Shown here: piece after piece, positions 1 through 64,000 of the stretch
Position numbering within the stretch: position 1 is the stretch's first letter
Layout: every line of letters begins with the position of its first letter
Assembly (NCBI RefSeq): GCF_031085175.1
Contig: NZ_JAVHUY010000001.1
Coordinates: forward strand, 1-64,000
DNA length: 64,000 nucleotides
Direction: 5' to 3'
Source: Phytohabitans maris
GTDB lineage: Bacteria > Actinomycetota > Actinomycetes > Mycobacteriales > Micromonosporaceae
Made by a program: the position numbers and the translations under genes
The notes under the pieces: generated by a model
Told to the model about the DNA's origin: nothing
Databases searched by the model: none
What the model saw: the letters and a program-made list of their open reading frames with translations, nothing else

Positions 1-21
1 GACTCTGCTGGCGAATTGGTG
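1..21. repeat. IS left terminal inverted repeat
   Basis: GACTCTGCTGGCGAATT followed by GGTG. It matches the reverse complement of 1758-1778 at 20 of 21 positions. The transposase stop codon lies immediately inside this end. Confidence 0.8.
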
Positions 22-1680
22 TTAGGCGGCGAGGTCGTATTGGAGTTGGGCGAAGCGGCTGTGGCGGGTTGGGTGGAGTGGGTGGCCGGTGATCCAGGCG
101 TCGGCGCGGGCGATGTTGATGGCGGTGGCGGTGAGGAGGCTGTTTAGGTGGGTTTTGGGTTGTCCGGTGTAGCGGGTTCGGCGTAGTCGGTAGGCGCGGA
201 CGGCTTGGGAGATGGTGCCTTCGACGCCGGCGCGGGTGGCGTAGCGGCGCTGCCAGGTGGTGGTTTGTTGGTCGGTGCGGGCTTGGGTGAGGGCTTGTTG
301 TTGTTCGCGGGGGGCGAGGCTGATGCTGCGCGCCCCTGAGGTGTTGCGGGTGCATTTGGGCCGGTCGGGGCAGGGCATGCAGTCGGTGCGGGAGAACAGC
401 ACGGTGGTCTTGCCGGGTTGGCTGGGGTGTTGTTTCCAGCTGATGCTGGTGGCGCCGGCTGGGCAGGTGGCCTGCTGCTGGTCCCAGTCGATGGTGAAGG
501 TGGGCAGGGTGTGGCCGCCGTCGGTGTGGGCTTGCCAGGAGGCGTCGGGCAGGACCGGGCCGGTCAGGGTGATGCCGTGGTTACGGCGGGCGGTGATGAG
601 TAGTTCGGCGTCGATGTAGCCGGCGTCGACCAGATGTTCGTCCGGGGTCAGGTCCCGGGCCGCCTGGGCTTGGTGGATCTGGTCGGTGACCTGCACGTCG
701 CAGACGGTGGCGGCGGTGGTCAGCACGGCGGTGATCAGGTGCGGGTGGTCGTCGGTGCAGGTCTCGCAGAGGTGGACCTTGTAACCCTCCCAACCGTGCC
801 CGCGTTTCATCCCGTACCGGGCGTCGGTGTCATACGCAGAGACGATCCTGTCGGCGGCGGGGGCTAACCCGTCCTCCTTCGGCTCACGCAGCCGCGCCCC
901 GCGCTCGTCGCGGTAGAACTGCTGGATCCACACGGTCCGTAGGGTCTGCACGGCCGACAGTTCCGCCGCCCAGGCAGGCGCGTCCGGCCGGGACAACGCT
1001 CCGGCCAGCGTGTATCCATCCTCGGCGATGGTTTGTGTGAGGGTGACACGTTCGGTCTCGCTCTTGGGTAGCCGCCACTGGTCGATCCGGGGCCCGTACC
1101 GCTCATACCAATCGGTCGGCACCCAGCCCGCCAACCACGGCCCGGCCACCCCCGCGAGGGCCTCCAACGCCGCCCGCAGCGTCTCACCAACCAGTTCCAG
1201 GCGGTTCAACGACCGGACCGCGGCCAGCACATGCGTCGAGTCGCTGCGCTGACGACGGGCCCCGCCCAACATGCCCGCCTCGCGCAGGATGCCCAACACC
1301 CGATCGAAGATCAACCGTTCGGCGGCGTCCGCATCGACCAGCCGGGACCGGAACTCACTCAACACCGAGGCGTCGAACCCGGCATCGTCCAACTCCAGAC
1401 CGAGCAGGTACTTCCAGTCGATCCGGCCCCGGACCATGTCAGCAGCCTGCCGATCGGTCAGGTTCTCCATGAACTGCAACACCGACACCAACGCCAGCCG
1501 CGCCGGCGACAGCCCGGGCCGACCCCGCACCGCGAACAACTCCCCAAACTCGCGATCATCAAAACGAACCCGCAGCTCATCACGCATCCGCAGGTACACA
1601 TTCCCCCGCCGGAACGCAGCCCGAGCCAGCCGCGCGGTCTGCTCCGGAACCCCACGATCCTCACCAGGCCGCAGCGACAC
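22..1680 (-). CDS. IS1182-family-like transposase
   Basis: Transposase of 552 aa expected to cut and join DNA at the ends of its own insertion sequence. I chose the GTG at 1680 (protein begins VSLRPGE) because the reading frame further upstream runs out through the terminal repeat and because family members begin with an MSLRP-like segment. The N-terminal domain carries the [20 protein letters not shown] stretch typical of these enzymes. Candidate DDE residues are Asp147 (in RSDSTHV), Asp352 (in HLVDAGYID) and Glu487 (in AGVEGTISQ). Four cysteines (about residues 406, 434, 437 and 443) before the last acidic residue form a possible metal-binding insertion. No frameshift or internal stop is seen, so it is probably functional. 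Confidence 0.88.
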
Positions 1681-1757
1681 CACGCCACCATCCACAATCG
1701 ACACCAGACCAAACCCGCATCCTGGACCAGCACCAAGATCAACACCCGCAGACACGC

Positions 1758-1778
1758 CACAAATTCGCCAGCAGAGTC
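1758..1778. repeat. IS right terminal inverted repeat
   Basis: Reverse complement of the left end with one mismatch. It lies about 80 bases upstream of the transposase start, so the transposase promoter is probably partly inside or next to this end. Confidence 0.8.
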
Positions 1779-2008
1779 CTCCAGGGGCAGTTGGATACCA
1801 CGATCTCCGCCTGGGGCTGATCTCATCGCGTCGATCAAGGGATGGGCGGCACGGTGATCGCGCACCGCGCCTGGCGGGGGGTTGTAAAACGTGGAGGGTG
1901 AGGGAGGCCGGGGGAACGTATCCCAAGAAAACGCTCCGCGTTTCCCCGGGGCCCCGCGCAACGGTCTGGACCACCGCGGACGTCGCGGTAGCCCAAAGAT
2001 CGCGCTTT
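1779..2008. other. IS right flank without a gene; half of a palindrome
   Basis: No convincing coding region. Directly outside the IS end the sequence reads CTCCAGGGGCAGTTGG and then ATACCACGATCT. The latter 12 bases are identical to the right arm of the intact hairpin at 47203-47256. This suggests that the insertion sequence sits in the loop of a related palindrome whose other half would lie left of the window. The rest is GC-rich, with nothing recognisable before the stop codon of the VOC gene. Confidence 0.45.
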
Positions 2009-3283
2009 CTAGGCGCCGTCGTCGACGGCCTGCTCGTCGGCCTCCTCGGCGCGGTTGCGCCACTGGGTGATCGCGATGCCGTGGCCGTCGGGGTCTTTGA
2101 AGGCGGCCGCCCAGAGCTCCAGCTTTGCGCCCTTGTTGACCGGGCGCGGGCCGTACGTGAACTTGACGCCCTTCGCCTTGAGCTCCTCGTGGGTGGCGGT
2201 GATGTCACCGACCTCGAGGTTGAGGTGGACGGTGCGGGGGCCGGCCGGGGAGAGGTCGGTGATGGCGCGGAGCACGAGGCGGGTGTCGCCGGAGGCGAGT
2301 ACCGCGTTGCCGTCGCCGCCGTCGATCTCGTAGAAGCCGAGCATGTCGCGGTAGAACTCGATCGACCGGGCCAGGTCGGTGACCAGCACCGTCACGCCCA
2401 CGCCGTGGATGGAGCCGCTCGGGCCGGGGTGGGCGCTGGGGTACGGCGTGAAGTCGTCGAACACGTCGTCTTCCGCCGGCGTGGGGTCCAGCGGCTCGGA
2501 GGACTCCGGGGCCGAGGCCGGGTCGGCGACCGCGGTGGCCGCCGCGCCGTTGCCGTTGCCCTTGTCCTGGTTGGAGCGGGCGCGCCGGGGGAGCGGGACC
2601 GAGCGCGCCTCGCCGCCGGAGGGCGGCTCCACGACGATGCCCTCCAGCACGATCGGCCCGCCGGGCGTCGGCTGGTGCACCACGACCGGTTCGTCGCGGA
2701 TGCCGCCGCCCAGGTCGTCGGTGAGGTCGGCGGTGACCGGCTCGTCCGGGCCGCGGCGCGACCACGGCGGCTCGTCCTCCTCGAAGAGGATGTCGTCGGA
2801 CTCGGGGAGGTAGTCCTGCTCGGGCTCCAGCCTCGCGGCGGCCTCGGTGTGGGTGAGCGCCTCGTCCCAGAGGATCCGCACGTGGCGCAGGTCGTCGACG
2901 GCCACCATGATCGGCAGGGTGACGCCGGGCAGGGGCCACTTGGCGACCGGTACCCGCGACTCCCGCACCTTGATCGACGCAGCGGGCAGGCCGGGGGCGT
3001 CGATGACGATCTGCAGCTCGCACCGGCCGTACGTGGACGAGGCGGGCGGCTCGGTGGCGGTCATCACATGCGCCGTGCCGGCCACCCACGCGCGGGCGCC
3101 GCCACGGATCGTGTTGACCAGCACCATGCTGATCGCCAGCACCAGCACCGCCAGGCCGACCGCCACGATCGCCCAGCTCTGCATGCCGGCGCCGAAGAGC
3201 ATCACGAACACGGCGAACGTGCCCAGCACCGCGGCGACGAGCTTGCGGACCGGTGCGATCGGCCTCCGACGAGCGTCAGCCAC
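2009..3283 (-). CDS. membrane-anchored VOC (glyoxalase-like) domain protein
   Basis: Protein of 424 aa. Two hydrophobic segments near residues 14-35 and 38-58 should anchor it in the membrane. A soluble segment follows to about residue 150, then a long acidic, Pro/Ser-rich linker (about 150-290) and a C-terminal vicinal-oxygen-chelate domain (about 292-410) with the typical [20 protein letters not shown] opening and a [12 protein letters not shown] ending. VOC domains include glyoxalase I, dioxygenases and antibiotic-binding proteins; the substrate here cannot be told. The combination of two TM helices and a C-terminal VOC domain is unusual. It is divergent from ndk, with 105 bp between the two starts. 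Confidence 0.75.
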
Positions 3284-3388
3284 AGTGGACCTCCCTCGGG
3301 GTTACCCGCCAGGCTAGGCCGGCCGGGCCACCGATGGGAAGCCCGATACCCTTGGGGCCGTACGTCCGTCCCTGGCACTGGAGGAAGC

Positions 3389-3814
3389 GTGTCCACGAGC
3401 ACCCCGGCCGAGCGCACGTTGGTCCTGATCAAGCCGGACGCCCTCCGGCGAGGGCTGCTCGGCGAGATCCTCGGCCGGTTCGAGCGCAAGGGGCTGGCGA
3501 TCGAGGCGCTGGTGCTGCGCGGCATGGACGCCGCGCTGGCCGACCAGCACTACGCCGAGCACGTCGACAAGGCGTTCTATCCGCCGCTGAAGGAGTTCAT
3601 GACCGGGGGTCCGCTGGTGGCCGCGGTCCTCTCCGGCGACCAGGCGATCGAGGTGGTGCGCACGCTGGTCGGCGCCACCGACGGGCGCAAGGCCGCCGCC
3701 GGTACGATCCGCGGCGACCTCTCCCTCTCCAACCGGGAAAACCTGGTGCACGCCTCCGACTCGCCGGACAGCGCCAAGCGGGAGATCGCGCTCTGGTTCC
3801 CCGATCTGCCGTAA
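3389..3814 (+). CDS. ndk: nucleoside diphosphate kinase
   Basis: Cytosolic enzyme that transfers the gamma phosphate between nucleoside triphosphates and diphosphates, balancing NTP and dNTP pools. It is 141 aa long, the usual size. It starts LVLIKPDAL and carries the catalytic histidine in ENLVHASDS near residue 119, a slight variant of the common NxxHGSDS motif. The GTG start at 3389 is preceded by GGAGGA about 5 bases upstream. The long open frame reaching far upstream (to 1271) is an artefact of GC-rich sequence. In mycobacteria ndk also lies close to rne, though here ileS and the radical-SAM genes intervene. Confidence 0.95.
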
Positions 3815-3859
3815 CCCGCCGGTTGGGTTGCCGTCATGTCCGGCCGATAGGCAGGGCAC

Positions 3860-5380
3860 ATGGATCGACGGACACTGCTGCGCGGCGGGCTGGCGACCGG
3901 GGCCGGACTCGCCGCCGTACCCCTGCTCGGATCTCCTGCCGCGGCCACTCCACTCCGGCCGAGCGGCCGGCCGCTGCTCACCCACGGCGTGCAGAGCGGC
4001 GAGGCCACCGCGGACGCCGCGGTGGTGTGGACGCGCGCGGACCGCACGTCCCGGATGCTCGTCGAGGTCAGCCGCCGCCCCGACTTCCGCGGCGCCCGCG
4101 TCCTGCGCGGGCCGCTGCTCGGCCCGGACACCGATTTCACCGGCAAGCTGCGCCTGCGCGGCCTCCCCGCGGGGGAGCGGTTGCATTATCGGGTACGCGC
4201 GGAGAGCCTCGACCGCCACGGACTGCGGAGCGAGCCGCTGGTGGGGTCGCTGCGCACCGCGCCGCGCAAGGGCGGCGTGCGGTTCGTCTGGACCGGTGAC
4301 ATCGCCGGCCAGGGCTGGGGCATCGCGCCCGACCTCGGCGGGATGAAGATCTTCCGGGCGATGCGGGCGGCCCGGCCGGACTTCTTCCTGTGCAGTGGCG
4401 ACACCGTGTACGCGGACGGCCCGCTGAGCGAGACCGTGACGCTGCCGGACGGGCGGGTCTGGCGCAACCTCGTCACGCCGGAGAAGGCGAAGGTGGCCGA
4501 GACGCTCGCCGAGTACCGGGGGCAGTTCGCGTACAACCTGCTGGACGGGCACCTGCGCGCGTTCGCCGCCGAGGTGCCCCAGGTGAACCAGTGGGACGAC
4601 CACGAGGTGACCAACAACTGGTACCCGGGCGAGGTGCTGGACGACGCCCGCTACACCGAGCGGCGGGTGGACGTGCTGGCCGCCCGGGCCCGCCAGGCGT
4701 TCCACGAGTGGCTCCCGACCGGTGGCGGCCGGATCTACCGCAAGCTGTCGTACGGGCCGCGGCTGGACCTGTTCGTGCTGGACATGCGGACGTACAAGGA
4801 CGTGAACGACGGCAACACGTACGCCGACCCGCGCCGCGGCCTGCTCGGCGACGAGCAGCGGGCCTGGCTGATCCGCGAGCTGAAGCACTCCCGGGCGACC
4901 TGGAAGGTGATCGCCGCCGACCTGCCGCTCGGCCTGGTGGTGCCGGACGGCGCGGCCGCGCAGGAGGGGGTCGCGCAGGGCGACGCCGGCGGGCCGAAGG
5001 GGCGCGAGATGGAGTTCGCACAGGTCCTGGGCGCGGCGCACCGGGCCGGTGTGAAGGGGATCGTGTTTCTGACGGCGGACGTGCACTACACGGCCGCCCA
5101 CCACTACGACCCGGCGCGGGCCGCGGTGGCGGACTTCACCCCGTTCTGGGAGTTCGTGTCGGGTCCGGCGCACGCGGGCGCCTTCGGGCCGAACGCGCTG
5201 GACGGCACGTTCGGCCCGCGCGCCGTCTTCGTGCACGCGCCGCCGGCGGCGAACACGTCACCCGCCGAGGGCTTCCAGCACTTCGGCGAGGTCGCGATCG
5301 ACGGCGAGACCGGCGCCTTCCGGGTGGACCTGCGGGACGCGGAGGGGGCCTCGCTGTTTAATGTGACGCTGACGCCGTAG
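3860..5380 (+). CDS. Tat-exported PhoD-family alkaline phosphatase
   Basis: Secreted metallophosphatase of 506 aa expected to hydrolyse phosphomono- or diesters outside the cell. The first 30 residues form a twin-arginine signal (MDRRTLLRGG, then a hydrophobic stretch ending SPAAA). An N-terminal PhoD beta-sandwich segment (about 35-135) precedes the catalytic domain, which carries metal-ligand motifs WTGDIAG, CSGDTVYADGP, NQWDDHEVTNNW and TADVHYTAAHHY. Length fits the PhoD family. No PHO box was identified upstream. The gene stands alone between ndk and ileS, with the ileS promoter starting right after its stop codon. Confidence 0.92.
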   Translation: MDRRTLLRGGLATGAGLAAVPLLGSPAAATPLRPSGRPLLTHGVQSGEATADAAVVWTRADRTSRMLVEVSRRPDFRGARVLRGPLLGPDTDFTGKLRLRGLPAGERLHYRVRAESLDRHGLRSEPLVGSLRTAPRKGGVRFVWTGDIAGQGWGIAPDLGGMKIFRAMRAARPDFFLCSGDTVYADGPLSETVTLPDGRVWRNLVTPEKAKVAETLAEYRGQFAYNLLDGHLRAFAAEVPQVNQWDDHEVTNNWYPGEVLDDARYTERRVDVLAARARQAFHEWLPTGGGRIYRKLSYGPRLDLFVLDMRTYKDVNDGNTYADPRRGLLGDEQRAWLIRELKHSRATWKVIAADLPLGLVVPDGAAAQEGVAQGDAGGPKGREMEFAQVLGAAHRAGVKGIVFLTADVHYTAAHHYDPARAAVADFTPFWEFVSGPAHAGAFGPNALDGTFGPRAVFVHAPPAANTSPAEGFQHFGEVAIDGETGAFRVDLRDAEGASLFNVTLTP

Positions 5381-5389
5381 GGCGTCGGG

Positions 5390-5395
5390 TACGCT
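5390..5395 (+). promoter_or_regulatory. putative -10 box of ileS
   Basis: TACGCT lies immediately after the phoD stop and about 7-9 bases before the first conserved base of the T-box leader, which fits transcription starting near 5402. Based on motif and position only. Confidence 0.45.
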
Positions 5396-5403
5396 TGACG
5401 GTC

Positions 5404-5605
5404 GTAAAGGCGTTGACCCGGCCATCACCGGTGAGCCTCCGGAAGAAAAGGCGTCAGCCCCAGTAGAACCGGACGGGTCCGGCCCGTCACAGCCGGCCAA
5501 CGAGCGGGCGACCTCTCCCGGGAGGGCGCCAAGCGGGGTGGTACCGCGGGCCGTGTCCGGCTCGTCCTCGCAGTGTCGAGACTGTGAGCTGCGAGGAGAC
5601 AGACG
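5404..5605 (+). promoter_or_regulatory. T-box riboswitch for tRNA-Ile, translational type
   Basis: Leader RNA that senses uncharged tRNA-Ile. A very short stem I is visible: CCGG (5418-5421), a loop CCATCA holding the isoleucine specifier ATC (5424-5426), then CCGG (5428-5431). The T-box proper, AAGCGGGGTGGTACCGCGG, is at 5531-5549; its TGGT can pair with the ACCA end of tRNA-Ile. Downstream, TCCTCGCAG (5565-5573) is the perfect complement of CTGCGAGGA (5589-5597), which contains the ileS ribosome-binding site GAGGAG. The switch therefore most likely hides or frees the RBS rather than stopping transcription. This ultrashort translational class is known from actinobacterial ileS genes. Confidence 0.93.
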
Positions 5606-8600
5606 GTGTACCCCAAGACCGACCCGACGGCCGGCGTACCGGCGAGCCCCGACCTGCCCGCGGTCGAGCGTCGCGTGCTCGACCACTGGGCGGCGGACAA
5701 GACCTTCCAGGCGTCGGTGGACGCCCGTCCTGCCGCCTCCGGCGGCAATAAGGAGAACGGGGCCGGGCCTTCCGATTTCGGCGCGAGCGCCGACAGTGAA
5801 TATGTCTTCTACGACGGCCCGCCCTTCGCCAACGGGCTGCCGCACTACGGGCACCTCTTCACCGGGTACGTGAAGGACGTCGTGCCGCGCTACCAGACGA
5901 TGCTCGGCCGGCGGGTGGAGCGGCGCTTCGGCTGGGACACCCACGGCCTGCCCGCCGAGGTGGAAGCGGAGAAGCAGCTCGGCATCTCCACCAAGGCCGA
6001 GATCCTCGACCTCGGCGTGGCCCGCTTCAACGACGTGTGCCGCACGTCGGTGCTGACGTACACCCAGGACTGGGAGCGGTACGTCACCCGCCAGGCGCGC
6101 TGGGTCGACTTCGCCAACGACTACAAGACGCTCGACCTGGACTACATGGAAAGCGTCATGTGGGCGTTCAAGACCCTGCACGACAAGGGCCTGGTCTACG
6201 AGGGCTTCCGGGTGCTGGCGTACTGCTGGCGGTGCGAGACGCCGCTGTCCAACACGGAAACCCGGATGGACGACGTCTACCGCGACCGGCAGGACCCGTC
6301 GCTCACCGTGTGGTTCACATTGGACAGTGGGGAGAAGGTCGCGGTCTGGACGACCACGCCGTGGACGCTGCCGTCCAACCTGGCGCTTGCGGTGGGCCCC
6401 GACATCGAGTACGCGGTGCTCGCCGACGCGGCCGGGCAGCGGTACGTGATCGGCGCGGCGCGGCTCGCGGCGTACGAGAAGGAGCTGGGGCACCTCACCC
6501 AGGTCGGTGTGGTGCGCGGGGCCGAGCTGGTCGGGCGGCGGTACACACCGCTCTTCGACTTCCTCGCCGACACGCCGAACGCGTTTCAGGTGCTGGGCGC
6601 CGACTTCGTCTCGACCGAGGACGGCACCGGGGTCGTGCACATGGCGCCCGCGTTCGGCGAGGACGACCAGAACGCGTGCAACGCGGCCGGCATCCCGACC
6701 GTCGTCACCGTCGACGAGCACACCCGGTTCACCGCCCTGGTCCCGCCGTACCAGGGGGAGCAGGTCTTCGACACCAACAAGCCGATCTCGCGGGAGCTGC
6801 GCGAGCGGGGCGTCGTGGTGCGGCAGGAGACCTACACCCACTCGTACCCGCACTGCTGGCGCTGCGACACCCCACTGGTGTACAAGGCGGTGTCGTCCTG
6901 GTTCGTGGCGGTGACCCGGTTTCGCGACCGGATGGTCGAGCTCAACCAGCAGATCAACTGGACGCCGGCGCACGTCAAGGACGGCTCGTTCGGCAAGTGG
7001 CTGGCCGGCGCCCGGGACTGGTCGATCTCCCGCAACCGCTTCTGGGGCTCGCCGATCCCGGTGTGGAAGTCGGACGACCCGGCGTACCCGCGGGTCGACG
7101 TCTACGGTTCGCTCGCCGAGCTGGAGGCGGACTTCGGCGTCAAGGTGACCGACCTGCACCGGCCCGGCATCGACGACCTGGTGCGGCCGAACCCCGACGA
7201 CCCGACCGGCAGGTCGGTGATGCGGCGGGTGCCGGAGGTGCTGGACTGCTGGTTCGAGTCCGGCTCGATGCCGTTCGCCCAGGTGCACTATCCATTTGAG
7301 AATCGCGAGTGGTTCGAGCACCACTACCCGGGCGACTTCATCGTCGAGTACATCGGGCAGACGCGGGGCTGGTTCTACACCATGCACGTGCTGGCGACCG
7401 CGCTGTTCGACCGGCCGGCGTTCCGCAACTGCCTGAGCCACGGCATCCTGCTCGGCGAAGACGGGCGGAAGATGTCCAAGAGCCTGCGCAACTACCCGGA
7501 CGTGTACGGCGTCTTCAACTCGCACGGCTCCGACGCCATGCGCTGGATGCTGATGTCGTCGCCGGTGCTGCGCGGCGGGGACATGCCGGTGACCGAGAGC
7601 GCGATCCGGGACGCCGTACGGCAGGTGCTGCTTCCACTGTGGAACGTCTGGTACTTCTTCTCGCTGTACGCCAACGCCTCGTCGCACGATGCCGCGTGGC
7701 GGACGGACAGCGGGCACCTGCTCGACCGGTACGTGCTGGCGAAGACCGGCGAGCTCGTCTCCACGGTGCGGCGGCAGATGGACGAGTACGACATCTCCGG
7801 TGCCTGCGCGTCGGTGCGCTCCTATCTGGACGCGCTGACGAACTGGTACGTGCGGCGGTCGCGGGACCGGTTCTGGAGCGGCGACCGGGACGCGTTCGAC
7901 ACGCTGTACACGGTGCTGGAGACGCTCAGCCGGGTGGTGGCGCCGCTGGCACCGCTGACCGCCGAGGAGATCTGGCGCGGGCTCACCGGCGGCCGCTCGG
8001 TGCACCTGACCGACTGGCCGGACGAGGGGCGCTTCCCCGCCGACCACGAGCTGGTCGCCGCGATGGACGCCGTACGCGGGGTCACCTCGGCGGCGCTGTC
8101 CCTGCGCAAGGCGCGCGGCCTACGGGTACGGCTGCCGCTGGCCGAGCTGACCGTGGCGACGCCGGCCGCTGCCGAGCTGCGCCCCTTCGCCGACCTGGTC
8201 GCCGACGAGGTCAACGTCAAGTCGGTGGTCTTCACCGACGAGCTGTCCGCCTACTGCGAGCAGGTGCTGACCGTGGTACCCCGGGCGCTCGGCCCGCGGG
8301 TGGGCGGCGCGGTGCAGCAGGTGATCAAGGCGGTCAAGGCGGGCGAGTGGACGCTTGTCGACGGCCGCCCGGTCGCCGCCGGCGTGGCCCTGCGGGACGG
8401 CGAGTACGAGCTCAAGCTGGTCGCGGCCGATGCCCAACACTCCGCCCCCCTGCCCGGCGGCGAGGGCGTGGTCGTGCTCGACAGCACCGTCACGCCCGCG
8501 CTGGCGGCGGAGGGGCTGGCCCGCGACGTGGTCCGCGTCGTGCAGCAGGCCCGCCGTGACGCCCAGCTCGACGTGACCGACCGGGTGACCGTCACGCTCG

Positions 8601-8758
8601 GCGCCGCGCCCGATGTGGTGGCGGCGGTGCGGGCACACCGCGACTTCGTGGCCGCCGAGGTGCTCGCGACCGAGTTGGCGTTCGACCCGTCGGCGGCCGG
8701 CTTCGAGGGCGAGGTCGGCGACGGCGAGCGGGTGACGGTCGCGGTGGCCCGCGTCTGA
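5606..8758 (+). CDS. ileS: isoleucyl-tRNA synthetase (type II)
   Basis: Charges tRNA-Ile with isoleucine in the cytosol. The 1050-aa protein has the class I signatures HYGH at residues 80-83 (HIGH motif) and KMSKS near 622-626, a CP1 editing domain between them, CWRC pairs that bind zinc, the WFESGSMP motif and a C-terminal anticodon-binding domain. The HYGHLFTG form and overall length fit the eukaryote-like type II IleRS found in mycobacteria, a class known to be less sensitive to mupirocin than type I; resistance here is an inference. The GTG start lies 9 bases after GAGGAG and is controlled by the T-box just upstream. Confidence 0.97.
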
Positions 8759-8766
8759 GTGGTGCA

Positions 8767-8798
8767 CTTCCGGTCCGCCCGCGCGGGCGGACCGGAAG
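8767..8798. terminator. bidirectional hairpin terminator
   Basis: A perfect 14-bp stem (CTTCCGGTCCGCCC paired with GGGCGGACCGGAAG) with loop GCGC lies between the convergent ends of ileS and the photolyase gene. There is no T tract, which is common for actinobacterial terminators. Confidence 0.7.
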
Positions 8799-8806
8799 AC
8801 GTCGCG

Positions 8807-10255
8807 CTAGGGAGCGGTGTCGCCGCGGGCCTGCTCCTGGGTGACGATCTCGCGGAGGTCGGGGATGTGGGCGAGCTGCTTCAGGGCCCGGGTCATCCGC
8901 ACATTGCCGTGCAGCCGCTCCCGGGTGCGGTGGAGGTAGGCCCAGTAGCCGCCGGTGAACGGGCAGGCGTTGGGCCCCACCCGCCGCTTGGGGTCGTAGC
9001 GGCAGCCGCCGCAGAAGTCGCTCGTGCGGTTGACGTGGGTGCCGCTCACCGCGAACGCCTCGGTGGTGACCGAGCCGAGCTCGGCGTGGCGGGCCATGCC
9101 GACCACGTTGCCGATCATCGCCCACTCCTGGCCGTCGACGAAGGCGCGCTGAAACCAGTCGACCATGTCGGTCGGGCGCCAGCCGCGCTGGACGGCGTAG
9201 TTGCCGAGCACGGCCTGCCGTACGGCGTGGTGGGCCCAGCCGCGGTCGCGCACCGCCGCGAGGGCGCTTTCGAGGCAGCGGGCGTGCACCGAGTCGGCGT
9301 CGAGCGTGGCGAACCACTCGGGGATCGAGCCGCGGCCCGGCGCGCGTGAGCCGGCGGGGTAGCCGGCGTCTAGGTACCAGTACAGGTGCCAGAGATAGTC
9401 GCGCCAGCCGATCACCTGTCGGGCGAACCGCTCCACGCTGGCGAGCGGCGCGTGCCCGGCCCGAAACTCCTCCTCGGCCTGGCGCACGGCCGGCAGCGGC
9501 TCGAGCAGCCCCAGGTTGAACGACGTGGACAGTCCACTGTGGCCGAGCCAGGGGTCGCCGGCGAGCATCTCGTCGGCGCGGCCGAAGTGCGGCAGCCGGT
9601 GCACGAGGAAGTGCTGCTGCCGGTCGAGCGCCTCGGCCCGGCTGGCCGGAAACTGGCGCGGGCCGTCGCGCCCGATGAACTCGATGCCCTCCGCGGTCCA
9701 CCGGTCGAGGTCGTCGCGGACCTCGGCGTCGATGTCGTCTTCCACCGGCGTGGGCGGGGGTGGCAGCCGGGGCGGGCGCTGCCCGTCGGAGACCCGGACC
9801 TGCCAGCGGCCGCCGGCCGGCTCGCCGCCGTCCATGAGCACGCCGTGCGCCTGCCGCGCGTGGCGGTAGAAGTCGTCGAGCCGGGCCGCGCCGCGCCGGC
9901 CGTCGGCCCACGCGGCGAAGTCTTCCTGGCTGGTGACGAAGCCGCGCGCCGGGAGCACCGTCACCTTTTCCTGGGCGCGGACGAAGTCGCGGGCCCGCCG
10001 GGAGGTCGGGTGGCAGACCTCGACCACCTCGCCGTACTGCCGGAGGCCCTCGCGGTAGGTCTCGGTCTTGAGGTGCAGGGCGCGCTCGCCCAGCTCAGCG
10101 GCGCGGTGCCGGATCGCGGAGAGGATGAGGTGGGCCTTCTGCCGATGGAAGGCGCGGCGACGGAAGACCGCCTTTGACTCGATCAACAACACCGGCTGGT
10201 GCGCCCCGTCGAGGAAGTGCGGCCCCAGCTGGTCAGCGAAGAGCCATCGCCGCAT
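8807..10255 (-). CDS. Fe-S (6-4) photolyase / cryptochrome of the PhrB type
   Basis: Flavoprotein of 482 aa expected to repair UV-induced (6-4) photoproducts in DNA using light, or to act as a photoreceptor. It begins RRWLFADQLGPHF, the typical start of photolyase-related proteins. The C-terminal half is helical and FAD-binding. The motif FCGGCRYDPKRRVGPNACP supplies three of the four cysteines that hold the 4Fe-4S cluster in PhrB proteins; a fourth lies further upstream (ARCLESAL). I chose the ATG at 10255 from homology of the N-terminus. CAGAAT six bases before it may be a -10 box of a leaderless transcript. Confidence 0.88.
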   Translation of the reverse strand: MRRWLFADQLGPHFLDGAHQPVLLIESKAVFRRRAFHRQKAHLILSAIRHRAAELGERALHLKTETYREGLRQYGEVVEVCHPTSRRARDFVRAQEKVTVLPARGFVTSQEDFAAWADGRRGAARLDDFYRHARQAHGVLMDGGEPAGGRWQVRVSDGQRPPRLPPPPTPVEDDIDAEVRDDLDRWTAEGIEFIGRDGPRQFPASRAEALDRQQHFLVHRLPHFGRADEMLAGDPWLGHSGLSTSFNLGLLEPLPAVRQAEEEFRAGHAPLASVERFARQVIGWRDYLWHLYWYLDAGYPAGSRAPGRGSIPEWFATLDADSVHARCLESALAAVRDRGWAHHAVRQAVLGNYAVQRGWRPTDMVDWFQRAFVDGQEWAMIGNVVGMARHAELGSVTTEAFAVSGTHVNRTSDFCGGCRYDPKRRVGPNACPFTGGYWAYLHRTRERLHGNVRMTRALKQLAHIPDLREIVTQEQARGDTAP

Positions 10256-10332
10256 GTCCAGATTCTGCCTCGGACTGCCTGGTTGTCGCCATCCAGTACC
10301 TCGAGTTATTTCCTTCTGTGCGCGATCCGCTA

Positions 10333-11502
10333 CTATCCGCGACTGACGATGGTTCCGCGGAGCCGCTCCAGGAGGGCGGCACTGTCGTCGACCGAGCGGC
10401 GGGTGAAGACGCCGGTGGCCAGGCTCCCGTGGTCGGCCCACCCGCACACGGCCACCGCGGCCTGGCCGTCCTTGCCCACGCCGCAGCGCAGGTACTCGCC
10501 GCGGGTGCCGGTGTCGATCGACTCCACCTGCCGCAGCGCGTACCGGCTGGAGAGCCGGTTGATCTCCTTCTCCAGGTCGGACTCGGGCGAGAAGCGAAAC
10601 CCGGTGGTGCCGAAGAGCGTCACCCGCTTGCCGGCGCCGTCCGAGTACACCCCGGCGAACGTGTCCTCGGCGAGCACGTGGCTGCCGCGCAGGTCGGTCT
10701 CCATCTGCGTTACCACGCGCCGGCTGGCCGCGTCGTCGCGCAGGCTCAGGTCGGAGACCTCGGCCGGCAGCGAGGCCGAGGCGGGGTACTGCTCCCACAT
10801 CGGCTTGCCGAAGTAGGCCGGGCAGCCGCAGCAGCAGGCCAGCGTCAGGAAGAGGAACACCCACGGCCACTTGCGCCGGCGCCGCCGCACCGGGACCGGC
10901 ACGTACCCCTGTGGTGGCCGCCAGCCCGGCGGCGGTGCCTGTGGCGGCGGTGGCGGCGGACCCTTGCGCGACTTCTGCTTCTTGGGCGGCTTGCGCACGT
11001 CGGGCAGTGCCTGCCGGGCCGGGAGGTTTGCGGGCGGCGGAGGTGGGGGAGGCGGCGCCGCGGCCGGCCGCCGGGCCGGGGGTGGCGGCAGGGCCGGTGG
11101 CGGCGGTGGTGGTGCGGGCGGGAGCGCCGGTGGCGGCGCGTGCGGCACATCCAGCAGGGTCTGCGGGTACGGCTGGTCGAGCGGGTCGGCGTCGGCCCAG
11201 GGGTCCACCGGCGCGCCACTCTCGTACGCCCGGCGCTCCTCGTCCGGCAGCTGCATGGTCGGATCCCGCGGCGGCGGCGAGGGGGCCAGCCCGGGGGCTT
11301 CGAGGTCGTGGACGGTGGCGAGCCAGCGCTTGCGCTTCTTCTCCGGGGGCGGCGGCACGGCCGCGGAGCCGGACCAGCGCGGCGGCTCCTTCTTCGTGGG
11401 CTTGAGGCCGCTCACGCCGTCGTCGTCGGCGGGCGGGGTCACGGCCGTCGGCTCGTCCTCCCGGGGCTCCGGTCGGGTGGGGTCGGGATCCGGTCCCGGC
11501 AT
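10333..11502 (-). CDS. proline-rich single-pass membrane protein
   Basis: Hypothetical protein of about 389 aa. The N-terminal half (about 1-215) is charged and then very proline-rich, with several runs of 6-8 prolines. A basic RRRRRK stretch precedes one transmembrane helix (about 222-240), which contains an unusual CCCGC cysteine cluster. The remaining 140 residues are predicted to be outside the cell and show no known domain. The start is uncertain: the ATG at 11502 has GGAGG some 14 bases upstream, a long spacing. It is divergent from the radical-SAM gene, with 123 bp between starts. No function can be assigned. Confidence 0.7.
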   Translation of the reverse strand: MPGPDPDPTRPEPREDEPTAVTPPADDDGVSGLKPTKKEPPRWSGSAAVPPPPEKKRKRWLATVHDLEAPGLAPSPPPRDPTMQLPDEERRAYESGAPVDPWADADPLDQPYPQTLLDVPHAPPPALPPAPPPPPPALPPPPARRPAAAPPPPPPPPANLPARQALPDVRKPPKKQKSRKGPPPPPPQAPPPGWRPPQGYVPVPVRRRRRKWPWVFLFLTLACCCGCPAYFGKPMWEQYPASASLPAEVSDLSLRDDAASRRVVTQMETDLRGSHVLAEDTFAGVYSDGAGKRVTLFGTTGFRFSPESDLEKEINRLSSRYALRQVESIDTGTRGEYLRCGVGKDGQAAVAVCGWADHGSLATGVFTRRSVDDSAALLERLRGTIVSRG

Positions 11503-11625
11503 CTTCCCGTGCACTCCCTCCACAGCGCCTCGTGACTCCTCCGAGGCTAGTACCGCCGCACCAGCCCAGCGTCCGGGCGAACCCGCCGCGTATTCTGGGC
11601 GATTGGACACCACCCTGGAGGTTTC

Positions 11626-13560
<1,935 letters not shown>

Positions 13561-13637
13561 CCCACGAGCAGCGCTGACCCGACGGGAGCCACACGATCAG
13601 CAGGAAACCACAGCCGGAAGGGGGTCAGGCACCGGTC

Positions 13638-14375
13638 GTGCAGCGGATCCGGATCCGGTACGCCAAGCGGGGCCCGCTCCGGTTCACCTCGCACCGCGAC
13701 TTCGCCCGCGCCTTCGAGCGGGCGGTACGCCGGGCCGGAGTGCCGATCGCCTTCTCGCAGGGCTTCACCCCACACCCCAAGATCTCGTACGCCTCGGCGG
13801 CGCCCACGGGCGTGGCCAGCGAGGCGGAGTACCTGGAGATCGGCCTCCAGGCGACCGCCGACCCGGTGGCCGTCCGCGCCTCGCTCGACGCGGCCCTCTC
13901 GCCCGGGCTGGACGTCGTGGAGGCGGTCGAGGCGCGGCCCGGTACGAGCCTGGCCGACCGGATCGACGCGTCCGCGTGGCGGATCGAGCTTCCCGGAGTG
14001 AAACCCGACACGCTGGGGCAGGCGGTGGCCGCGTTCACGGCCGCCGGGGAGGTGCTCGTGGAGCGCCTCACGAAGCAGGGCCGGCGTACGTTCGACACGC
14101 GCGGCGCAGTGGCCGCCATCTCTGTGATCTCGGAGTCTGCGGCACCTAGCGAGGTCACGGGCATACCGTGTGCGATACTCGACCTAGTCGTACGGCAGGT
14201 CACCCCGTCCGTACGGCCCGATGACGTTCTTGCCGGCCTCCGCGTGGTGGCCGACCTGGAGCCGCCGGTGCCCCCTCGGGCGACCCGGCTGGCGCAGGGC
14301 ACGCTGACCGCGCAGGGGGCGATCGTCGATCCGTTGGAGGCGGATCGCGACGAGACACCCATCGGTGAACGCTAG
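13638..14375 (+). CDS. TIGR03936 / DUF2344 radical-SAM-associated protein
   Basis: Protein of 245 aa that partners the upstream radical SAM protein. It carries the family signature RYAKRGPLRFTSHRDFARAF and FSQGFTPHPKISYASAAPTG. Its biochemical role is unknown. The annotated GTG at 13638 has no good ribosome-binding site at the right distance. An in-frame extension of 14 codons starts at an ATC (13596) preceded by GGGAG at about 8 bases and reads ISRKPQPEGGQAPV, so translation may truly begin there on a non-standard codon. It is followed by rne after 134 bp. Confidence 0.88.
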   Translation: MQRIRIRYAKRGPLRFTSHRDFARAFERAVRRAGVPIAFSQGFTPHPKISYASAAPTGVASEAEYLEIGLQATADPVAVRASLDAALSPGLDVVEAVEARPGTSLADRIDASAWRIELPGVKPDTLGQAVAAFTAAGEVLVERLTKQGRRTFDTRGAVAAISVISESAAPSEVTGIPCAILDLVVRQVTPSVRPDDVLAGLRVVADLEPPVPPRATRLAQGTLTAQGAIVDPLEADRDETPIGER

Positions 14376-14509
14376 CCGGTCTCCGGCCAGCGCTCAGCAG
14401 GCAGACTTCGGTGGCTCGCCCGGGCGGGCTGGCCGCCGGAAACACTTTGCGGCGACCCTGCGTGGCAGCGCTCACCCGCGCCCGGGGCCGCCAGAACTGG
14501 AGAACGCCC

Positions 14510-17203
14510 ATGCTCGACAACGAGCCAGAGGGCGGTGACCGGACCGGTTCCGAGCCGGCCGGCGATACCGCCGAAAGCAGCACCACCCCGGTCAAGCGCA
14601 CCCGGACCACCCGGCGCAAGGCGGCCGAGCCCGCCGAGCCGGGTGCCGAGGCGACCACAACGACCCGGCGCCGGCGTAAAGTCGTCCCGCCGGACGAATC
14701 GGGCGCAGCACCGGAAATCACTACGGAAGCCGCGCCGGTCGTGGAAGAGGCCGTTCCGGTCAAGGCGACACGTACCCGGCGTAAGAAGGCGACCGCTGCG
14801 GCCGAGCCGCTGGCCGAGCCGGTCACCGAGGCCGTGGTGACCGAGCCCGCGGCGGTCGAGGAGCCGGCCGAGACGCAGGGCGGGAGCCGGCGCCGCCGGG
14901 CCGCGCTGTCCGCCCCGACCGTGCTCTTCATGGCGCCCGAGGCCGAGGACGAGCCGCCCACCAAGACCACCCGCAAGGCACGCGCCGAGAAGGCCGCGGA
15001 ACCGGCGGCCGCGCCCGAGGCCGCCCCGGCGGCGGCCGCCACCGAGGAGGCCACGGAGACCGCCGAGCCTTCGCGCCGGCGGCGCCGCGGACGGCGTACC
15101 GGCGAGGCGGCTGCCACCGAGGCGGAGGCCGAGGTCATCGCGGAGAGCACCGCCGCGGAGGCCGAGGAAGAGGACGAGGAAGACGAAGACGACGAGGAAG
15201 GCGCCGGCCGCCGCCGGCGGCGCCGGGGCCGTCGCGGCCGGGGTCGCGGGCGCGGCCCGGCCGACGACGAGGCCGACGAGGCGGAGGCCGAGGCCGAGGC
15301 GGCCGACGACGAGGAAGACGAGGACGGCGAGCCGCTGACCCGCCGGCGCCGCCGGCGCCGCCGCAAGGGCTCCAGCGACGTCGAGTCCGGCGCCGACGAC
15401 GGCGTGCCGACGGTCGTCAAGATCCGCGAGCCGCGGCGCGGCTCGGACGAGGTGCAGGGCGTCTCCGGCTCGACCCGCCTGGAGGCCAAGCGCCAGCGCC
15501 GCCGCGACGGTCGCGAGCAGCGCCGCACCCGCCCGCCGATCCTGAGCGAGTCGGAGTTCCTGGCCCGCCGCGAGGCGGTCGACCGGGTGATGGTCGTGCG
15601 CCAGCGCGGCGACCGCACCCAGATCGGGGTGCTCGAAGACGGCGTGCTGGTCGAGCACTACGTGACCCGCGCCTCGGCCGGCACGATGGCCGGCAACGTC
15701 TACCTCGGCAAGGTGCAAAACGTCCTGCCCAGCATGGAGGCGGCCTTCGTCGACGTGGGGCGCGGGCGCAACGCCGTGCTGTACGCGGGCGAGGTCAACT
15801 GGGACGCCACCGGCCTGGAGGGGCGGGCCCGCTCGATCGAGCAGGCCCTCAAGTCTGGCGACTCGGTGCTCGTGCAGGTCACAAAGGACCCGATCGGCCA
15901 CAAGGGCGCGCGGCTGACCAGCCACATCGCCCTCTCCGGGCGGCACCTGGTGTACGTGCCGCACGGCAACGCCTCGGGCATCAGCCGCAAGCTCCCCGAC
16001 AACGAGCGCAAGCGCCTGCGCGACGTGCTGAAGAAGCTCGTGCCGGACGGCGCCGGCGTGATCGTGCGTACCGCCGCCGAGGGGGCCAGCGAAGACGAGC
16101 TCGCCCGCGACGTGAAGCGGCTGCAGGCGCAGTGGGAGGACATCCAGGCGCGGGCCGCCGACGGTGGCGCCCCGGCGCTGCTCTACGAGGAGCCCGACCT
16201 GGTCATCCGGGTCGTCCGTGACCTGTTCAACGAAGACTTCCGCGAGCTCGTGGTGCAGGGCGACGGCGCGTACGACATGGTCGAGTCGTACCTGCAGCAC
16301 GTCTCGCCCGACCTCGTGGCCCGGCTGCGGCGGCACACCGGCGCGGTCGACGTCTTCGCCGAGAAGCGGATCGACGAGCAGATCCTCAAGGGGCTCGACC
16401 GCAAGGTCTTCCTCCCCTCCGGCGGCCACCTGGTCATCGACCGCACCGAGGCGATGACGGTCATCGACGTCAACACCGGTAAGTACACCGGTGCGGGCGG
16501 CAACCTGGAGGAGACCGTCACCCGCAACAACCTCGAGGCGGCCGAGGAGATCGTGCGCCAGCTACGGCTGCGCGACCTGGGCGGCATCGTCGTGATCGAC
16601 TTCATCGACATGGTGCTGGAGTCCAACCGCGAACTCGTGCTGCGCCGCCTCACCGAGTGCCTCGGGCGCGACCGCACCAAGCACCAGGTCACCGAGATCA
16701 CCTCGCTCGGCCTGGTGCAGATGACCCGCAAGCGGATCGGTGCGGGGCTGCTGGAGGCGTTCAGCGAGACCTGCGAGGTCTGCAAGGGGCGCGGCCTGAT
16801 CATCCACACCGAACCGGTGCCGGCCCGCGGGTCCGGCTCGGGTTCCGGCGCGGGTGACAAGGTCAAGGCCGTCGCCGCGGCCTCGGCGTCGAACGGGTCG
16901 TCCGGCACGGTCACCAGCGGCCGCCGCCGGGGTCGCAAGGCCGCCAGCGAAGCGCCGGCCGTCGCCGAGCCGGCGGCGCCGGCCTACGACGAAGACGACA
17001 CCATGGGGTACGACCTGTCGCGTTACGAGAACGCGATGGAGGACGACCCGGTCGTGACCGACGCCGTGGAGCCGATGCGCCTGGCCGGCCCCGACGACCC
17101 GGACGGGCTCGACGAGGACGACGACGCCGAGGAGGCGGCCGCCGGTTCGGGTGGCCGGCGGCGGACCCGGCGCGGTGGTGCTCGGCGGCGCACCCGCCCG
17201 TAG
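14510..17203 (+). CDS. rne: ribonuclease E/G family protein
   Basis: Large endoribonuclease of about 897 aa that processes rRNA and starts mRNA decay. An N-terminal extension of about 350 residues is rich in Ala/Glu and Arg clusters (blocks such as RRRRRGRRGRGRGRG and EEEDEEDEDDEE) and probably binds RNA or partners. An S1-like RNA-binding domain follows (GNVYLGKVQNVLPSMEAAFV), then the DNase I-like catalytic domain with VIDVNTGKYTG and VVIDFIDM, whose aspartates hold the metal. CEVCKGRG is the zinc-link. A second low-complexity tail ends in RRRTRP. I chose the ATG at 14510 after CTGGAGAAC. Its place directly before rplU-rpmA-obg is the common actinobacterial order. Confidence 0.95.
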   Translation: MLDNEPEGGDRTGSEPAGDTAESSTTPVKRTRTTRRKAAEPAEPGAEATTTTRRRRKVVPPDESGAAPEITTEAAPVVEEAVPVKATRTRRKKATAAAEPLAEPVTEAVVTEPAAVEEPAETQGGSRRRRAALSAPTVLFMAPEAEDEPPTKTTRKARAEKAAEPAAAPEAAPAAAATEEATETAEPSRRRRRGRRTGEAAATEAEAEVIAESTAAEAEEEDEEDEDDEEGAGRRRRRRGRRGRGRGRGPADDEADEAEAEAEAADDEEDEDGEPLTRRRRRRRRKGSSDVESGADDGVPTVVKIREPRRGSDEVQGVSGSTRLEAKRQRRRDGREQRRTRPPILSESEFLARREAVDRVMVVRQRGDRTQIGVLEDGVLVEHYVTRASAGTMAGNVYLGKVQNVLPSMEAAFVDVGRGRNAVLYAGEVNWDATGLEGRARSIEQALKSGDSVLVQVTKDPIGHKGARLTSHIALSGRHLVYVPHGNASGISRKLPDNERKRLRDVLKKLVPDGAGVIVRTAAEGASEDELARDVKRLQAQWEDIQARAADGGAPALLYEEPDLVIRVVRDLFNEDFRELVVQGDGAYDMVESYLQHVSPDLVARLRRHTGAVDVFAEKRIDEQILKGLDRKVFLPSGGHLVIDRTEAMTVIDVNTGKYTGAGGNLEETVTRNNLEAAEEIVRQLRLRDLGGIVVIDFIDMVLESNRELVLRRLTECLGRDRTKHQVTEITSLGLVQMTRKRIGAGLLEAFSETCEVCKGRGLIIHTEPVPARGSGSGSGAGDKVKAVAAASASNGSSGTVTSGRRRGRKAASEAPAVAEPAAPAYDEDDTMGYDLSRYENAMEDDPVVTDAVEPMRLAGPDDPDGLDEDDDAEEAAAGSGGRRRTRRGGARRRTRP

Positions 17204-17213
17204 GCTCTGCCCC

Positions 17214-17762
17214 ATGAGCCGATCCCCTCTGCTGGCGGTCGTGGTCGCACTCGTGCTCGCGGGGGCGGGATGTTCGGCGGATCGTCCGGACGCCTCGCCC
17301 TCCGCGTCGGCCCCGGTGGCGCCCGACCCGACGTCAGCGGCGCCGGGCGGCGGCTCGCCGGGCGGCGCCTCGCCGGGTGGTGCCTCGCCGGGTGGTGCCT
17401 CGCCGGGTGTGACCGAGACCGGGCCGGCGGCGGGCAACGCCAAGCAGGTCTGCGCCGACGCGATGGCCGCCGGCGGCAAGGGGGTCACGACGTTCCTGGC
17501 CGAGCTGGGCAACATGCTCAACGCGGCTGGGAAGGGCGACGGCAAAGCCGAGTACGAGGCCCGGCAGAAGGCCGAGGCGGCGCTCGCCACCTGGTCCAAC
17601 GCGATGAAGGAGCAGGCGGCCAAGGCCACCGACGGGCGGCTGCGCACGCTCCTGAACGAGATCGGCGTCGAGGTCGGCACGATGCGCGCCGACATCGACA
17701 GCGTGGACAGTGCCAAGCTGGACCAGCTCCAGCAACGCCTCGACACGTTGTGCTCCGAGTAG
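17214..17762 (+). CDS. small secreted lipoprotein
   Basis: Protein of 182 aa with a lipoprotein signal: hydrophobic stretch followed by LAGAGC, with the modified cysteine at residue 20. A Pro/Gly/Ser linker with four GGASPG-like repeats (about 44-66) leads to a helical C-terminal region (about 75-182). The latter resembles short helical-bundle lipoproteins common in actinomycetes but matches no known enzyme. TAGGCT at 17201-17206 lies 7 bases before the ATG, so the transcript may be leaderless, with its -10 box overlapping the rne stop codon. Function unknown. Confidence 0.8.
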   Translation: MSRSPLLAVVVALVLAGAGCSADRPDASPSASAPVAPDPTSAAPGGGSPGGASPGGASPGGASPGVTETGPAAGNAKQVCADAMAAGGKGVTTFLAELGNMLNAAGKGDGKAEYEARQKAEAALATWSNAMKEQAAKATDGRLRTLLNEIGVEVGTMRADIDSVDSAKLDQLQQRLDTLCSE

Positions 17763-17903
17763 CGGCCCGCTGCCGATTTGGTGGCGCGCCGGGCGGTGGC
17801 GTATTCTTGCCTGTGGCGCACGTTCGGTGCGTCCGGATCTTTGTGCCTTCAAAGCTCTGTGTGCCCGTGATTCATCCGTTTAGCGACAGGGAGTCCGCGT
17901 CCG
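17763..17903 (+). promoter_or_regulatory. rplU-rpmA promoter and leader region
   Basis: The 141 bp before rplU contain TATTCT (near 17801), which may serve as the -10 box of the ribosomal protein operon, leaving a leader of roughly 90 bases. I see no clear L21-binding structure. Confidence 0.35.
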
Positions 17904-18218
17904 ATGTACGCGATCGTCAAGACCGGCGGCAAGCAGTACAAGGTCGCCGAGGGCGACGTGATCGAGGTCGAGAAGCTCGTCGGCGAGCCCGGCGATGCGG
18001 TGACGCTCCCCGCGGTGCTCCTCGTCGACGGTGACGACCTGGTCACCGATGCGGCCACGCTGGCGAAGGTCTCGGTCTCCGCCGAGATCGCCGCCCACAC
18101 CAAGGGCCCCAAGATCCGGATCCACAAGTTCAAGAACAAGACCGGTTACCACAAGCGCCAGGGCCACCGCCAGCCGCTGACCCAGGTCAAGGTGACCGGC
18201 ATCTCGAGCGGGAAGTAA
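17904..18218 (+). CDS. rplU: 50S ribosomal protein L21
   Basis: Structural protein of the large ribosomal subunit that binds 23S rRNA. It is 104 aa, the usual length, beginning [18 protein letters not shown] and ending with the [12 protein letters not shown] region. It is co-transcribed with rpmA 12 bp downstream. Confidence 0.98.
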
Positions 18219-18230
18219 GGACGAGGCGAA

Positions 18231-18488
18231 ATGGCTCACAAAAAGGGTGCTTCCAGCTCGCGCAACGGTCGCGACTCGCAGGCTAAGCGCCTCGGCGTGA
18301 AGCGGTTCGGTGGTCAGGTCGTCAGCGCGGGCGAGATCCTGATCCGCCAGCGCGGCACCAAGTTCCACCCCGGTGACCTGGTCGGCCGCGGCGGCGACGA
18401 CACGCTCTTCGCGCTGGCGCCGGGCGCGGTCCAGTTCGGCACCAAGCGCGGGCGCAAGACCGTCAGCGTCGTGCCGGTGCAGCAGTAG
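18231..18488 (+). CDS. rpmA: 50S ribosomal protein L27
   Basis: Large-subunit protein whose N-terminus reaches the peptidyl transferase centre. It is 85 aa and begins [20 protein letters not shown], with no N-terminal extension to be cleaved (unlike Firmicutes L27). GGACGAGGCGAA precedes the ATG. Confidence 0.98.
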
Positions 18489-18505
18489 CATCTCGGCTTT
18501 CCGAG

Positions 18506-18534
18506 CGGGCCGCGGACCTTCGGGTCCCGGCCCG
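18506..18534 (+). terminator. rplU-rpmA terminator with UUCG loop
   Basis: CGGGCCGCGGACC, loop TTCG, GGTCCCGGCCCG form a strong hairpin with one bulge, followed by TTTCGCTTG, 17 bases after the rpmA stop. It is a good intrinsic terminator that should separate rpmA from obg. Confidence 0.8.
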
Positions 18535-18544
18535 TTTCGCTTGT

Positions 18545-18862
18545 ATCGGTCGCCGGCCTTGATCGGTTCGTTCCGTCGCCGGCGCGTCCGGCGGCCCCTT
18601 TGACCGGTTCGGGCTCCGCCGGCCGCATGGCCGGCGGCCTTGATTGGTTCGGTTTTGCTGCCGGCGTGCCGGGCGGTGTTGATTGGTTCCTCGCCGGGCG
18701 TGTCCGGCGGGCTTGATGGTTCCTCGTCGGCGTGTCCGGCGGGGTTGATGGGTTTCCTCGCCGGGCGTGCCTGGCGGTGTTGATTGGTTCGGTTTCGCTG
18801 CCGGCGTGGCCGGCGGTGTTGATTGGTTTCCCCGCCGGGCGTGCCCGGCGGCCCTTTGATTG
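18545..18862. repeat. degenerate tandem array of hairpin-forming repeats between rpmA and obg
   Basis: About eight or nine units of 33-42 bp follow one another. Each has a GC-rich inverted repeat such as CGCCGG-GCGTGT-CCGGCG and then a linker close to TGTTGATTGGTTCCT or TTGATTGGTTCGGTTT. The linker is far less GC-rich than the surroundings. Loops and stems vary between units while the stems still pair. The array fills almost the whole 387-bp gap and ends just before the obg ribosome-binding region. It contains no gene that I believe. Confidence 0.85.
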
Positions 18863-18875
18863 AGAGGATCGGGAC

Positions 18876-20348
18876 GTGGCGACCTTTGTCGACCGGGTCG
18901 TGCTGCACCTTCAGGCGGGTGACGGCGGGCACGGGTGCGTCTCCATCCACCGGGAGAAGTTCAAGCCGTTCGGCGGCCCCGACGGTGGCAACGGTGGGCA
19001 CGGCGGCAGCGTGTCGCTGACCGTCGACCCGCAGGTGCACACGCTGCTCGACTTCCACTTCCGGCCGCACGTCAAGGCGGAGAACGGCAAGGGTGGCCAG
19101 GGCTCCAACCGCGACGGCGCCAACGGTGCCGACCTGGTGCTGAAGGTGCCGGACGGCACGGTCGTGCAGACCACCGGCGGTGAGACGATCGCCGACCTGG
19201 TGGGCGCCGGCACCACGATCGAGATCGCGCGGGGCGGCCGGGGCGGCCGGGGCAACGCGGCGCTCGCCAGCTCCCGCCGCAAGGCGCCCGGCTTTGCCGA
19301 GCTGGGCGAGCCCGGCGACCGGCTCGACGTCGTGCTGGAGCTGAAGAGCGTTGCCGACGTGGGGCTGGTCGGCTTCCCGTCGGCCGGCAAGTCGTCGCTG
19401 ATCTCCGTACTCTCCGCGGCCAAACCGAAGATCGCCGACTACCCGTTCACCACGCTGGTGCCCAACCTCGGCGTCGTACGGGTGGACGACAACACGTTCA
19501 CCATCGCCGACGTGCCGGGGCTGATCCCGGGTGCGGCGACCGGCAAGGGGCTCGGGCTGGAGTTCCTGCGCCACATCGAGCGGTGCGCCGTACTCGTGCA
19601 CGTGGTCGACGCCGCGACGCTGGAGCCGGGGCGCGACCCGCTCAGCGACATCGACGCGATCGAGGCGGAGCTTGCCGAGTACGGCGGGCTCGCCGACCGC
19701 CCCCGCCTCGTCGTGCTCAACAAGGTCGACGTCCCGGACGCCCGCGACCTGGCCGAGATCACCCGCCCCGACATCGAGGCGCGCGGGCTGCCGGTCTTCG
19801 AGGTGAGCACCGCGACCCGCGAGGGGCTCAAGGAGCTGACCTACGCGCTGGTCGAACACGTACGGCAGGCCCGCGAGCAGGCGCCCGCCCCCGAGCCGAC
19901 GCGCATCGTGATCCGCCCGCCGGCGGTGGACGACGCCGGGTTCACGGTCACCGCGGAGGACGGGGCGTACGTGGTACGCGGCCCCCGGCCCGAGCGGTGG
20001 GTGCGGCAGACCAACTTCGACAACGACGAGGCGGTGGGCTTCCTCGCCGACCGGCTGGAACGGCTCGGCGTCGAAGAAGCGCTGGCCAAGGCGGGCGCCG
20101 AGCCGGGCGACCTGGTGCGGATCGGCGCCCGGGAGTTCGACTGGCACCCGACCGCGGGGGCGTACGCGGCCGGCCCGCGAGGCACCGACGCCCGGCTCGA
20201 GGAGCCCTCGGGGCGGGCCACCGCGGCCGAGCGCCTGGCCGCGCACCGAGCCCGCCAGCCGGAGCGCGACCCGAGGAGCGGCGCGGTCGTTTCGCCCGGC
20301 TCCGTGACCGGGAACGACGTTCTGGAGCCGGACTCCACGGACGAATAG
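18876..20348 (+). CDS. obg: GTPase Obg/CgtA
   Basis: Essential GTPase for late 50S ribosome assembly and stress control. Of 490 aa: the glycine-rich Obg fold spans about 1-158 ([23 protein letters not shown]); the G domain about 160-335 with [18 protein letters not shown] and NKVD; and the C-terminal OCT domain about 350-430. It then ends in an extra charged tail. The GTG start at 18876 follows GAGGATCGGG. It lies downstream of rpmA as in most bacteria, but is separated here by the tandem repeat array. Confidence 0.96.
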
Positions 20349-20410
20349 TGTCCGTATTCGGGCCACATGCACGAAACCTGGCGGAAATCGCGTCCGGCTA
20401 CTTTGGACCG

Positions 20411-20821
20411 GTGTTGATCGAAGCCCGCCCTGTCAACGACGCCGAGCTGGGCATGTTGATAACGGCGTTGCAGCGGGAGCTCCGCGAAGCCGGCGGCGGG
20501 CTGGACGTCAACTTCGAAGAGCACGCCCAGCACCTGGTGGGCGTGGTCGACGGGCGCGCCGTCGCCTGCGGCGCACTCCAGGCACTCGATCCGCAGGTCG
20601 GCGCCATCAAGCGCATGTACGTGCGCCCGGCCTTTCGCGGCCGGGGCATCGCACGCCAGATACTGGCCGCGCTGGAGGAGATGGCCCTCGACGCCGGCCA
20701 CGTGGTGCTGCGGCTGGAGGCCGGTGTTTACCTTCCGGCCGCCTTGGCGCTGCTCCGCTCCGCCGGTTACGGCAGGACCCCGGCGCATGGCTTCGAAAAG
20801 CGCATCCTCGTCGCCGCCTGA
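20411..20821 (+). CDS. GNAT family N-acetyltransferase
   Basis: Protein of about 136 aa with the acetyl-CoA-binding motif KRMYVRPAFRGRGIARQIL (about residues 75-93) and the usual GNAT ending (LLRSAGYGRTPAHGFEKR). The acceptor substrate cannot be read from sequence. The start is uncertain. GTG at 20411 has no clear ribosome-binding site, while an in-frame GTG at 20348 overlaps the obg stop codon (TAGTG) and would add 21 residues with translational coupling to obg. Confidence 0.82.
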   Translation: MLIEARPVNDAELGMLITALQRELREAGGGLDVNFEEHAQHLVGVVDGRAVACGALQALDPQVGAIKRMYVRPAFRGRGIARQILAALEEMALDAGHVVLRLEAGVYLPAALALLRSAGYGRTPAHGFEKRILVAA

Positions 20822-20927
20822 GCTGGGTTCGCCTGCCTGAGCGTCCGCGCTGGTCCGGATCCGATGTCACTCACCGTGGTTTGAGGTCGGGCCTGCCGTG
20901 GGCTACCTCTGTGAGCAAGGAGGATCC

Positions 20928-21050
20928 GTGCCCGCCGAGGACGCGGCCGTTGCTGGTGGTCGGGGTGGTCTCGGTGAGCGTGCACGTGGGATGTCTTGTC
21001 CGCCGGTGACAGTGTCCTTGGCTGTCGGGCCGCGTGCGCCTTTCCTTTGA
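20928..21050 (+). CDS. possible small ORF with strong ribosome-binding site
   Basis: A 40-codon frame starts at GTG 20928, preceded by GCAAGGAGGATCC, the best Shine-Dalgarno match in the neighbourhood, and ends TGA at 21048-21050. The predicted peptide begins VPAEDAAVAGGRGG and matches nothing I know. It may be a real small protein, or the remains of the 5' end of a lost mobile-element gene. Confidence 0.25.
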   Translation: MPAEDAAVAGGRGGLGERARGMSCPPVTVSLAVGPRAPFL

Positions 21051-21292
21051 TCGAGGCGGGGAAGGTGGGATGGCTACCCCGCCGGTCAAATCGCTCGTCC
21101 TTGATCGTTTATCGCCGGGGTGGCTCCGGTCATCGGCCTCGGGTGGACGGTGGGGTCGGGTGGACAAGCCTGTGAACGCGGACGGCTCAGCCCTATGGTG
21201 AGTGGCATTGGGTCCAGACCCGTTGCCCCCGCGGTCTCACCCCTCCGCGGTTGGCCCGCCCCGTAGGCGGCGCCTGCTCTCGTAGGTTGTGA

Positions 21293-21337
21293 ATCTAGAA
21301 CGCTTAGGGCGGATATAGAGCCCTAAACGTTCTAGAT
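21293..21337. repeat. palindromic hairpin, ATCTAGAACG outer arm
   Basis: Arms ATCTAGAACGCTTAGGGC (21293-21310) and GCCCTAAACGTTCTAGAT (21320-21337) pair at 17 of 18 positions around a 9-base loop. Its layout (A/T-richer arms, intergenic, no T tract) resembles the other palindromes of this window, although the arm sequence differs. Confidence 0.7.
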
Positions 21338-21769
21338 CGGCTTCGGATCTGCTCCCGCCGGAGGCAAGTGGAGCGGTGACCGCGACCAGACGCGGAGGGT
21401 GAGGCCGCGAGAGCAACAGTCCGGACCTAATGCGCTCGCACAGGGTAGGTTCCCCGACAGTGCCCACTGCCACGGGCCGGCCGGGCGCTTCGCTGTCCGC
21501 GCGGGCCCGGGTGTGAACCGCGGAGGGGTAGCTGCGGGAGCAACGGGGTCGCCAAGCTGTCCGTGGCGAATCGCTGCCCCAGGCGGGGCGGTTTTTCGCA
21601 CGGACGTACCGCAACCCCACCAGCCCCGCGTCGACCAAGGAAAGGGCCCACTCCGAGACGGCGCCGACCGCCGAGAACGCCCGCATTCTCGGGCAGGCGC
21701 GGTAGCCCACCCCAAGATCACGGGCAGCGGCGAGGGCGCCGCACCCCCGACGCCGAGGGGTCTACCCGC

Positions 21770-21835
21770 GTCTTTCCCGGCGGTTTACGCGGAAAGCGGG
21801 CGGACGATCACCGCAACCCGGTGCGGCCGAACCCG
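21770..21835. repeat. dispersed intergenic repeat, copy 1
   Basis: GTCTTTCCCGGCGGTTTACG, then CGGAAAGCGGGCGGACGATC and ACCGCAACCCGGTGCGG. The same string of motifs in the same order recurs at 47121-47193 with scattered substitutions and small indels. No gene; nature unknown. Confidence 0.6.
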
Positions 21836-21853
21836 ACTCAAGGCGGTGGTCGC

Positions 21854-21954
21854 CTAGTGCGCTGGCCACTAACCTTTGCCGGCTTCGCCGGCCCGGGTGA
21901 CCAGCGGCCGAAGGCCGCCGGTCACCCGGTGAACGTCAGTGGCCACCGCACTAG
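21854..21954. mobile_element. MITE-like palindromic element, 101 bp
   Basis: Terminal arms CTAGTGCGCTGGCCACTAAC (21854-21873) and GTCAGTGGCCACCGCACTAG (21935-21954) match at 18 of 20 positions when paired. Inside are two further hairpins: GCCGGC-TTC-GCCGGC (21878-21892) and the 16-pair stem CCGGGTGACC-A-GCGGCC with GAA loop (21893-21929). The right terminal CTAG provides the stop codon of the MFS transporter gene. Ends and size suggest a non-autonomous element or a compound terminator. No target duplication could be confirmed. Confidence 0.55.
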
Positions 21955-23591
21955 CTGCCGACCGCGGCGGGTGCGGTGTCGCGTTCGCGTTCGGGTGTGC
22001 GGGTGCGGCCGCGGATGAAGAGGCAGGAGAGGGCCGCCGCGGCGAGGACTGCCAGCGGGAGGATCAGCGTCAGGCGCATCGCGTGGGTGAAGCCCTCCCG
22101 GAACGCCCTCTCCGCCGCCCCCGCGATCACCTGCCTCACCTGCTCCGGCAGGCCGGGCGGCAGCGGCACCCCGGTCTGTCCCGCGCCCACGTGCAGGCTG
22201 CCGGTGCTCGCCTCGCTGAACCCGCTCACGAACTGCCCCCGGTACTGCTCGGGCAGCGCGCCGGCCTCGTCCTGCGCGGCCCGCGGCAGCTCGGTCGCCA
22301 GCCGGGCTTGCAGCAGCGCGCCGACCGCGGCCGAGCCGATCACGCCGCCGAGCTGGCGGCTTGTGTTGATCAGGCCGGAGGCGGCACCGGCCATGCGGGG
22401 CGCGATGTCGCGCATCGCGATCGTCTGCAGCGGCGCGAACGTCATGCCCAGGCCGGTGCCGGCGACCAGCAGGCCGGGGAGGAGGGTCCACTGGCCGGCG
22501 TCCGCGCGGGCCAGCCACACCACCAGCGCCATGCCGCCGGACCAGAGCGTGAGCCCGGTGAACAGGATCCACTTCCCGCCCATCCGGTCGGCGGCCCGTC
22601 CGGCGAACGGGGCGATGACCATGGAGAGCAGCGACATCGGGGCGACCGCGACACCGGCCTGCAGCGCGCTCAGCCCGATCACCGACTGCAGGTAGATGAC
22701 CAGGGGCAGGAAGAGCCCGAGCATGCCGAACGCGATCGCGCCGACCACCCAGTTCATCAGCGAGAAGTTGCGGTCCGAGAAGATCGAGAACGGGACGAGC
22801 GGCTCCTTGGCGCGGGTCGCGTACTGGTGCAGGAAGAAGATCACCATCACCAGGACGCCGGCCCCGATCAGCTCCGGGATCGTGATCGGGCCCCACACGT
22901 CGCCCCAGTGGTGTGACTCACCCTCGATCAGCCCGTACGTGATGAGGAAGAGGCCGACCGTGGCGAGCAGCGTGCCGACCCAGTCCAGCCGGTGGCGGCG
23001 GTTGAGCTTCAGCTTGGGCATCACGACCGCGGCGAGGGCGACGGTGACCACGCCGACCGGTACGTTGACGAAGAAGATCCACTCCCAGCCCCAGTCGGTG
23101 ACCAGGTAGCCGCCGAGCGTGGGCCCGGTGACCGTGGCCACGCCGGCAACGGCGCCCCAGATGCCGAACGCGGCGCCGCGCTTTTCCGGCGGGAAGATCA
23201 CCGTGATCACCGAGAGTGTCTGCGGGGTGAGCAGCGCACCGCCCACGCCCTGGACGACCCGGGCGACCACGAGCTGGCCCGGGCTGGTGGCGAACCCGCA
23301 GGCGGCCGAGGCGAGCGTGAACACCACCAGGCCGATGATGAACAGCTGCTTGGGGCCGTACAGGTCACCGAGGCGGCCGGCGGTGATCAGGAGGACGGCG
23401 TAGACCAGCACGTATGAGTTGACGATCCACAGGATCTGGTCCAGTGACGCGTCGAGATCAGTGCTCATGTCCGGGATCGCGATATTGACGATCGTGGTGT
23501 CAAGCAAGATCATGAAGAAGCCGAGGCAGAGCGTCGCCAGCACCAGCCATGGGCTGTGCTCCTTACGGGCCGGTGTGCTCATGGGTTCCAT
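21951..23591 (-). CDS. DHA2-family MFS multidrug exporter (EmrB/QacA type)
   Basis: Proton-driven efflux pump of 546 aa with about 14 transmembrane helices. The N-terminal helix motif LDTTIVNIAIPDM is the DHA2 signature; GRLGDLYGPKQLF is the MFS motif A between helices 2 and 3; helix 5 has the GPTLGGYLVTDWGWEWIFFVN motif C region. Substrates are unknown (dyes, quaternary amines or antibiotics are typical). The ATG at 23591 is preceded by GGGGGAAATC. Its last codon and stop lie in the terminal repeat of the palindromic element, so the C-terminus may have been altered by insertion. Confidence 0.93.
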   Translation of the reverse strand: MEPMSTPARKEHSPWLVLATLCLGFFMILLDTTIVNIAIPDMSTDLDASLDQILWIVNSYVLVYAVLLITAGRLGDLYGPKQLFIIGLVVFTLASAACGFATSPGQLVVARVVQGVGGALLTPQTLSVITVIFPPEKRGAAFGIWGAVAGVATVTGPTLGGYLVTDWGWEWIFFVNVPVGVVTVALAAVVMPKLKLNRRHRLDWVGTLLATVGLFLITYGLIEGESHHWGDVWGPITIPELIGAGVLVMVIFFLHQYATRAKEPLVPFSIFSDRNFSLMNWVVGAIAFGMLGLFLPLVIYLQSVIGLSALQAGVAVAPMSLLSMVIAPFAGRAADRMGGKWILFTGLTLWSGGMALVVWLARADAGQWTLLPGLLVAGTGLGMTFAPLQTIAMRDIAPRMAGAASGLINTSRQLGGVIGSAAVGALLQARLATELPRAAQDEAGALPEQYRGQFVSGFSEASTGSLHVGAGQTGVPLPPGLPEQVRQVIAGAAERAFREGFTHAMRLTLILPLAVLAAAALSCLFIRGRTRTPERERDTAPAAVGS

Positions 23592-23615
23592 GATTTCCCC
23601 CAGGTGGCGTCGGTG

Positions 23616-24593
23616 TCACATGATCAGGCCCAGTGCCCTCCGAGCCCGGTGCACGGTTTCGGCGGTTACGTCCCGAGCCTGCTCGGCGCCGTCGGCGAGC
23701 ACCCTCCGCACGTACCCGGGATCGCGGGAAAGCTCGGCGAAGCGGACCTGGATGGGCCGGACGGTCGTGACCACCGCCTCGGCCACGGCCCGTTTGAGCG
23801 CGCCGTACGAGGTGAAGCCGGACGCGAGGGCGGCGGGTGACCCGCCCGCGCAGCCGGCGAGGATCTCCAGCAGGTTTGCCACCCCCGGCCTGGTCTCGGG
23901 CTCGTAACTGACCGTGTCACCCGAATCGGTGACCGCTCGCATCACCTTTCGCTCGATCGCCTCCGGCGGGTCGAGCAGGAAGATCGTGCCCGGCGCGCCG
24001 CTGGTCTTGCTCATCTTCGCGGTCGGGTCCGACAGATCCATGACCCGCGCGGCGACCTCGGGCTTCACCGCGCGCGGCACCACGAACGTCTGTCCATAGT
24101 GGGTGTTGAACCGGGTGGCCACGTCGCGCGCCAGCTCCACGTGCTGCCGCTGGTCCTCGCCGACCGGCACCTCGGCCGTGCCGTGCAGCAGGATGTCGGC
24201 GGCCATCAGCACCGGGTAGGTGAGCAGGCTCAGCCGGGCACCCCGCCTCGACGACCGCTCCTTGAACTGGATCATGCGGTGTGCCTCGCCGTACCGGGTC
24301 GCGCACTCCAGCAGGTAGTGCAGCTCGGCGTGCTCGGGCACCTGGGACTGCGCGTAGAAGAGGCTCCGGTCCGGGTCGACGCCGGCGGCGAGCAGCAGCT
24401 GCGCCACCTCAAGGGTGAGCTGGCGCAGCCCGGCCGGGTCGTGGGCCACGGTCATCGCATGCAGGTCGGCTACGAAGGTCACCGGCCGCGTCCGCCGCTG
24501 CGCGGCGACGACCGGCCGGATCGCGCCGAGCAGGTTGCCGAGCTGGAGGTGGCCGGTGGGCTTGAAACCGGTGAGGGTCGCGGTGGTCGTCAT
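23616..24593 (-). CDS. trpS: tryptophanyl-tRNA synthetase, attenuator-controlled
   Basis: Charges tRNA-Trp. It is 325 aa, class I, with GFKPTGHLQLGNLLGAI at the N-terminus (HIGH-like HLQLGN) and KMSKTSG as the KMSKS loop near residue 190-195. I chose the ATG at 24593 because AAAGGAGCCTGAA lies directly before it and homology starts there. Upstream is a leader peptide with two adjacent Trp codons and a terminator hairpin, so expression should rise when charged tRNA-Trp is scarce. Streptomyces coelicolor has an indolmycin-resistant second TrpRS controlled this way; whether this enzyme is resistant or is the only TrpRS cannot be told here. Confidence 0.93.
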   Translation of the reverse strand: MTTTATLTGFKPTGHLQLGNLLGAIRPVVAAQRRTRPVTFVADLHAMTVAHDPAGLRQLTLEVAQLLLAAGVDPDRSLFYAQSQVPEHAELHYLLECATRYGEAHRMIQFKERSSRRGARLSLLTYPVLMAADILLHGTAEVPVGEDQRQHVELARDVATRFNTHYGQTFVVPRAVKPEVAARVMDLSDPTAKMSKTSGAPGTIFLLDPPEAIERKVMRAVTDSGDTVSYEPETRPGVANLLEILAGCAGGSPAALASGFTSYGALKRAVAEAVVTTVRPIQVRFAELSRDPGYVRRVLADGAEQARDVTAETVHRARRALGLIM

Positions 24594-24642
24594 TTCAGGC
24601 TCCTTTTCTGGTACGGGAGCCGCCCTGCTCCGGGCACGCGAA

Positions 24643-24667
24643 ACGGCCGCCCGGAGGGGGCGGCCGT
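24643..24667 (-). terminator. trpS attenuator terminator hairpin
   Basis: Perfect 10-bp stem ACGGCCGCCC / GGGCGGCCGT with a 5-base loop. On the minus strand it is followed by TTTCGCG, 50 bases before the trpS start. Its first arm can instead pair with GGGCGGCC (24698-24705), just after the leader-peptide stop, to form the antiterminator. Confidence 0.85.
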
Positions 24668-24706
24668 CGTGTGTCTGGGTCTGCGCGAACGTGGGTGGGC
24701 CGCCCG

Positions 24707-24748
24707 TCAGGCGGTCCACCAGCCGAGGTGCCGGAGCGTAGTGCGCAT
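24707..24748 (-). CDS. trp leader peptide MRTTLRHLGWWTA
   Basis: A 13-residue ORF with tandem Trp codons TGGTGG at positions 10-11, lying between a -10 box and the terminator hairpin upstream of trpS. RNA segment 1 (GGTGGACCGCC, containing the Trp codons) can pair with segment 2 (GGCGGCCCACC) with one mismatch. Segment 2 can pair with segment 3 (GGCCGCCC) and segment 3 with segment 4 (terminator). Stalling at the Trp codons would free segment 2 and favour read-through. The ATG is 7 bases after TACCGT, so the leader is probably translated from a leaderless RNA. Confidence 0.85.
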   Translation of the reverse strand: MRTTLRHLGWWTA

Positions 24749-24755
24749 GTGGTCC

Positions 24756-24761
24756 ACGGTA
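24756..24761 (-). promoter_or_regulatory. putative -10 box of the trpS leader transcript
   Basis: TACCGT on the minus strand, 7 bases before the leader-peptide ATG. This TANNNT-to-start spacing is typical of actinobacterial leaderless promoters. A GC-rich hairpin (24764-24785) lies just upstream. Confidence 0.5.
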
Positions 24762-24943
24762 GCAGGGGGCCAGGTGCTGGCCCCTGTGCTGGCTCCTCCG
24801 GTGGGGCCTGGGGGTGGGCTTCACTGGGGCCTGGTTCAAAGGGGCGTGGTCGGCCGGCGGCGGGCCCGGCGGGCAGCCCGGGCACCCAGCTCGACCCGCC
24901 CCGCGCGCTGGCCGTGGTGGCCGGAGTTCCGGAGGAGGGGGTC

Positions 24944-25447
24944 GTGGAGCTTCAGGAGTTCGTGCTCGTGGTGGCCGGGGTGCCGGGCAGCGCCGTCCTC
25001 CGGTCGTATGACGGTCTCGCCCCGGCTCCGGGGCCGCGCGACGGCATCGGCGCGGTGGTCGTGCGGCGGCACGCGCCCGACCTGGCCGAGGCGGTCACGG
25101 CGGCCGTGCGCGACGCCGAGTCGGCCGGGCTCCGCCCGGTGCGGGTGGCGACCGGCGACTGGGTCAGGCTCGCCGATGTCGCGGCCCGGATCGGGCGGTC
25201 CCGCGAGATCGTGCGGCTCTGGTCGGTCGGCCGGCAGGGGCCGGGCGGCTTCCCGCCACCGCTCAACCCCGGCTGCGACACGTCGTTCTACAGCTGGGCC
25301 GAGATCGCGCAGTGGCTGCGCCGCCGGCTCGGCTACGAGCTGCCCGACGAGGAGCCGGTGCTCGTGGCGATGAACCTCGCACTCCAGCTTCGCCGGCTCG
25401 CGCCGCGGATCGCCCGCATGGACGCCGTCCGCGAGCTGATGGACTGA
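24944..25447 (+). CDS. putative helix-turn-helix DNA-binding protein
   Basis: Protein of 167 aa. The middle part (about 68-110) reads RLADVAARIGRSREIVRLWS, a helix-turn-helix of the MerR/excisionase kind, followed by a wing-like GGFPPPLNP segment and WAEIAQWLRRRLGY. The N-terminal 60 residues resemble a small regulatory or self-assembly domain but are not identified. The GTG at 24944 follows a strong GGAGGAGGGGG, which decides the start against longer frames. It is convergent with the DUF397 gene, with 8 bp between the stops. Regulator is likely; target unknown. Confidence 0.65.
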   Translation: MELQEFVLVVAGVPGSAVLRSYDGLAPAPGPRDGIGAVVVRRHAPDLAEAVTAAVRDAESAGLRPVRVATGDWVRLADVAARIGRSREIVRLWSVGRQGPGGFPPPLNPGCDTSFYSWAEIAQWLRRRLGYELPDEEPVLVAMNLALQLRRLAPRIARMDAVRELMD

Positions 25448-25455
25448 GCGCCCGG

Positions 25456-25674
25456 TCAGTCGATGTCGAACTCGCCGTCCTGGGCACCGCCGACGAAGGC
25501 GTCCCACTCGTCCTTGGTGAAAACCAGCACCGGGCCCTCCGGCTCTCCGGAGTTGCGCAGGCCGATGAGGTCGTCGACGAAGGCGACCTCGACCGCGCTC
25601 TCCGACTCGTCGCCCTTGGCCCGCTGCCACACCGCGCGGCTCAGGTCGAAGTCACCCTTGGGGTGCTGGGCCAT
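25456..25674 (-). CDS. DUF397 domain protein
   Basis: Small protein of 72 aa with the DUF397 pattern (AVEVAFVDD..IGLRNSG, ending FTKDEWDAFVGGAQDGEFD). In actinomycetes these usually pair with an adjacent XRE-type regulator in toxin-antitoxin-like or developmental switches (compare BldB/WhiJ systems). Here no XRE gene adjoins; the nearest regulator is the convergent helix-turn-helix gene. The ATG at 25674 follows GAAGGAGCAAGCG. Confidence 0.85.
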   Translation of the reverse strand: MAQHPKGDFDLSRAVWQRAKGDESESAVEVAFVDDLIGLRNSGEPEGPVLVFTKDEWDAFVGGAQDGEFDID

Positions 25675-25687
25675 CGCTTGCTCCTTC

Positions 25688-25786
25688 ACTTTCCACTCCC
25701 GGCTCTTGCTGCGCGAGCTGACTTCCCACTCCCGGTGCTCGCTGCGCGAGCTGACTTTCCCACTCTCGGCGCTCGCTGCGCGAGCT
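25688..25786. repeat. three tandem 33-bp repeats
   Basis: Units at 25688, 25721 and 25754, each close to ACTTCCCACTCCCGG then TGCTCGCTGCGCGAGCTG, with few differences. The third runs into the palindrome GCGAGCTCGGCTCGC. The array occupies most of the 174-bp gap between the divergent DUF397 and pepN genes, where promoters should lie, so it could bind a regulator or be a decayed element. Confidence 0.75.
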
Positions 25787-25848
25787 CGGCTCGCGAGGGG
25801 CGGTTCGCGACGAAGGCTATACCGCGGCGGATCGGGCAGGATGGGCGG

Positions 25849-28302
25849 ATGCGTAGCCTCACCCGGGCCGAAGCGGCCGAACGCGCCGACCTGCTCACCG
25901 TCGAGTCGTACACAGTGGAGCTGGACGTGACCGGGGGTCCCGAGCGCTTCGGCTCGGCGGTGACGGTGCGGTTTCGCTCGGCCCGCCCGGGCGCCGCGAC
26001 GTTCGCCGAGGTCAAGCCGGCCGAGCTGCGGTCGGCGAGGCTCAACGGCACACCGCTCGACGTGTCGACGTTCGATGGCAACCGCCTCCCGCTCTCCGGC
26101 CTCGCCGAGGTCAACGAGCTGGTGGTCGAGGCGGACATGGCGTACTCCAACACCGGTGAAGGGCTGCACCGCTTCGTCGACCCGGCCGACGGCGAGACCT
26201 ACCTGTACGCGATGTCCTTCCTGGACCACGCGCCGCGGATCTTCGCCTGCTTCGACCAGCCCGACCTCAAGGCGCCGGTCACGCTGACCGTGCACGCGCC
26301 GGAGGGCTGGCTCGTCGCGGCCAACGGGGCAGCCGAGGGCGGCGGGCGGTTCGCGACCACGCCGCCGCTGGCCACGTACTTCGTGTCGCTGGTCGCCGGC
26401 CCGTTCCACGCCCGCTACGACGAGCACGACGGCATCCCGCTCGGCCTGCTGTGCCGGCGGTCGCTCGCGCCCCACCTCGACAAGGACGCCGACGAGGTCT
26501 TCGAGATCACCAAGGCGTGCTTCGACCGGTTCCACGAGCTTTTCGGGATCCGCTACCCGTTCGGCAAGTACGACCAGGCGTTCGTGCCGGAGTTCAACGC
26601 CGGCGCGATGGAGAACCCCGGCCTGGTGACGCTCCGCGACGACTACATCTTCCGCTCCGCCGTGACCGACGGCGACCGCGAGTGGCGGGCCGTGGTGATC
26701 GCGCACGAGATGGCACACCAGTGGTTCGGCGACCTGGTGACCATGCGGTGGTGGGACGACCTGTGGCTCAACGAGTCGTTCGCGGAGTACCTCGGCGTGC
26801 GGGTGACCGGCGAGTCGACCCGGTTCGACCGGTCGTGGACCACGTTCGGCCTGCGGCGCAAGGCCTCCGGGTACGTCGCCGACCAGCGCCCCTCCACCCA
26901 TCCGGTGGCGCCGGAGGAGGTGGCCGACGCGGCGCACGCGCTGCTCAACTTCGACGGCATCTCGTACGCGAAAGGCGCCTCGGTGCTCCGCCAGCTCGTC
27001 GCCTCGCTCGGTGACGAGGCCTTCTTCGCCGGGCTGCGGGCACACTTCGCGGCGCACCGCTTCGGCAACGCGACCCTCGCCGACCTGCTCGCCGCGCTCT
27101 CCACGGCCAGCGGGCGCGACCTGAGCGGCTGGGCCGACCTGTGGCTGCGCCGCTCCGGCGTCGACACGCTGCGCGCCGAGGTGACCACTGTGGACGGCCG
27201 ATACCAGAGTGTCCACATCGCACAGACCGGGGCGACCCGCCCGCACCGCGTGGCACTCGGCGTGTACGACGGGCCGGCGCTGCGCCAGCGCGTACCCGTC
27301 GACGTGGTGGGGGAGCGGACCGAGGTGGCCGAGCTGGCCGGCGAGCCCGCGGCCGACCTGCTGCTGGTCAACTCCGGCGACCTGACCTTCGCCAAGGTGC
27401 GCCTGGACCCCGCCTCGGCCGCGGCGGTACCCGGGATCCTGCCGGCGCTGGACGACTCGCTCGACCGCGCGGTGCTCTGGTCGACCACCATCGACTCGGT
27501 GCGCGACGGCGACGCATCGCCCGCCGACCTGGTCGCGCTCGTGATCACCGCACTGCCGCTGGAGACCGAGCCGCTCGTGGTCGAGGGGGTGCTGGGCATG
27601 ACCCGCGACCTGCTCGACCGCTACCTCGATCCGGTGCCGCGGGAGATCGCGCTACAGCCGGTGGCGATGGCCTGCGAACGGCTGCTGGCGACCGCGCCAC
27701 CCGGCGGTTCGCTGCAGCTCGCGGCGGCCCGCGGGCTCATCGAGGTGAGCACCGACGCGCGCCGGCTCGCCGGCTGGCTCAAGCGCCAGGGGGTGCCTGA
27801 GGGGCTGCGAATCGACACCGACCTGCGCTGGGCGCTGTGCGAGCGGCTGGTGGTGCTCGGCGCGGCCGGCCCGGACCGGATCGAGGCGGAGCTGGCCAAC
27901 GACCGGAGCGCGACCGGCGAGCAGTGTGCGGCCCGCTGCCGGGCGGCCCTGCCCGACCCGGCGGCCAAGGCGGAGGCGTGGCGGGTGGTCACCGAGGACA
28001 CGACCCTCTCCAACCGCCTCGTCGAGGCGAACGCCGAAGGCTTCTGGCAGCCCGAGCAGACCGACCTCACCCGCTCCTATGTGGAGCGTTACTTCGCCGA
28101 GATGCCGGCCGCCGCGCGGCTGCGTACCCCCTGGGCGGCCGACCAGGTCGCGAAGAGTGCGTTTCCCCGCTACGCCGTGGCGGCGTCGACCCGAAAGGCG
28201 GCCGCGGCGCTGCTGGCCCGCGACGACCTGGAGCCCGGCCTGCGCCGGGTCGTGATCGACGCGGACGACGACCTGCGCCGGGCGCTTGCGGCCCGGGGCT
28301 GA
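25849..28302 (+). CDS. pepN: aminopeptidase N (M1 family)
   Basis: Zinc metallopeptidase of 817 aa that removes N-terminal residues from peptides in the cytosol. The M1 signatures are clear: GAMENPG substrate-binding motif near residue 250, then HEMAHQWFGDLVT with the distal glutamate in LWLNESFAEYLG (HExxH-18-E). The C-terminal helical ERAP1-like domain covers about 500-810. I chose the ATG at 25849 from the MRSLTRAEAAERADLLTVESY start common to actinobacterial homologues; TATACC at 25818 may be its -10 box. Confidence 0.94.
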   Translation: MRSLTRAEAAERADLLTVESYTVELDVTGGPERFGSAVTVRFRSARPGAATFAEVKPAELRSARLNGTPLDVSTFDGNRLPLSGLAEVNELVVEADMAYSNTGEGLHRFVDPADGETYLYAMSFLDHAPRIFACFDQPDLKAPVTLTVHAPEGWLVAANGAAEGGGRFATTPPLATYFVSLVAGPFHARYDEHDGIPLGLLCRRSLAPHLDKDADEVFEITKACFDRFHELFGIRYPFGKYDQAFVPEFNAGAMENPGLVTLRDDYIFRSAVTDGDREWRAVVIAHEMAHQWFGDLVTMRWWDDLWLNESFAEYLGVRVTGESTRFDRSWTTFGLRRKASGYVADQRPSTHPVAPEEVADAAHALLNFDGISYAKGASVLRQLVASLGDEAFFAGLRAHFAAHRFGNATLADLLAALSTASGRDLSGWADLWLRRSGVDTLRAEVTTVDGRYQSVHIAQTGATRPHRVALGVYDGPALRQRVPVDVVGERTEVAELAGEPAADLLLVNSGDLTFAKVRLDPASAAAVPGILPALDDSLDRAVLWSTTIDSVRDGDASPADLVALVITALPLETEPLVVEGVLGMTRDLLDRYLDPVPREIALQPVAMACERLLATAPPGGSLQLAAARGLIEVSTDARRLAGWLKRQGVPEGLRIDTDLRWALCERLVVLGAAGPDRIEAELANDRSATGEQCAARCRAALPDPAAKAEAWRVVTEDTTLSNRLVEANAEGFWQPEQTDLTRSYVERYFAEMPAAARLRTPWAADQVAKSAFPRYAVAASTRKAAAALLARDDLEPGLRRVVIDADDDLRRALAARG

Positions 28303-28335
28303 GCGGTCGCGGCACGGTTCCGTTCAGTAACGATC

Positions 28336-28341
28336 TACGAT
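28336..28341 (+). promoter_or_regulatory. putative -10 box of a leaderless nadD transcript
   Basis: TACGAT six bases before the nadD ATG; no ribosome-binding site is seen. Confidence 0.5.
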
Positions 28342-28347
28342 TCGGCA

Positions 28348-28941
28348 ATGGCGGACGATACGCGGCGGATCGGCATCATGGGTGGCACCTTCGACCCGAT
28401 CCACCACGGGCACCTCGTGGCGGCGAGCGAGGTGGCCAACCGGTTCGCGCTCGACGAGGTGGTCTTCGTCCCCACCGGCGAGCCGTGGCAGAAGGCCGAG
28501 GTGGCGGTGAGCCCGGCCGAGGATCGCTACCTGATGACCGTGATCGCGACCGCCTCCAACCCGCAGTTTCACGTCAGCCGCGTCGACATCGACCGCGATG
28601 GCCCCACCTACACCGTCGACACGCTGCGTGACCTGCGCGCCGAGTACGGCCCGAAGGCCCAGCTCTTCTTCATCACCGGCGCCGACGCGCTGCAGAAGAT
28701 GCTGTCCTGGAAAGACACGGACCAGATGTTCGAGATGGCGCATTTCATCGGGGTGACCCGGCCGGGGTTCGCGCTCTCCGACGACCATCTGCCCGCCGAC
28801 ACGGTCAGCCTTGTGCAGGTGCCGGCCATGGCCATCTCGTCGACCGACTGCCGGGCGCGGGTCGCGATGGGCAAGCCGGTCTGGTACCTCGTGCCGGACG
28901 GTGTGGTGCAGTACATCGCCAAGAGGCGCCTTTACAGGTGA
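28348..28941 (+). CDS. nadD: nicotinate-nucleotide adenylyltransferase
   Basis: Makes nicotinate adenine dinucleotide from nicotinate mononucleotide and ATP in NAD synthesis. Of 197 aa, it has the nucleotidyltransferase motif [12 protein letters not shown] at residues 12-23 and the [10 protein letters not shown] (ISSTxxR) motif near residue 171-180. Next to rsfS and a GpgP-like phosphatase, the order seen in M. tuberculosis (Rv2421c-Rv2419c). It lacks the usual upstream neighbours proB and proA. Confidence 0.96.
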
Positions 28942-28994
28942 TTTGTCGCCTTTATCGCTGCGCGGCGCGTGAGCCGGTATGAGAGGCTAGTCGG

Positions 28995-29378
28995 GTGAGT
29001 GCATCCGAGCGCGCCCGTGAGATGGCGCTGAGCGCCGCCCAGGCCGCCGCCGACAAGAAGGCGCAGGACATCGTCATCATCGACGTGGCCGACCAGATGG
29101 TCATCACGGACGCCTTCGTGCTCGCCTCCGCGCCCAACGAGCGGCAGGTGCAGGCGATCGTCGACGCGATCGAGGACGCACTGGCCAGCCTCCCGGAAAA
29201 GGCGAAGCCAGTGCGGCGCGAGGGAGAGCGCGCCGGCCGCTGGGTGCTGCTCGACTACGTCGACATCGTGGTGCACGTGCAGCACACCGAGGAGCGTGAG
29301 TTCTACGCCCTCGACCGGCTGTGGAAGGACTGCCCGACGATCCCGTTCGTGGATCGGGCCCTGGTCGAGGCGGAATGA
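28995..29378 (+). CDS. rsfS: ribosomal silencing factor RsfS
   Basis: Binds ribosomal protein L14 and blocks joining of the subunits during starvation. It is 127 aa with the conserved DUF143 pattern (AQDIVIIDVADQMVITDAFV and WVLLDYVDIVVHV, EREFYALDRLWKD). The GTG start at 28995 is supported by the conserved N-terminus. It overlaps the next gene by the 4-nt ATGA. Confidence 0.95.
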   Translation: MSASERAREMALSAAQAAADKKAQDIVIIDVADQMVITDAFVLASAPNERQVQAIVDAIEDALASLPEKAKPVRREGERAGRWVLLDYVDIVVHVQHTEEREFYALDRLWKDCPTIPFVDRALVEAE

Positions 29379-30004
29379 CCCGTCTCATCGTCTGGCGGCA
29401 CGGCAACACCGACTGGAATGCCACGGACCGCGTCCAAGGTCAGACCGACACCCCTCTCAACGATCTCGGCCGCGAGCAGGCGGCGGCCTCCGCGCCGCTG
29501 CTGGCCGCCTTCCACCCCGACGCCATCGTCGCCAGCGACCTGCGGCGGGCCGCCGACACCGCGGCCGCGCTGGCCGCGCTGACCGGGCTGCCGGTGCGCA
29601 CCGACCCGCGGCTGCGCGAGCGTTCGTACGGGGAGTGGCAGGGCCTCACGATGGCCGAGGTGGCCGAGCGCTTCCCGACCGAGCACGCCCGCTGGCGGGC
29701 CGGCGAGCAGCCGCAGGGCTGTGACGTGGAGACCCTCGACGACCTGGGCAAACGCGTGGGGCAGGCGCTCCAGGAGGCGGCCGACCAGGCGCCCGGCGGC
29801 ACCGTCGTGGTGGCCACCCATGGCGGCGCGGCGCGGCAGGGCTGCGGCTTCCTGCTCGGCTGGACGCCGGACATACTGCGCCGGGTGGGTCCGCTGCAAA
29901 ACTGCCACTGGACCGATCTCGGCCACGACCCGGTCCGCGGGTGGTGGCTGCGCGCGCACAACACCGGGCCGTCCGCCCACCGCCCCACTCCGTCGCCCGT
30001 GTGA
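29375..30004 (+). CDS. histidine phosphatase, GpgP-like
   Basis: Protein of 209 aa in the phosphoglycerate-mutase-like family. RHGNTDWN at residues 8-15 holds the catalytic histidine; the acid/base side is RERSYGEWQG and the second histidine is in VVATHGG. The position after nadD-rsfS matches M. tuberculosis Rv2419c (glucosyl-3-phosphoglycerate phosphatase), so a role in methylglucose lipopolysaccharide or glucosylglycerate synthesis is possible. The same fold covers many phosphatases, so the substrate is inferred. Translation is probably coupled to rsfS. Confidence 0.85.
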   Translation: MTRLIVWRHGNTDWNATDRVQGQTDTPLNDLGREQAAASAPLLAAFHPDAIVASDLRRAADTAAALAALTGLPVRTDPRLRERSYGEWQGLTMAEVAERFPTEHARWRAGEQPQGCDVETLDDLGKRVGQALQEAADQAPGGTVVVATHGGAARQGCGFLLGWTPDILRRVGPLQNCHWTDLGHDPVRGWWLRAHNTGPSAHRPTPSPV

Positions 30005-30039
30005 GGAACCGCGTGCGGTTGGGTAACGTCGCATCTGAC

Positions 30040-30417
30040 ATGGGTATTCGCCGCGCTCTTGTCGTCCTGGTGGCCGCCGTGCTGCTCGGCGGGTGTGCCG
30101 GCACCGACGATTCCTCCGGAGGTGATGCGGTGTCCCCGTCCCCGTCGTCCTCTCTCCCCGAGGATCTTCCTACCCCGACGCCGTCGGGCAAGCCCTCGGC
30201 CGGGGCGTCGATCGAGATCAGCGGCACGATCGTGCAGGGCGTCGAGCCGGGGTGCCGGCTGATCGACCAGTACCTGCTGATCTCCGGCCCCGGGGTCAGC
30301 CGCGACGACCTGCCGATCGGCGCCACGCTCACGGTCCGCGGGCGGGTGGAGCAGGGCATGATGACCACCTGCCAGCAGGGGACGCCGTTCGTGGTCACGG
30401 AGATCATGTCGCGTTGA
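30040..30417 (+). CDS. small lipoprotein
   Basis: Protein of 125 aa. It has a hydrophobic N-terminus and lipobox LLGGC (lipidated cysteine at residue 19), a Ser/Pro-rich spacer (about 25-55), and a compact beta-rich domain (about 57-125) with GTIVQGVEPGCRLIDQYLL, two cysteines that could form a disulfide, and TLTVRGRVEQG. This looks like an OB-like fold but I cannot name a family. It sits 36 bp after the phosphatase gene. Confidence 0.75.
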   Translation: MGIRRALVVLVAAVLLGGCAGTDDSSGGDAVSPSPSSSLPEDLPTPTPSGKPSAGASIEISGTIVQGVEPGCRLIDQYLLISGPGVSRDDLPIGATLTVRGRVEQGMMTTCQQGTPFVVTEIMSR

Positions 30418-30430
30418 CAGCCTGATCCGC

Positions 30431-30436
30431 TACCGT
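30431..30436 (+). promoter_or_regulatory. putative -10 box of a leaderless degV transcript
   Basis: TACCGT six bases before the degV ATG; no ribosome-binding site is seen. Confidence 0.5.
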
Positions 30437-30442
30437 GCCGGC

Positions 30443-31279
30443 ATGCGTGTCGCGGTTGTTACGGACTCCACCGCGTACCTCCCTGCCGGTCACGACCTCA
30501 CCGTCGTCCCGCTCACCGTTGTGATCAACGGCGTCGAGGGCCGGGAGGGCCTGGACGCCACCTCCGCCGAGGTGGCCCGGGCACTGAGCGCGCGGCGGGT
30601 CGCGGTGACGACCTCGCGGCCGTCGCCCGAGACTTTCGCCGCCACCTACCGGCGCCTGTTCGACGCGGGTGCGGCCGGGGTCGTGTCGGTGCACCTCTCC
30701 GCCGAGCTCTCCGGCACCGTCGAGTCCGCCACCCTCGCCGCGGCCGAGGTGGGGGAGCGCGTCGCGGTGGTCGACGCACGATCCACGGGCATGGGCCTCG
30801 GCTTCCCGGCGCTCGCGGCCGCCGCGGCCGCCGTCGAGGGTGCCGACCTGGAGGGGGTACGCCGAGCGGCTACCGAGGCCATTGACCGCACCACCACGCT
30901 GTTGTATGTGGACACGCTCGAGTTCATCCGCCGCGGTGGCCGCATAGGGCCGGCGTCTGCGCTGCTGGGGACCGCGCTGTCGGTGAAGCCGATCCTGCGC
31001 GTGTCCAACGGCGCGATCGTGCTGCGCGACAAGGTCCGCACCGCCAGCCGTGGCCTCGCCCGCCTCCTCGACCTGGCCGTGGAGACCGCCGCCGAGTCCG
31101 ATGTGGACGCCGCCATACACCACCTGGGCGCCGAGGACCGGGCGGCGGCGGTGGCCGAGGCGCTGAGCGAGCGGCTGGGCAAGCGCCTACACGAGCGGTA
31201 CGTGACAGAGGTGGGCGCGGTGGTCGCCGCCCACGTCGGCCCCGGCCTGCTGGGAATCGTGATCCACCGCCGCGCGTAG
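30443..31279 (+). CDS. DegV family fatty-acid-binding protein
   Basis: Protein of 278 aa, the usual family length. It starts [12 protein letters not shown], with SRPSPETF and [13 protein letters not shown] in the lipid-binding N-domain and [13 protein letters not shown] in the C-domain. DegV proteins bind a fatty acid; in Firmicutes (FakB) they deliver it to the kinase FakA. No FakA homologue is visible here. The gene is followed 27 bp later by a palindromic repeat. Confidence 0.92.
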
Positions 31280-31305
31280 CTCTCTCGGGCTCGCTCCCCG
31301 GCTGC

Positions 31306-31363
31306 CTGTGATCGAAGCTCCTTTCAAGTCGCTAGAACGACTTGGAAGGAGCTTCGATCACAG
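31306..31363. repeat. GATCGAAGCTCC palindrome, copy 1
   Basis: A 26-base arm beginning CTGTGATCGAAGCTCC (31306-31331) pairs with 31338-31363 at 25 of 26 positions around loop CTAGAA. Copies at 44048-44087 and 55848-55909 share the outer arm GATCGAAGCTCC and the inner word AAGTCG or its complement. It lies 27 bp after the degV stop and could end transcription. Confidence 0.85.
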
Positions 31364-31378
31364 CTCTCTGGCGTGGCC

Positions 31379-31446
31379 GATTGTTGCTGGGGTAGCAGAT
31401 TGTTGCTTGATCAGGGCGTTTTCCACAGGCGTCCCGGTTATCCACA
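31379..31446. promoter_or_regulatory. iteron-like repeats with two DnaA-box-like sites
   Basis: GATTGTTGCT occurs at 31379 and 31398 (19 bp apart). TTTTCCACA (31419-31427) and TTATCCACA (31438-31446) are also 19 bp apart; the latter is a perfect classical DnaA box. The four sites follow one another in about 70 bp, 53 bases before the comEA start. They may bind DnaA or another regulator. Confidence 0.5.
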
Positions 31447-31498
31447 GCGAAGCCCGCCGGTCCAGCGCCGGCCTCGTGATCGGGCCTAGCGTCGCTGC

Positions 31499-33454
31499 GT
31501 GCACGGGGCATCGAGAGACGAGCAGCAGACCGCGGTGCGGCAACGCCTCCACCGCGTGACCGCGCGAGCGGATGCCGGTGGCAGCCTGCTCCCACCGGCC
31601 AGTGGCGCATCGGGCCGGGCGCCTGTTCCCCAGCCGGACATCCCACTACCACGTTCCGCCCTGCCACCGCGGGCCGGCGCTGACCCTTCCACCGTCACGG
31701 CCGCAGCTCCCACCGCCGGCGTTCCGGTCGCTGGCCCGGCCGCGTCAGGCGACGATGCCACCGATGTCGCGGCTTGGTCGGTCGGCGTTCCGGTCGCTGG
31801 TCCGGCCGCGTCGGGTGGCGCTGGTGTCGCTGCTTGGTCGGTCGCTGGTCCGGCCGCGTCAGGCGACGATGCCACCGATGTCGCGGCTTGGTCGGTCGGC
31901 GTTCCGGTCGCTGGTCCGACCGCGCCGGATGGCGACGGCGCTGCTGGTGTCGCGGCTTGGTCGGTCGCCGGTCTGGCTGTGCCGGGTGGCGGCGGTGCCA
32001 CGGGTGTCGCGGCCTTGCCGAGGGGCGCCGCCGCTGCCGGCGCGGATCCGGCCGTCCCCACTGGGGATGGCGTTGTCGCCGCGGCCCGCGGTCCCGGCGT
32101 TGGTCCGGCCGCGTCAGACGGTGGTCGTGCTGCCGCTGTCGCTGCCATGCCGCACGCCGGCGGTGCTCCTGGCGCTGGTCCTGCCGCTCCGGGTTGGCCG
32201 CCGGCCCGTCCTGGGGAGCCGGCCCCTACGTCGCCGGTCGCACGCGGTGGCGCCGGTCCCGCCGTGGCCGACTCTTCATGGGGCGCGTGGGGTGCTGCCG
32301 GTGATGCCGTCTCCGGCGTCCTGCCCGACGATCCCCTGGCGTCCGACTTCATGTCAGCGACGTCCAGCGGGCACGGCGCGCTCTACGGCCCGCCCGGCTC
32401 GCCGCCAGCGGCTCCGCGCGTTGCTGGCCGTGCGGTCCCTCGCCCCCCACGGTCGGCATTGGACGGTGGCTCCGGCATCGGCTACCCCGTAGCTGGCCCT
32501 GCGGGCGGGATGGCGGCAGGTTCGTCGGGCGCGGCGGGTGGTCCGTCTCCTGGCCCTTCGGGCGGGGTGGCGGTTGGCTGGTCGGGCTCGGTGGGTGGCC
32601 CCTCTGCTGGCTCGGCGCGCGTGGTCGTGGCTGGTTCGGCGGACGCCGTGGCGGGTGGGGTGGTGAGTGGTCCTTCTGGTGGCCCTCCCGGCATGGCGGC
32701 GGCCGGCCCATCGGGTGCTGCCGAGCGGTTTGGCCGGGTGGGTGACCCAGCATCGGAGGGCTCGCGTCGTCTCGCTGCGGCGCGTCAGGCAGACGGGCGT
32801 GACGACGATCGGCCGAGCCGGGCCGGCGGTGGGTCGGCGTTCGATCCGGGGCGGCGCGGCGTGCGGGCACTCGCGGCCGTGGCGGCGGTCGTCGTGCTGG
32901 TCGCGGCGGCGATCGCCTGGTATTCACGGCCTCGCGCCGATCCCGTGACGGCCGAGCCCGTTCCCGCGGCCACCGGCGACACCCAGGCGGATCGGGCGAC
33001 CGCGGCCGCCGGTGGTGAGGTCGTGGTGGCGGTGGCCGGCAAGGTCCGCAAGCCCGGCCTCGTGCGGCTCCCCGAGGGCTCGCGCGTGGCCGACGCGCTC
33101 ACCGCGGCCGGCGGCGTGCTTCCCGGCACCGACATCGCCCTGCTCAACCTCGCCCGCAAGGTGATCGACGGCGAGTTCATCCTCGTCGGCGTGACCGCGC
33201 CACCCGGTGACCCGGCCGGTGGTGCACCGCCCGACGGCTCGACCGGCGGTGGCGCCGCGGGTGGCAAGGTCAACCTCAACACGGCCACCCTCGCCCAGCT
33301 CGACACGCTGCCCGGCGTCGGTCCGGTGCTCGCTCAGCGGATCCTCGACCACCGCGAAAAGAACGGCCCGTTTCGGACGGTAAGCGACCTGCGGCAGGTC
33401 GACGGGATCGGCGACACCCGCTACGAGCAGCTCAAAGAGCTGGTGACGGTATGA
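31499..33454 (+). CDS. comEA: ComEA-like DNA-binding protein with a very long N-terminus
   Basis: The last 220 residues are a normal ComEA: a transmembrane helix (about 460-480), an SLBB domain (VVVAVAGKVRKPGLVRLPEG, about 500-560) and a double helix-hairpin-helix DNA-binding domain (VNLNTATLAQLDTLPGVGPV, about 590-650). The first 450 residues, expected on the cytoplasmic side, are Ala/Gly/Pro/Val-rich and contain at least five imperfect copies of a unit like AAWSVGVPVAGPAASGDDAT. Typical ComEA proteins are 200-300 aa, so this is an unusual expansion. The GTG start is tentative; a start much closer to the TM helix cannot be excluded. It overlaps comEC by ATGA. Confidence 0.8.
   Translation: MHGASRDEQQTAVRQRLHRVTARADAGGSLLPPASGASGRAPVPQPDIPLPRSALPPRAGADPSTVTAAAPTAGVPVAGPAASGDDATDVAAWSVGVPVAGPAASGGAGVAAWSVAGPAASGDDATDVAAWSVGVPVAGPTAPDGDGAAGVAAWSVAGLAVPGGGGATGVAALPRGAAAAGADPAVPTGDGVVAAARGPGVGPAASDGGRAAAVAAMPHAGGAPGAGPAAPGWPPARPGEPAPTSPVARGGAGPAVADSSWGAWGAAGDAVSGVLPDDPLASDFMSATSSGHGALYGPPGSPPAAPRVAGRAVPRPPRSALDGGSGIGYPVAGPAGGMAAGSSGAAGGPSPGPSGGVAVGWSGSVGGPSAGSARVVVAGSADAVAGGVVSGPSGGPPGMAAAGPSGAAERFGRVGDPASEGSRRLAAARQADGRDDDRPSRAGGGSAFDPGRRGVRALAAVAAVVVLVAAAIAWYSRPRADPVTAEPVPAATGDTQADRATAAAGGEVVVAVAGKVRKPGLVRLPEGSRVADALTAAGGVLPGTDIALLNLARKVIDGEFILVGVTAPPGDPAGGAPPDGSTGGGAAGGKVNLNTATLAQLDTLPGVGPVLAQRILDHREKNGPFRTVSDLRQVDGIGDTRYEQLKELVTV
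31717..32005 (+). repeat. imperfect tandem repeats inside comEA
   Basis: About five copies of a 50-70 bp unit containing GTTCCGGTCGCTGGTCCGGC and CGCGGCTTGGTCGGTCG. They encode the repeated AWSVGVPVAGPAAS segments. Two copies also carry an identical GACGATGCCACCGATGTCGC stretch, pointing to recent duplication. Confidence 0.75.
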
Positions 33455-35829
33455 GCGCGCCGGATGCCGCCAGCCCGCGCCTGCCCGACCTGCGGTTGGC
33501 CGGCCTGGCGGTGGCGACCTGGCTTTCCGCCCTGGCCGCCCTTTATATCCCTGTGCGCGGCGTCGTCGTGGTCGCGGTGCTGGTCGCTCTGGCCGCGGGC
33601 GCTGTGGTCGTGGTCATGCGGCGGCGACCGCTACCGCATGGTTGGGTCGTCGCCAGCCTGCTGCTCGGCGCCGTGTGCGGTGGTGCGGCGACGGCCGCCC
33701 GGGTGGCCACACGCGACGCGGAGCCGATCGCCGCGCTGGTCCGCGAGCATGCCCGCGTCGACGTCGAACTGGTCGTCCGCGACGATCCGCGGCCGGTGCG
33801 TTCGCTGCCCGGGCGGCCGCAGACCTACCTGGTCGCCGCCCACCTGCGGGGCGTACGGCCGGCGGATGGCGCGATCGCGGTCCGGGCGCGGGTTCTCGTC
33901 CTCGCGAGCGATCCACAGTGGCGTGACCTCCTGCCGGGGCAGCGGCTGACGGCGACCGGGCGGCTGCTGCCAGCCGGTCGCGGCGACCTCAGCGCGGCGA
34001 TGCTCTCGGCTACCGGTCCACCCGTGCGGCAGGGCGAGCCGTCCTGGGCGCAGCGGGCCGCCGGTACGCTCCGCGCCGGCCTCCAGCGTGCCTGCGCACC
34101 GCTGCCCGACGAGCCCGGCGGCCTGCTGCCCGGCCTCGTGGTCGGCGACACCAGCCGGCTCGATCCGGCCGTCGACGACGACTTCCGGGCGACCGGCATG
34201 ACTCACCTCGTTGCCGTAAGCGGTGCCAACGTGGCGATCGTCATCGGCGCGGTACTGCTGGTGGCGCGCTGGGCACGCGCCGGCCCATGGCTCTCGGCGG
34301 CCCTGTGCGCCATAGCGCTCGCCGGCTTCGTGATCCTGGCCAGGCCGTCGCCCAGCGTGGTCCGGGCCGGCGCGATGGGCGCCATCGGACTGATCGCCCT
34401 CGCCAGCGGGCGTCCGCGTGCGGCCGTGCCGGCACTGGCCGCGGCGGTGACCGTGCTGGTCGTGTGGGATCCCGAGCTGGCCGGCGACGCCGGGTTCGCG
34501 CTCTCCGTCCTGGCCACCAGCGGCCTGCTGTTGCTGGCACCGCGCTGGCGCGACGGGCTGCGGCGTGCGGGGGTGCCGGCCGGGGCCGCGGAGGCACTGG
34601 CCGTGCCGGCCGCCGCGCAGTTCGCCTGCGGGCCGGTCGTGGCCGGGCTTTCCGGCGCGGTGAGCCTGGTGGCGGTACCGGCCAACATGCTCGCGGTTCC
34701 CGCGATCGCGCCCGCCACGCTCCTCGGCGTGGGTGCGGCGGTCGTGTCTCCGGTCTGGCCGGCGGGTGCCGCGTTCGCCGCGTGGCTGGGCGGGTGGCCG
34801 GCGTGGTGGCTGGTGCTGGTCGCAAGGTACGGAGCGCGCGTGCCCTCCGGCAACCTGCCGTGGCCCGACGGCGTCCTCGGCGCGCTGCTGCTTGGCGGGA
34901 TCTCGGTGGCCTTCCTGGTCGCGGCGCGCCGCCGGGTCGTACGCCGTCTCGCGGCAGTGGTCGCCGTGGCGGTGGTGATCGGCGCGCTGCCGGTTCGGCT
35001 CGTGGCGTCGGGCTGGCCACCAGAGGGATGGTTTGTGGCGGTCTGCTCCGTGGGGCAGGGCGACACGGTGTTGGTGCCCGTCGGTCCGGGGCAGGCGGTG
35101 GTGGTCGACGCGGGTCCGGACGCGGCCGCGGCGGACCGGTGCCTGCGCCGCCACGGCGTGCGGGCGGTGCCTCTGCTTGCGGTCACCCATTTCCACGCCG
35201 ACCACGTCGGCGGGCTCGACGGTGTCCTGCGTGGACGGTCGGTCGGCGCGGTGGTGACGACGGCGTGGCCGGAGCCGGCGTACGGGCGGGACCTCGTGAT
35301 GCGGGCTGCCGCCAGCCGCCGGTTGCCGGTCGAGGCGGTGACCGTGGGTTGGTCCCGCGTGGTGGGGCAGGTGCGGGTCGAGGTGGTCGGGCCGCCGCAC
35401 GAGATGCGCGGCACGCGCTCCGATCCCAACAACAACTCCCTGGTCATACGGGTCTCCGCCGGCGGGCTGAGCGTGCTGATGGCCGGTGACGCGGAAAGTG
35501 AGGAGCAGCGGGCGTTGCTCGACCGGATGGGCGCGGCAGGCGTGCGCGCGGACGTGTTGAAGGTCGCCCATCACGGGAGCGGCTACCAAGATCCTGAGTT
35601 CCTCGATGCGGTGGATCCCGCGCTCGCGCTGGTGTCGGTGGGAGTGGACAACGGGTACGGCCACCCGAGCGTGGCGGTGCTCTCCCGCCTGGCTCGTGGC
35701 GGGGCGCGGGTGCTGCGCACCGATGTGGACGGTGACGTCGCGGCGATGCGTACCAGGGGTGGTGAGCTGGCCGTCGCGGCCCGAGGACGCGATCCGCCGT
35801 GGTGGTTTGTCCGCTTTGGCACACAGTGA
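33451..35829 (+). CDS. comEC: ComEC/Rec2 family DNA-uptake channel
   Basis: Integral membrane protein of 792 aa. An N-terminal soluble DUF4131-like part lies between the first helices, then the Competence domain of about 8 helices (about 210-500; GMTHLVAVSGANVAIV is typical) and a C-terminal metallo-beta-lactamase domain (about 530-760) with THFHADHVGG and KVAHHGSGYQ. It would pass single-stranded DNA through the membrane while the lactamase-like part degrades the other strand. Its start overlaps the comEA stop (ATGA), so the two are co-translated. Natural competence is not shown for most actinomycetes that carry the genes. Confidence 0.93.
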   Translation: MSAPDAASPRLPDLRLAGLAVATWLSALAALYIPVRGVVVVAVLVALAAGAVVVVMRRRPLPHGWVVASLLLGAVCGGAATAARVATRDAEPIAALVREHARVDVELVVRDDPRPVRSLPGRPQTYLVAAHLRGVRPADGAIAVRARVLVLASDPQWRDLLPGQRLTATGRLLPAGRGDLSAAMLSATGPPVRQGEPSWAQRAAGTLRAGLQRACAPLPDEPGGLLPGLVVGDTSRLDPAVDDDFRATGMTHLVAVSGANVAIVIGAVLLVARWARAGPWLSAALCAIALAGFVILARPSPSVVRAGAMGAIGLIALASGRPRAAVPALAAAVTVLVVWDPELAGDAGFALSVLATSGLLLLAPRWRDGLRRAGVPAGAAEALAVPAAAQFACGPVVAGLSGAVSLVAVPANMLAVPAIAPATLLGVGAAVVSPVWPAGAAFAAWLGGWPAWWLVLVARYGARVPSGNLPWPDGVLGALLLGGISVAFLVAARRRVVRRLAAVVAVAVVIGALPVRLVASGWPPEGWFVAVCSVGQGDTVLVPVGPGQAVVVDAGPDAAAADRCLRRHGVRAVPLLAVTHFHADHVGGLDGVLRGRSVGAVVTTAWPEPAYGRDLVMRAAASRRLPVEAVTVGWSRVVGQVRVEVVGPPHEMRGTRSDPNNNSLVIRVSAGGLSVLMAGDAESEEQRALLDRMGAAGVRADVLKVAHHGSGYQDPEFLDAVDPALALVSVGVDNGYGHPSVAVLSRLARGGARVLRTDVDGDVAAMRTRGGELAVAARGRDPPWWFVRFGTQ

Positions 35830-35897
35830 TTCGTCGGCAACCCGATCGAGTGAGCGAACGTGATATTCCACGAACCAGCCATGCAAGTATGGGCTGC

Positions 35898-36968
35898 GTG
35901 ACTTCAGGAGCCACCGACTCGATCGTGCTCGTCTCTGGTGACGAGGAACTTCTGGTCACGCGAGCCGTGGCCCACGCCGTCGAAACCGCACGAGCCGCCG
36001 ACCCGGGGGCCGACGTTCGGGAGTACGAGGGTGGTGCGATCAGCCCCGGCGAGATCGCGGAGATGACGAGTCCCTCGCTCTTCGGCGGGCGCCGGGTCCT
36101 GGTGATCCGCAACGGCCAGGACGCCAAGAAGGACCTGACAGCGGCCCTGCTGGCGTACGCGAAGCACCCCGACCCCGACGTCACGCTGGTGGTGACTCAT
36201 CCGGGCGCGGCGAAGGGCAAGGCGCTCGCCGACGGCCTGAAATCGGCCGGCGCGACCGTGGTCCAGGCGACGAAGCTCAAGGGCAACCGCGAGCGGGTCG
36301 CGTTCGTGCGGGACGAGTTCCGGCGGCTGGGCGGCCGGTGCACCGACGACGCCGCCGAAGCGCTGCTCGCCGCAGTCGGCAACGACCTGCGCGAGCTCGC
36401 GGCCGCCTGCTCGCAGCTCGTGTCCGACACCGACGGGCGGATCGGCGCCGACACCGTCGCCCGGTACTACCGGGGGCGTGCCGAGGTCAGCGGCTTCACC
36501 GTCGCGGACGCCGCGATGGTCGGCGACGTGCCGGGCGCGCTGGAGGCGCTGCGGTGGGCGCTGCACGTCGGCGTCGACCCGGTGCCGATCGCCGACGCGA
36601 TCGCCGACGGTGTGCGTACGGTGGCGCGGGTCGCGTCGGCCGGGCGCGGCAACGCGTACCAGCTCGCGAGCAGCCTCGGCATGCCGGCGTGGAAGATCGA
36701 GCGTGCCCAGCGCCAGGGTCGCGGCTGGAGCCCCGAGGGCCTGGTCGACGCGATGCGGGCGGCCGCGGAGTGCAACGCGGAGGTGAAGGGCGGCTCCGAC
36801 GATCGCGGGTACGCCCTGGAGCGCGCCATCTTCGCCGTGGCCGCGGCCCGCCAGGGTGCCTCCTCCGCGCGGTCGGGTGCCGGGGCGGCGGCCCCGCAAG
36901 GCGCGGCGGCCGGTGCCCCAGCGGGTGCCGCGAGGCAGGGTGCGCGGCGCGGGAGCGGTGGCCGGTGA
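35898..36968 (+). CDS. holA: DNA polymerase III delta subunit
   Basis: Clamp-loader subunit that opens the sliding clamp at the replication fork. About 356 aa with LVSGDEELLVTRAV at the start, the RVLVIRNGQDAKKD region and a C-terminal collar domain (AIFAVAAARQ). A low-complexity Ala/Gly/Arg tail ends the protein. I prefer GTG 35898, since AAGTAT lies 7 bases upstream as a possible leaderless -10 box; ATG 35889 in the same frame would add three residues. It ends in a GTGA overlap with the next gene. Confidence 0.93.
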   Translation: MTSGATDSIVLVSGDEELLVTRAVAHAVETARAADPGADVREYEGGAISPGEIAEMTSPSLFGGRRVLVIRNGQDAKKDLTAALLAYAKHPDPDVTLVVTHPGAAKGKALADGLKSAGATVVQATKLKGNRERVAFVRDEFRRLGGRCTDDAAEALLAAVGNDLRELAAACSQLVSDTDGRIGADTVARYYRGRAEVSGFTVADAAMVGDVPGALEALRWALHVGVDPVPIADAIADGVRTVARVASAGRGNAYQLASSLGMPAWKIERAQRQGRGWSPEGLVDAMRAAAECNAEVKGGSDDRGYALERAIFAVAAARQGASSARSGAGAAAPQGAAAGAPAGAARQGARRGSGGR

Positions 36969-39070
36969 GCGCGCGGACGTTGACGCGCCTGCCGGAGCCG
37001 GGCGTGGCGGAGGTGCGTTACCGGCCGCTGTACGCGCGGGCGCTGGGACTGCGGCACCTCCACCCCGGCGGCATGCTCTGCTTCGTCTACCTCGAAGGCG
37101 CGATCGCACTCAGCCTGCTGCTGGCGCTGGCCGAGCTCGTGACCTGGTGGGTCGTGCTGATCCTGCCGGTGTCGGTCGCGCTGATGGTGAAGGTCAACGA
37201 CCTGGTGGCGGGTGCGGTGGCACGTTCGGCGGCGCGGACACCGGAGCGGGAGCGCGAGCGCCTGCGGCGCGAGGTCGTCGCCTTCATGCCAACGGTGGGC
37301 CGCGCCACGGTCGCTGCCCCGCGCAAGGACGCCGCCGCGCGGGCCACGGACACCGATGAGCACGCCGACCTGGCGACCGCGCACGCCGACCTGGCGACCG
37401 CGCACGCCGACCTGGCGACCGCGCACGCCGACCTGGCGACCGCGCACGCCGACCTGGCGACCGCGCACGCCGACCTGGCGACCGACGAGCACGCCGGGCT
37501 GACCGAGGCCATCGCCCAACAGACCAGCGCCGAGGCCGGGGAGGGCGCCGATCGGGCCGAGGCCACGGCTCGGCCCGCCGATCTGGTGGTCGACGGGAGG
37601 CTGGTGGCCGATGGGAGGCTGGTGGCCGGAGGGAGGGCGGTGCTGGCCGAGACCGCCACTCAAGGCGCCGACGTGGACAGTGGCGAGAGCGCCGCGCGGG
37701 CCAAGACCACTCAAGGGGACGGCCTGGAGAGGGCCGAGACCACTCAAGGTGCCGGCCTGCAGAGCGATGGCAGCGTGGCGCGGGTCGAGACCGCGGCTCA
37801 AGGTGCCAACGTGCGGCCCGGCGAGAGCGTCGTGCGCGGCGAGACCGCAGCTCAAGGTGCCGACCTGGGGAACGGTGAGGGCGTCGCGCGGGCCGAGACC
37901 ACCGGCGAGGTGGTCGATGACCACGCCGGGGCGGTCGCCCAGCACACCGACCTGGAGACGAGAGAACACGCAGGGCTGCGAAATGCCGTCGCCCGCCACG
38001 CCGACGTGATGACCGCGGAGCACGTCGGGCTGGCGGAGGCCGTCGCCCGCCATGCCCGCGCGGAGACCGAAGAGGAGGTCCCGGCGGGGGCCGAAGCCAC
38101 CGAGCGGACGGTCGGCGAGCCTGCCGGGGGCGTCGCGCACCAGGTCGGCCGGGAGGGCGTCGCGCGGGCCGAGCACGCCGGGACCATCGCACACGACGCC
38201 GGCCCTCAGGATGTCGCGCCGGCCGAGGCCACCGACCGGGCGGTCGGAGAGCCCGCCGAAGCGACGGATCAGCCCGGTGATCCGGTGGCCGGAGCGAACA
38301 GGGCGCGGGCCGAAACGGCGGCTCAGCCCGCTGATCTGGCAGCCGAAGGAATCCCGGCGCGGCCCGAGGCCGCAGACCAAGCGACCCGAGGGCGTGCAGG
38401 GCGGACCGAGGCCGCGGACCAGGCGACCGGAGGGTACGCCGGGCGGGACGAGGCCGCGGACCAGGCGACCGGAGGGTACGCCGGGCGGGACGAGGCCGCG
38501 GACCAGGCGACCGGAGGGTACGCCGGGCGGGACGAGGCTGCGGACCAGGCGACCGGAGGGTACGCCGGGCGGGACGAGGCTGCGGACCAGGCGACCGGAG
38601 GGTACGCCGGGCGGGACGAGGCCGCGGACCAGGCGACCGGAGGGCGCGCTGGGCCGATCGAGGCCGCCGACCAATCGCCCGCGGCGCCAGCCGGTGTCAT
38701 AGGAGACGAGGTATCACGTGAGAGCGCCGCGCTGACCGAGGCCACCGTCCAGTTCGCCAGCCTGGCCACGGTGCCCGGCGCGCACGCGGGCACGGCCAAC
38801 CCCGGCGACCACGTCGATCCGGCGGTCGGGCAGCGGGGGCACGCCCCGGCGGCGGCGAGCTTGACGGAGGCGACCGCGCAGTATGCCGTGCTGACCCAGC
38901 CGGACCAGGAGGCTGGCTCTGCGGCGGCGGGGCCGCGGTACGCGGCGGCTGGGCGGTACCTGGATGCGGCCTGGCGGCAGCACGCCTACACGATGGCCCA
39001 CCACAGCGAGCGGGTCGACCCTACCGGGCAGCGCGAGCGCAGGTCAGCCAGCCGTCGCCGCTACGAATAG
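36965..39070 (+). CDS. repeat-rich membrane protein downstream of holA
   Basis: Protein of 701 aa of unknown function. The first 110 residues look like a globular conserved part: LPEPGVAEVRYRPLYARALG, then two hydrophobic segments (about 38-80) that should span the membrane, then a basic stretch. From residue 133 there are six copies of HADLATA (7 aa) and from about 468 seven copies of a 14-aa unit EAADQATGGYAGRD; between them the sequence is Ala/Glu/Thr-rich and hydrophilic. The last 130 residues are again less repetitive. The GTG start overlaps the holA stop (GTGA). The long hydrophilic part may be a coiled or disordered tail. Confidence 0.75.
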   Translation: MSARTLTRLPEPGVAEVRYRPLYARALGLRHLHPGGMLCFVYLEGAIALSLLLALAELVTWWVVLILPVSVALMVKVNDLVAGAVARSAARTPERERERLRREVVAFMPTVGRATVAAPRKDAAARATDTDEHADLATAHADLATAHADLATAHADLATAHADLATAHADLATDEHAGLTEAIAQQTSAEAGEGADRAEATARPADLVVDGRLVADGRLVAGGRAVLAETATQGADVDSGESAARAKTTQGDGLERAETTQGAGLQSDGSVARVETAAQGANVRPGESVVRGETAAQGADLGNGEGVARAETTGEVVDDHAGAVAQHTDLETREHAGLRNAVARHADVMTAEHVGLAEAVARHARAETEEEVPAGAEATERTVGEPAGGVAHQVGREGVARAEHAGTIAHDAGPQDVAPAEATDRAVGEPAEATDQPGDPVAGANRARAETAAQPADLAAEGIPARPEAADQATRGRAGRTEAADQATGGYAGRDEAADQATGGYAGRDEAADQATGGYAGRDEAADQATGGYAGRDEAADQATGGYAGRDEAADQATGGRAGPIEAADQSPAAPAGVIGDEVSRESAALTEATVQFASLATVPGAHAGTANPGDHVDPAVGQRGHAPAAASLTEATAQYAVLTQPDQEAGSAAAGPRYAAAGRYLDAAWRQHAYTMAHHSERVDPTGQRERRSASRRRYE
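37361..37486 (+). repeat. six 21-bp tandem repeats
   Basis: CACGCCGACCTGGCGACCGC plus one base, repeated six times with no difference between units until the last one, where GCG changes to GAC. They encode HADLATA. Such identity at DNA level points to recent slippage or expansion. Confidence 0.95.
38366..38659 (+). repeat. seven 42-bp tandem repeats
   Basis: Units start at 38366, 38408, 38450, 38492, 38534, 38576 and 38618, each beginning GAGGCYGCGGACCAGGCGAC; a partial eighth starts at 38660. Units 2-6 are nearly identical in DNA, units 1 and 7 have diverged. They encode EAADQATGGYAGRD. Confidence 0.95.
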
Positions 39071-39104
39071 GGGCGTTAACAAGGGGCATAACGGGCAAAG
39101 CAAC

Positions 39105-39143
39105 GGGCACCGCTCGGGGAGCGCTGTGGCTCCGGCGGTGCCC
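39105..39143. terminator. hairpin between convergent genes
   Basis: GGGCACCGC, then GGAGC/GCTCC, then GCGGTGCCC-like closing arm form a stem with a small internal loop between the repeat-rich protein gene and rpsT. It may end both transcripts. Confidence 0.55.
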
Positions 39144-39198
39144 GAAGGTGGGTGCCCGAAAATGGTGCGCAGGCGGGTGCCCGAGGTGGTGCGAAGTC

Positions 39199-39465
39199 TC
39201 AGGCGGCCAGCGACTGCAGGCGCTTGGCAATCGCCGACTTGCGGTTGGCGGCCTGGTTTTTGTGGATCACGCCCTTGCTGACGGCCTTGTCCAGCTTGCG
39301 CGAGGCGTCACGCATGAGGGCGGTGGCGGTCTCGGTGTCGCCGGCCTGGCTCGCCTCGTTGAACTTACGGATGGCGGTCTTCAGCGACGACTTGACCGAC
39401 TTGTTACGCAGCCGGCGCTTCTCGTTCTGCCGGTTGCGCTTGATCTGGGACTTGATGTTCGCCAC
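39199..39465 (-). CDS. rpsT: 30S ribosomal protein S20
   Basis: Small-subunit protein of 88 aa that binds 16S rRNA; begins [20 protein letters not shown] and ends AKRLQSLAA, the usual length and all-helical basic composition. The gene is convergent with holA and its partner, as in other actinobacteria. TAATCT near 39553 on the minus strand may be its -10 box. Confidence 0.98.
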
Positions 39466-39646
39466 GCGACAGCCTCGTCCTTGTCGTTCTTGGGTTTCGG
39501 GTTTCTGAGCGCACGAGACACCTACACATCACCATGCGCGACGCACCAGATTACCAGCCAGCCCCGCACACATCCAAAACGGGCAGCGCCGCCGACTCTA
39601 CCCGCCGAGAGACGGGCCGGGCCGGAGACCAAAGCGGCGGGCCCCC

Positions 39647-40630
39647 TCAAGCCCACCCGCGCCGCGAAGCGAGCCAGGCCAGTGCCACCTCGCCGGTCCA
39701 GCGCTGGTGGGCCACCAGGTGTGGTGACGCGCCGGTCGGGCCGGCCTCGGCGCGGGTCAGCAGGTAACCACCCTGGGCTGCCAGCGCCGCGTCCAGCCCG
39801 TCCGGTGGGGCGTCGCGGGTGGTGGGGTGCGCGGCGAAGAGGGCATCCGCGTCGAGGCCGCTCGCGTACGCGGTGATGAGCAGCGAGGCGGTGTCCCACC
39901 AGGCGGGGCCGAAGCAGATCCAGGTCCAGTCGCACAGCAGGGCGGCGCCGGCCGGGTCGATGAGTACGTTGTCGAGGCGCAGGTCACAGTGGGTGGCGGC
40001 GTCGCCGTGCAGGTAGCCGGGGAGGGCCGCTTCCAGCGTGACGAGGTCATCCAGCTGCTTCTCCACCCAGGGTGGCACCGGCGGCATGGCCTCGCGCCCG
40101 GCGGCGATCTCCCGCCACCACGACAGGTCGCTGCGGACCAGGTCGGAGAGGGCCGGGAGCCCCACCGCCACCAGCTCGGCCGGCGGTTCGCGCAGCGCCT
40201 CGGCCGCCACGGCCCACGCCTCCAGCGCGGCGTCCAGCTCGGCCGGCTGCCAGGGTAGGGCGGGCATGTGTCCCTCGATGGCGTCCAGGCAGATCACGTA
40301 GTAGCCGGCGGCGGTCAGCGTCCACCGCGGGCGGGCGGACGGTATGGCGGTGGGCAGCGCGGCGGTGACCGCGACCTCCCGGGCGTACCAGTCGGTGAGG
40401 TGGCGCTGCGTGCTCAGCGACGCTGCCTTGACGAAGACGCGCTGCCCGTCGGCGGTGTCCAGCACCGCCGCGAACCCGCGGGTGAAGCCGCCACCGGCCG
40501 TGGTCGCCCAGGTCACCTGCGAGCCCAGCCGCGCGCTGATCGCCGTGCGGAGGTCGGCGGGGAGGTCGGCCCAGGAGGGGCGCACGGCGGTGGACGCGTA
40601 CGGGACGGCCGGCATCGGCATCCTGGGCAT
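39647..40630 (-). CDS. aminoglycoside-phosphotransferase-like kinase
   Basis: Protein of about 327 aa with the protein-kinase-like APH fold. The ATP lysine is in RVFVKAASL, the catalytic Brenner motif is HCDLRLDNVLID (about residue 225) and the metal aspartate is in LLCDWTWICFGP. The family includes antibiotic kinases, choline kinases and other small-molecule kinases; substrate unknown, and no resistance claim is supported. The start is uncertain between 40654 (GTG), 40630 and two later ATGs; I took 40630. Confidence 0.82.
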   Translation of the reverse strand: MPRMPMPAVPYASTAVRPSWADLPADLRTAISARLGSQVTWATTAGGGFTRGFAAVLDTADGQRVFVKAASLSTQRHLTDWYAREVAVTAALPTAIPSARPRWTLTAAGYYVICLDAIEGHMPALPWQPAELDAALEAWAVAAEALREPPAELVAVGLPALSDLVRSDLSWWREIAAGREAMPPVPPWVEKQLDDLVTLEAALPGYLHGDAATHCDLRLDNVLIDPAGAALLCDWTWICFGPAWWDTASLLITAYASGLDADALFAAHPTTRDAPPDGLDAALAAQGGYLLTRAEAGPTGASPHLVAHQRWTGEVALAWLASRRGWA

Positions 40631-40728
40631 GCACCAATATTGCCCTGGTGTCACACCTGTCTGGCACAGTCAGGCCCGAGCGACACAAAAAGTACGACCC
40701 AAAAGATCGACACAGAAGGCACGGCGAG

Positions 40729-41259
40729 ATGAACACGAACGAGTTCTGGGCTCTGATCGGCGACGCGGCCCGCGACGGTGGCACCCCGGACACGGTGGCG
40801 GACCGGGCTGCCACCGCCCTGGCGACCCGTGACGCGGACGAGATCGCCGGCTTCGAGCGGCACCTGCGCCGGGTGCTCGACGCGTCGTACAAAGTGGATC
40901 TTTTTGGGGCTGCCTACCTGGTCAACGGCGGCTGTTCCGACGAAGGTTTCGACGCTTTCCGGGGTTGGTTGATGGCGCAGGGGCGGGAAGCGTTCGCGCG
41001 GGCGGTGGGCGAGCCCGACTCGCTGGCGGAGTTGCCGGCGGTGAAGCGGGCGGCGGTCACCGGCGAGGAGCTTGGCTCAGAGGGCATGCTGGCCGTGGCC
41101 GCCGAGGCTCACCGCCGGGCCACCGGCCTTGAGCTGCCCGAGGAGGCGGCGACAAAACGCCCCAACACGGACGATTTCTGGGACTTCGACGACGAAGACG
41201 AGGTGCGCCGGCGCTTCCCACGCCTGGCCGCGCTCTTCAACGAGGCGCCGGCTGAGTAG
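40729..41259 (+). CDS. DUF4240 domain protein
   Basis: Protein of 176 aa that starts MNTNEFWALIGDAA, the typical opening of DUF4240 (WGR-associated) proteins, and has the YLVNGGCSDEGFDAFRGWLM motif. Function unknown in the whole family; single-copy cytosolic proteins. The ATG at 40729 is chosen by homology. It is divergent from the kinase-like gene. Confidence 0.85.
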   Translation: MNTNEFWALIGDAARDGGTPDTVADRAATALATRDADEIAGFERHLRRVLDASYKVDLFGAAYLVNGGCSDEGFDAFRGWLMAQGREAFARAVGEPDSLAELPAVKRAAVTGEELGSEGMLAVAAEAHRRATGLELPEEAATKRPNTDDFWDFDDEDEVRRRFPRLAALFNEAPAE

Positions 41260-41286
41260 CCGAAAACAAAAGCGTGGGACCATAGA

Positions 41287-41313
41287 GAACGGCCGGCCAC
41301 TCGCCGGCCGTTC
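41287..41313 (+). terminator. hairpin terminator before lepA
   Basis: Perfect 11-bp stem GAACGGCCGGC / GCCGGCCGTTC with loop CACTC, 28 bases after the DUF4240 stop and 28 before lepA. It could end the upstream gene or lie in the lepA leader. Confidence 0.65.
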
Positions 41314-41340
41314 CCGCAGGTTGAACGAGAACGGACGACT

Positions 41341-43206
41341 GTGCCACCGATGAGCGCGAACAGCCCGGGCGCGACCGACCCCGGCCGCATCCGTAACTTC
41401 TGCATCATCGCCCACATCGACCACGGCAAGTCGACCCTGGCCGACCGGATGTTGCAGCTCACCGGCGTGGTCGATGCCCGGCAGATGCGCGACCAGTACC
41501 TCGACCGCATGGACATCGAGCGCGAGCGTGGCATCACGATCAAGAGCCAGGCCGTGCGGATGCCCTGGACCGTGCGGGAGGGCGACCTCAAGGGCGAGGC
41601 GGCCGTGCTCAACATGATCGACACGCCCGGGCACGTCGACTTCACGTACGAGGTGTCCCGCAGCCTCGCCGCCTGCGAGGGTGCCGTGCTCCTAGTCGAC
41701 GCCGCGCAGGGCATCGAGGCGCAGACGCTGGCCAACCTCTACCTGGCGCTGGAAAACGACCTGCACGTCATCCCGGTGCTCAACAAGATCGACCTGCCGG
41801 CCGCCCAGCCCGACAAGTACGCGGAGGAGCTGGCCCACCTCATCGGCGGCCGCCCCGAAGACTGCCTGCGCGTCTCCGGCAAGACCGGCGAGGGCGTGCC
41901 CCACCTGCTCGACGAGATCGTGCGGCAGTTCACCCCGCCGAAGGGCGAGGCGCAGGCACCGGCCCGCGCGATGATCTTCGACTCGGTCTACGACGTGTAC
42001 CGCGGCGTGGTCACGTACGTCCGGGTGGTCGACGGGCGGATCGAGGCGCGCGACCGGATCAAGATGATGTCCACCGGAGCGGTGCACGAACTGCTGGAGC
42101 TCGGCGTCATCTCGCCCGAGATGCAAAAGGCGCAGGCCCTCGGCGTGGGCGAGGTGGGCTACCTCATCACCGGCGTAAAGGACGTGCGCCAGTCCCGGGT
42201 CGGTGACACGGTCACCATCAACTCGCGGCCCGCCAGCGAGGCCCTCGGCGGCTACAAGGACCCCAAGCCGATGGTCTACTCCGGGCTGTACCCGATCGAC
42301 GGCTCCGACTACCCCGACCTGCGCGACGCGCTCGACAAGCTCAAGCTCAACGACGCCGCGCTCAGCTACGAGCCGGAGACCAGCGCCGCGCTCGGCTTCG
42401 GCTTTCGCTGCGGCTTCCTCGGCCTGCTCCACCTGGAGATCATCCGGGAACGGCTGGAGCGCGAGTTCGGCCTCGACCTGATCTCCACCGCGCCCAACGT
42501 GGTCTACCGGGTGCTGATGGAAGACGCCACCGAGCACGTCGTGACCAACCCGAGCGAGTACCCGACCGGCAAGGTCGCCGAGGTGTACGAGCCGGTGGTC
42601 CGGGCGACCGTGCTCACGCCCAACGACTACGTCGGCGCGGTGATGGAGCTCTGCCAGGGGCGGCGGGGCACGCTGCTCGGCATGGACTACCTCTCGGCCG
42701 ACCGGGTCGAGCTGCGCTACACGCTCCCGCTCGCCGAGATCATCTTCGACTTCTTCGACCAGCTCAAGAGCCGCACGAAGGGGTACGCGAGCCTCGACTA
42801 CGAGCCCAGCGGCGAGCAGAAGGCCGATCTGGTCAAGGTGGACATCCTGCTGCACGGCGAGGCGGTCGACGCGTTCAGCGCGATCGTCCACAAGGACAAG
42901 GCGTACAACTACGGCGTCACCATCGCCGCCAAGCTGCGCAACCTGATCCCGCGCCAGCAGTTCGAGGTGCCGATCCAGGCCGCGATCGGCAACCGCGTGA
43001 TCGCGCGCGAGACGATCCGGGCGATCCGCAAGGATGTGCTCGCCAAGTGCTACGGCGGTGACATCACCCGTAAGCGCAAGCTGCTGGAAAAGCAGAAGGA
43101 AGGCAAGAAGCGGATGAAGATGGTGGGCCGCGTCGAGGTGCCTCAGGAGGCGTTCATCGCGGCGCTGTCCACTTCGGACGGCGGGGACAACAAGGCCAAG
43201 AAGTGA
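41341..43206 (+). CDS. lepA: elongation factor 4
   Basis: Ribosome-bound GTPase of 621 aa that acts in initiation/back-translocation. The G domain has [22 protein letters not shown] and NKIDLP; the domain order and the C-terminal LepA-specific domain ([16 protein letters not shown]) are complete. GTG 41341 and ATG 41350 are both possible starts. It is followed by a NUDIX gene with a GTGA overlap. Confidence 0.97.
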
Positions 43207-43706
43207 CGGTCGAGGCGCGGTTTTGCCCCCGCTGCGGCGCGGGGCTCCGCGACAAGCCGCCCACCGCCTGCGTCGCCTGCGGCTACGAGCTCTACGTCAA
43301 CGCCCGCCCCACCGCAAACCTCATCGTCCACGATGGACGCCGCTTCCTCGCGCTCAAGCGGGTGATGGAGCCGGGCGCCGGAGGCTGGGAGTTGCCGGGC
43401 GGGTTCTGCGACGGGTGGGAGGAGCCCGCGACCGCCGCCCTACGCGAGGCCCGCGAGGAGCTCGGCGTCGAGGTCGCCCTCGGTGACCTCGTCGGCATGT
43501 ACATCGGAACGTACGACTACCAGGACGAACGGCTGCCGGTACTGGAGTGTTTCTACCTCGCCACGCTGGCCGACGGTGCGCGGCTGACGCTCGACCCGCG
43601 CGAGTCGTCCGAGCACGCCTGGTTCGACATCGACCGGCCGCCGCCGCTGGCGTTCGAATCGATGGACCGGGCCATAGCCGAGGCGGCCCGGCGTTTAGCC
43701 CCATGA
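43203..43706 (+). CDS. NUDIX hydrolase with N-terminal zinc ribbon
   Basis: Protein of 167 aa. The N-terminal [19 protein letters not shown] ribbon (residues 8-26) resembles that of NADH pyrophosphatases. The NUDIX box [20 protein letters not shown] continuing ELGVE is at about residues 65-88. It probably hydrolyses a nucleotide-linked substrate, perhaps NADH or ADP-ribose; the exact substrate is unknown. Its GTG start overlaps the lepA stop, implying coupled translation. Confidence 0.9.
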
Positions 43707-43756
43707 GATGTCGGGCACCTCTTGCGGCAGGACGAACCCCCTGAAGGAGGACGACC

Positions 43757-44035
43757 GTGACCGCAACCGGCATCATCTCCGCGCTCATCATCGGGCTGAT
43801 CATCGGTGCGCTGGGGCGGCTGGTGGTTCCCGGCCGCCAAAACATCCCCATCTGGCTGACCATGCTCATCGGCGTCGGCGCGGCCCTGCTCGGCACCGTG
43901 ATCGCGCGGGCCGCGGGCGTGGCCGACACCGCCGGTCTGGACTGGACCGAGATCTTCATCCAGGTGGTACTCGCCGCGATCGGCGTTGCCCTGGTGGTGG
44001 GCGTGACCGGACGGCGCGGCATCAGTCGCTACTGA
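43757..44035 (+). CDS. GlsB/YeaQ/YmgE family membrane protein
   Basis: Protein of 92 aa with three transmembrane helices (about 5-22, 32-52, 66-84) and glycine-rich motifs GLIIGALGRLVVPG. The family is linked to general stress in E. coli, but its mechanism is unknown. The GTG at 43757 follows GGAGGACGACC. Confidence 0.9.
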   Translation: MTATGIISALIIGLIIGALGRLVVPGRQNIPIWLTMLIGVGAALLGTVIARAAGVADTAGLDWTEIFIQVVLAAIGVALVVGVTGRRGISRY

Positions 44036-44047
44036 CCCGCCCTTGTC

Positions 44048-44087
44048 GATCGAAGCTCCGCCCAGCGACTTGGGTGGAGCTTCGATC
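44048..44087. repeat. GATCGAAGCTCC palindrome, copy 2
   Basis: GATCGAAGCTCCGCCCA, loop GCGACT, TGGGTGGAGCTTCGATC, with one wobble position in 17 pairs. It lies between two convergent genes and overlaps the stop codon (44086-44088) of the minus-strand gene, so it may serve as a shared terminator. Confidence 0.85.
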
Positions 44088-44949
44088 ACGAAGAGGCTTC
44101 GGCGAAGACCTCCGCCACCACCTGCGGAGACTGGTCCGGTGCCGTGATCTTGGCCCAGGCGCCCTCGTCGGCCGTCCACTCCAGACCCGCGTACCGCACT
44201 CGCTTCACCCCGTGGTCGGTGGCGTGCGAGACCAGCCAGTGCGCGTACCGCCAGCCGGCCTGTGAGCTCGCCGCCGGCACGGTCAAGCCGGTGACCTGGG
44301 CGGACGCTTCGAGCCGGCCCCAGTCGAGGCGGAGCCCGTTGCCCAGCGCCTCGGCCGCCGCCGCACCGCGCATCGCCGGCTCACCGTCCACCGTGCACGC
44401 CACCGCACCGGTTGCGTTGCCGAGCAGCGCCTTGGTGAGCACCGACGACTCGTCGGCCCACTTCTGGTACGCCTCCGGGTAGGCCGAGCGCTGCACCCGC
44501 TGGGCCGCGTCGGTGACCCGCATCTTCTCCCAGCCGCGCACCTTCTTGAGCGCGGCGTAGAACTTGTTGGCCGCGTACCGCGGGTCGCTGATCTGCTCCG
44601 GCGTGCCCCACCCCTGGCTCGGGCGCTGCTGAAAGAGGCCGATCGAGTCGCGGTCGCCGCCGGCGAGGTTTTCCAGCTTGGACTCCTGCAGGGCGGTCGC
44701 CAGCGCCACCACCACCGCCCGCTCGGGCATCTTTCGCTGCGCCCCGATCGCGGCGATCGTGGCGGCGTGCGCCATCTGCTCGGGGTTGAGGGTGACCTCG
44801 CCGTCCGCCTGCACCGTGCAGGCTCGGCTGTGCGGGCGGGGGAGCTTGAGCTCGGGGGTCCAGTCGTGCTTGCCGACGACGAGCCCGATGATCGCGACGA
44901 GCATCAGGCCGACGGCTGCCACTACCCCTGCCCGAATACGCACCGTCAC
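44086..44949 (-). CDS. membrane-anchored lysozyme-like protein
   Basis: Protein of 287 aa with one N-terminal transmembrane helix (about 6-25) and the rest outside. Residues 75-165 resemble a lytic transglycosylase/lysozyme-like fold (ALQESKLENLAGGDRDSIGL with the candidate catalytic Glu, then FQQRPSQGWGTPEQI). The C-terminal half has no known domain. Similar proteins are common in actinomycetes without a tested function. Cell-wall cutting is inferred from the fold. Confidence 0.75.
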   Translation of the reverse strand: MTVRIRAGVVAAVGLMLVAIIGLVVGKHDWTPELKLPRPHSRACTVQADGEVTLNPEQMAHAATIAAIGAQRKMPERAVVVALATALQESKLENLAGGDRDSIGLFQQRPSQGWGTPEQISDPRYAANKFYAALKKVRGWEKMRVTDAAQRVQRSAYPEAYQKWADESSVLTKALLGNATGAVACTVDGEPAMRGAAAAEALGNGLRLDWGRLEASAQVTGLTVPAASSQAGWRYAHWLVSHATDHGVKRVRYAGLEWTADEGAWAKITAPDQSPQVVAEVFAEASS

Positions 44950-45031
44950 CCCTCAGTGAGTTGTCCGTCCAGGGTACGACGTGATCCTGCCGGCGACCGT
45001 ACCCCTGGCCGGTTTGGCGCGGAAGGGGGAG

Positions 45032-45829
45032 TCAACTGGTACCCGACCCCTCGGGCACCCACGAGGCGTGGCGTTTCTCCCGAAAAGCCCGGACTCCCTC
45101 GCGCCCTTCCTCGGACTGGAAATAGCCCACAGAAAGGGCGGACAGCTCGGCGAGCTCTTCACGTACGGTAGCGGTCGGTCGGCGGTGCAGGATGCCTTTC
45201 GTACCGGCGAGTGCCTCCGGGCCGCCGAGCACGAGCGCGCCGCAGTAGGCCGCGACCGTGGTGTCCAGCGTCTCCGCGGTGGTGGCCTGGGTGACCAGCC
45301 CGATCCGTTCGGCGCGCTGCCCGTCGAAGGTGTCTCCGGTCAGGAAGAGCTCGGCCGCCGCGCGCGGGGTGAGGCGGGGGAGGACGGTCGCCGAGATGAC
45401 CGCGGGCACCACGCCCAGCCGTACCTCGGAGAAGGCGAACGTCGCCTCCTCGGAGCAGATCGCGATGTCGGCGGCCGCCACCAGGCCGAGGCCGCCGGCC
45501 CGGGCCGGCCCGCCCACCCGGGCCACCACCGGCTTGGGGCACTCCCAGATCGCCGCGAGCACGTCGCCGAGCATCGCCACCGGGATGCGGCCACTGGAGA
45601 TCGCGTCGGCGGTCTCCTTGAGGTCGGCGCCGGAGCAGAAGACCGGGCCGGTGTGCGAGATCACGATCACCCGTACCGACTCGTCGCCCTCCGCCGCCTC
45701 CAGCGCCGCCATCAGCTGCGTCATCAGGCGGGAGGAGAGGGCGTTGCGGTTGTGCGGGCTGTCCAGAGTGAGCGTCGCCACGCCCCGCCCGGTCTCGACC
45801 CGGACCAGCGACTCGTCGTCAGAAGCCAT
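45032..45829 (-). CDS. enoyl-CoA hydratase/isomerase family protein
   Basis: Crotonase-fold enzyme of 265 aa acting on an acyl-CoA. The oxyanion-hole segments are FCSGADLKE and ARAGGLGLVAAADIAI; the second catalytic position lies in EVRLGVVPAVIS, where the usual Glu of hydratases is replaced by Val, so the exact reaction is uncertain. TAGTCT six bases before the ATG suggests a leaderless transcript. It is divergent from hemW, with only 18 bp between the two starts. Confidence 0.87.
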   Translation of the reverse strand: MASDDESLVRVETGRGVATLTLDSPHNRNALSSRLMTQLMAALEAAEGDESVRVIVISHTGPVFCSGADLKETADAISSGRIPVAMLGDVLAAIWECPKPVVARVGGPARAGGLGLVAAADIAICSEEATFAFSEVRLGVVPAVISATVLPRLTPRAAAELFLTGDTFDGQRAERIGLVTQATTAETLDTTVAAYCGALVLGGPEALAGTKGILHRRPTATVREELAELSALSVGYFQSEEGREGVRAFREKRHASWVPEGSGTS

Positions 45830-45834
45830 GCGGG

Positions 45835-45841
45835 CAGACTA
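45835..45841. promoter_or_regulatory. overlapping divergent -10 boxes
   Basis: On the minus strand TAGTCT (45836-45841) lies 6 bases before the hydratase ATG. On the plus strand CAGACT (45835-45840) lies 7 bases before the hemW ATG. Both candidate boxes use the same DNA, so the two promoters would exclude each other. Motif-based only. Confidence 0.4.
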
Positions 45842-45847
45842 GAACCC

Positions 45848-47047
45848 ATGCCCGGAGCACTCCCAGAAGGCGAGGCCGTCCCCCGCGACGGCAGCCTGCC
45901 GCCCGGCACCGGCCCGGGCGGGCGCGGCTTCGGCGTGTACGTGCACGTGCCCTTCTGCGCCAGCCGGTGCGGCTACTGCGACTTCAACACGTACACCGCG
46001 GCTGAGCTGGGCGGCGGGGCGAGCCGCGAGGCGTACCCACAGACCGTGCTCGCCGAGCTTGCCCTCGCCGCCCGGGTCGTGGCGCCGGCGCGGGTGGACA
46101 CCGTTTTCGTCGGCGGCGGTACCCCCACGCTGCTCGACCCGGACGACCTCGCCCGCATCCTGGAGGCGATCGACCGCACCTGGGGCCTGGCCGCGGACGC
46201 CGAGGTCACCACCGAGGCCAACCCGGAGTCGGTGAACCCGGCCTCGCTCCAGCGGCTGCGCAAGGCCGGCTTCACCCGGGTCTCGCTGGGGATGCAGTCG
46301 ATCGCGCCAGGCGTACTCCAGGTGCTGGAACGCCGGCACACCGCGGGCCGTGCGCCGGCCGCGGCGGTCGAGGCGCGCGAGGCCGGCTTCGACCACGTCA
46401 ACCTCGATCTGATCTACGGCACGCCGGGCGAGACGGCGGACGACTTCGCCGCCTCGCTGGCGGCCGCCGTGGGGGCGGGCGTCGACCACGTCAGCGCGTA
46501 CTCGCTGATCGTCGAAGACGGCACCCGGCTCGCCGCCCGGATGCGCCGCGGCGACCTGCCGTACCCGGATGACGACGTCGCCGCGGACCGCTACCTGGCC
46601 GCGGACGCCGCCCTCGACGCGGCCGGCCTCACCTGGTACGAGGTCTCCAACTGGGCGGCCGGCCCGGCGGCGCGGTGCCGCCACAACCTCCTCTACTGGA
46701 CCGGCGGCGACTGGTGGGGCCTCGGGCCGGGCGCGCACAGCCACGTGGGCGGCGTGCGGTGGTGGAACGTCAAGCACCCCTCGACCTACGCGGCCCGCCT
46801 GGCCGCCGGCGAGTCACCGGGGTACGCGCGCGAGGTGCTGGCGCCGGACGACCGGCACGTCGAGGACGTGATGCTGCGCCTGCGCCTCGCCTCCGGCCTG
46901 CCCCTCGACGTGCTCGACGCCCAGGGCCGCGCGGCGGCTGGGCGGGCGGCGGCCGACGGCCTGCTGGAGATCCGCGACGGGCACGCGCTCCTCACCCTGC
47001 GCGGCCGCCTCCTCGCCGACGCCGTCGTCCGCGACCTGCTGCCCTGA
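45848..47047 (+). CDS. hemW: radical SAM haem chaperone HemW
   Basis: Protein of 399 aa that binds haem and delivers it to target proteins; older annotation calls it coproporphyrinogen oxidase-like. The cluster motif is CASRCGYCDF (CxxxCxxC, without the extra downstream Cys of true HemN) near residues 38-47, followed by VDTVFVGGGTPTLL and the C-terminal HemN domain (WWGLGPGAHSHVGGVRWWN). The ATG at 45848 gives a 27-residue leader before the first strand. Position between lepA and hrcA is the actinobacterial order. Confidence 0.94.
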   Translation: MPGALPEGEAVPRDGSLPPGTGPGGRGFGVYVHVPFCASRCGYCDFNTYTAAELGGGASREAYPQTVLAELALAARVVAPARVDTVFVGGGTPTLLDPDDLARILEAIDRTWGLAADAEVTTEANPESVNPASLQRLRKAGFTRVSLGMQSIAPGVLQVLERRHTAGRAPAAAVEAREAGFDHVNLDLIYGTPGETADDFAASLAAAVGAGVDHVSAYSLIVEDGTRLAARMRRGDLPYPDDDVAADRYLAADAALDAAGLTWYEVSNWAAGPAARCRHNLLYWTGGDWWGLGPGAHSHVGGVRWWNVKHPSTYAARLAAGESPGYAREVLAPDDRHVEDVMLRLRLASGLPLDVLDAQGRAAAGRAAADGLLEIRDGHALLTLRGRLLADAVVRDLLP

Positions 47048-47120
47048 ACGGGCAACTCCCACAAAGATCTGAGCTGCCGCGACGTCCGCGGTGGTCCAGA
47101 CCGGCGGCCGGAGGGCGGGT

Positions 47121-47193
47121 GTCTTTCTCGGCGTTTCACGCGGAAAACGGGCGAACGATCACCGCCCACCCCCTGCGGTGCGGCCAGAACCCG
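47121..47193. repeat. dispersed intergenic repeat, copy 2
   Basis: GTCTTTCTCGGCGTTTCACG, then CGGAAAACGGGCGAACGATC and later GCGGTGCGGCC; matches 21770-21835 in the same order with a few changes. In both places it sits in a gene-free gap and lies close to a palindrome. Confidence 0.6.
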
Positions 47194-47202
47194 GATTCAG
47201 TT

Positions 47203-47256
47203 GCAGATCGTGGTATTCCGGTGCCCCTATAGAGGCACCGAAATACCACGATCTGC
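47203..47256. repeat. GATCGTGGTAT palindrome
   Basis: Arms of 23 bases (47203-47225 and 47234-47256; outer part GCAGATCGTGGTATT) pair at 22 of 23 positions around CCTATAGA. Its outer arm ATACCACGATCT also appears at the right flank of the insertion sequence near 1793-1804. Confidence 0.8.
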
Positions 47257-47324
47257 CTGTCAGGCACGGCGGGCACGGCGGGCGGGGCTGGCCACACGGA
47301 GAGGGAGGCCGCGGGAAGGCGTGA

Positions 47325-47352
47325 GCCCCGGGGACCGCGCGGTCCCCGGGGC
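47325..47352 (-). terminator. terminator of the DUF4870 gene
   Basis: Perfect 12-bp stem GCCCCGGGGACC / GGTCCCCGGGGC with loop GCGC, 11 bases past the stop codon of the minus-strand gene. Confidence 0.75.
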
Positions 47353-47363
47353 CTCCGTGCGCG

Positions 47364-47984
47364 TTACTTGATGATCGAGACGCTCATCGGGTAGTTGTAC
47401 AGCTGGCCGTCGTTGGCCTTCACGCCGCCGATGATGCCGAAGACGATCGCGATGATCGTCGCGACCGGCGCGAGGATGAAGCCGATCAGCACGCAGACGA
47501 GGATCCAGCTGATCACCGTGATGATCGACCAGAGCAGCTGGAAGTTGAGCGCCGCGACCGCGTGCGCGCGCACGGTCGGCGACTGGTTGCCCTTTGCCAG
47601 GAGCGCGACGAGCGGGCCGACCCAGCCCAGCGTGCCGCCGCCGATGAACGCACCGGCCGCGCCGCCGAAGTGGGCGACGAGGGCCCAGGTCTTCTCGTCG
47701 TTGTTGGCGTAGCCCGACGGTGCGGGACCGGCCGCGTAGTAGCCGCCGGGCGGACCCTGCGGCGGGTAGCCGGGCGGTGGGTAGCCGGCGCCGGGCGGCG
47801 GATAGTCGGCCCCGCCCGCGGGTGGCGGGGGCGGTGGTGGTGCGTCACTCGGTGGGGGTGCGTAACCGGGAGAGGGTGCCTCGCCCGGCATCGAGTAGGA
47901 CGCTGGGGGTGTTGGCGGAGAGGTCGGGTCCGGCGGCGTCGAGCCGGGGTCGCTCTCTCCGGGAGGGCGAGGTGGTTCTGTCAT
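47364..47984 (-). CDS. proline-rich DUF4870 membrane protein
   Basis: Protein of 206 aa. The first 90 residues are Pro/Gly/Tyr-rich (repeated YPPPG-like blocks, probably cytoplasmic and disordered). A DUF4870 domain with three hydrophobic segments follows (about 95-205: ALVAHFGGAAGAFIGGG, LNFQLLWSIITVISWILV, and a third). The family is of unknown function. The start is ATG 47984; a GTG three codons upstream is also possible, and no ribosome-binding site is seen. Confidence 0.83.
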   Translation of the reverse strand: MTEPPRPPGESDPGSTPPDPTSPPTPPASYSMPGEAPSPGYAPPPSDAPPPPPPPAGGADYPPPGAGYPPPGYPPQGPPGGYYAAGPAPSGYANNDEKTWALVAHFGGAAGAFIGGGTLGWVGPLVALLAKGNQSPTVRAHAVAALNFQLLWSIITVISWILVCVLIGFILAPVATIIAIVFGIIGGVKANDGQLYNYPMSVSIIK

Positions 47985-48093
47985 GGAGGTCACGGTAGGG
48001 GCACAGATCAACCCGCGCCACACAACACTCTTGCCAACTGTCGGACATTGTGCCCAAAGAGATCATCGCGGGGGCACGGGGATGCGACGTAGA

Positions 48094-48120
48094 CTGGCAC
48101 TCGCTACAGTCGAGTGCCAG
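48094..48120 (+). promoter_or_regulatory. CIRCE operator of hrcA
   Basis: CTGGCACTC-N9-GAGTGCCAG, a perfect 9-bp inverted repeat with the exact 9-base spacing of CIRCE. It lies 32 bases before the hrcA GTG and overlaps TAGACT (48090-48095), a likely -10 box, so HrcA bound here would block its own promoter. It should link hrcA-dnaJ-rsmE to heat shock. Confidence 0.95.
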
Positions 48121-48151
48121 TCCTCTCATCTGGGTGTGGCAGGGGGTGACA

Positions 48152-49174
48152 GTGAGTCTCGATGACCGCAAGCTCGACGTGCTCCGAGCGATCGTCGAGG
48201 ATTACGTCGCCACCCAGGAGCCGGTCGGCAGCAAGGCTCTGGTCGAGCGACACCAGTTGGGGGTCTCGCCCGCCACCGTGCGTAACGACATGGCCGTCCT
48301 GGAGGAGGAGGGGTACATCCGGCAGCCGCACACCAGCGCCGGCCGGGTCCCGACCGACCGTGGCTACCGGCTCTTCGTCGACCGCCTCTCCCGGGTCAAG
48401 CCGCTGAGTCCCGCCGAGCGGCGGGCGATCGAGCGGTTCCTCGCCGGGGCGCTCGACCTCGACGACGTGGTGCACCGCACGGTGCGGCTCCTCGCTCAGC
48501 TCACCCGTCAGGTCGCCGTGGTGCAGTACCCGAGCCTGTCCCGCTCCTCCGTGCGCCATCTGGAGCTGGTGCCGATCTCCACCACCCGGGTGATGCTCGT
48601 CATGATCGCCGACACCGGCCGGGTGGAGCAGCGGCTGGTCGAGCTGCCCGCGCCCGTCCAGGTCGACGCCGTCACCGACCTGCGCCGCCTGGTCAACGAA
48701 AGGCTCGTCGGCAAGCGGCTCTCGGAGGCGCCGCCGCTGATCCAGGCGCTGGTCGAGGAGGCCACGCCGGACGACCGCAACACGATGGCCACCCTCGCCT
48801 CGGTGTTGCTCGAAACCCTCACCGAGCGGCACGATGAGCGCATAGCACTAGCCGGCCGGGCCAACCTGACCCGTGGCGGTCTCCTCGACTTCCAGGGCTC
48901 CCTCCGCCCGATCCTCGAGGCCCTCGAGGAGGAGGTCATCCTGCTCAAGCTCCTGGGCGAGGTCGACGCGGACACCCTCCGGGTCCGCATCGGCGACGAA
49001 AACGAGATCGACAACCTCCGGTCCACCTCAGTTGTCAGCACGGGCTACGGTCCAGGCGCCACAATCGTGGGTGGTCTCGGCGTCCTCGGGCCGACGAGGA
49101 TGGATTACCCCGGCACCATCGCCACGGTGCGCGCCGTGGCACGCTACGTAGGCGACCTGTTGGGAAACAACTAG
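48152..49174 (+). CDS. hrcA: heat-inducible transcription repressor HrcA
   Basis: Repressor of 340 aa that binds CIRCE and is kept folded by GroEL. N-terminal winged-helix ([20 protein letters not shown], then [19 protein letters not shown]), GAF-like middle domain and a C-terminal dimer region ([20 protein letters not shown]). I chose GTG 48152 from homology and because the CIRCE lies just upstream. dnaJ follows after 37 bp. Confidence 0.97.
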
Positions 49175-49211
49175 CCCGGGACAGCGCGAGAGCATGAGGA
49201 CACGTAACCAA

Positions 49212-50345
49212 GTGGCCAAGGACTACTACGGGATTCTCGGTGTAAACCGGGACGCATCCGACGACGAGATCAAGCGTGCCTACCGGAAGCTGGCCCGCCA
49301 GTACCACCCGGACGTCAACCCGGACCCGGATGCGCACGAGAAGTTCAAGGACATCAACGCGGCGTACGAGGTGCTCTCGGACGACCAGAAGCGGCAGATC
49401 GTCGACCTCGGCGGCGACCCTCTCGCCCCGGGTGGCGGTGGGCCGGGCGCTGGCCCCGGCGCGGGACCATTCGTCGGGTTCCAGGACATCATGGACGCGT
49501 TCTTCGGCACGGCCGCCGGGGCGCGCGGGCCGCGCTCGCGCACCCGGCCGGGCGCCGACGCGATCCTGCGCCTGGAGCTCGACCTGACCGAGACCGCGTT
49601 CGGGGTCGAGGCACCGATCACGGTGGACACCGCTGTGCTCTGCACCACCTGTTCCGGCGCCGGCACCGCGGCCGGCACCCACCTCGCCACCTGCGAGGCG
49701 TGCGGCGGGCGCGGCGAGGTGCAGTCGGTGCAGCGCACGTTCCTGGGGCAGGTCGTCTCGTCCCGCCCGTGCACCGTCTGCCAGGGCTACGGCACCGTGA
49801 TCCCGCACCCCTGCGCCACCTGCGGCGGCGACGGCCGGGTCCGCACCCGCCGCTCGCTGACCGTCAAGATCCCGGCCGGCGTCGAAGACGGTATGCGCAT
49901 CCGCCTGGCCCAGCAGGGCGAGGTCGGCCCCGGCGGCGGCACCGCCGGCGACCTCTACGTCGAGATCCACGAGCGGCCGCACGACGTCTACTCCCGCAAG
50001 GGCGACGACCTGCACTGCCGCGTCACCGTCCCGATGACCGCCGCCGCGCTCGGCACCCGCCTGACGATCAAGACGCTCGACAGCGAGGAGCAGCTCGACG
50101 TCAAGGCCGGCACCCAGCCCGGCGCGACGCTCCGGCTGCGCGCCCGTGGCGTGCCGCACCTGCGCGGCACCGGTCGCGGTGACCTCTTCGTCCACCTCGA
50201 CGTGCGCACACCCACCAAGCTCGACCCGGAGCAGGAGCGCATCCTGCGCGAGTTCGCCAAGACCCGGGGCGAGGAGGTCGCCGAGCTCACCAAGCAGGGC
50301 GGCTTCTTCTCCCGGATGCGGGACGCCTTCAACGGCCACGCGTGA
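49212..50345 (+). CDS. dnaJ: chaperone protein DnaJ
   Basis: Hsp40 co-chaperone that hands substrates to DnaK. J domain (residues 1-65) with YHPDVNP holding HPD, a Gly/Pro-rich linker, four zinc-finger repeats ([32 protein letters not shown]) and two C-terminal substrate-binding domains. Starts at GTG 49212 ([11 protein letters not shown]); an in-frame ATG at 49194 would add six residues. Not next to dnaK, so this is the HrcA-linked DnaJ2 type. It overlaps rsmE by GTGA. Confidence 0.96.
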
Positions 50346-51055
50346 GCCGCCCGCTCTTCCTGGTCGCCGCGCTGCCGCAGGGGGAGTCGTTCACCCTCGA
50401 CGGCCCCGAAGGGCATCACGCGGCCACCGTCCAGCGGCTGCGGGTGGGTGAGGAGCTGCTGCTCGGCGACGGAAAGGGCGGCACCGCCACCGCCGTGGTC
50501 ACCGCCGCCGGCCGCGGCACGCTCGATCTGCGGACCATCAGCATCGGGTACGCGGACACGCCCGACCCGCGACTGGTGGTGATCCAGGGCATCGCCAAGG
50601 GTGAGCGGGGCGAGCTGGCCGTGCAGGCGATGACCGAGGCCGGCGTCGACGAGATCGTGCCCTGGGCCGCCGCCCGCTCGGTGGTGCAGTGGCGCGGCGA
50701 GCGCGGCGACCGGGCCCGCGAACGCTGGGTCGCCACCGCCCGCGAGGCCGCGAAGCAGGCCCGCCGCCCCTGGCTGCCCGTGGTCGCACCCGCCGCGTCG
50801 ACCCGCGAGGCGGCCGAGCGCGCCACGCTGGTGCTGCACGAGGCGGCCAAGGAGCGGCTGACCCGGGTCGACCTCCCGGCCACCGGCGACATCGCCCTTG
50901 TGGTGGGGCCGGAGGGCGGCATCGCACCGGAGGAGCTGGCCACCTTCGAAGCGGCCGGCGCCACACCCGTCCGGCTCGGTGACGAGGTCCTGCGCACGTC
51001 GACCGCCGGCGTGGCCGCCCTGTCCGTCCTCTCCACCCGCCTCGGCCGCTGGTAA
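50342..51055 (+). CDS. rsmE: 16S rRNA (uracil1498-N3)-methyltransferase
   Basis: SPOUT-fold methyltransferase of 237 aa that modifies U1498 in the small-subunit decoding region. N-terminal PUA-like part (about 1-70), then the trefoil-knot domain with [15 protein letters not shown] and the closing [19 protein letters not shown]. It lies after dnaJ with a 4-nt overlap, the common actinobacterial order. Confidence 0.95.
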
Positions 51056-51115
51056 CCCATCCCGGCCCGCGGCGGAGAACGCCCCCACCAGCGCGCGCGG
51101 CCGTGGGAGGACTCG

Positions 51116-53494
51116 CTAGACGGTCAGCTCGGCGGTCAGTCGGCGGTCGGCGACGCTGTGGGCGGCCTCGACCAGGTAGCTGCCCGGCACCTTCCGCCAG
51201 CCGCCGTCCCACACCTGAAAAGCGCGCTCGGGCAGCGGCACCCGTACCGTGACCGCCTCGCCCGGCCCGGCCTCGGCCGCCGCGAAGCCGACCAGCCACC
51301 GACGCGGCCGGGACGGGTCTGGTGTAGACGGTCCGATGTAGACCTGGACCACCTCGCGGCCCGGGCGCGCGCCGGCGTTTCGCACCGTCACCGTCACCGT
51401 CACCGCTTCGCCGCCGTCCTCGATGGACAGTGACTCGTACGCCCAGTCGGTGTAGCCCAGCCCGTGGCCGAACGGGAAGAGCGGGTCGGCCGGGTCGGCC
51501 CGGTAGCCCAGGAAGACGCCCTCGTCGTACGGCAGTGCGCCGTCCGTGGGCGTGACCGGCAGCGCGTCGCGGTCGTGGCGGGGCCACGTCGTGGGCAGCC
51601 GGCCACCCGGCTCGGCCGCCCCGAGCAGCATGTCGGCCAGCGCGGCGCCCGCCTCCTGGCCGGGAAACCAGGTGAGCAGGATCGCGGCGACCTCGTCCGC
51701 CCAGGGCATCAGCACCGGCGAGCCGGCGTTCACGACGACGACGGTACGGGGGTTGGCGGTGGCGACCCGGGACACCAGCTCGTCCTGGCGGCCGGGCAGC
51801 GCGAGCGTGGTGCGGTCGAAGCCCTCCGACTCCACCTCCTCGGTCGTCCCCACGACCACGACGGCGACGTCCGCCGCGGCCGCGGCGCTGGCCGCCTCGT
51901 CGAGGAGCGCGTCGGGGCCGGGCGAGGGCGGCGCGTGACCGATGGCGAACGACACGAACCCCGGATTGCCGCCCCGCTGGGTGAGCACCACGTCGACCGG
52001 CTCGCCCGCGGCCAGGTCGAGCGGAAACCGTTGCTCCGCCGGGCCGCGGAAGACGGCCGACTCGTCCCGGTCGCGATACAGCGAGCCTTCGAAGAGCGTG
52101 CGCCCGCCGGCGGTGAGCGTGAAGTCCCCGAAGCCGACGATCGCCAGCTCGTGCGCGCCGCCCACGGACGGCGTGACGCGGGCGGAGAGGGCGAGTTCGG
52201 CGATCTCGTCCGGGGCGACGCCGGGCGGCGGGTCGCCCATCCAGCGCACGTACGCGGTGGGGAGCGACGCCCGGAAGAGCTCCCGCCCGTCCGCAGCGCG
52301 GAGCACACCCGTGATGCCGCTCCACTGTGGACCGCGGGCGACCGGCATCCGGCGGCGCGGGTCGGCACCGACGGAGTACGTGACGGTCGCGCCGCCCAGC
52401 GCCGCGCTCAGCCCGTCGAGCGGGGAGACCACCCGGGCCGGCTGGACCAGCGCGCTCCCACCGCCCTGCACGCGCGCGTCGGCGGCGAGCGCACCGGAGA
52501 GCGCCACCGTGCGCAGCCGCGCGGGGTCGAGCGGGAGGAGGCCGCCGGAGTTGCGGGCGAGCACGAAGGACCGGGCGGCGATCTCCCGCGCGACCGCCGC
52601 ACCGTCGAGTGTGGAAGGAGCTCCGGCCGCCGGGGAGGCGCCGTCGAGGATCCCGACCCGGGCGGCGAGCCGCAGCACCCGGCGTACCTTGTCGTCGACG
52701 ACCTCTTCGGGGACGGCGCCGGAGCGGACCGCGGCGACCAGCGCCTCGCCCCACGGGTCGCCGACCGCCGGCATGACCACGTCGAGCCCGCCGTTCGCCG
52801 CCGGTGCGGTGCTGCGGGCGGCCGTCCAGTCGGAGACGACGACGCCGTCGAAGCCCCACTCCCGTTTGAGCACCCCGATCTGCAGGTCGGCGTGCTCGGT
52901 CATGGTGCTGCCGTTGACCCCGTTGTACGCCGACATCACGCCCCACGCGCCGGCCCCGACGATCCGCTCGAACGGCGCCAGGTAGAGCTCGCGCAGTGCC
53001 CGCTCGTCGACCCGTACGTCCACAGTGAAGCGGTCGGTCTCCGAGTCGTTGGCCACGAAGTGCTTGACGGTCGTGCCCACGCCTTGGTCCTGCACGCCCG
53101 CCACGTACGCCGCGCCGATCTCGCCGGTCAGCAGCGGATCCTCGGAGTAGCACTCGAAGTGCCGGCCGCCGAACGGGCTGCGGTGCAGGTTGACGGTCGG
53201 CGCGAGCAGCACGTGCACACCCTTGCGGCGGGCCTCCTGCCCGAGCACGCGCCCGGCCGTGCGGGCCAGCTCCGGGTCCCAGGTCGCGGCGAGCGCGGTG
53301 GGGCTGGGCAGGGCCACGGACGGGTCGTCGGGGCGCCAGCCGATGCCGCGCAGCCCGATCGGGCCGTCGGACATCACCAGCGAGCGCAGCCCGATCTCGG
53401 GGATGGCCGGCAGCGTCCAGAAGTCCTGACCGGAGAGGAGCCGCACCTTGGTCTCGAGATCCAGAGCCGCCAGCGCTTCCTCGATGATCGACAT
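51116..53494 (-). CDS. glycoside hydrolase family 3 beta-glucosidase
   Basis: Protein of 792 aa that should release beta-linked glucose or similar sugars. Order: GH3 N-domain (about 1-290) with KHFVANDSETDR and the nucleophile Asp in VVVSDWTAARS; GH3 C-domain (about 330-650) with an inserted PA14-like beta segment (FGDFTLTAGGRTLFEGSLYR); fibronectin-III-like end (EVVQVYIGPSTPDPSRPRRW). No signal peptide, so probably intracellular. No transporter or regulator gene adjoins it. Confidence 0.93.
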   Translation of the reverse strand: MSIIEEALAALDLETKVRLLSGQDFWTLPAIPEIGLRSLVMSDGPIGLRGIGWRPDDPSVALPSPTALAATWDPELARTAGRVLGQEARRKGVHVLLAPTVNLHRSPFGGRHFECYSEDPLLTGEIGAAYVAGVQDQGVGTTVKHFVANDSETDRFTVDVRVDERALRELYLAPFERIVGAGAWGVMSAYNGVNGSTMTEHADLQIGVLKREWGFDGVVVSDWTAARSTAPAANGGLDVVMPAVGDPWGEALVAAVRSGAVPEEVVDDKVRRVLRLAARVGILDGASPAAGAPSTLDGAAVAREIAARSFVLARNSGGLLPLDPARLRTVALSGALAADARVQGGGSALVQPARVVSPLDGLSAALGGATVTYSVGADPRRRMPVARGPQWSGITGVLRAADGRELFRASLPTAYVRWMGDPPPGVAPDEIAELALSARVTPSVGGAHELAIVGFGDFTLTAGGRTLFEGSLYRDRDESAVFRGPAEQRFPLDLAAGEPVDVVLTQRGGNPGFVSFAIGHAPPSPGPDALLDEAASAAAAADVAVVVVGTTEEVESEGFDRTTLALPGRQDELVSRVATANPRTVVVVNAGSPVLMPWADEVAAILLTWFPGQEAGAALADMLLGAAEPGGRLPTTWPRHDRDALPVTPTDGALPYDEGVFLGYRADPADPLFPFGHGLGYTDWAYESLSIEDGGEAVTVTVTVRNAGARPGREVVQVYIGPSTPDPSRPRRWLVGFAAAEAGPGEAVTVRVPLPERAFQVWDGGWRKVPGSYLVEAAHSVADRRLTAELTV

Positions 53495-53514
53495 CGCCCG
53501 ATCCTAAATGGAAA

Positions 53515-53566
53515 GTGGGGCGCCCCGCACGGGGACGCCCCACCCGGCGCCCCGCACGCGGGCGCC
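53515..53566 (-). terminator. two GC-rich hairpins between protease and glucosidase genes
   Basis: 53515-53543 forms GTGGGGCG..CCCC / GGGG..CGCCCCAC with loop GCAC, and 53546-53566 forms GGCGCCC / GGGCGCC. They lie between the protease stop and the glucosidase start and probably end the protease transcript. Confidence 0.55.
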
Positions 53567-53587
53567 CCCTGCGGCGGGCGGTGGGGG

Positions 53588-54421
<834 letters not shown>

Positions 54422-54484
54422 TCACGGATGCGGGGAGCGTACGGATCTCGATTTACGGATGGCAATGAGTCAATGCCATCCCAG

Positions 54485-54916
54485 CTACGTCATACCGTCC
54501 GGGGTCGTGAGGTTTTTCCGGACCTCGTTCAGGTACCCGATGAAGCGTTCCCGGTCGGCCTGGTCCAATGTGCTCAGTGCCTTTTCGGAGAGCCGGACCA
54601 CCTCGGCGGTCATCAGCTCCTGGAGCTCGTGCCCCCGCTCGGTGAGACGGAGCCGCACCAGCCGCGCGTCGGTGGGGTGCGGCTCGCGGCGCAGGATGCC
54701 GGCGGACTCCATGCGGGTGGCGGTGCGGGTGACGGTGGGCACGGCCAGGCCGAGGCGCCGGGCCAGCTCGCCGGGGGTGAGGCCGTCTTCGGCCCAGAGC
54801 TCGTACAGGAGGAACTGCTGGCCGGCACGGACGCCGTGCCGGCGGTACGCCTCCTCGGAGGCGGTGGCCATCGCCCGCTTGGCCGCCCAGAACGCGGCCT
54901 GGAATTCGCCACCCAC
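54485..54916 (-). CDS. MarR family transcriptional regulator
   Basis: Protein of 143 aa with a winged helix-turn-helix (LTPGELARRLGLAVPTVTRT recognition region, then the wing HPTDARLVRLRLTERG). It most likely represses the divergent epimerase gene and itself through the palindromes between them. The ligand is unknown. GTG 54916 is the start. Confidence 0.92.
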   Translation of the reverse strand: MGGEFQAAFWAAKRAMATASEEAYRRHGVRAGQQFLLYELWAEDGLTPGELARRLGLAVPTVTRTATRMESAGILRREPHPTDARLVRLRLTERGHELQELMTAEVVRLSEKALSTLDQADRERFIGYLNEVRKNLTTPDGMT

Positions 54917-54930
54917 CCTTGCCCCAAAAT

Positions 54931-54966
54931 CGTTAGCCGGCTAACGTATACTCATTGCCTAGCTAA
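54931..54966. promoter_or_regulatory. two putative MarR operators and -10 box
   Basis: CGTTAGCCGGCTAACG (54931-54946) is a perfect palindrome. A second site TTGCCTAGCTAA (54955-54966) matches its core TTAGCCGGCTAA at 9 of 12 positions, centre-to-centre distance 22 bp (two helical turns). TATACT (54947-54952), a good -10 box for the epimerase gene, lies between them. Confidence 0.75.
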
Positions 54967-54991
54967 TGATACCGACGGAGGGAGAGGGTCC

Positions 54992-55834
54992 GTGCGTACC
55001 CTCATCACGGGGCCCACCGGACGGGTGGGCAGCCGCTACGTGCGCCGCCAGCTCGACCTGCGCCGACCGGTGCGCGTCCTGGTGCGTTCCGAGGCTCAGG
55101 TCGCCCCTTGGTGGAACGGCGGTGCCGAGGTCACGGTCGGCGATCTGCGCGAGCCGGACACGGCCAAGCGGGCGCTCGAAGGGGTCGAGGCGGTGGTGCA
55201 CATCGCGGCGGCGTTCCGCGGCGTGCCCGACGCCGAGGCGTACGCGGTCAACCGGGACGCCACCATCGCGCTCGCCCAGGCCGCTGTGGACGCTGGCGTG
55301 GCCCGGTTCGTATTCGTCAGTACCAACCTCGTCTACGGCCCCGGCCGTGGCCGCCCCGCCGGCGAGGGCGACGAGCCGCGCCCCGCGGGGGCGTACCCGG
55401 TGGGCAAGGCGGCGGCCGAGGTCGAGCTGCTGCGCCTGCACCGCGAGCGGGGGCTGCCGGTGCGGATCGCCCGGCTCGCGTTCGTCTACGGGGACGGCGA
55501 CCCGCACCTGGCCGAGTCGGTGGCGTGGGCCCGCCGCTGGGCGCCGCACCGGCGGCTGCACCTCGTGCACCACGCCGACGTGGCCCAGGCGCTCGACCGC
55601 ATCCTCGCGGCCGAGGGGGTCGACGGCCAGGTCTTCAACGTTGCCGACGACGCGCCGGTGACCGCGCTGGAGCTGCTCCGGGCCAACCAGGAGGAGCCCG
55701 ATCCGGAGGCCGCCACCCGCCGGCTCGACGACCCGTGGGAGGGCATCGTCGACACCTGCCGGATCCGCACCCAGCTGGGCTACCGCCCGCTCTACCCGAC
55801 GCTGTACACGGCCCAGGCCGCCGGCGCGCTCTAG
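54992..55834 (+). CDS. NAD(P)-dependent epimerase/dehydratase-like protein
   Basis: Short-chain (extended SDR) protein of 280 aa. The Rossmann motif is GPTGRVGS at residues 7-14; the active-site pair is in YPVGKAAAE (YxxxK) and FVSTNLVYGPG supplies the serine/threonine. The substrate, perhaps a nucleotide sugar or another carbonyl compound, is not evident. GTG 54992 follows GGAGGGAGAGGG. Probably under the divergent MarR regulator. Confidence 0.88.
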   Translation: MRTLITGPTGRVGSRYVRRQLDLRRPVRVLVRSEAQVAPWWNGGAEVTVGDLREPDTAKRALEGVEAVVHIAAAFRGVPDAEAYAVNRDATIALAQAAVDAGVARFVFVSTNLVYGPGRGRPAGEGDEPRPAGAYPVGKAAAEVELLRLHRERGLPVRIARLAFVYGDGDPHLAESVAWARRWAPHRRLHLVHHADVAQALDRILAAEGVDGQVFNVADDAPVTALELLRANQEEPDPEAATRRLDDPWEGIVDTCRIRTQLGYRPLYPTLYTAQAAGAL

Positions 55835-55847
55835 GGCCGGGGTGGTG

Positions 55848-55909
55848 GGCTGTGATCGAAGCTCCCCTCAAGTCGTTCTAACGACTTGAGGGGAGCTTCG
55901 ATCACAGCC
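55848..55909. repeat. GATCGAAGCTCC palindrome, copy 3
   Basis: A perfect 30-bp inverted repeat (55848-55877 and 55880-55909) with only CT between the arms; contains GATCGAAGCTCC outside and AAGTCGTT inside. It lies 14 bases after the epimerase stop and 37 before the HIT gene. It is the most perfect of the three copies. Confidence 0.92.
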
Positions 55910-55933
55910 GTGGGGAGGGCGGGGTCCACGACC

Positions 55934-55939
55934 TAGCAT
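55934..55939 (+). promoter_or_regulatory. putative -10 box of a leaderless HIT-gene transcript
   Basis: TAGCAT six bases before the GTG start; no ribosome-binding site is present between the palindrome and the start. Confidence 0.5.
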
Positions 55940-55945
55940 CAGCGG

Positions 55946-56299
55946 GTGACCACGACTGACTGTCTCTTCTGCAAGATCGTCGCTGGGGAGATCCCGGCGG
56001 CCAAGGTGTACGAGACCGAGACCACGCTCGCCTTTCGCGACATCGGGCCCAAGGCGGCGGTGCACGTGCTGGTGATCCCGAAGGAGCACCACGCCGACGT
56101 CGTCGCGCTCGCCGCCGCGGACCCGGCGCTCGCCGGCGAGGTGCTGGCCGCGTCCGCCGCCGTGGCCAAGGCCGAGGGGCTGCTCGACGGCGGCTTCCGG
56201 GTCATCTTCAACACCGGGCCGTACAGCGGCCAGGAGGTCTTCCACGTGCACGCGCATGTGCTCGGCGGCGAGCCACTGGGCCCGATGGTCGCCAAGTGA
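55946..56299 (+). CDS. HIT family nucleotide hydrolase (HINT type)
   Basis: Protein of 117 aa with CLFCKIVAGEIPA at the N-terminus and the histidine triad HVHAHVLGG at about 98-106. HINT proteins cleave nucleoside phosphoramidates. In actinobacteria a HIT gene regularly precedes phoH-ybeY. It overlaps the next gene (TGATG). Confidence 0.95.
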   Translation: MTTTDCLFCKIVAGEIPAAKVYETETTLAFRDIGPKAAVHVLVIPKEHHADVVALAAADPALAGEVLAASAAVAKAEGLLDGGFRVIFNTGPYSGQEVFHVHAHVLGGEPLGPMVAK

Positions 56300-57645
56300 T
56301 GTCGAAGAAACTGGCCAGGATGGCCCAGCGGGTGCAGGCAGAGGCCCGCGTACCGGCGCTCTCCGCCGCGCTGCACCGGGCGGACCGGCCGCTGTGGCAG
56401 GTACAGGTCGGCGCGGCGGGCGCGGAGAGCCGGTTCCGGATCGGGTCGGTGACCAAGACGTTCACCGCGGTGCTCGTGCTCCAAGCCCGCGACGAGGGAC
56501 TGCTCGACTTGGACGACCCGATCGGCCGCCACCTCGACCTGCCCGCGCACGGCGACCTGCCGGTGCGCCGCCTGCTCTCGCACACCTCCGGCCTGCAACG
56601 CGAGCCGTACGGCGACGTGTGGGACACGCTGCTCGCCCCCGATGCCGACGGCCTGCTGGCCGAGCTCGACCGGGCCGAGCGGGTCCTGCCACCGGCCCGC
56701 CGTTACCACTACTCCAACCTCGGCATGTCGCTGCTCGGGCACGCGGTCGGCCGGCTGCGCGGCGGCACCTGGGCCGAGGTGCTCGAAGACCGGATCCTGC
56801 GCCCGCTCGGACTCGCGGACACGACGGTCCGGCCCGGCGAGCGCGCGGTGACCGGCTACCTCGTCGAGGCGTACAGCGACCACGCCAAGCCCGAGCCGCC
56901 GACCGACTTCGGCGGTGTGGGCCCGGCCGGGCAGCTGTGGAGCACCGCCGCCGACATGGCGCGGTGGGCCGCGTTCCTCGCCGACCCGGCCGCGCTCGAC
57001 CCGGGCGCCGGCGTGCTCGCTCCGTCCACCCTGGACGAGATGAGCTGGCCGCTGACCACGACCGACCAGGCACTGTGGAGCGCCGGGTTCGGGCTCGGCC
57101 TGATCCTGGTGCCGCAGGGGGAGCGGGTCGTACACGTCGGGCACGACGGTGCGATGCCGGGCTTCCTCGCCGGCGTGTACGGCCGCCGCCCCGCCCCCGC
57201 CGGGCTCGGTGACGGTACGCCCCGGGCGATGGGCTGCGCGGTGCTCGGCTCCTCCGGCACGGCGATCGCCACCGTCGAGCTGCCGCACAAGCTGCTCGCC
57301 GCCGCCGTGCAGGACGACCCGGCGCAGGTCCCGGCCTGGACGCCCGGCGAGCCGGCCCCGGAGGCGTACCGGTCGGTGCTGGGCCGCTGGTGGGGCGAGG
57401 GCTTCGAGTACGTCTTCTTCTGGCGGGACGGCGTGCTGCGGGCCCGGGGCGTGGACGATCCGCCGACCCGCCCGCCGGCGGTATTCGCCCCCGTGCCGGA
57501 CCGCCCGGACGTGCTGCGCGGCGTCTCCGGGCGGGAGGTGGGCGAGCTGCTGCGGCTCACCCGCGACGCCGAGGGCACCGTCGTGCGCATGCACTGGGCG
57601 ACCTACCGCTTCACTCGGGACCAGCAGACCTTCGCCGGCGATTAG
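56299..57645 (+). CDS. serine hydrolase of the beta-lactamase / PBP fold
   Basis: Protein of 448 aa. Active-site serine in SVTKTF (SxxK) near residue 52, tyrosine in YHYSNLG (YxN) near 138, and HVGHDGAMPG as the third motif (HxG in place of KTG). A C-terminal extension (about 355-448) is lipocalin-like. Such proteins act as esterases, D-aminopeptidases or amidases; beta-lactam resistance is not implied. No signal peptide is seen. A GTG one codon upstream (56296) is an equal start candidate. Confidence 0.88.
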   Translation: MSKKLARMAQRVQAEARVPALSAALHRADRPLWQVQVGAAGAESRFRIGSVTKTFTAVLVLQARDEGLLDLDDPIGRHLDLPAHGDLPVRRLLSHTSGLQREPYGDVWDTLLAPDADGLLAELDRAERVLPPARRYHYSNLGMSLLGHAVGRLRGGTWAEVLEDRILRPLGLADTTVRPGERAVTGYLVEAYSDHAKPEPPTDFGGVGPAGQLWSTAADMARWAAFLADPAALDPGAGVLAPSTLDEMSWPLTTTDQALWSAGFGLGLILVPQGERVVHVGHDGAMPGFLAGVYGRRPAPAGLGDGTPRAMGCAVLGSSGTAIATVELPHKLLAAAVQDDPAQVPAWTPGEPAPEAYRSVLGRWWGEGFEYVFFWRDGVLRARGVDDPPTRPPAVFAPVPDRPDVLRGVSGREVGELLRLTRDAEGTVVRMHWATYRFTRDQQTFAGD

Positions 57646-57810
57646 TGCCCTTCTGTCCGGTTCCCCGGAAGCGGAATTACCAGGTCCCCACGCGGAAATG
57701 GGCGCGGTGGTCAGGGCGTTGAGCCGATACGATGGAGCAGTTCCGCACGTCGCGCCACCGGGCGCGGCACTGAGACCGAGAGCAGGTGGCATTGGCCCGA
57801 GGGCCGATCT

Positions 57811-58860
<1,050 letters not shown>

Positions 58861-58884
58861 TCCGTCTCCTGGGGGAAGAGCACG

Positions 58885-59352
58885 TTGTCCATAGAGATCG
58901 CCAACGAGTCCGGCGTCGACGTCGATACCGACGCCGTGATGGCGGTGGCCCGGCACGCGCTCGACGAGATGGGTGTCAACCCGCTCGCCGAGCTTTCGGT
59001 CCTGCTCGTCGACGTCGACTACATGACCGAGCTCAACCACCGCTGGATGGGCAGCGACGGCCCGACCGACGTGCTCGCGTTCCCGATGGACGAGGGGAGC
59101 GTCGACCACGGCCCGGGCGAGGCGGGCGCCGGTGAGCCGGCGCTGCTCGGCGACATCGTGCTGTGCCCGGAGGTGGCGGCCAAGCAGGCGGCCACCGCCG
59201 GCCACTCGGCGGCCGACGAGCTGCACCTGTTGACCGTCCACGGAGCCCTGCACCTGCTCGGTTACGACCACGCCGAGCCGGAGGAGGAGCGGGAGATGTT
59301 CGCGCTGCAGGCCCGGCTGCTGTCCAGCTGGCGGGCCTCCAGAGTCCAGTGA
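58885..59352 (+). CDS. ybeY: endoribonuclease YbeY
   Basis: Metal-dependent RNase of 155 aa for 16S rRNA 3' end maturation and ribosome quality control. The zinc motif [17 protein letters not shown] (H-3x-H-5x-H) is at about 112-128, and [19 protein letters not shown] is conserved. Starts with TTG 58885 after GGGGGAAGAG, an uncommon but well-supported start. Confidence 0.96.
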
Positions 59353-59470
59353 GGGAGCGAGTTGGCGCGGCGGCGTCTGGACGCCGCTCCGCCGACGTAG
59401 TCGGGGTTTCGGGGCGGCGGAGGAAGACGTCGCCTTCAGCGCCGCACGAGCGAGCGAACCAGGAGGCGCT

Positions 59471-60820
59471 GTGAACGCCGCAGCCGCCGCCACGGGCGGC
59501 GGGTTACCCGACCTGCAGCTGCTGATCTTCGCCGCCGGGCTGGTCGTCCTGGCCGGCATCGTGGCGATGACCGACGCGGCGCTCGCCGCCGTCTCGCCGG
59601 CGCGCGCCGCCGAGCTTGCCCGCGAGGGGGTACGGGGCGCCCGCGCCCTGCAGATCGTCGCCTCCGACGTGGTCCGCCACCTCAACCTGCTCCTGCTGCT
59701 GCGGCTGCTCTGCGAGCTGACCGCGACCACGCTCGTCGCCTTGGTGGCGGTCGACACGTTCAGCGCCGGGTGGACCGCCGCGCTGGTCACGGCGGGCGCG
59801 ATGACCGTGGTCAGCTTCGTCGTCGTGGGCGTCGGCCCGCGCACGATCGGCCGCCAGCACGCGTACGCGGTGGGCCGCACCACCGCCCCGCTGGTGCGCT
59901 GGCTGGGCCGGGCGCTCGGGCCGCTCGCCTCGCTGCTGATCCTCATCGGCAACGCGGTGACGCCCGGCAAGGGCTTCCGGGAGGGGCCGTTCGCCTCCCA
60001 GATCGAGCTGCGCGAGCTGGTCGACCTGGCGGAGCAGCGGGGCGTGGTGGAGCACGGCGAGCGCCAGATGATCCACTCGGTCTTCGCGCTCGGCGACACG
60101 ATCGCCCGCGAGGTGATGGTGCCGCGCACCGAGATGGTCTGGATCGAGTCGCACAAGTCGCTGCGGCAGGCGCTCGCGCTCTTCATGCGCTCCGGCTTCT
60201 CCCGCATCCCGGTGATCGGCGAGAGCGTCGACGACGTGCTCGGCGTTCTCTATCTCAAGGACGTCGTGCGGCGTACGCAGAGCGGCGGTCCGGGCGCCGA
60301 CGCCACGGCGGTGGCCGAGCTGATGCGCGAGGCGCGGTTCGTGCCGGAGTCCAAGCCGGTCGACGACCTGCTCTCCGAGATGCAGGCGGCCCGCACCCAC
60401 CTGGTGATCGTCGTCGACGAGTACGGCGGCACCGGCGGCCTGGTCACGATCGAAGACATCCTCGAGGAGATCGTCGGCGAGATCACCGACGAGTACGACG
60501 TCGAGCGCCCGCCGGTCGAGCGGCTCGACGACGGCGCGGTCCGGGTGACCGCCCGCCTGCCCGTGGAGGACCTCGGCGAGATCTTCGGCGTCGACCTCCC
60601 CGACGACGAGGTGGAGACCGTCGGCGGCCTGCTCGCCCAGGCGCTGGGGCGGGTACCGATCCCGGGGGCACAGGCTACGGTGAGCGGGCTGCACATGGTC
60701 GCCGAGGGCACCACCGGCCGCCGCAACCGGATCGATTCCGTCCTGGTTCGCCGCGAGGTGTCCAGCGGCGACGTGCCCGCCGAGACCCCCGAGCAAGAGA
60801 GGCAGACCGCCGATGCCTGA
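59471..60820 (+). CDS. CNNM/CorC-type transporter with CBS domains
   Basis: Membrane protein of 449 aa: DUF21 transmembrane domain with about four helices (about 10-185), two CBS domains (about 215-350; VPRTEMVWIES, VDEYGGTGGLVTIED) and a C-terminal CorC/HlyC domain. The family handles divalent cations such as Mg/Co, though it is often labelled haemolysin. It lies between ybeY and era as Rv2366c does. GTG start after AGGAGGCGCT. It overlaps the next gene by 8 nt. Confidence 0.92.
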   Translation: MNAAAAATGGGLPDLQLLIFAAGLVVLAGIVAMTDAALAAVSPARAAELAREGVRGARALQIVASDVVRHLNLLLLLRLLCELTATTLVALVAVDTFSAGWTAALVTAGAMTVVSFVVVGVGPRTIGRQHAYAVGRTTAPLVRWLGRALGPLASLLILIGNAVTPGKGFREGPFASQIELRELVDLAEQRGVVEHGERQMIHSVFALGDTIAREVMVPRTEMVWIESHKSLRQALALFMRSGFSRIPVIGESVDDVLGVLYLKDVVRRTQSGGPGADATAVAELMREARFVPESKPVDDLLSEMQAARTHLVIVVDEYGGTGGLVTIEDILEEIVGEITDEYDVERPPVERLDDGAVRVTARLPVEDLGEIFGVDLPDDEVETVGGLLAQALGRVPIPGAQATVSGLHMVAEGTTGRRNRIDSVLVRREVSSGDVPAETPEQERQTADA

Positions 60821-61199
60821 GTCGTCCAGGGCGACCGCGATTGGAGCGCCGGTCGGCGCGCCGGCCGAGCTGGACGCCGAAGACGCCAAGCTGGTGCTGC
60901 TCGCCCGCGGCGCACGGGCCCGGGTGACCGCGGTCGAGGGCGCGGCGGTGCGCGACCAGGACGGCCGTACCTACGCGGCGGCGAGCGTCTCACTCCCTTC
61001 GCTGACGGTCACCGCGCTCCAGCTCGCCGTGGCTTCGGCGGCGGCGGCCGGCGCGACCCGCCTGGAGGCCGCGGCGGTGGTGACCGAGGCGTCCACTCTG
61101 GACGGCGCCGGGTACGCCGCGGTCCGCGACCTCTCCACCGACGCCCCGGTGCACGTGGCCGGCCCGGACGGCAGGCTCATCGGCACGGTGACCGGGTGA
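60813..61199 (+). CDS. cytidine-deaminase-like protein lacking the zinc site
   Basis: Protein of 128 aa at the position of M. tuberculosis Rv2365c. The part YAAASVSLPSLTVTALQLAV recalls the alpha-beta core of cytidine deaminases, but the catalytic HAE/CAE and PCxxC motifs are missing; the protein has no cysteine at all and a single histidine. It is probably not a deaminase; perhaps a structural or regulatory relative. It overlaps the CBS gene by 8 nt and is followed by era 34 bp later. Confidence 0.78.
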   Translation: MPESSRATAIGAPVGAPAELDAEDAKLVLLARGARARVTAVEGAAVRDQDGRTYAAASVSLPSLTVTALQLAVASAAAAGATRLEAAAVVTEASTLDGAGYAAVRDLSTDAPVHVAGPDGRLIGTVTG

Positions 61200-61233
61200 G
61201 CCCCGTGGTCGAGGGTCAGCGCGAGGGGGCGGC

Positions 61234-62106
61234 GTGAGGGCGGGGTTCGCCTGCTTCGTGGGCCGGCCCAACGCCGGCAAGTCCACGCTGATGAACTCCA
61301 TCGTCGGGCAGAAGATCGCCATCACCTCCAACAAGCCGCAGACCACCCGGCACGTGATCCGGGGCGTGCTGCACCGCGAAGACTCGCAGCTCGTACTCGT
61401 GGACACGCCCGGCCTGCACCGGCCCCGTACCCTCCTCGGCGAGCGCCTCAACGACCTGGTCCGGCAGACCTGGAGCGAGGTCGACGTGATCGGGCTCTGC
61501 GTGCCGGCCGACGAGGAGGTCGGGCGGGGCGACCGGTTCATCACCGGGGAGCTGGCCGAGCTGAAGGCCGCGGTGGTCGCCGTCGTGACCAAGGCCGACC
61601 TGGTCGACCGCAAGCGGCTGACCGAGCAGCTGGTCGCGGTCAGCCAGCTCGCCGACTTCGCCGAGGTGGTGCCGGTCAGCGCGGTCTCCGGATACCAGGT
61701 CGAGACGCTCGTCGACGTGATGACCAAGTACCTGCCCGAGTCGCCGCAGCTCTACCCGGACGACATGCTCACCGACGAGCCCGAGCAGGTGATGGTCGCC
61801 GAGCTGGTCCGTGAGGCGGCGCTGGAGGGCGTACGCGACGAGCTGCCGCACTCGATCGCGGTGGTGGTCGAGGAGATGATCCGCGAGGGCGGGCTGACGA
61901 AGATCTACGCCGATGTCTACGTGGAGCGGACCAGCCAGAAGGCCATCGTGATCGGGGCCCGGGGCAGCCGGCTCAAGGAGGTCGGCACCCGCGCCCGCGC
62001 CGAGATCGAGGCGCTGCTCGGCACGAAGGTCTACCTCGACCTGCACGTACGGGTGGCGAAGGACTGGCAGCGCGACCCGAAGCAGCTGCGCAAGCTCGGC
62101 TTCTGA
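61234..62106 (+). CDS. era: GTPase Era
   Basis: Essential GTPase of 290 aa for 30S subunit maturation; binds the 16S rRNA 3' end. G domain with GRPNAGKSTLMN, DTPGLHRPR and TKADL; KH domain at about 205-285 with AIVIGARGSRLKEVGTRAR. GTG 61234 starts the protein with the short actinobacterial N-terminus (MRAGFACFVGRPN). It ends the phoH-ybeY-CBS-era group. Confidence 0.96.
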   Translation: MRAGFACFVGRPNAGKSTLMNSIVGQKIAITSNKPQTTRHVIRGVLHREDSQLVLVDTPGLHRPRTLLGERLNDLVRQTWSEVDVIGLCVPADEEVGRGDRFITGELAELKAAVVAVVTKADLVDRKRLTEQLVAVSQLADFAEVVPVSAVSGYQVETLVDVMTKYLPESPQLYPDDMLTDEPEQVMVAELVREAALEGVRDELPHSIAVVVEEMIREGGLTKIYADVYVERTSQKAIVIGARGSRLKEVGTRARAEIEALLGTKVYLDLHVRVAKDWQRDPKQLRKLGF

Positions 62107-62217
62107 CGTCTTTGTGCGGTTCGTCACGCAGACGTTTCCGTTTGGACGGGTTCATCGGTTGGTCTGCGGGGTAGGGCGGTAGCTACCCCCGTTCCCCGCA
62201 TCCCCCCGATTGGACCC

Positions 62218-63327
62218 ATGCGAAACAGGTACGTGGATCTGCTGCGCGCACTGGCCGTCGTCCGAGTCGTCGTCTACCACACCACCCACTGGGCGTTTCT
62301 CACCATCGCCTTCCCCGCGATGTCGGTGATGTTCGCGCTCGCCGGCTCGCTGATGGCGGCCTCCCTGGACAGTCACGGCGTACGCGCGGTCTGGCGGCGG
62401 CTGCGCCGGCTGCTGCCCGCGCTGTGGGTGCTCGCCGCCGTGTTCGTACCGGCCATGCTGCTCACCGGGCTCCCGGTGGACTGGCGCCTGCTCTACTGGG
62501 GCCTGCCGCTGCTCGACCCGCCGGCCAACGCGTGGGGGGCGCTGGCGCTGAGCGCGATCTGGTACCTGCGCGACTACCTGTGGTTCGTCCTGCTCTCACC
62601 GCTGGCGTTGCCGCTGTTTCGGCGCTTCCCGATCCCGACGCTCGCCACGCCGTACCTGCTGCTGGCGCTCATCGAGTTCGGCGCCATGCCGGCGCACACC
62701 GTGCTCAAGGACGTGGGCCTGTACTTCGGCGCGTGGCTGCTCGGCTTCGCCCACCACGACGGCCTGCTGCGCCGCCTGTCGTGGCGGCTGCTCGTGCCGT
62801 GCATCGGGGTGCTGGCGGTGGCCGGCGCGGCGTGGTTTCTGACCCATCCGGGGCCGCGCGGCTTCGACCTCAACGACATCCGGCTCGGCAACGCGCTCTG
62901 GTCCGCCGCGTTCGTGCTCGCGCTGCTCGGCTTCGCCCCGGCCACGACCGCCTGGCTGGAACGGCGGGTCGGGCTGCTGCGCGCCGTCACGGTGCTCAAC
63001 AGCCGGGCGCTCACCATCTACCTGTGGCACATGCCGATCGTCGTCGGGGTCGCCGCGGTACTCCCGTTCAGCCTCGCCGCGCGGCTAGCCGTCGTGGCGC
63101 TGCTGGTGGCCGTGTCGGTCGTGCTCTTCGGCTGGGTGGAGGACGTCTCCGCGCGGCGCCGCCCGGTGCTGCTGCCCGGTGGGCGGCGCCGCGTCCCCGC
63201 GGCTCAGACCTCCCGCAGGGTGATGTCGCCGCTCCCGGTCTCCAGGTCGAGCAGGTACCGCCCCGTCGGCGAGCTGGGCACGCCGAGCACCTTCTCGCCT
63301 GACCCGGTGCGCGCGTCGACCCGGTAG
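62218..63327 (+). CDS. acyltransferase 3 family membrane protein
   Basis: Protein of 369 aa with about ten transmembrane helices. It starts RYVDLLRALAVVRVVVYHTT with the conserved Arg and the catalytic His of OafA/acyltransferase 3 proteins, and has RLRRLLPALWVLA afterwards. It would transfer an acyl group to a cell-surface sugar or lipid; substrate unknown. The last 41 codons run antiparallel over the DUF4097 gene (124-bp overlap), and that tail has no hydrophobic or conserved pattern. Confidence 0.85.
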   Translation: MRNRYVDLLRALAVVRVVVYHTTHWAFLTIAFPAMSVMFALAGSLMAASLDSHGVRAVWRRLRRLLPALWVLAAVFVPAMLLTGLPVDWRLLYWGLPLLDPPANAWGALALSAIWYLRDYLWFVLLSPLALPLFRRFPIPTLATPYLLLALIEFGAMPAHTVLKDVGLYFGAWLLGFAHHDGLLRRLSWRLLVPCIGVLAVAGAAWFLTHPGPRGFDLNDIRLGNALWSAAFVLALLGFAPATTAWLERRVGLLRAVTVLNSRALTIYLWHMPIVVGVAAVLPFSLAARLAVVALLVAVSVVLFGWVEDVSARRRPVLLPGGRRRVPAAQTSRRVMSPLPVSRSSRYRPVGELGTPSTFSPDPVRASTR

Positions 63328-63977
63328 GAGCCCGCCGGTACAGCGAGGTCGACGTTGCCGCTGCCCGTGTGGGTACGCACGGCACCGCTCTTGGCCAGCG
63401 ACAGCGTCACGTCGCCGGAGCCGGTGCGGGCGGTGTTCGTCGCGCCGGACAGGCCGCGCGCGTCGATGTTGCCCGAGCCGGTACGCGCCTCCAGGTCACC
63501 GCCGACATCGGCGATCACCATGTCGCCGGAGCCGGCCTGCACCCGCACCGAGCCGGTCGCGTCGGTGATGCCGACGTTGCCCGAGCCGGTCCTCAGGTCC
63601 ACGGTAGACACACCGCTCAGGGAGAGGTCGCCGGAGCCGATCTCGCCCCGGATCGCCACACCCTTAGGGGCCACGATCTCCCAGTCGACGCTGCAGAAGT
63701 TGCCACACTCGCTGTCGATCTGCAGCACCGAGCCGTTGATCTGGTACGCGGTGTCCGGCTCGTCGCCCGTGTAGCGCACCACCCGGCGCACGTCGACCTG
63801 CTGCGTGTCGCTGGTGCTGATCGTCACGTTGCCCGAACCCGGCTCGATGACGATCTCGCTGATCGCCACCTTCTCGGTGTTGTCGTAGTCCAGGCGGGTC
63901 CGGGCGACGTCGTCGCAGGCGACCAGGCCGGCGACGGCGACCACGCCGGCCACGGCGAGCAGCTTTCGGGGATCCAT
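63204..63977 (-). CDS. DUF4097 lipoprotein-like beta-helix protein
   Basis: Protein of about 257 aa. The N-terminal hydrophobic stretch ends LVAC, a plausible lipobox. The rest is a right-handed beta-helix-like repeat region with about eight GSGD/GSGN turns (RTGSGNVGI, QAGSGDMVI, RTGSGNIDA, HTGSGNVDL and so on), spaced about 17-22 residues, the DUF4097 (DUF2807-like) pattern. The start is ATG 63977; GTG 63986 is also possible. Function unknown. Confidence 0.85.
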   Translation of the reverse strand: MDPRKLLAVAGVVAVAGLVACDDVARTRLDYDNTEKVAISEIVIEPGSGNVTISTSDTQQVDVRRVVRYTGDEPDTAYQINGSVLQIDSECGNFCSVDWEIVAPKGVAIRGEIGSGDLSLSGVSTVDLRTGSGNVGITDATGSVRVQAGSGDMVIADVGGDLEARTGSGNIDARGLSGATNTARTGSGDVTLSLAKSGAVRTHTGSGNVDLAVPAGSYRVDARTGSGEKVLGVPSSPTGRYLLDLETGSGDITLREV

Positions 63978-64000
63978 GGTCTGCACGGTACGGGCGCGGA

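Follow-up and report, generated by a model that had tools for sequence, protein, structure and literature searches.

A tryptophan leader lies upstream of trpS2 in Phytohabitans maris

We analysed a stretch of 64,000 nucleotides (the window) from the soil bacterium Phytohabitans maris, whose genome comprises 9.87 Mb in 95 contigs. The minus strand of the window carries trpS2 (23616..24593), a gene for an auxiliary tryptophanyl-tRNA synthetase (TrpRS) of 325 aa (P0001), which begins with an ATG at 24593, is preceded by AAAAGGAG and ends at 23616. The protein matches NCBIfam TIGR00233 (trpS, E 2.5e-88) as well as PF00579, and it is 93% identical to trpS of Phytohabitans flavus. On the same strand, 24 nt behind trpS2, lies a gene for a DHA2 (EmrB-type) efflux transporter of the MFS (21951..23591), with a match to TIGR00711 (E 1.8e-94) that is above the family cut-off.

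Upstream of trpS2, reading along the minus strand, we observed three elements: (i) a -10-like box, TACCGT (24756..24761), 7 nt ahead of a start codon; (ii) a 13-codon leader ORF, MRTTLRHLGWWTA, which runs from ATG 24748 to TGA 24707 (24707..24748) and contains two adjacent Trp codons (24716..24721), the predicted stall site; and (iii) four RNA segments. Segment 1, GGTGGACCGCC (24710..24720), lies within the leader ORF, and segment 2, GGGCGGCCCACC (24694..24705), begins one base past the leader stop codon. Segments 3, CGGCCGCCC (24658..24666), and 4, GGGCGGCCG (24644..24652), are the 5' and 3' arms of a putative terminator, with a short U-run, UUU (24641..24643), directly after the stem. By direct reading, segments 1 and 2 pair as GGTGGACCGCC / GGCGGCCCACC with a single A/C mismatch, and segments 2 and 3 pair as GGGCGGCC / GGCCGCCC over 8 bp. 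The 3:4 stem has 10 perfect base pairs by reading and 11 when folded, and is followed by TTTCGCG. The pairings 1:2, 2:3 and 3:4 are mutually exclusive, and each is able to form at this locus. The sequence-only reading from which we started had named this box, the 13-codon leader with its Trp pair and the four segments, and we recovered all of them base for base.

We then asked how often such an arrangement occurs in the window. We searched both strands with a filter, composed after the site was known, that required a start codon preceded at 6-7 nt by a -10-like box, neighbouring Trp codons in an ORF 8-26 codons long, and a strong hairpin plus T-run behind the ORF. The trpS leader was the only place in the 64 kb to pass. 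Twenty order-2 Markov resamplings of the window gave a mean of 0.05 leaders with adjacent Trp codons each, and none with a hairpin. Folding of the 109-nt leader gave -53.6 kcal/mol, which lies 3 SD below shuffled sequences; 1 of 200 shuffles did as well. G+C-rich sequence folds readily, and a margin of only 3 SD would suit a rival view in which leader and hairpins arose by chance in G+C-rich intergenic DNA ahead of a constitutively expressed trpS. This view is left with next to no probability by the conservation and covariation described below and by the way in which auxiliary and primary trpS genes separate. A search of positions 22000-27000 of the window against Rfam release 15 (E<=1) returned no T-box and no other relevant match.

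The leader is conserved at auxiliary trpS genes

To describe the leader in relatives we used 45 aligned loci from Micromonosporaceae and some other actinomycetes (clade A), the P. maris locus among them, and a second, Streptomyces-type set. The presence of a leader was the criterion for entering either set, and the best match decided start codon and spacing, which favours conservation. Within clade A, the leader starts with ATG at 28 loci and with GTG at 17. Two adjacent Trp codons are present at 36 of the 45 loci and a single one at 9; conservation in relatives, on which the sequence-only reading had staked its case, was thus borne out, and a covariance model extends it beyond the aligned set (see below). 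The distance from the last Trp codon to the stop is exactly two codons in 35 of the 36 leaders with a Trp pair. The exception is L012 (G020), where the leader stop codon is changed and the ORF continues through segment 2 (VRMSPIFLGWWRSDGRPPFSA). In all 25 leaders of the Streptomyces type, the Trp codons are adjacent, the stop comes after two further codons, and a TAnnnT box stands at 6-7 nt.

The promoter element is similarly regular. A TAnnnT box is present at 40 of the 45 clade-A loci, and the remaining five deviate at the first base only. Across all 45, the box ends 6 nt ahead of the start codon at 35 loci, 7 nt at nine and 8 nt at one. From this spacing of 6-8 nt at 45/45 loci (by best match), the start of transcription is predicted at or within about one base of 24748; a start downstream of that position, which the earlier reading had considered as a counter-case, is not suggested.

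As a less biased test, given that the aligned sets were selected for their leaders, we built a covariance model (R1) from the clade-A leaders and ran it over 65 loci at E<=0.01. R1 matched 34 of 34 auxiliary trpS loci, including L116 and L119 from the training set and, weakly, L120 (E 0.005). It matched none of 30 primary or leaderless trpS loci (namely 13 that carry the primary TrpRS gene of a genome with two copies and 17 at which no leader had previously been seen), nor the single unclear partial locus, L128. A phylum-wide search with R1 found matches in 22 of 396 genomes at E<=0.001, a count that we do not use as a frequency because strict filters lose weak matches and several of the matches resemble plain terminators.

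Just upstream of the leader -10 box of P. maris lies a repeat, GGAGCCAGCACAGGGGCCAGCACCTGGCCCC, at window positions 24796-24766. The motif GGRGCCAS or its complement occurs no more than 130 nt before the leader at 11 of the 45 loci, compared with 2.8% of random windows, and is a possible regulator site.

trpS2 encodes an auxiliary TrpRS

The genome holds three genes with PF00579: one on contig C61, which by eye encodes a TyrRS, one on contig C46, and trpS2. The C46 gene encodes a TrpRS that is 48-49% identical to trpS2, so the second trpS that had been suspected in this genome does exist. Among genomes from other actinomycete families we searched 23 that carry a leader, and each gave at least two TrpRS matches; the second TrpRS is only 33-37% identical in two of the 23, and in one, G507, the auxiliary gene appears as two pieces. 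Since there is another TrpRS in this genome, and at least two in 23/23 of the others, the attenuated trpS2 is a spare copy.

We placed these enzymes in a tree of 103 TrpRS proteins from which near-copies had been thinned, and in which the root and the positions of L109 and L119 are unsure. Five loci missed by the leader filter were labelled 'leader' by hand (L029, which is truncated at a contig end, L061, L063, L090 and L110), and R1 matches all five. The 'leader' label requires three changes on the tree when L086 and L120 are counted as 'none'. Two of the three are due to these same two loci, which have leaders by sequence and by R1. A single branch, with support 100/98, has the other 31 leaderless proteins on the same side, among them every primary TrpRS sampled; one change would therefore suffice. 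trpS2 accompanies another TrpRS as an auxiliary enzyme, and in the tree it is separated from the primary ones.

A covarying helix includes the leader start codon

We examined pairing in the leader by a swapped-partner test, in which the two arms of a helix at each locus were compared with arms from other loci in 5,000 permutations. The test used 44 of the 45 clade-A loci, with the near-copy L037 omitted. The strongest signal came from a helix outside the four segments. Its 5' arm, TGCGC (24743..24747), joins the TG of the start codon to codon 2, and its 3' arm, GCGCA (24682..24686), lies behind segment 2. This outer helix is present in the minimum-energy fold. Its own arms pair far better than swapped arms (z -6.9, 0/5000 permutations), and it ranked top among 666 window pairs, with the terminator second. 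In consensus, the leader start RTGCGGATG pairs with CATCCGCGY behind segment 2, and the first base of the start codon forms A-U at 16 loci, G-C at 11, G-U at six and a mismatch at 12. The sequence-only reading had described a complete four-segment attenuator. The segments stand, but the description is not complete, as the start of the leader also pairs behind segment 2.

The same test gave z -2.7 for 1:2 (21/5000 permutations) and z -2.4 for the terminator, with four control pairings at z +0.7 to +1.8. The 2:3 pairing, whose segments are nearly invariant, has no covariation signal (z +2.0). In a second measure we counted two-sided changes in an alignment, A1, from which L030 was left out for its longer leader (R1 still matches it); L034, L035 and L060 were dropped as repeats of other loci. 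Nine of the 25 pairs in A1 changed on both sides, compared with 4.7 in shuffles, and 34 cells carried two-sided changes, compared with 15.0; none of 500 shuffles was as high in either count, and slid controls gave 4-6 pairs and 7-16 cells. One of the five measures, further pair types, was not significant (57/500 shuffles as high). Evidence from compensatory changes favours three helices: the terminator, 1:2 and the outer helix. RNAalifold, applied to A1, predicted the terminator alone. The outer-helix pairing is also present, and strong, in Streptomyces and Amycolatopsis. There the swapped-partner test was not significant (z -1.1, n=21, and z -1.5, n=11, respectively), probably because the sequences vary little.

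The terminator deserves separate attention, since the leader could be an attenuator at which termination depends on Rho and not on the intrinsic 3:4 hairpin. Just three U follow the stem, and a consensus terminator scan with a 5-T rule has no entry at 3:4; in the accessible part of a report on Streptomyces lividans, trpL2 is likewise described as having no U-enriched stretch (PMC8079986). However, the G+C-rich stem is kept in all 45 clade-A loci, where its helix is paired in 98.5% of cells and two pairs have changes on both sides, and at 10 of the 45 loci four or five consecutive T follow it. We therefore regard Rho-dependent termination as unlikely.

A further alternative concerns the region closer to trpS2. 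Segment 5, GCCCGGAG (24628..24635), is complementary to positions 24656-24649, which comprise the terminator loop and the start of segment 4, and a candidate hairpin of GGCTCC (24621-24616) with GGAGCC (24603-24598) would, on weak evidence, cover the trpS2 Shine-Dalgarno sequence (24598..24621). Control might then be mainly translational, with these two elements switching trpS2 and the leader setting the fold. The swapped-partner test gave z -3.5 for the Shine-Dalgarno hairpin and z -4.8 for the terminator loop with segment 5, although the latter value was taken from 666 tested pairs. Computed accessibility of the Shine-Dalgarno sequence speaks against such a switch, within the limits of few controls: it was 0.34 versus 0.36 in one run (8 controls, not significant) and 0.32 versus 0.40 in another (12 controls, p 0.18). 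We consider mainly translational control very unlikely, and less probable than the Rho-dependent variant.

A model for attenuation at trpS2

Conservation, covariation and the separation of auxiliary from primary trpS genes by R1 all support, at the level of sequence, the original proposal of a Trp attenuator before trpS. Taking the sequence of the leader together with these results, the identity of the gene and the order of the genes, we assign a probability of about 0.88 to the reading that a ribosome-mediated transcription attenuator controls the auxiliary trpS2 and probably also the DHA2 efflux gene behind it.

How this attenuator would operate follows from its anatomy. RNA polymerase would start at or beside the first base of the leader AUG, which would make the leader a leaderless message. 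Counted from that base, segment 2 spans nt 44-55, behind the Trp codons (nt 28-33, codons 10-11) and the stop codon (nt 40-42). The leading edge of a ribosome lies about 15 nt ahead of its P site. When charged tRNA-Trp is plentiful, a ribosome at the stop codon would reach about nt 52 and cover most of segment 2; 3:4 would then form and transcription would end. When charged tRNA-Trp is short, as under low tryptophan or an inhibitor of the primary TrpRS, the ribosome would stall at codons 10-11 with its edge at about nt 40-43; with segment 2 exposed, 2:3 would form and polymerase would read through into trpS2. The reach of the ribosome relative to the position of segment 2 thus predicts readthrough upon stalling and termination upon completion of the leader. 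With no ribosome on the leader, the outer helix, 1:2 and 3:4 would form together and again give termination. The outer helix would close the leader together with 1:2 and may block re-initiation. The geometry is testable: a Trp pair, two codons, a stop, one base, and segment 2.

Pocket residue and efflux neighbour of trpS2

trpS2 has a lysine at the position aligned with Gln9 of Geobacillus stearothermophilus TrpRS, a residue that we take to sit in the tryptophan pocket. Among 97 leader-type loci, a group defined by exclusion of other types, this position is K in 52, T in 37, A in two, V in one, Q in four and a gap in one. It is Q in 13/13 primary TrpRS. The 18 other leaderless TrpRS have Q (14) or K (4), so the presence of a leader does not by itself account for the pocket change.

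We surveyed the efflux neighbour in 150 genomes of the family, counting auxiliary trpS at E<=1e-98 and efflux relatives at E<=1e-150. Auxiliary trpS is present in 72 of these genomes and an efflux relative in 43; the two adjoin in at least 13 of the 72 (G000, G004, G006, G020, G023, G026, G047, G056, G519, G528, G543, G555 and G563). A gene intervenes in G020 (PadR-like by Pfam) and in G026 (alike by eye). G023, G528 and G555 each have an additional auxiliary trpS, and it is this extra copy, equipped with an attenuator of its own, that adjoins the efflux gene (L194, L195 and L193, respectively). Two genomes of the same genus as P. maris, G002 and G005, have the efflux gene with neither trpS2 nor an attenuator beside it. 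The pairing of trpS2 with the efflux gene is thus a local arrangement.

Two further observations concern this region. G003, also of the same genus, has the same gene order with a broken trpS2: at L123 / L192 the gene carries an in-frame deletion of approximately residues 37-218, with the attenuator intact, and the efflux gene matches in two frames. We also considered whether the attenuator had moved directly before the efflux gene in genomes of this genus where trpS2 is missing, and rejected this, as L190 and L191 have neither trpS2 nor an attenuator.

Antibiotic tolerance through trpS2, which the sequence-only reading had raised as a possibility, is made plausible by the auxiliary clade, the pocket residue and the adjacent efflux gene, and trpS2 and the efflux gene may share a transcript. 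A more specific proposal, which we offer tentatively and with the odds against it, is that a sensor of Trp charging drives a two-gene tolerance cassette, in which a leaderless attenuator latched by the start-codon helix would control an altered-pocket TrpRS and a DHA2 pump. If so, a tryptophan mimic that blocks the primary TrpRS would induce both target replacement and export, and no drug-binding regulator would be needed. The linked efflux gene allows a direct test: does charging stress induce export of TrpRS inhibitors?

Relation to known attenuators

The trpS2 attenuator belongs to an already known type, and the Streptomyces trpS cases came first. The trp operon attenuator of E. coli provides the four-segment logic with tandem Trp codons. 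The P. maris attenuator differs from it in its predicted leaderless start, in preceding an aminoacyl-tRNA synthetase gene, and in a covarying helix that includes the start codon. In Streptomyces coelicolor, attenuation of an indolmycin-resistant TrpRS has reportedly been described. Actinoplanes, like Phytohabitans, is a genus of the Micromonosporaceae. In the chuangxinmycin cluster of Actinoplanes tsinanensis, whose product inhibits TrpRS, a trpRS is a candidate resistance gene (PMC12087186). That gene sits in an antibiotic cluster and we compare it with trpS2 by description only; attenuation is not mentioned in the accessible part of that paper.

Trp attenuators on Streptomyces trpS genes have been published twice (PMC1262725, PMC8079986). 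Seliverstov et al. (2005; PMC1262725) predicted attenuators at trpS2 of Streptomyces avermitilis and at trp operons of Streptomyces and Corynebacterium. As at our locus, they described a Trp leader peptide and complementary GGCC-type triples acting as antiterminator and terminator before trpS. Unlike here, theirs was one Streptomyces trpS case among 20-odd genomes, and the accessible text makes no mention of a Micromonosporaceae case, a leaderless start, an outer helix or an efflux gene. In S. lividans TK24, trpL2-trpS has a 13-codon leader, MMTRTCTQLWRAA, that is leaderless by RNA-seq (PMC8079986); according to the accessible part of that report it has one Trp codon and no U-enriched stretch, whereas P. 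maris has two Trp codons and UUU. The S. lividans leader resembles VTTRTCTQQWWAA of Streptomyces sp. TSRI0107 (L057), which R1 matches at E 4e-6. A degenerate pattern written to match the S. lividans leader had no match in 392 genomes of the genus of G123. Our literature search found only these two papers on leader-peptide attenuators at actinobacterial trpS genes, and, judged by titles and the openings of abstracts, none that deals with a trpS attenuator in Micromonosporaceae, most subscription papers being beyond its reach.

An inducible, indolmycin-resistant second TrpRS is known in Streptomyces (Kitabatake 2002; Vecchione and Sello 2009; as cited in the accessible parts of PMC9437257, PMC7916415 and PMC6804068). 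Like trpS2, it stands beside a housekeeping TrpRS, and it serves when the first enzyme is blocked. Its resistance has been measured, whereas trpS2 is known from sequence alone and is followed by an efflux gene.

To these systems our analysis adds the covarying start-codon helix, the pocket Lys or Thr in most auxiliary enzymes, the efflux neighbourhood and a second leader at a trpE-like gene. Far from being peculiar to Streptomyces, Trp leaders of auxiliary TrpRS genes are present across several actinomycete families, and their alignment yields a structure, backed by covariation, whose start-codon helix is absent from the four-segment description.

The second leader lies on contig C45 of the P. 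maris genome (L130, 267440-267539). It consists of a Trp leader, MSARLSSWWPATPAAHPTRA, with hairpins, and a TACGCT box stands 7 nt before the leader ATG; the R1 match is weak (E 0.03). The leader precedes an anthranilate-synthase-like (trpE-like) gene, which is truncated by the end of the locus and whose NCBIfam matches are below the cut-offs. S. lividans likewise carries leaders at both trpE and trpS, as described in the accessible part of PMC8079986.
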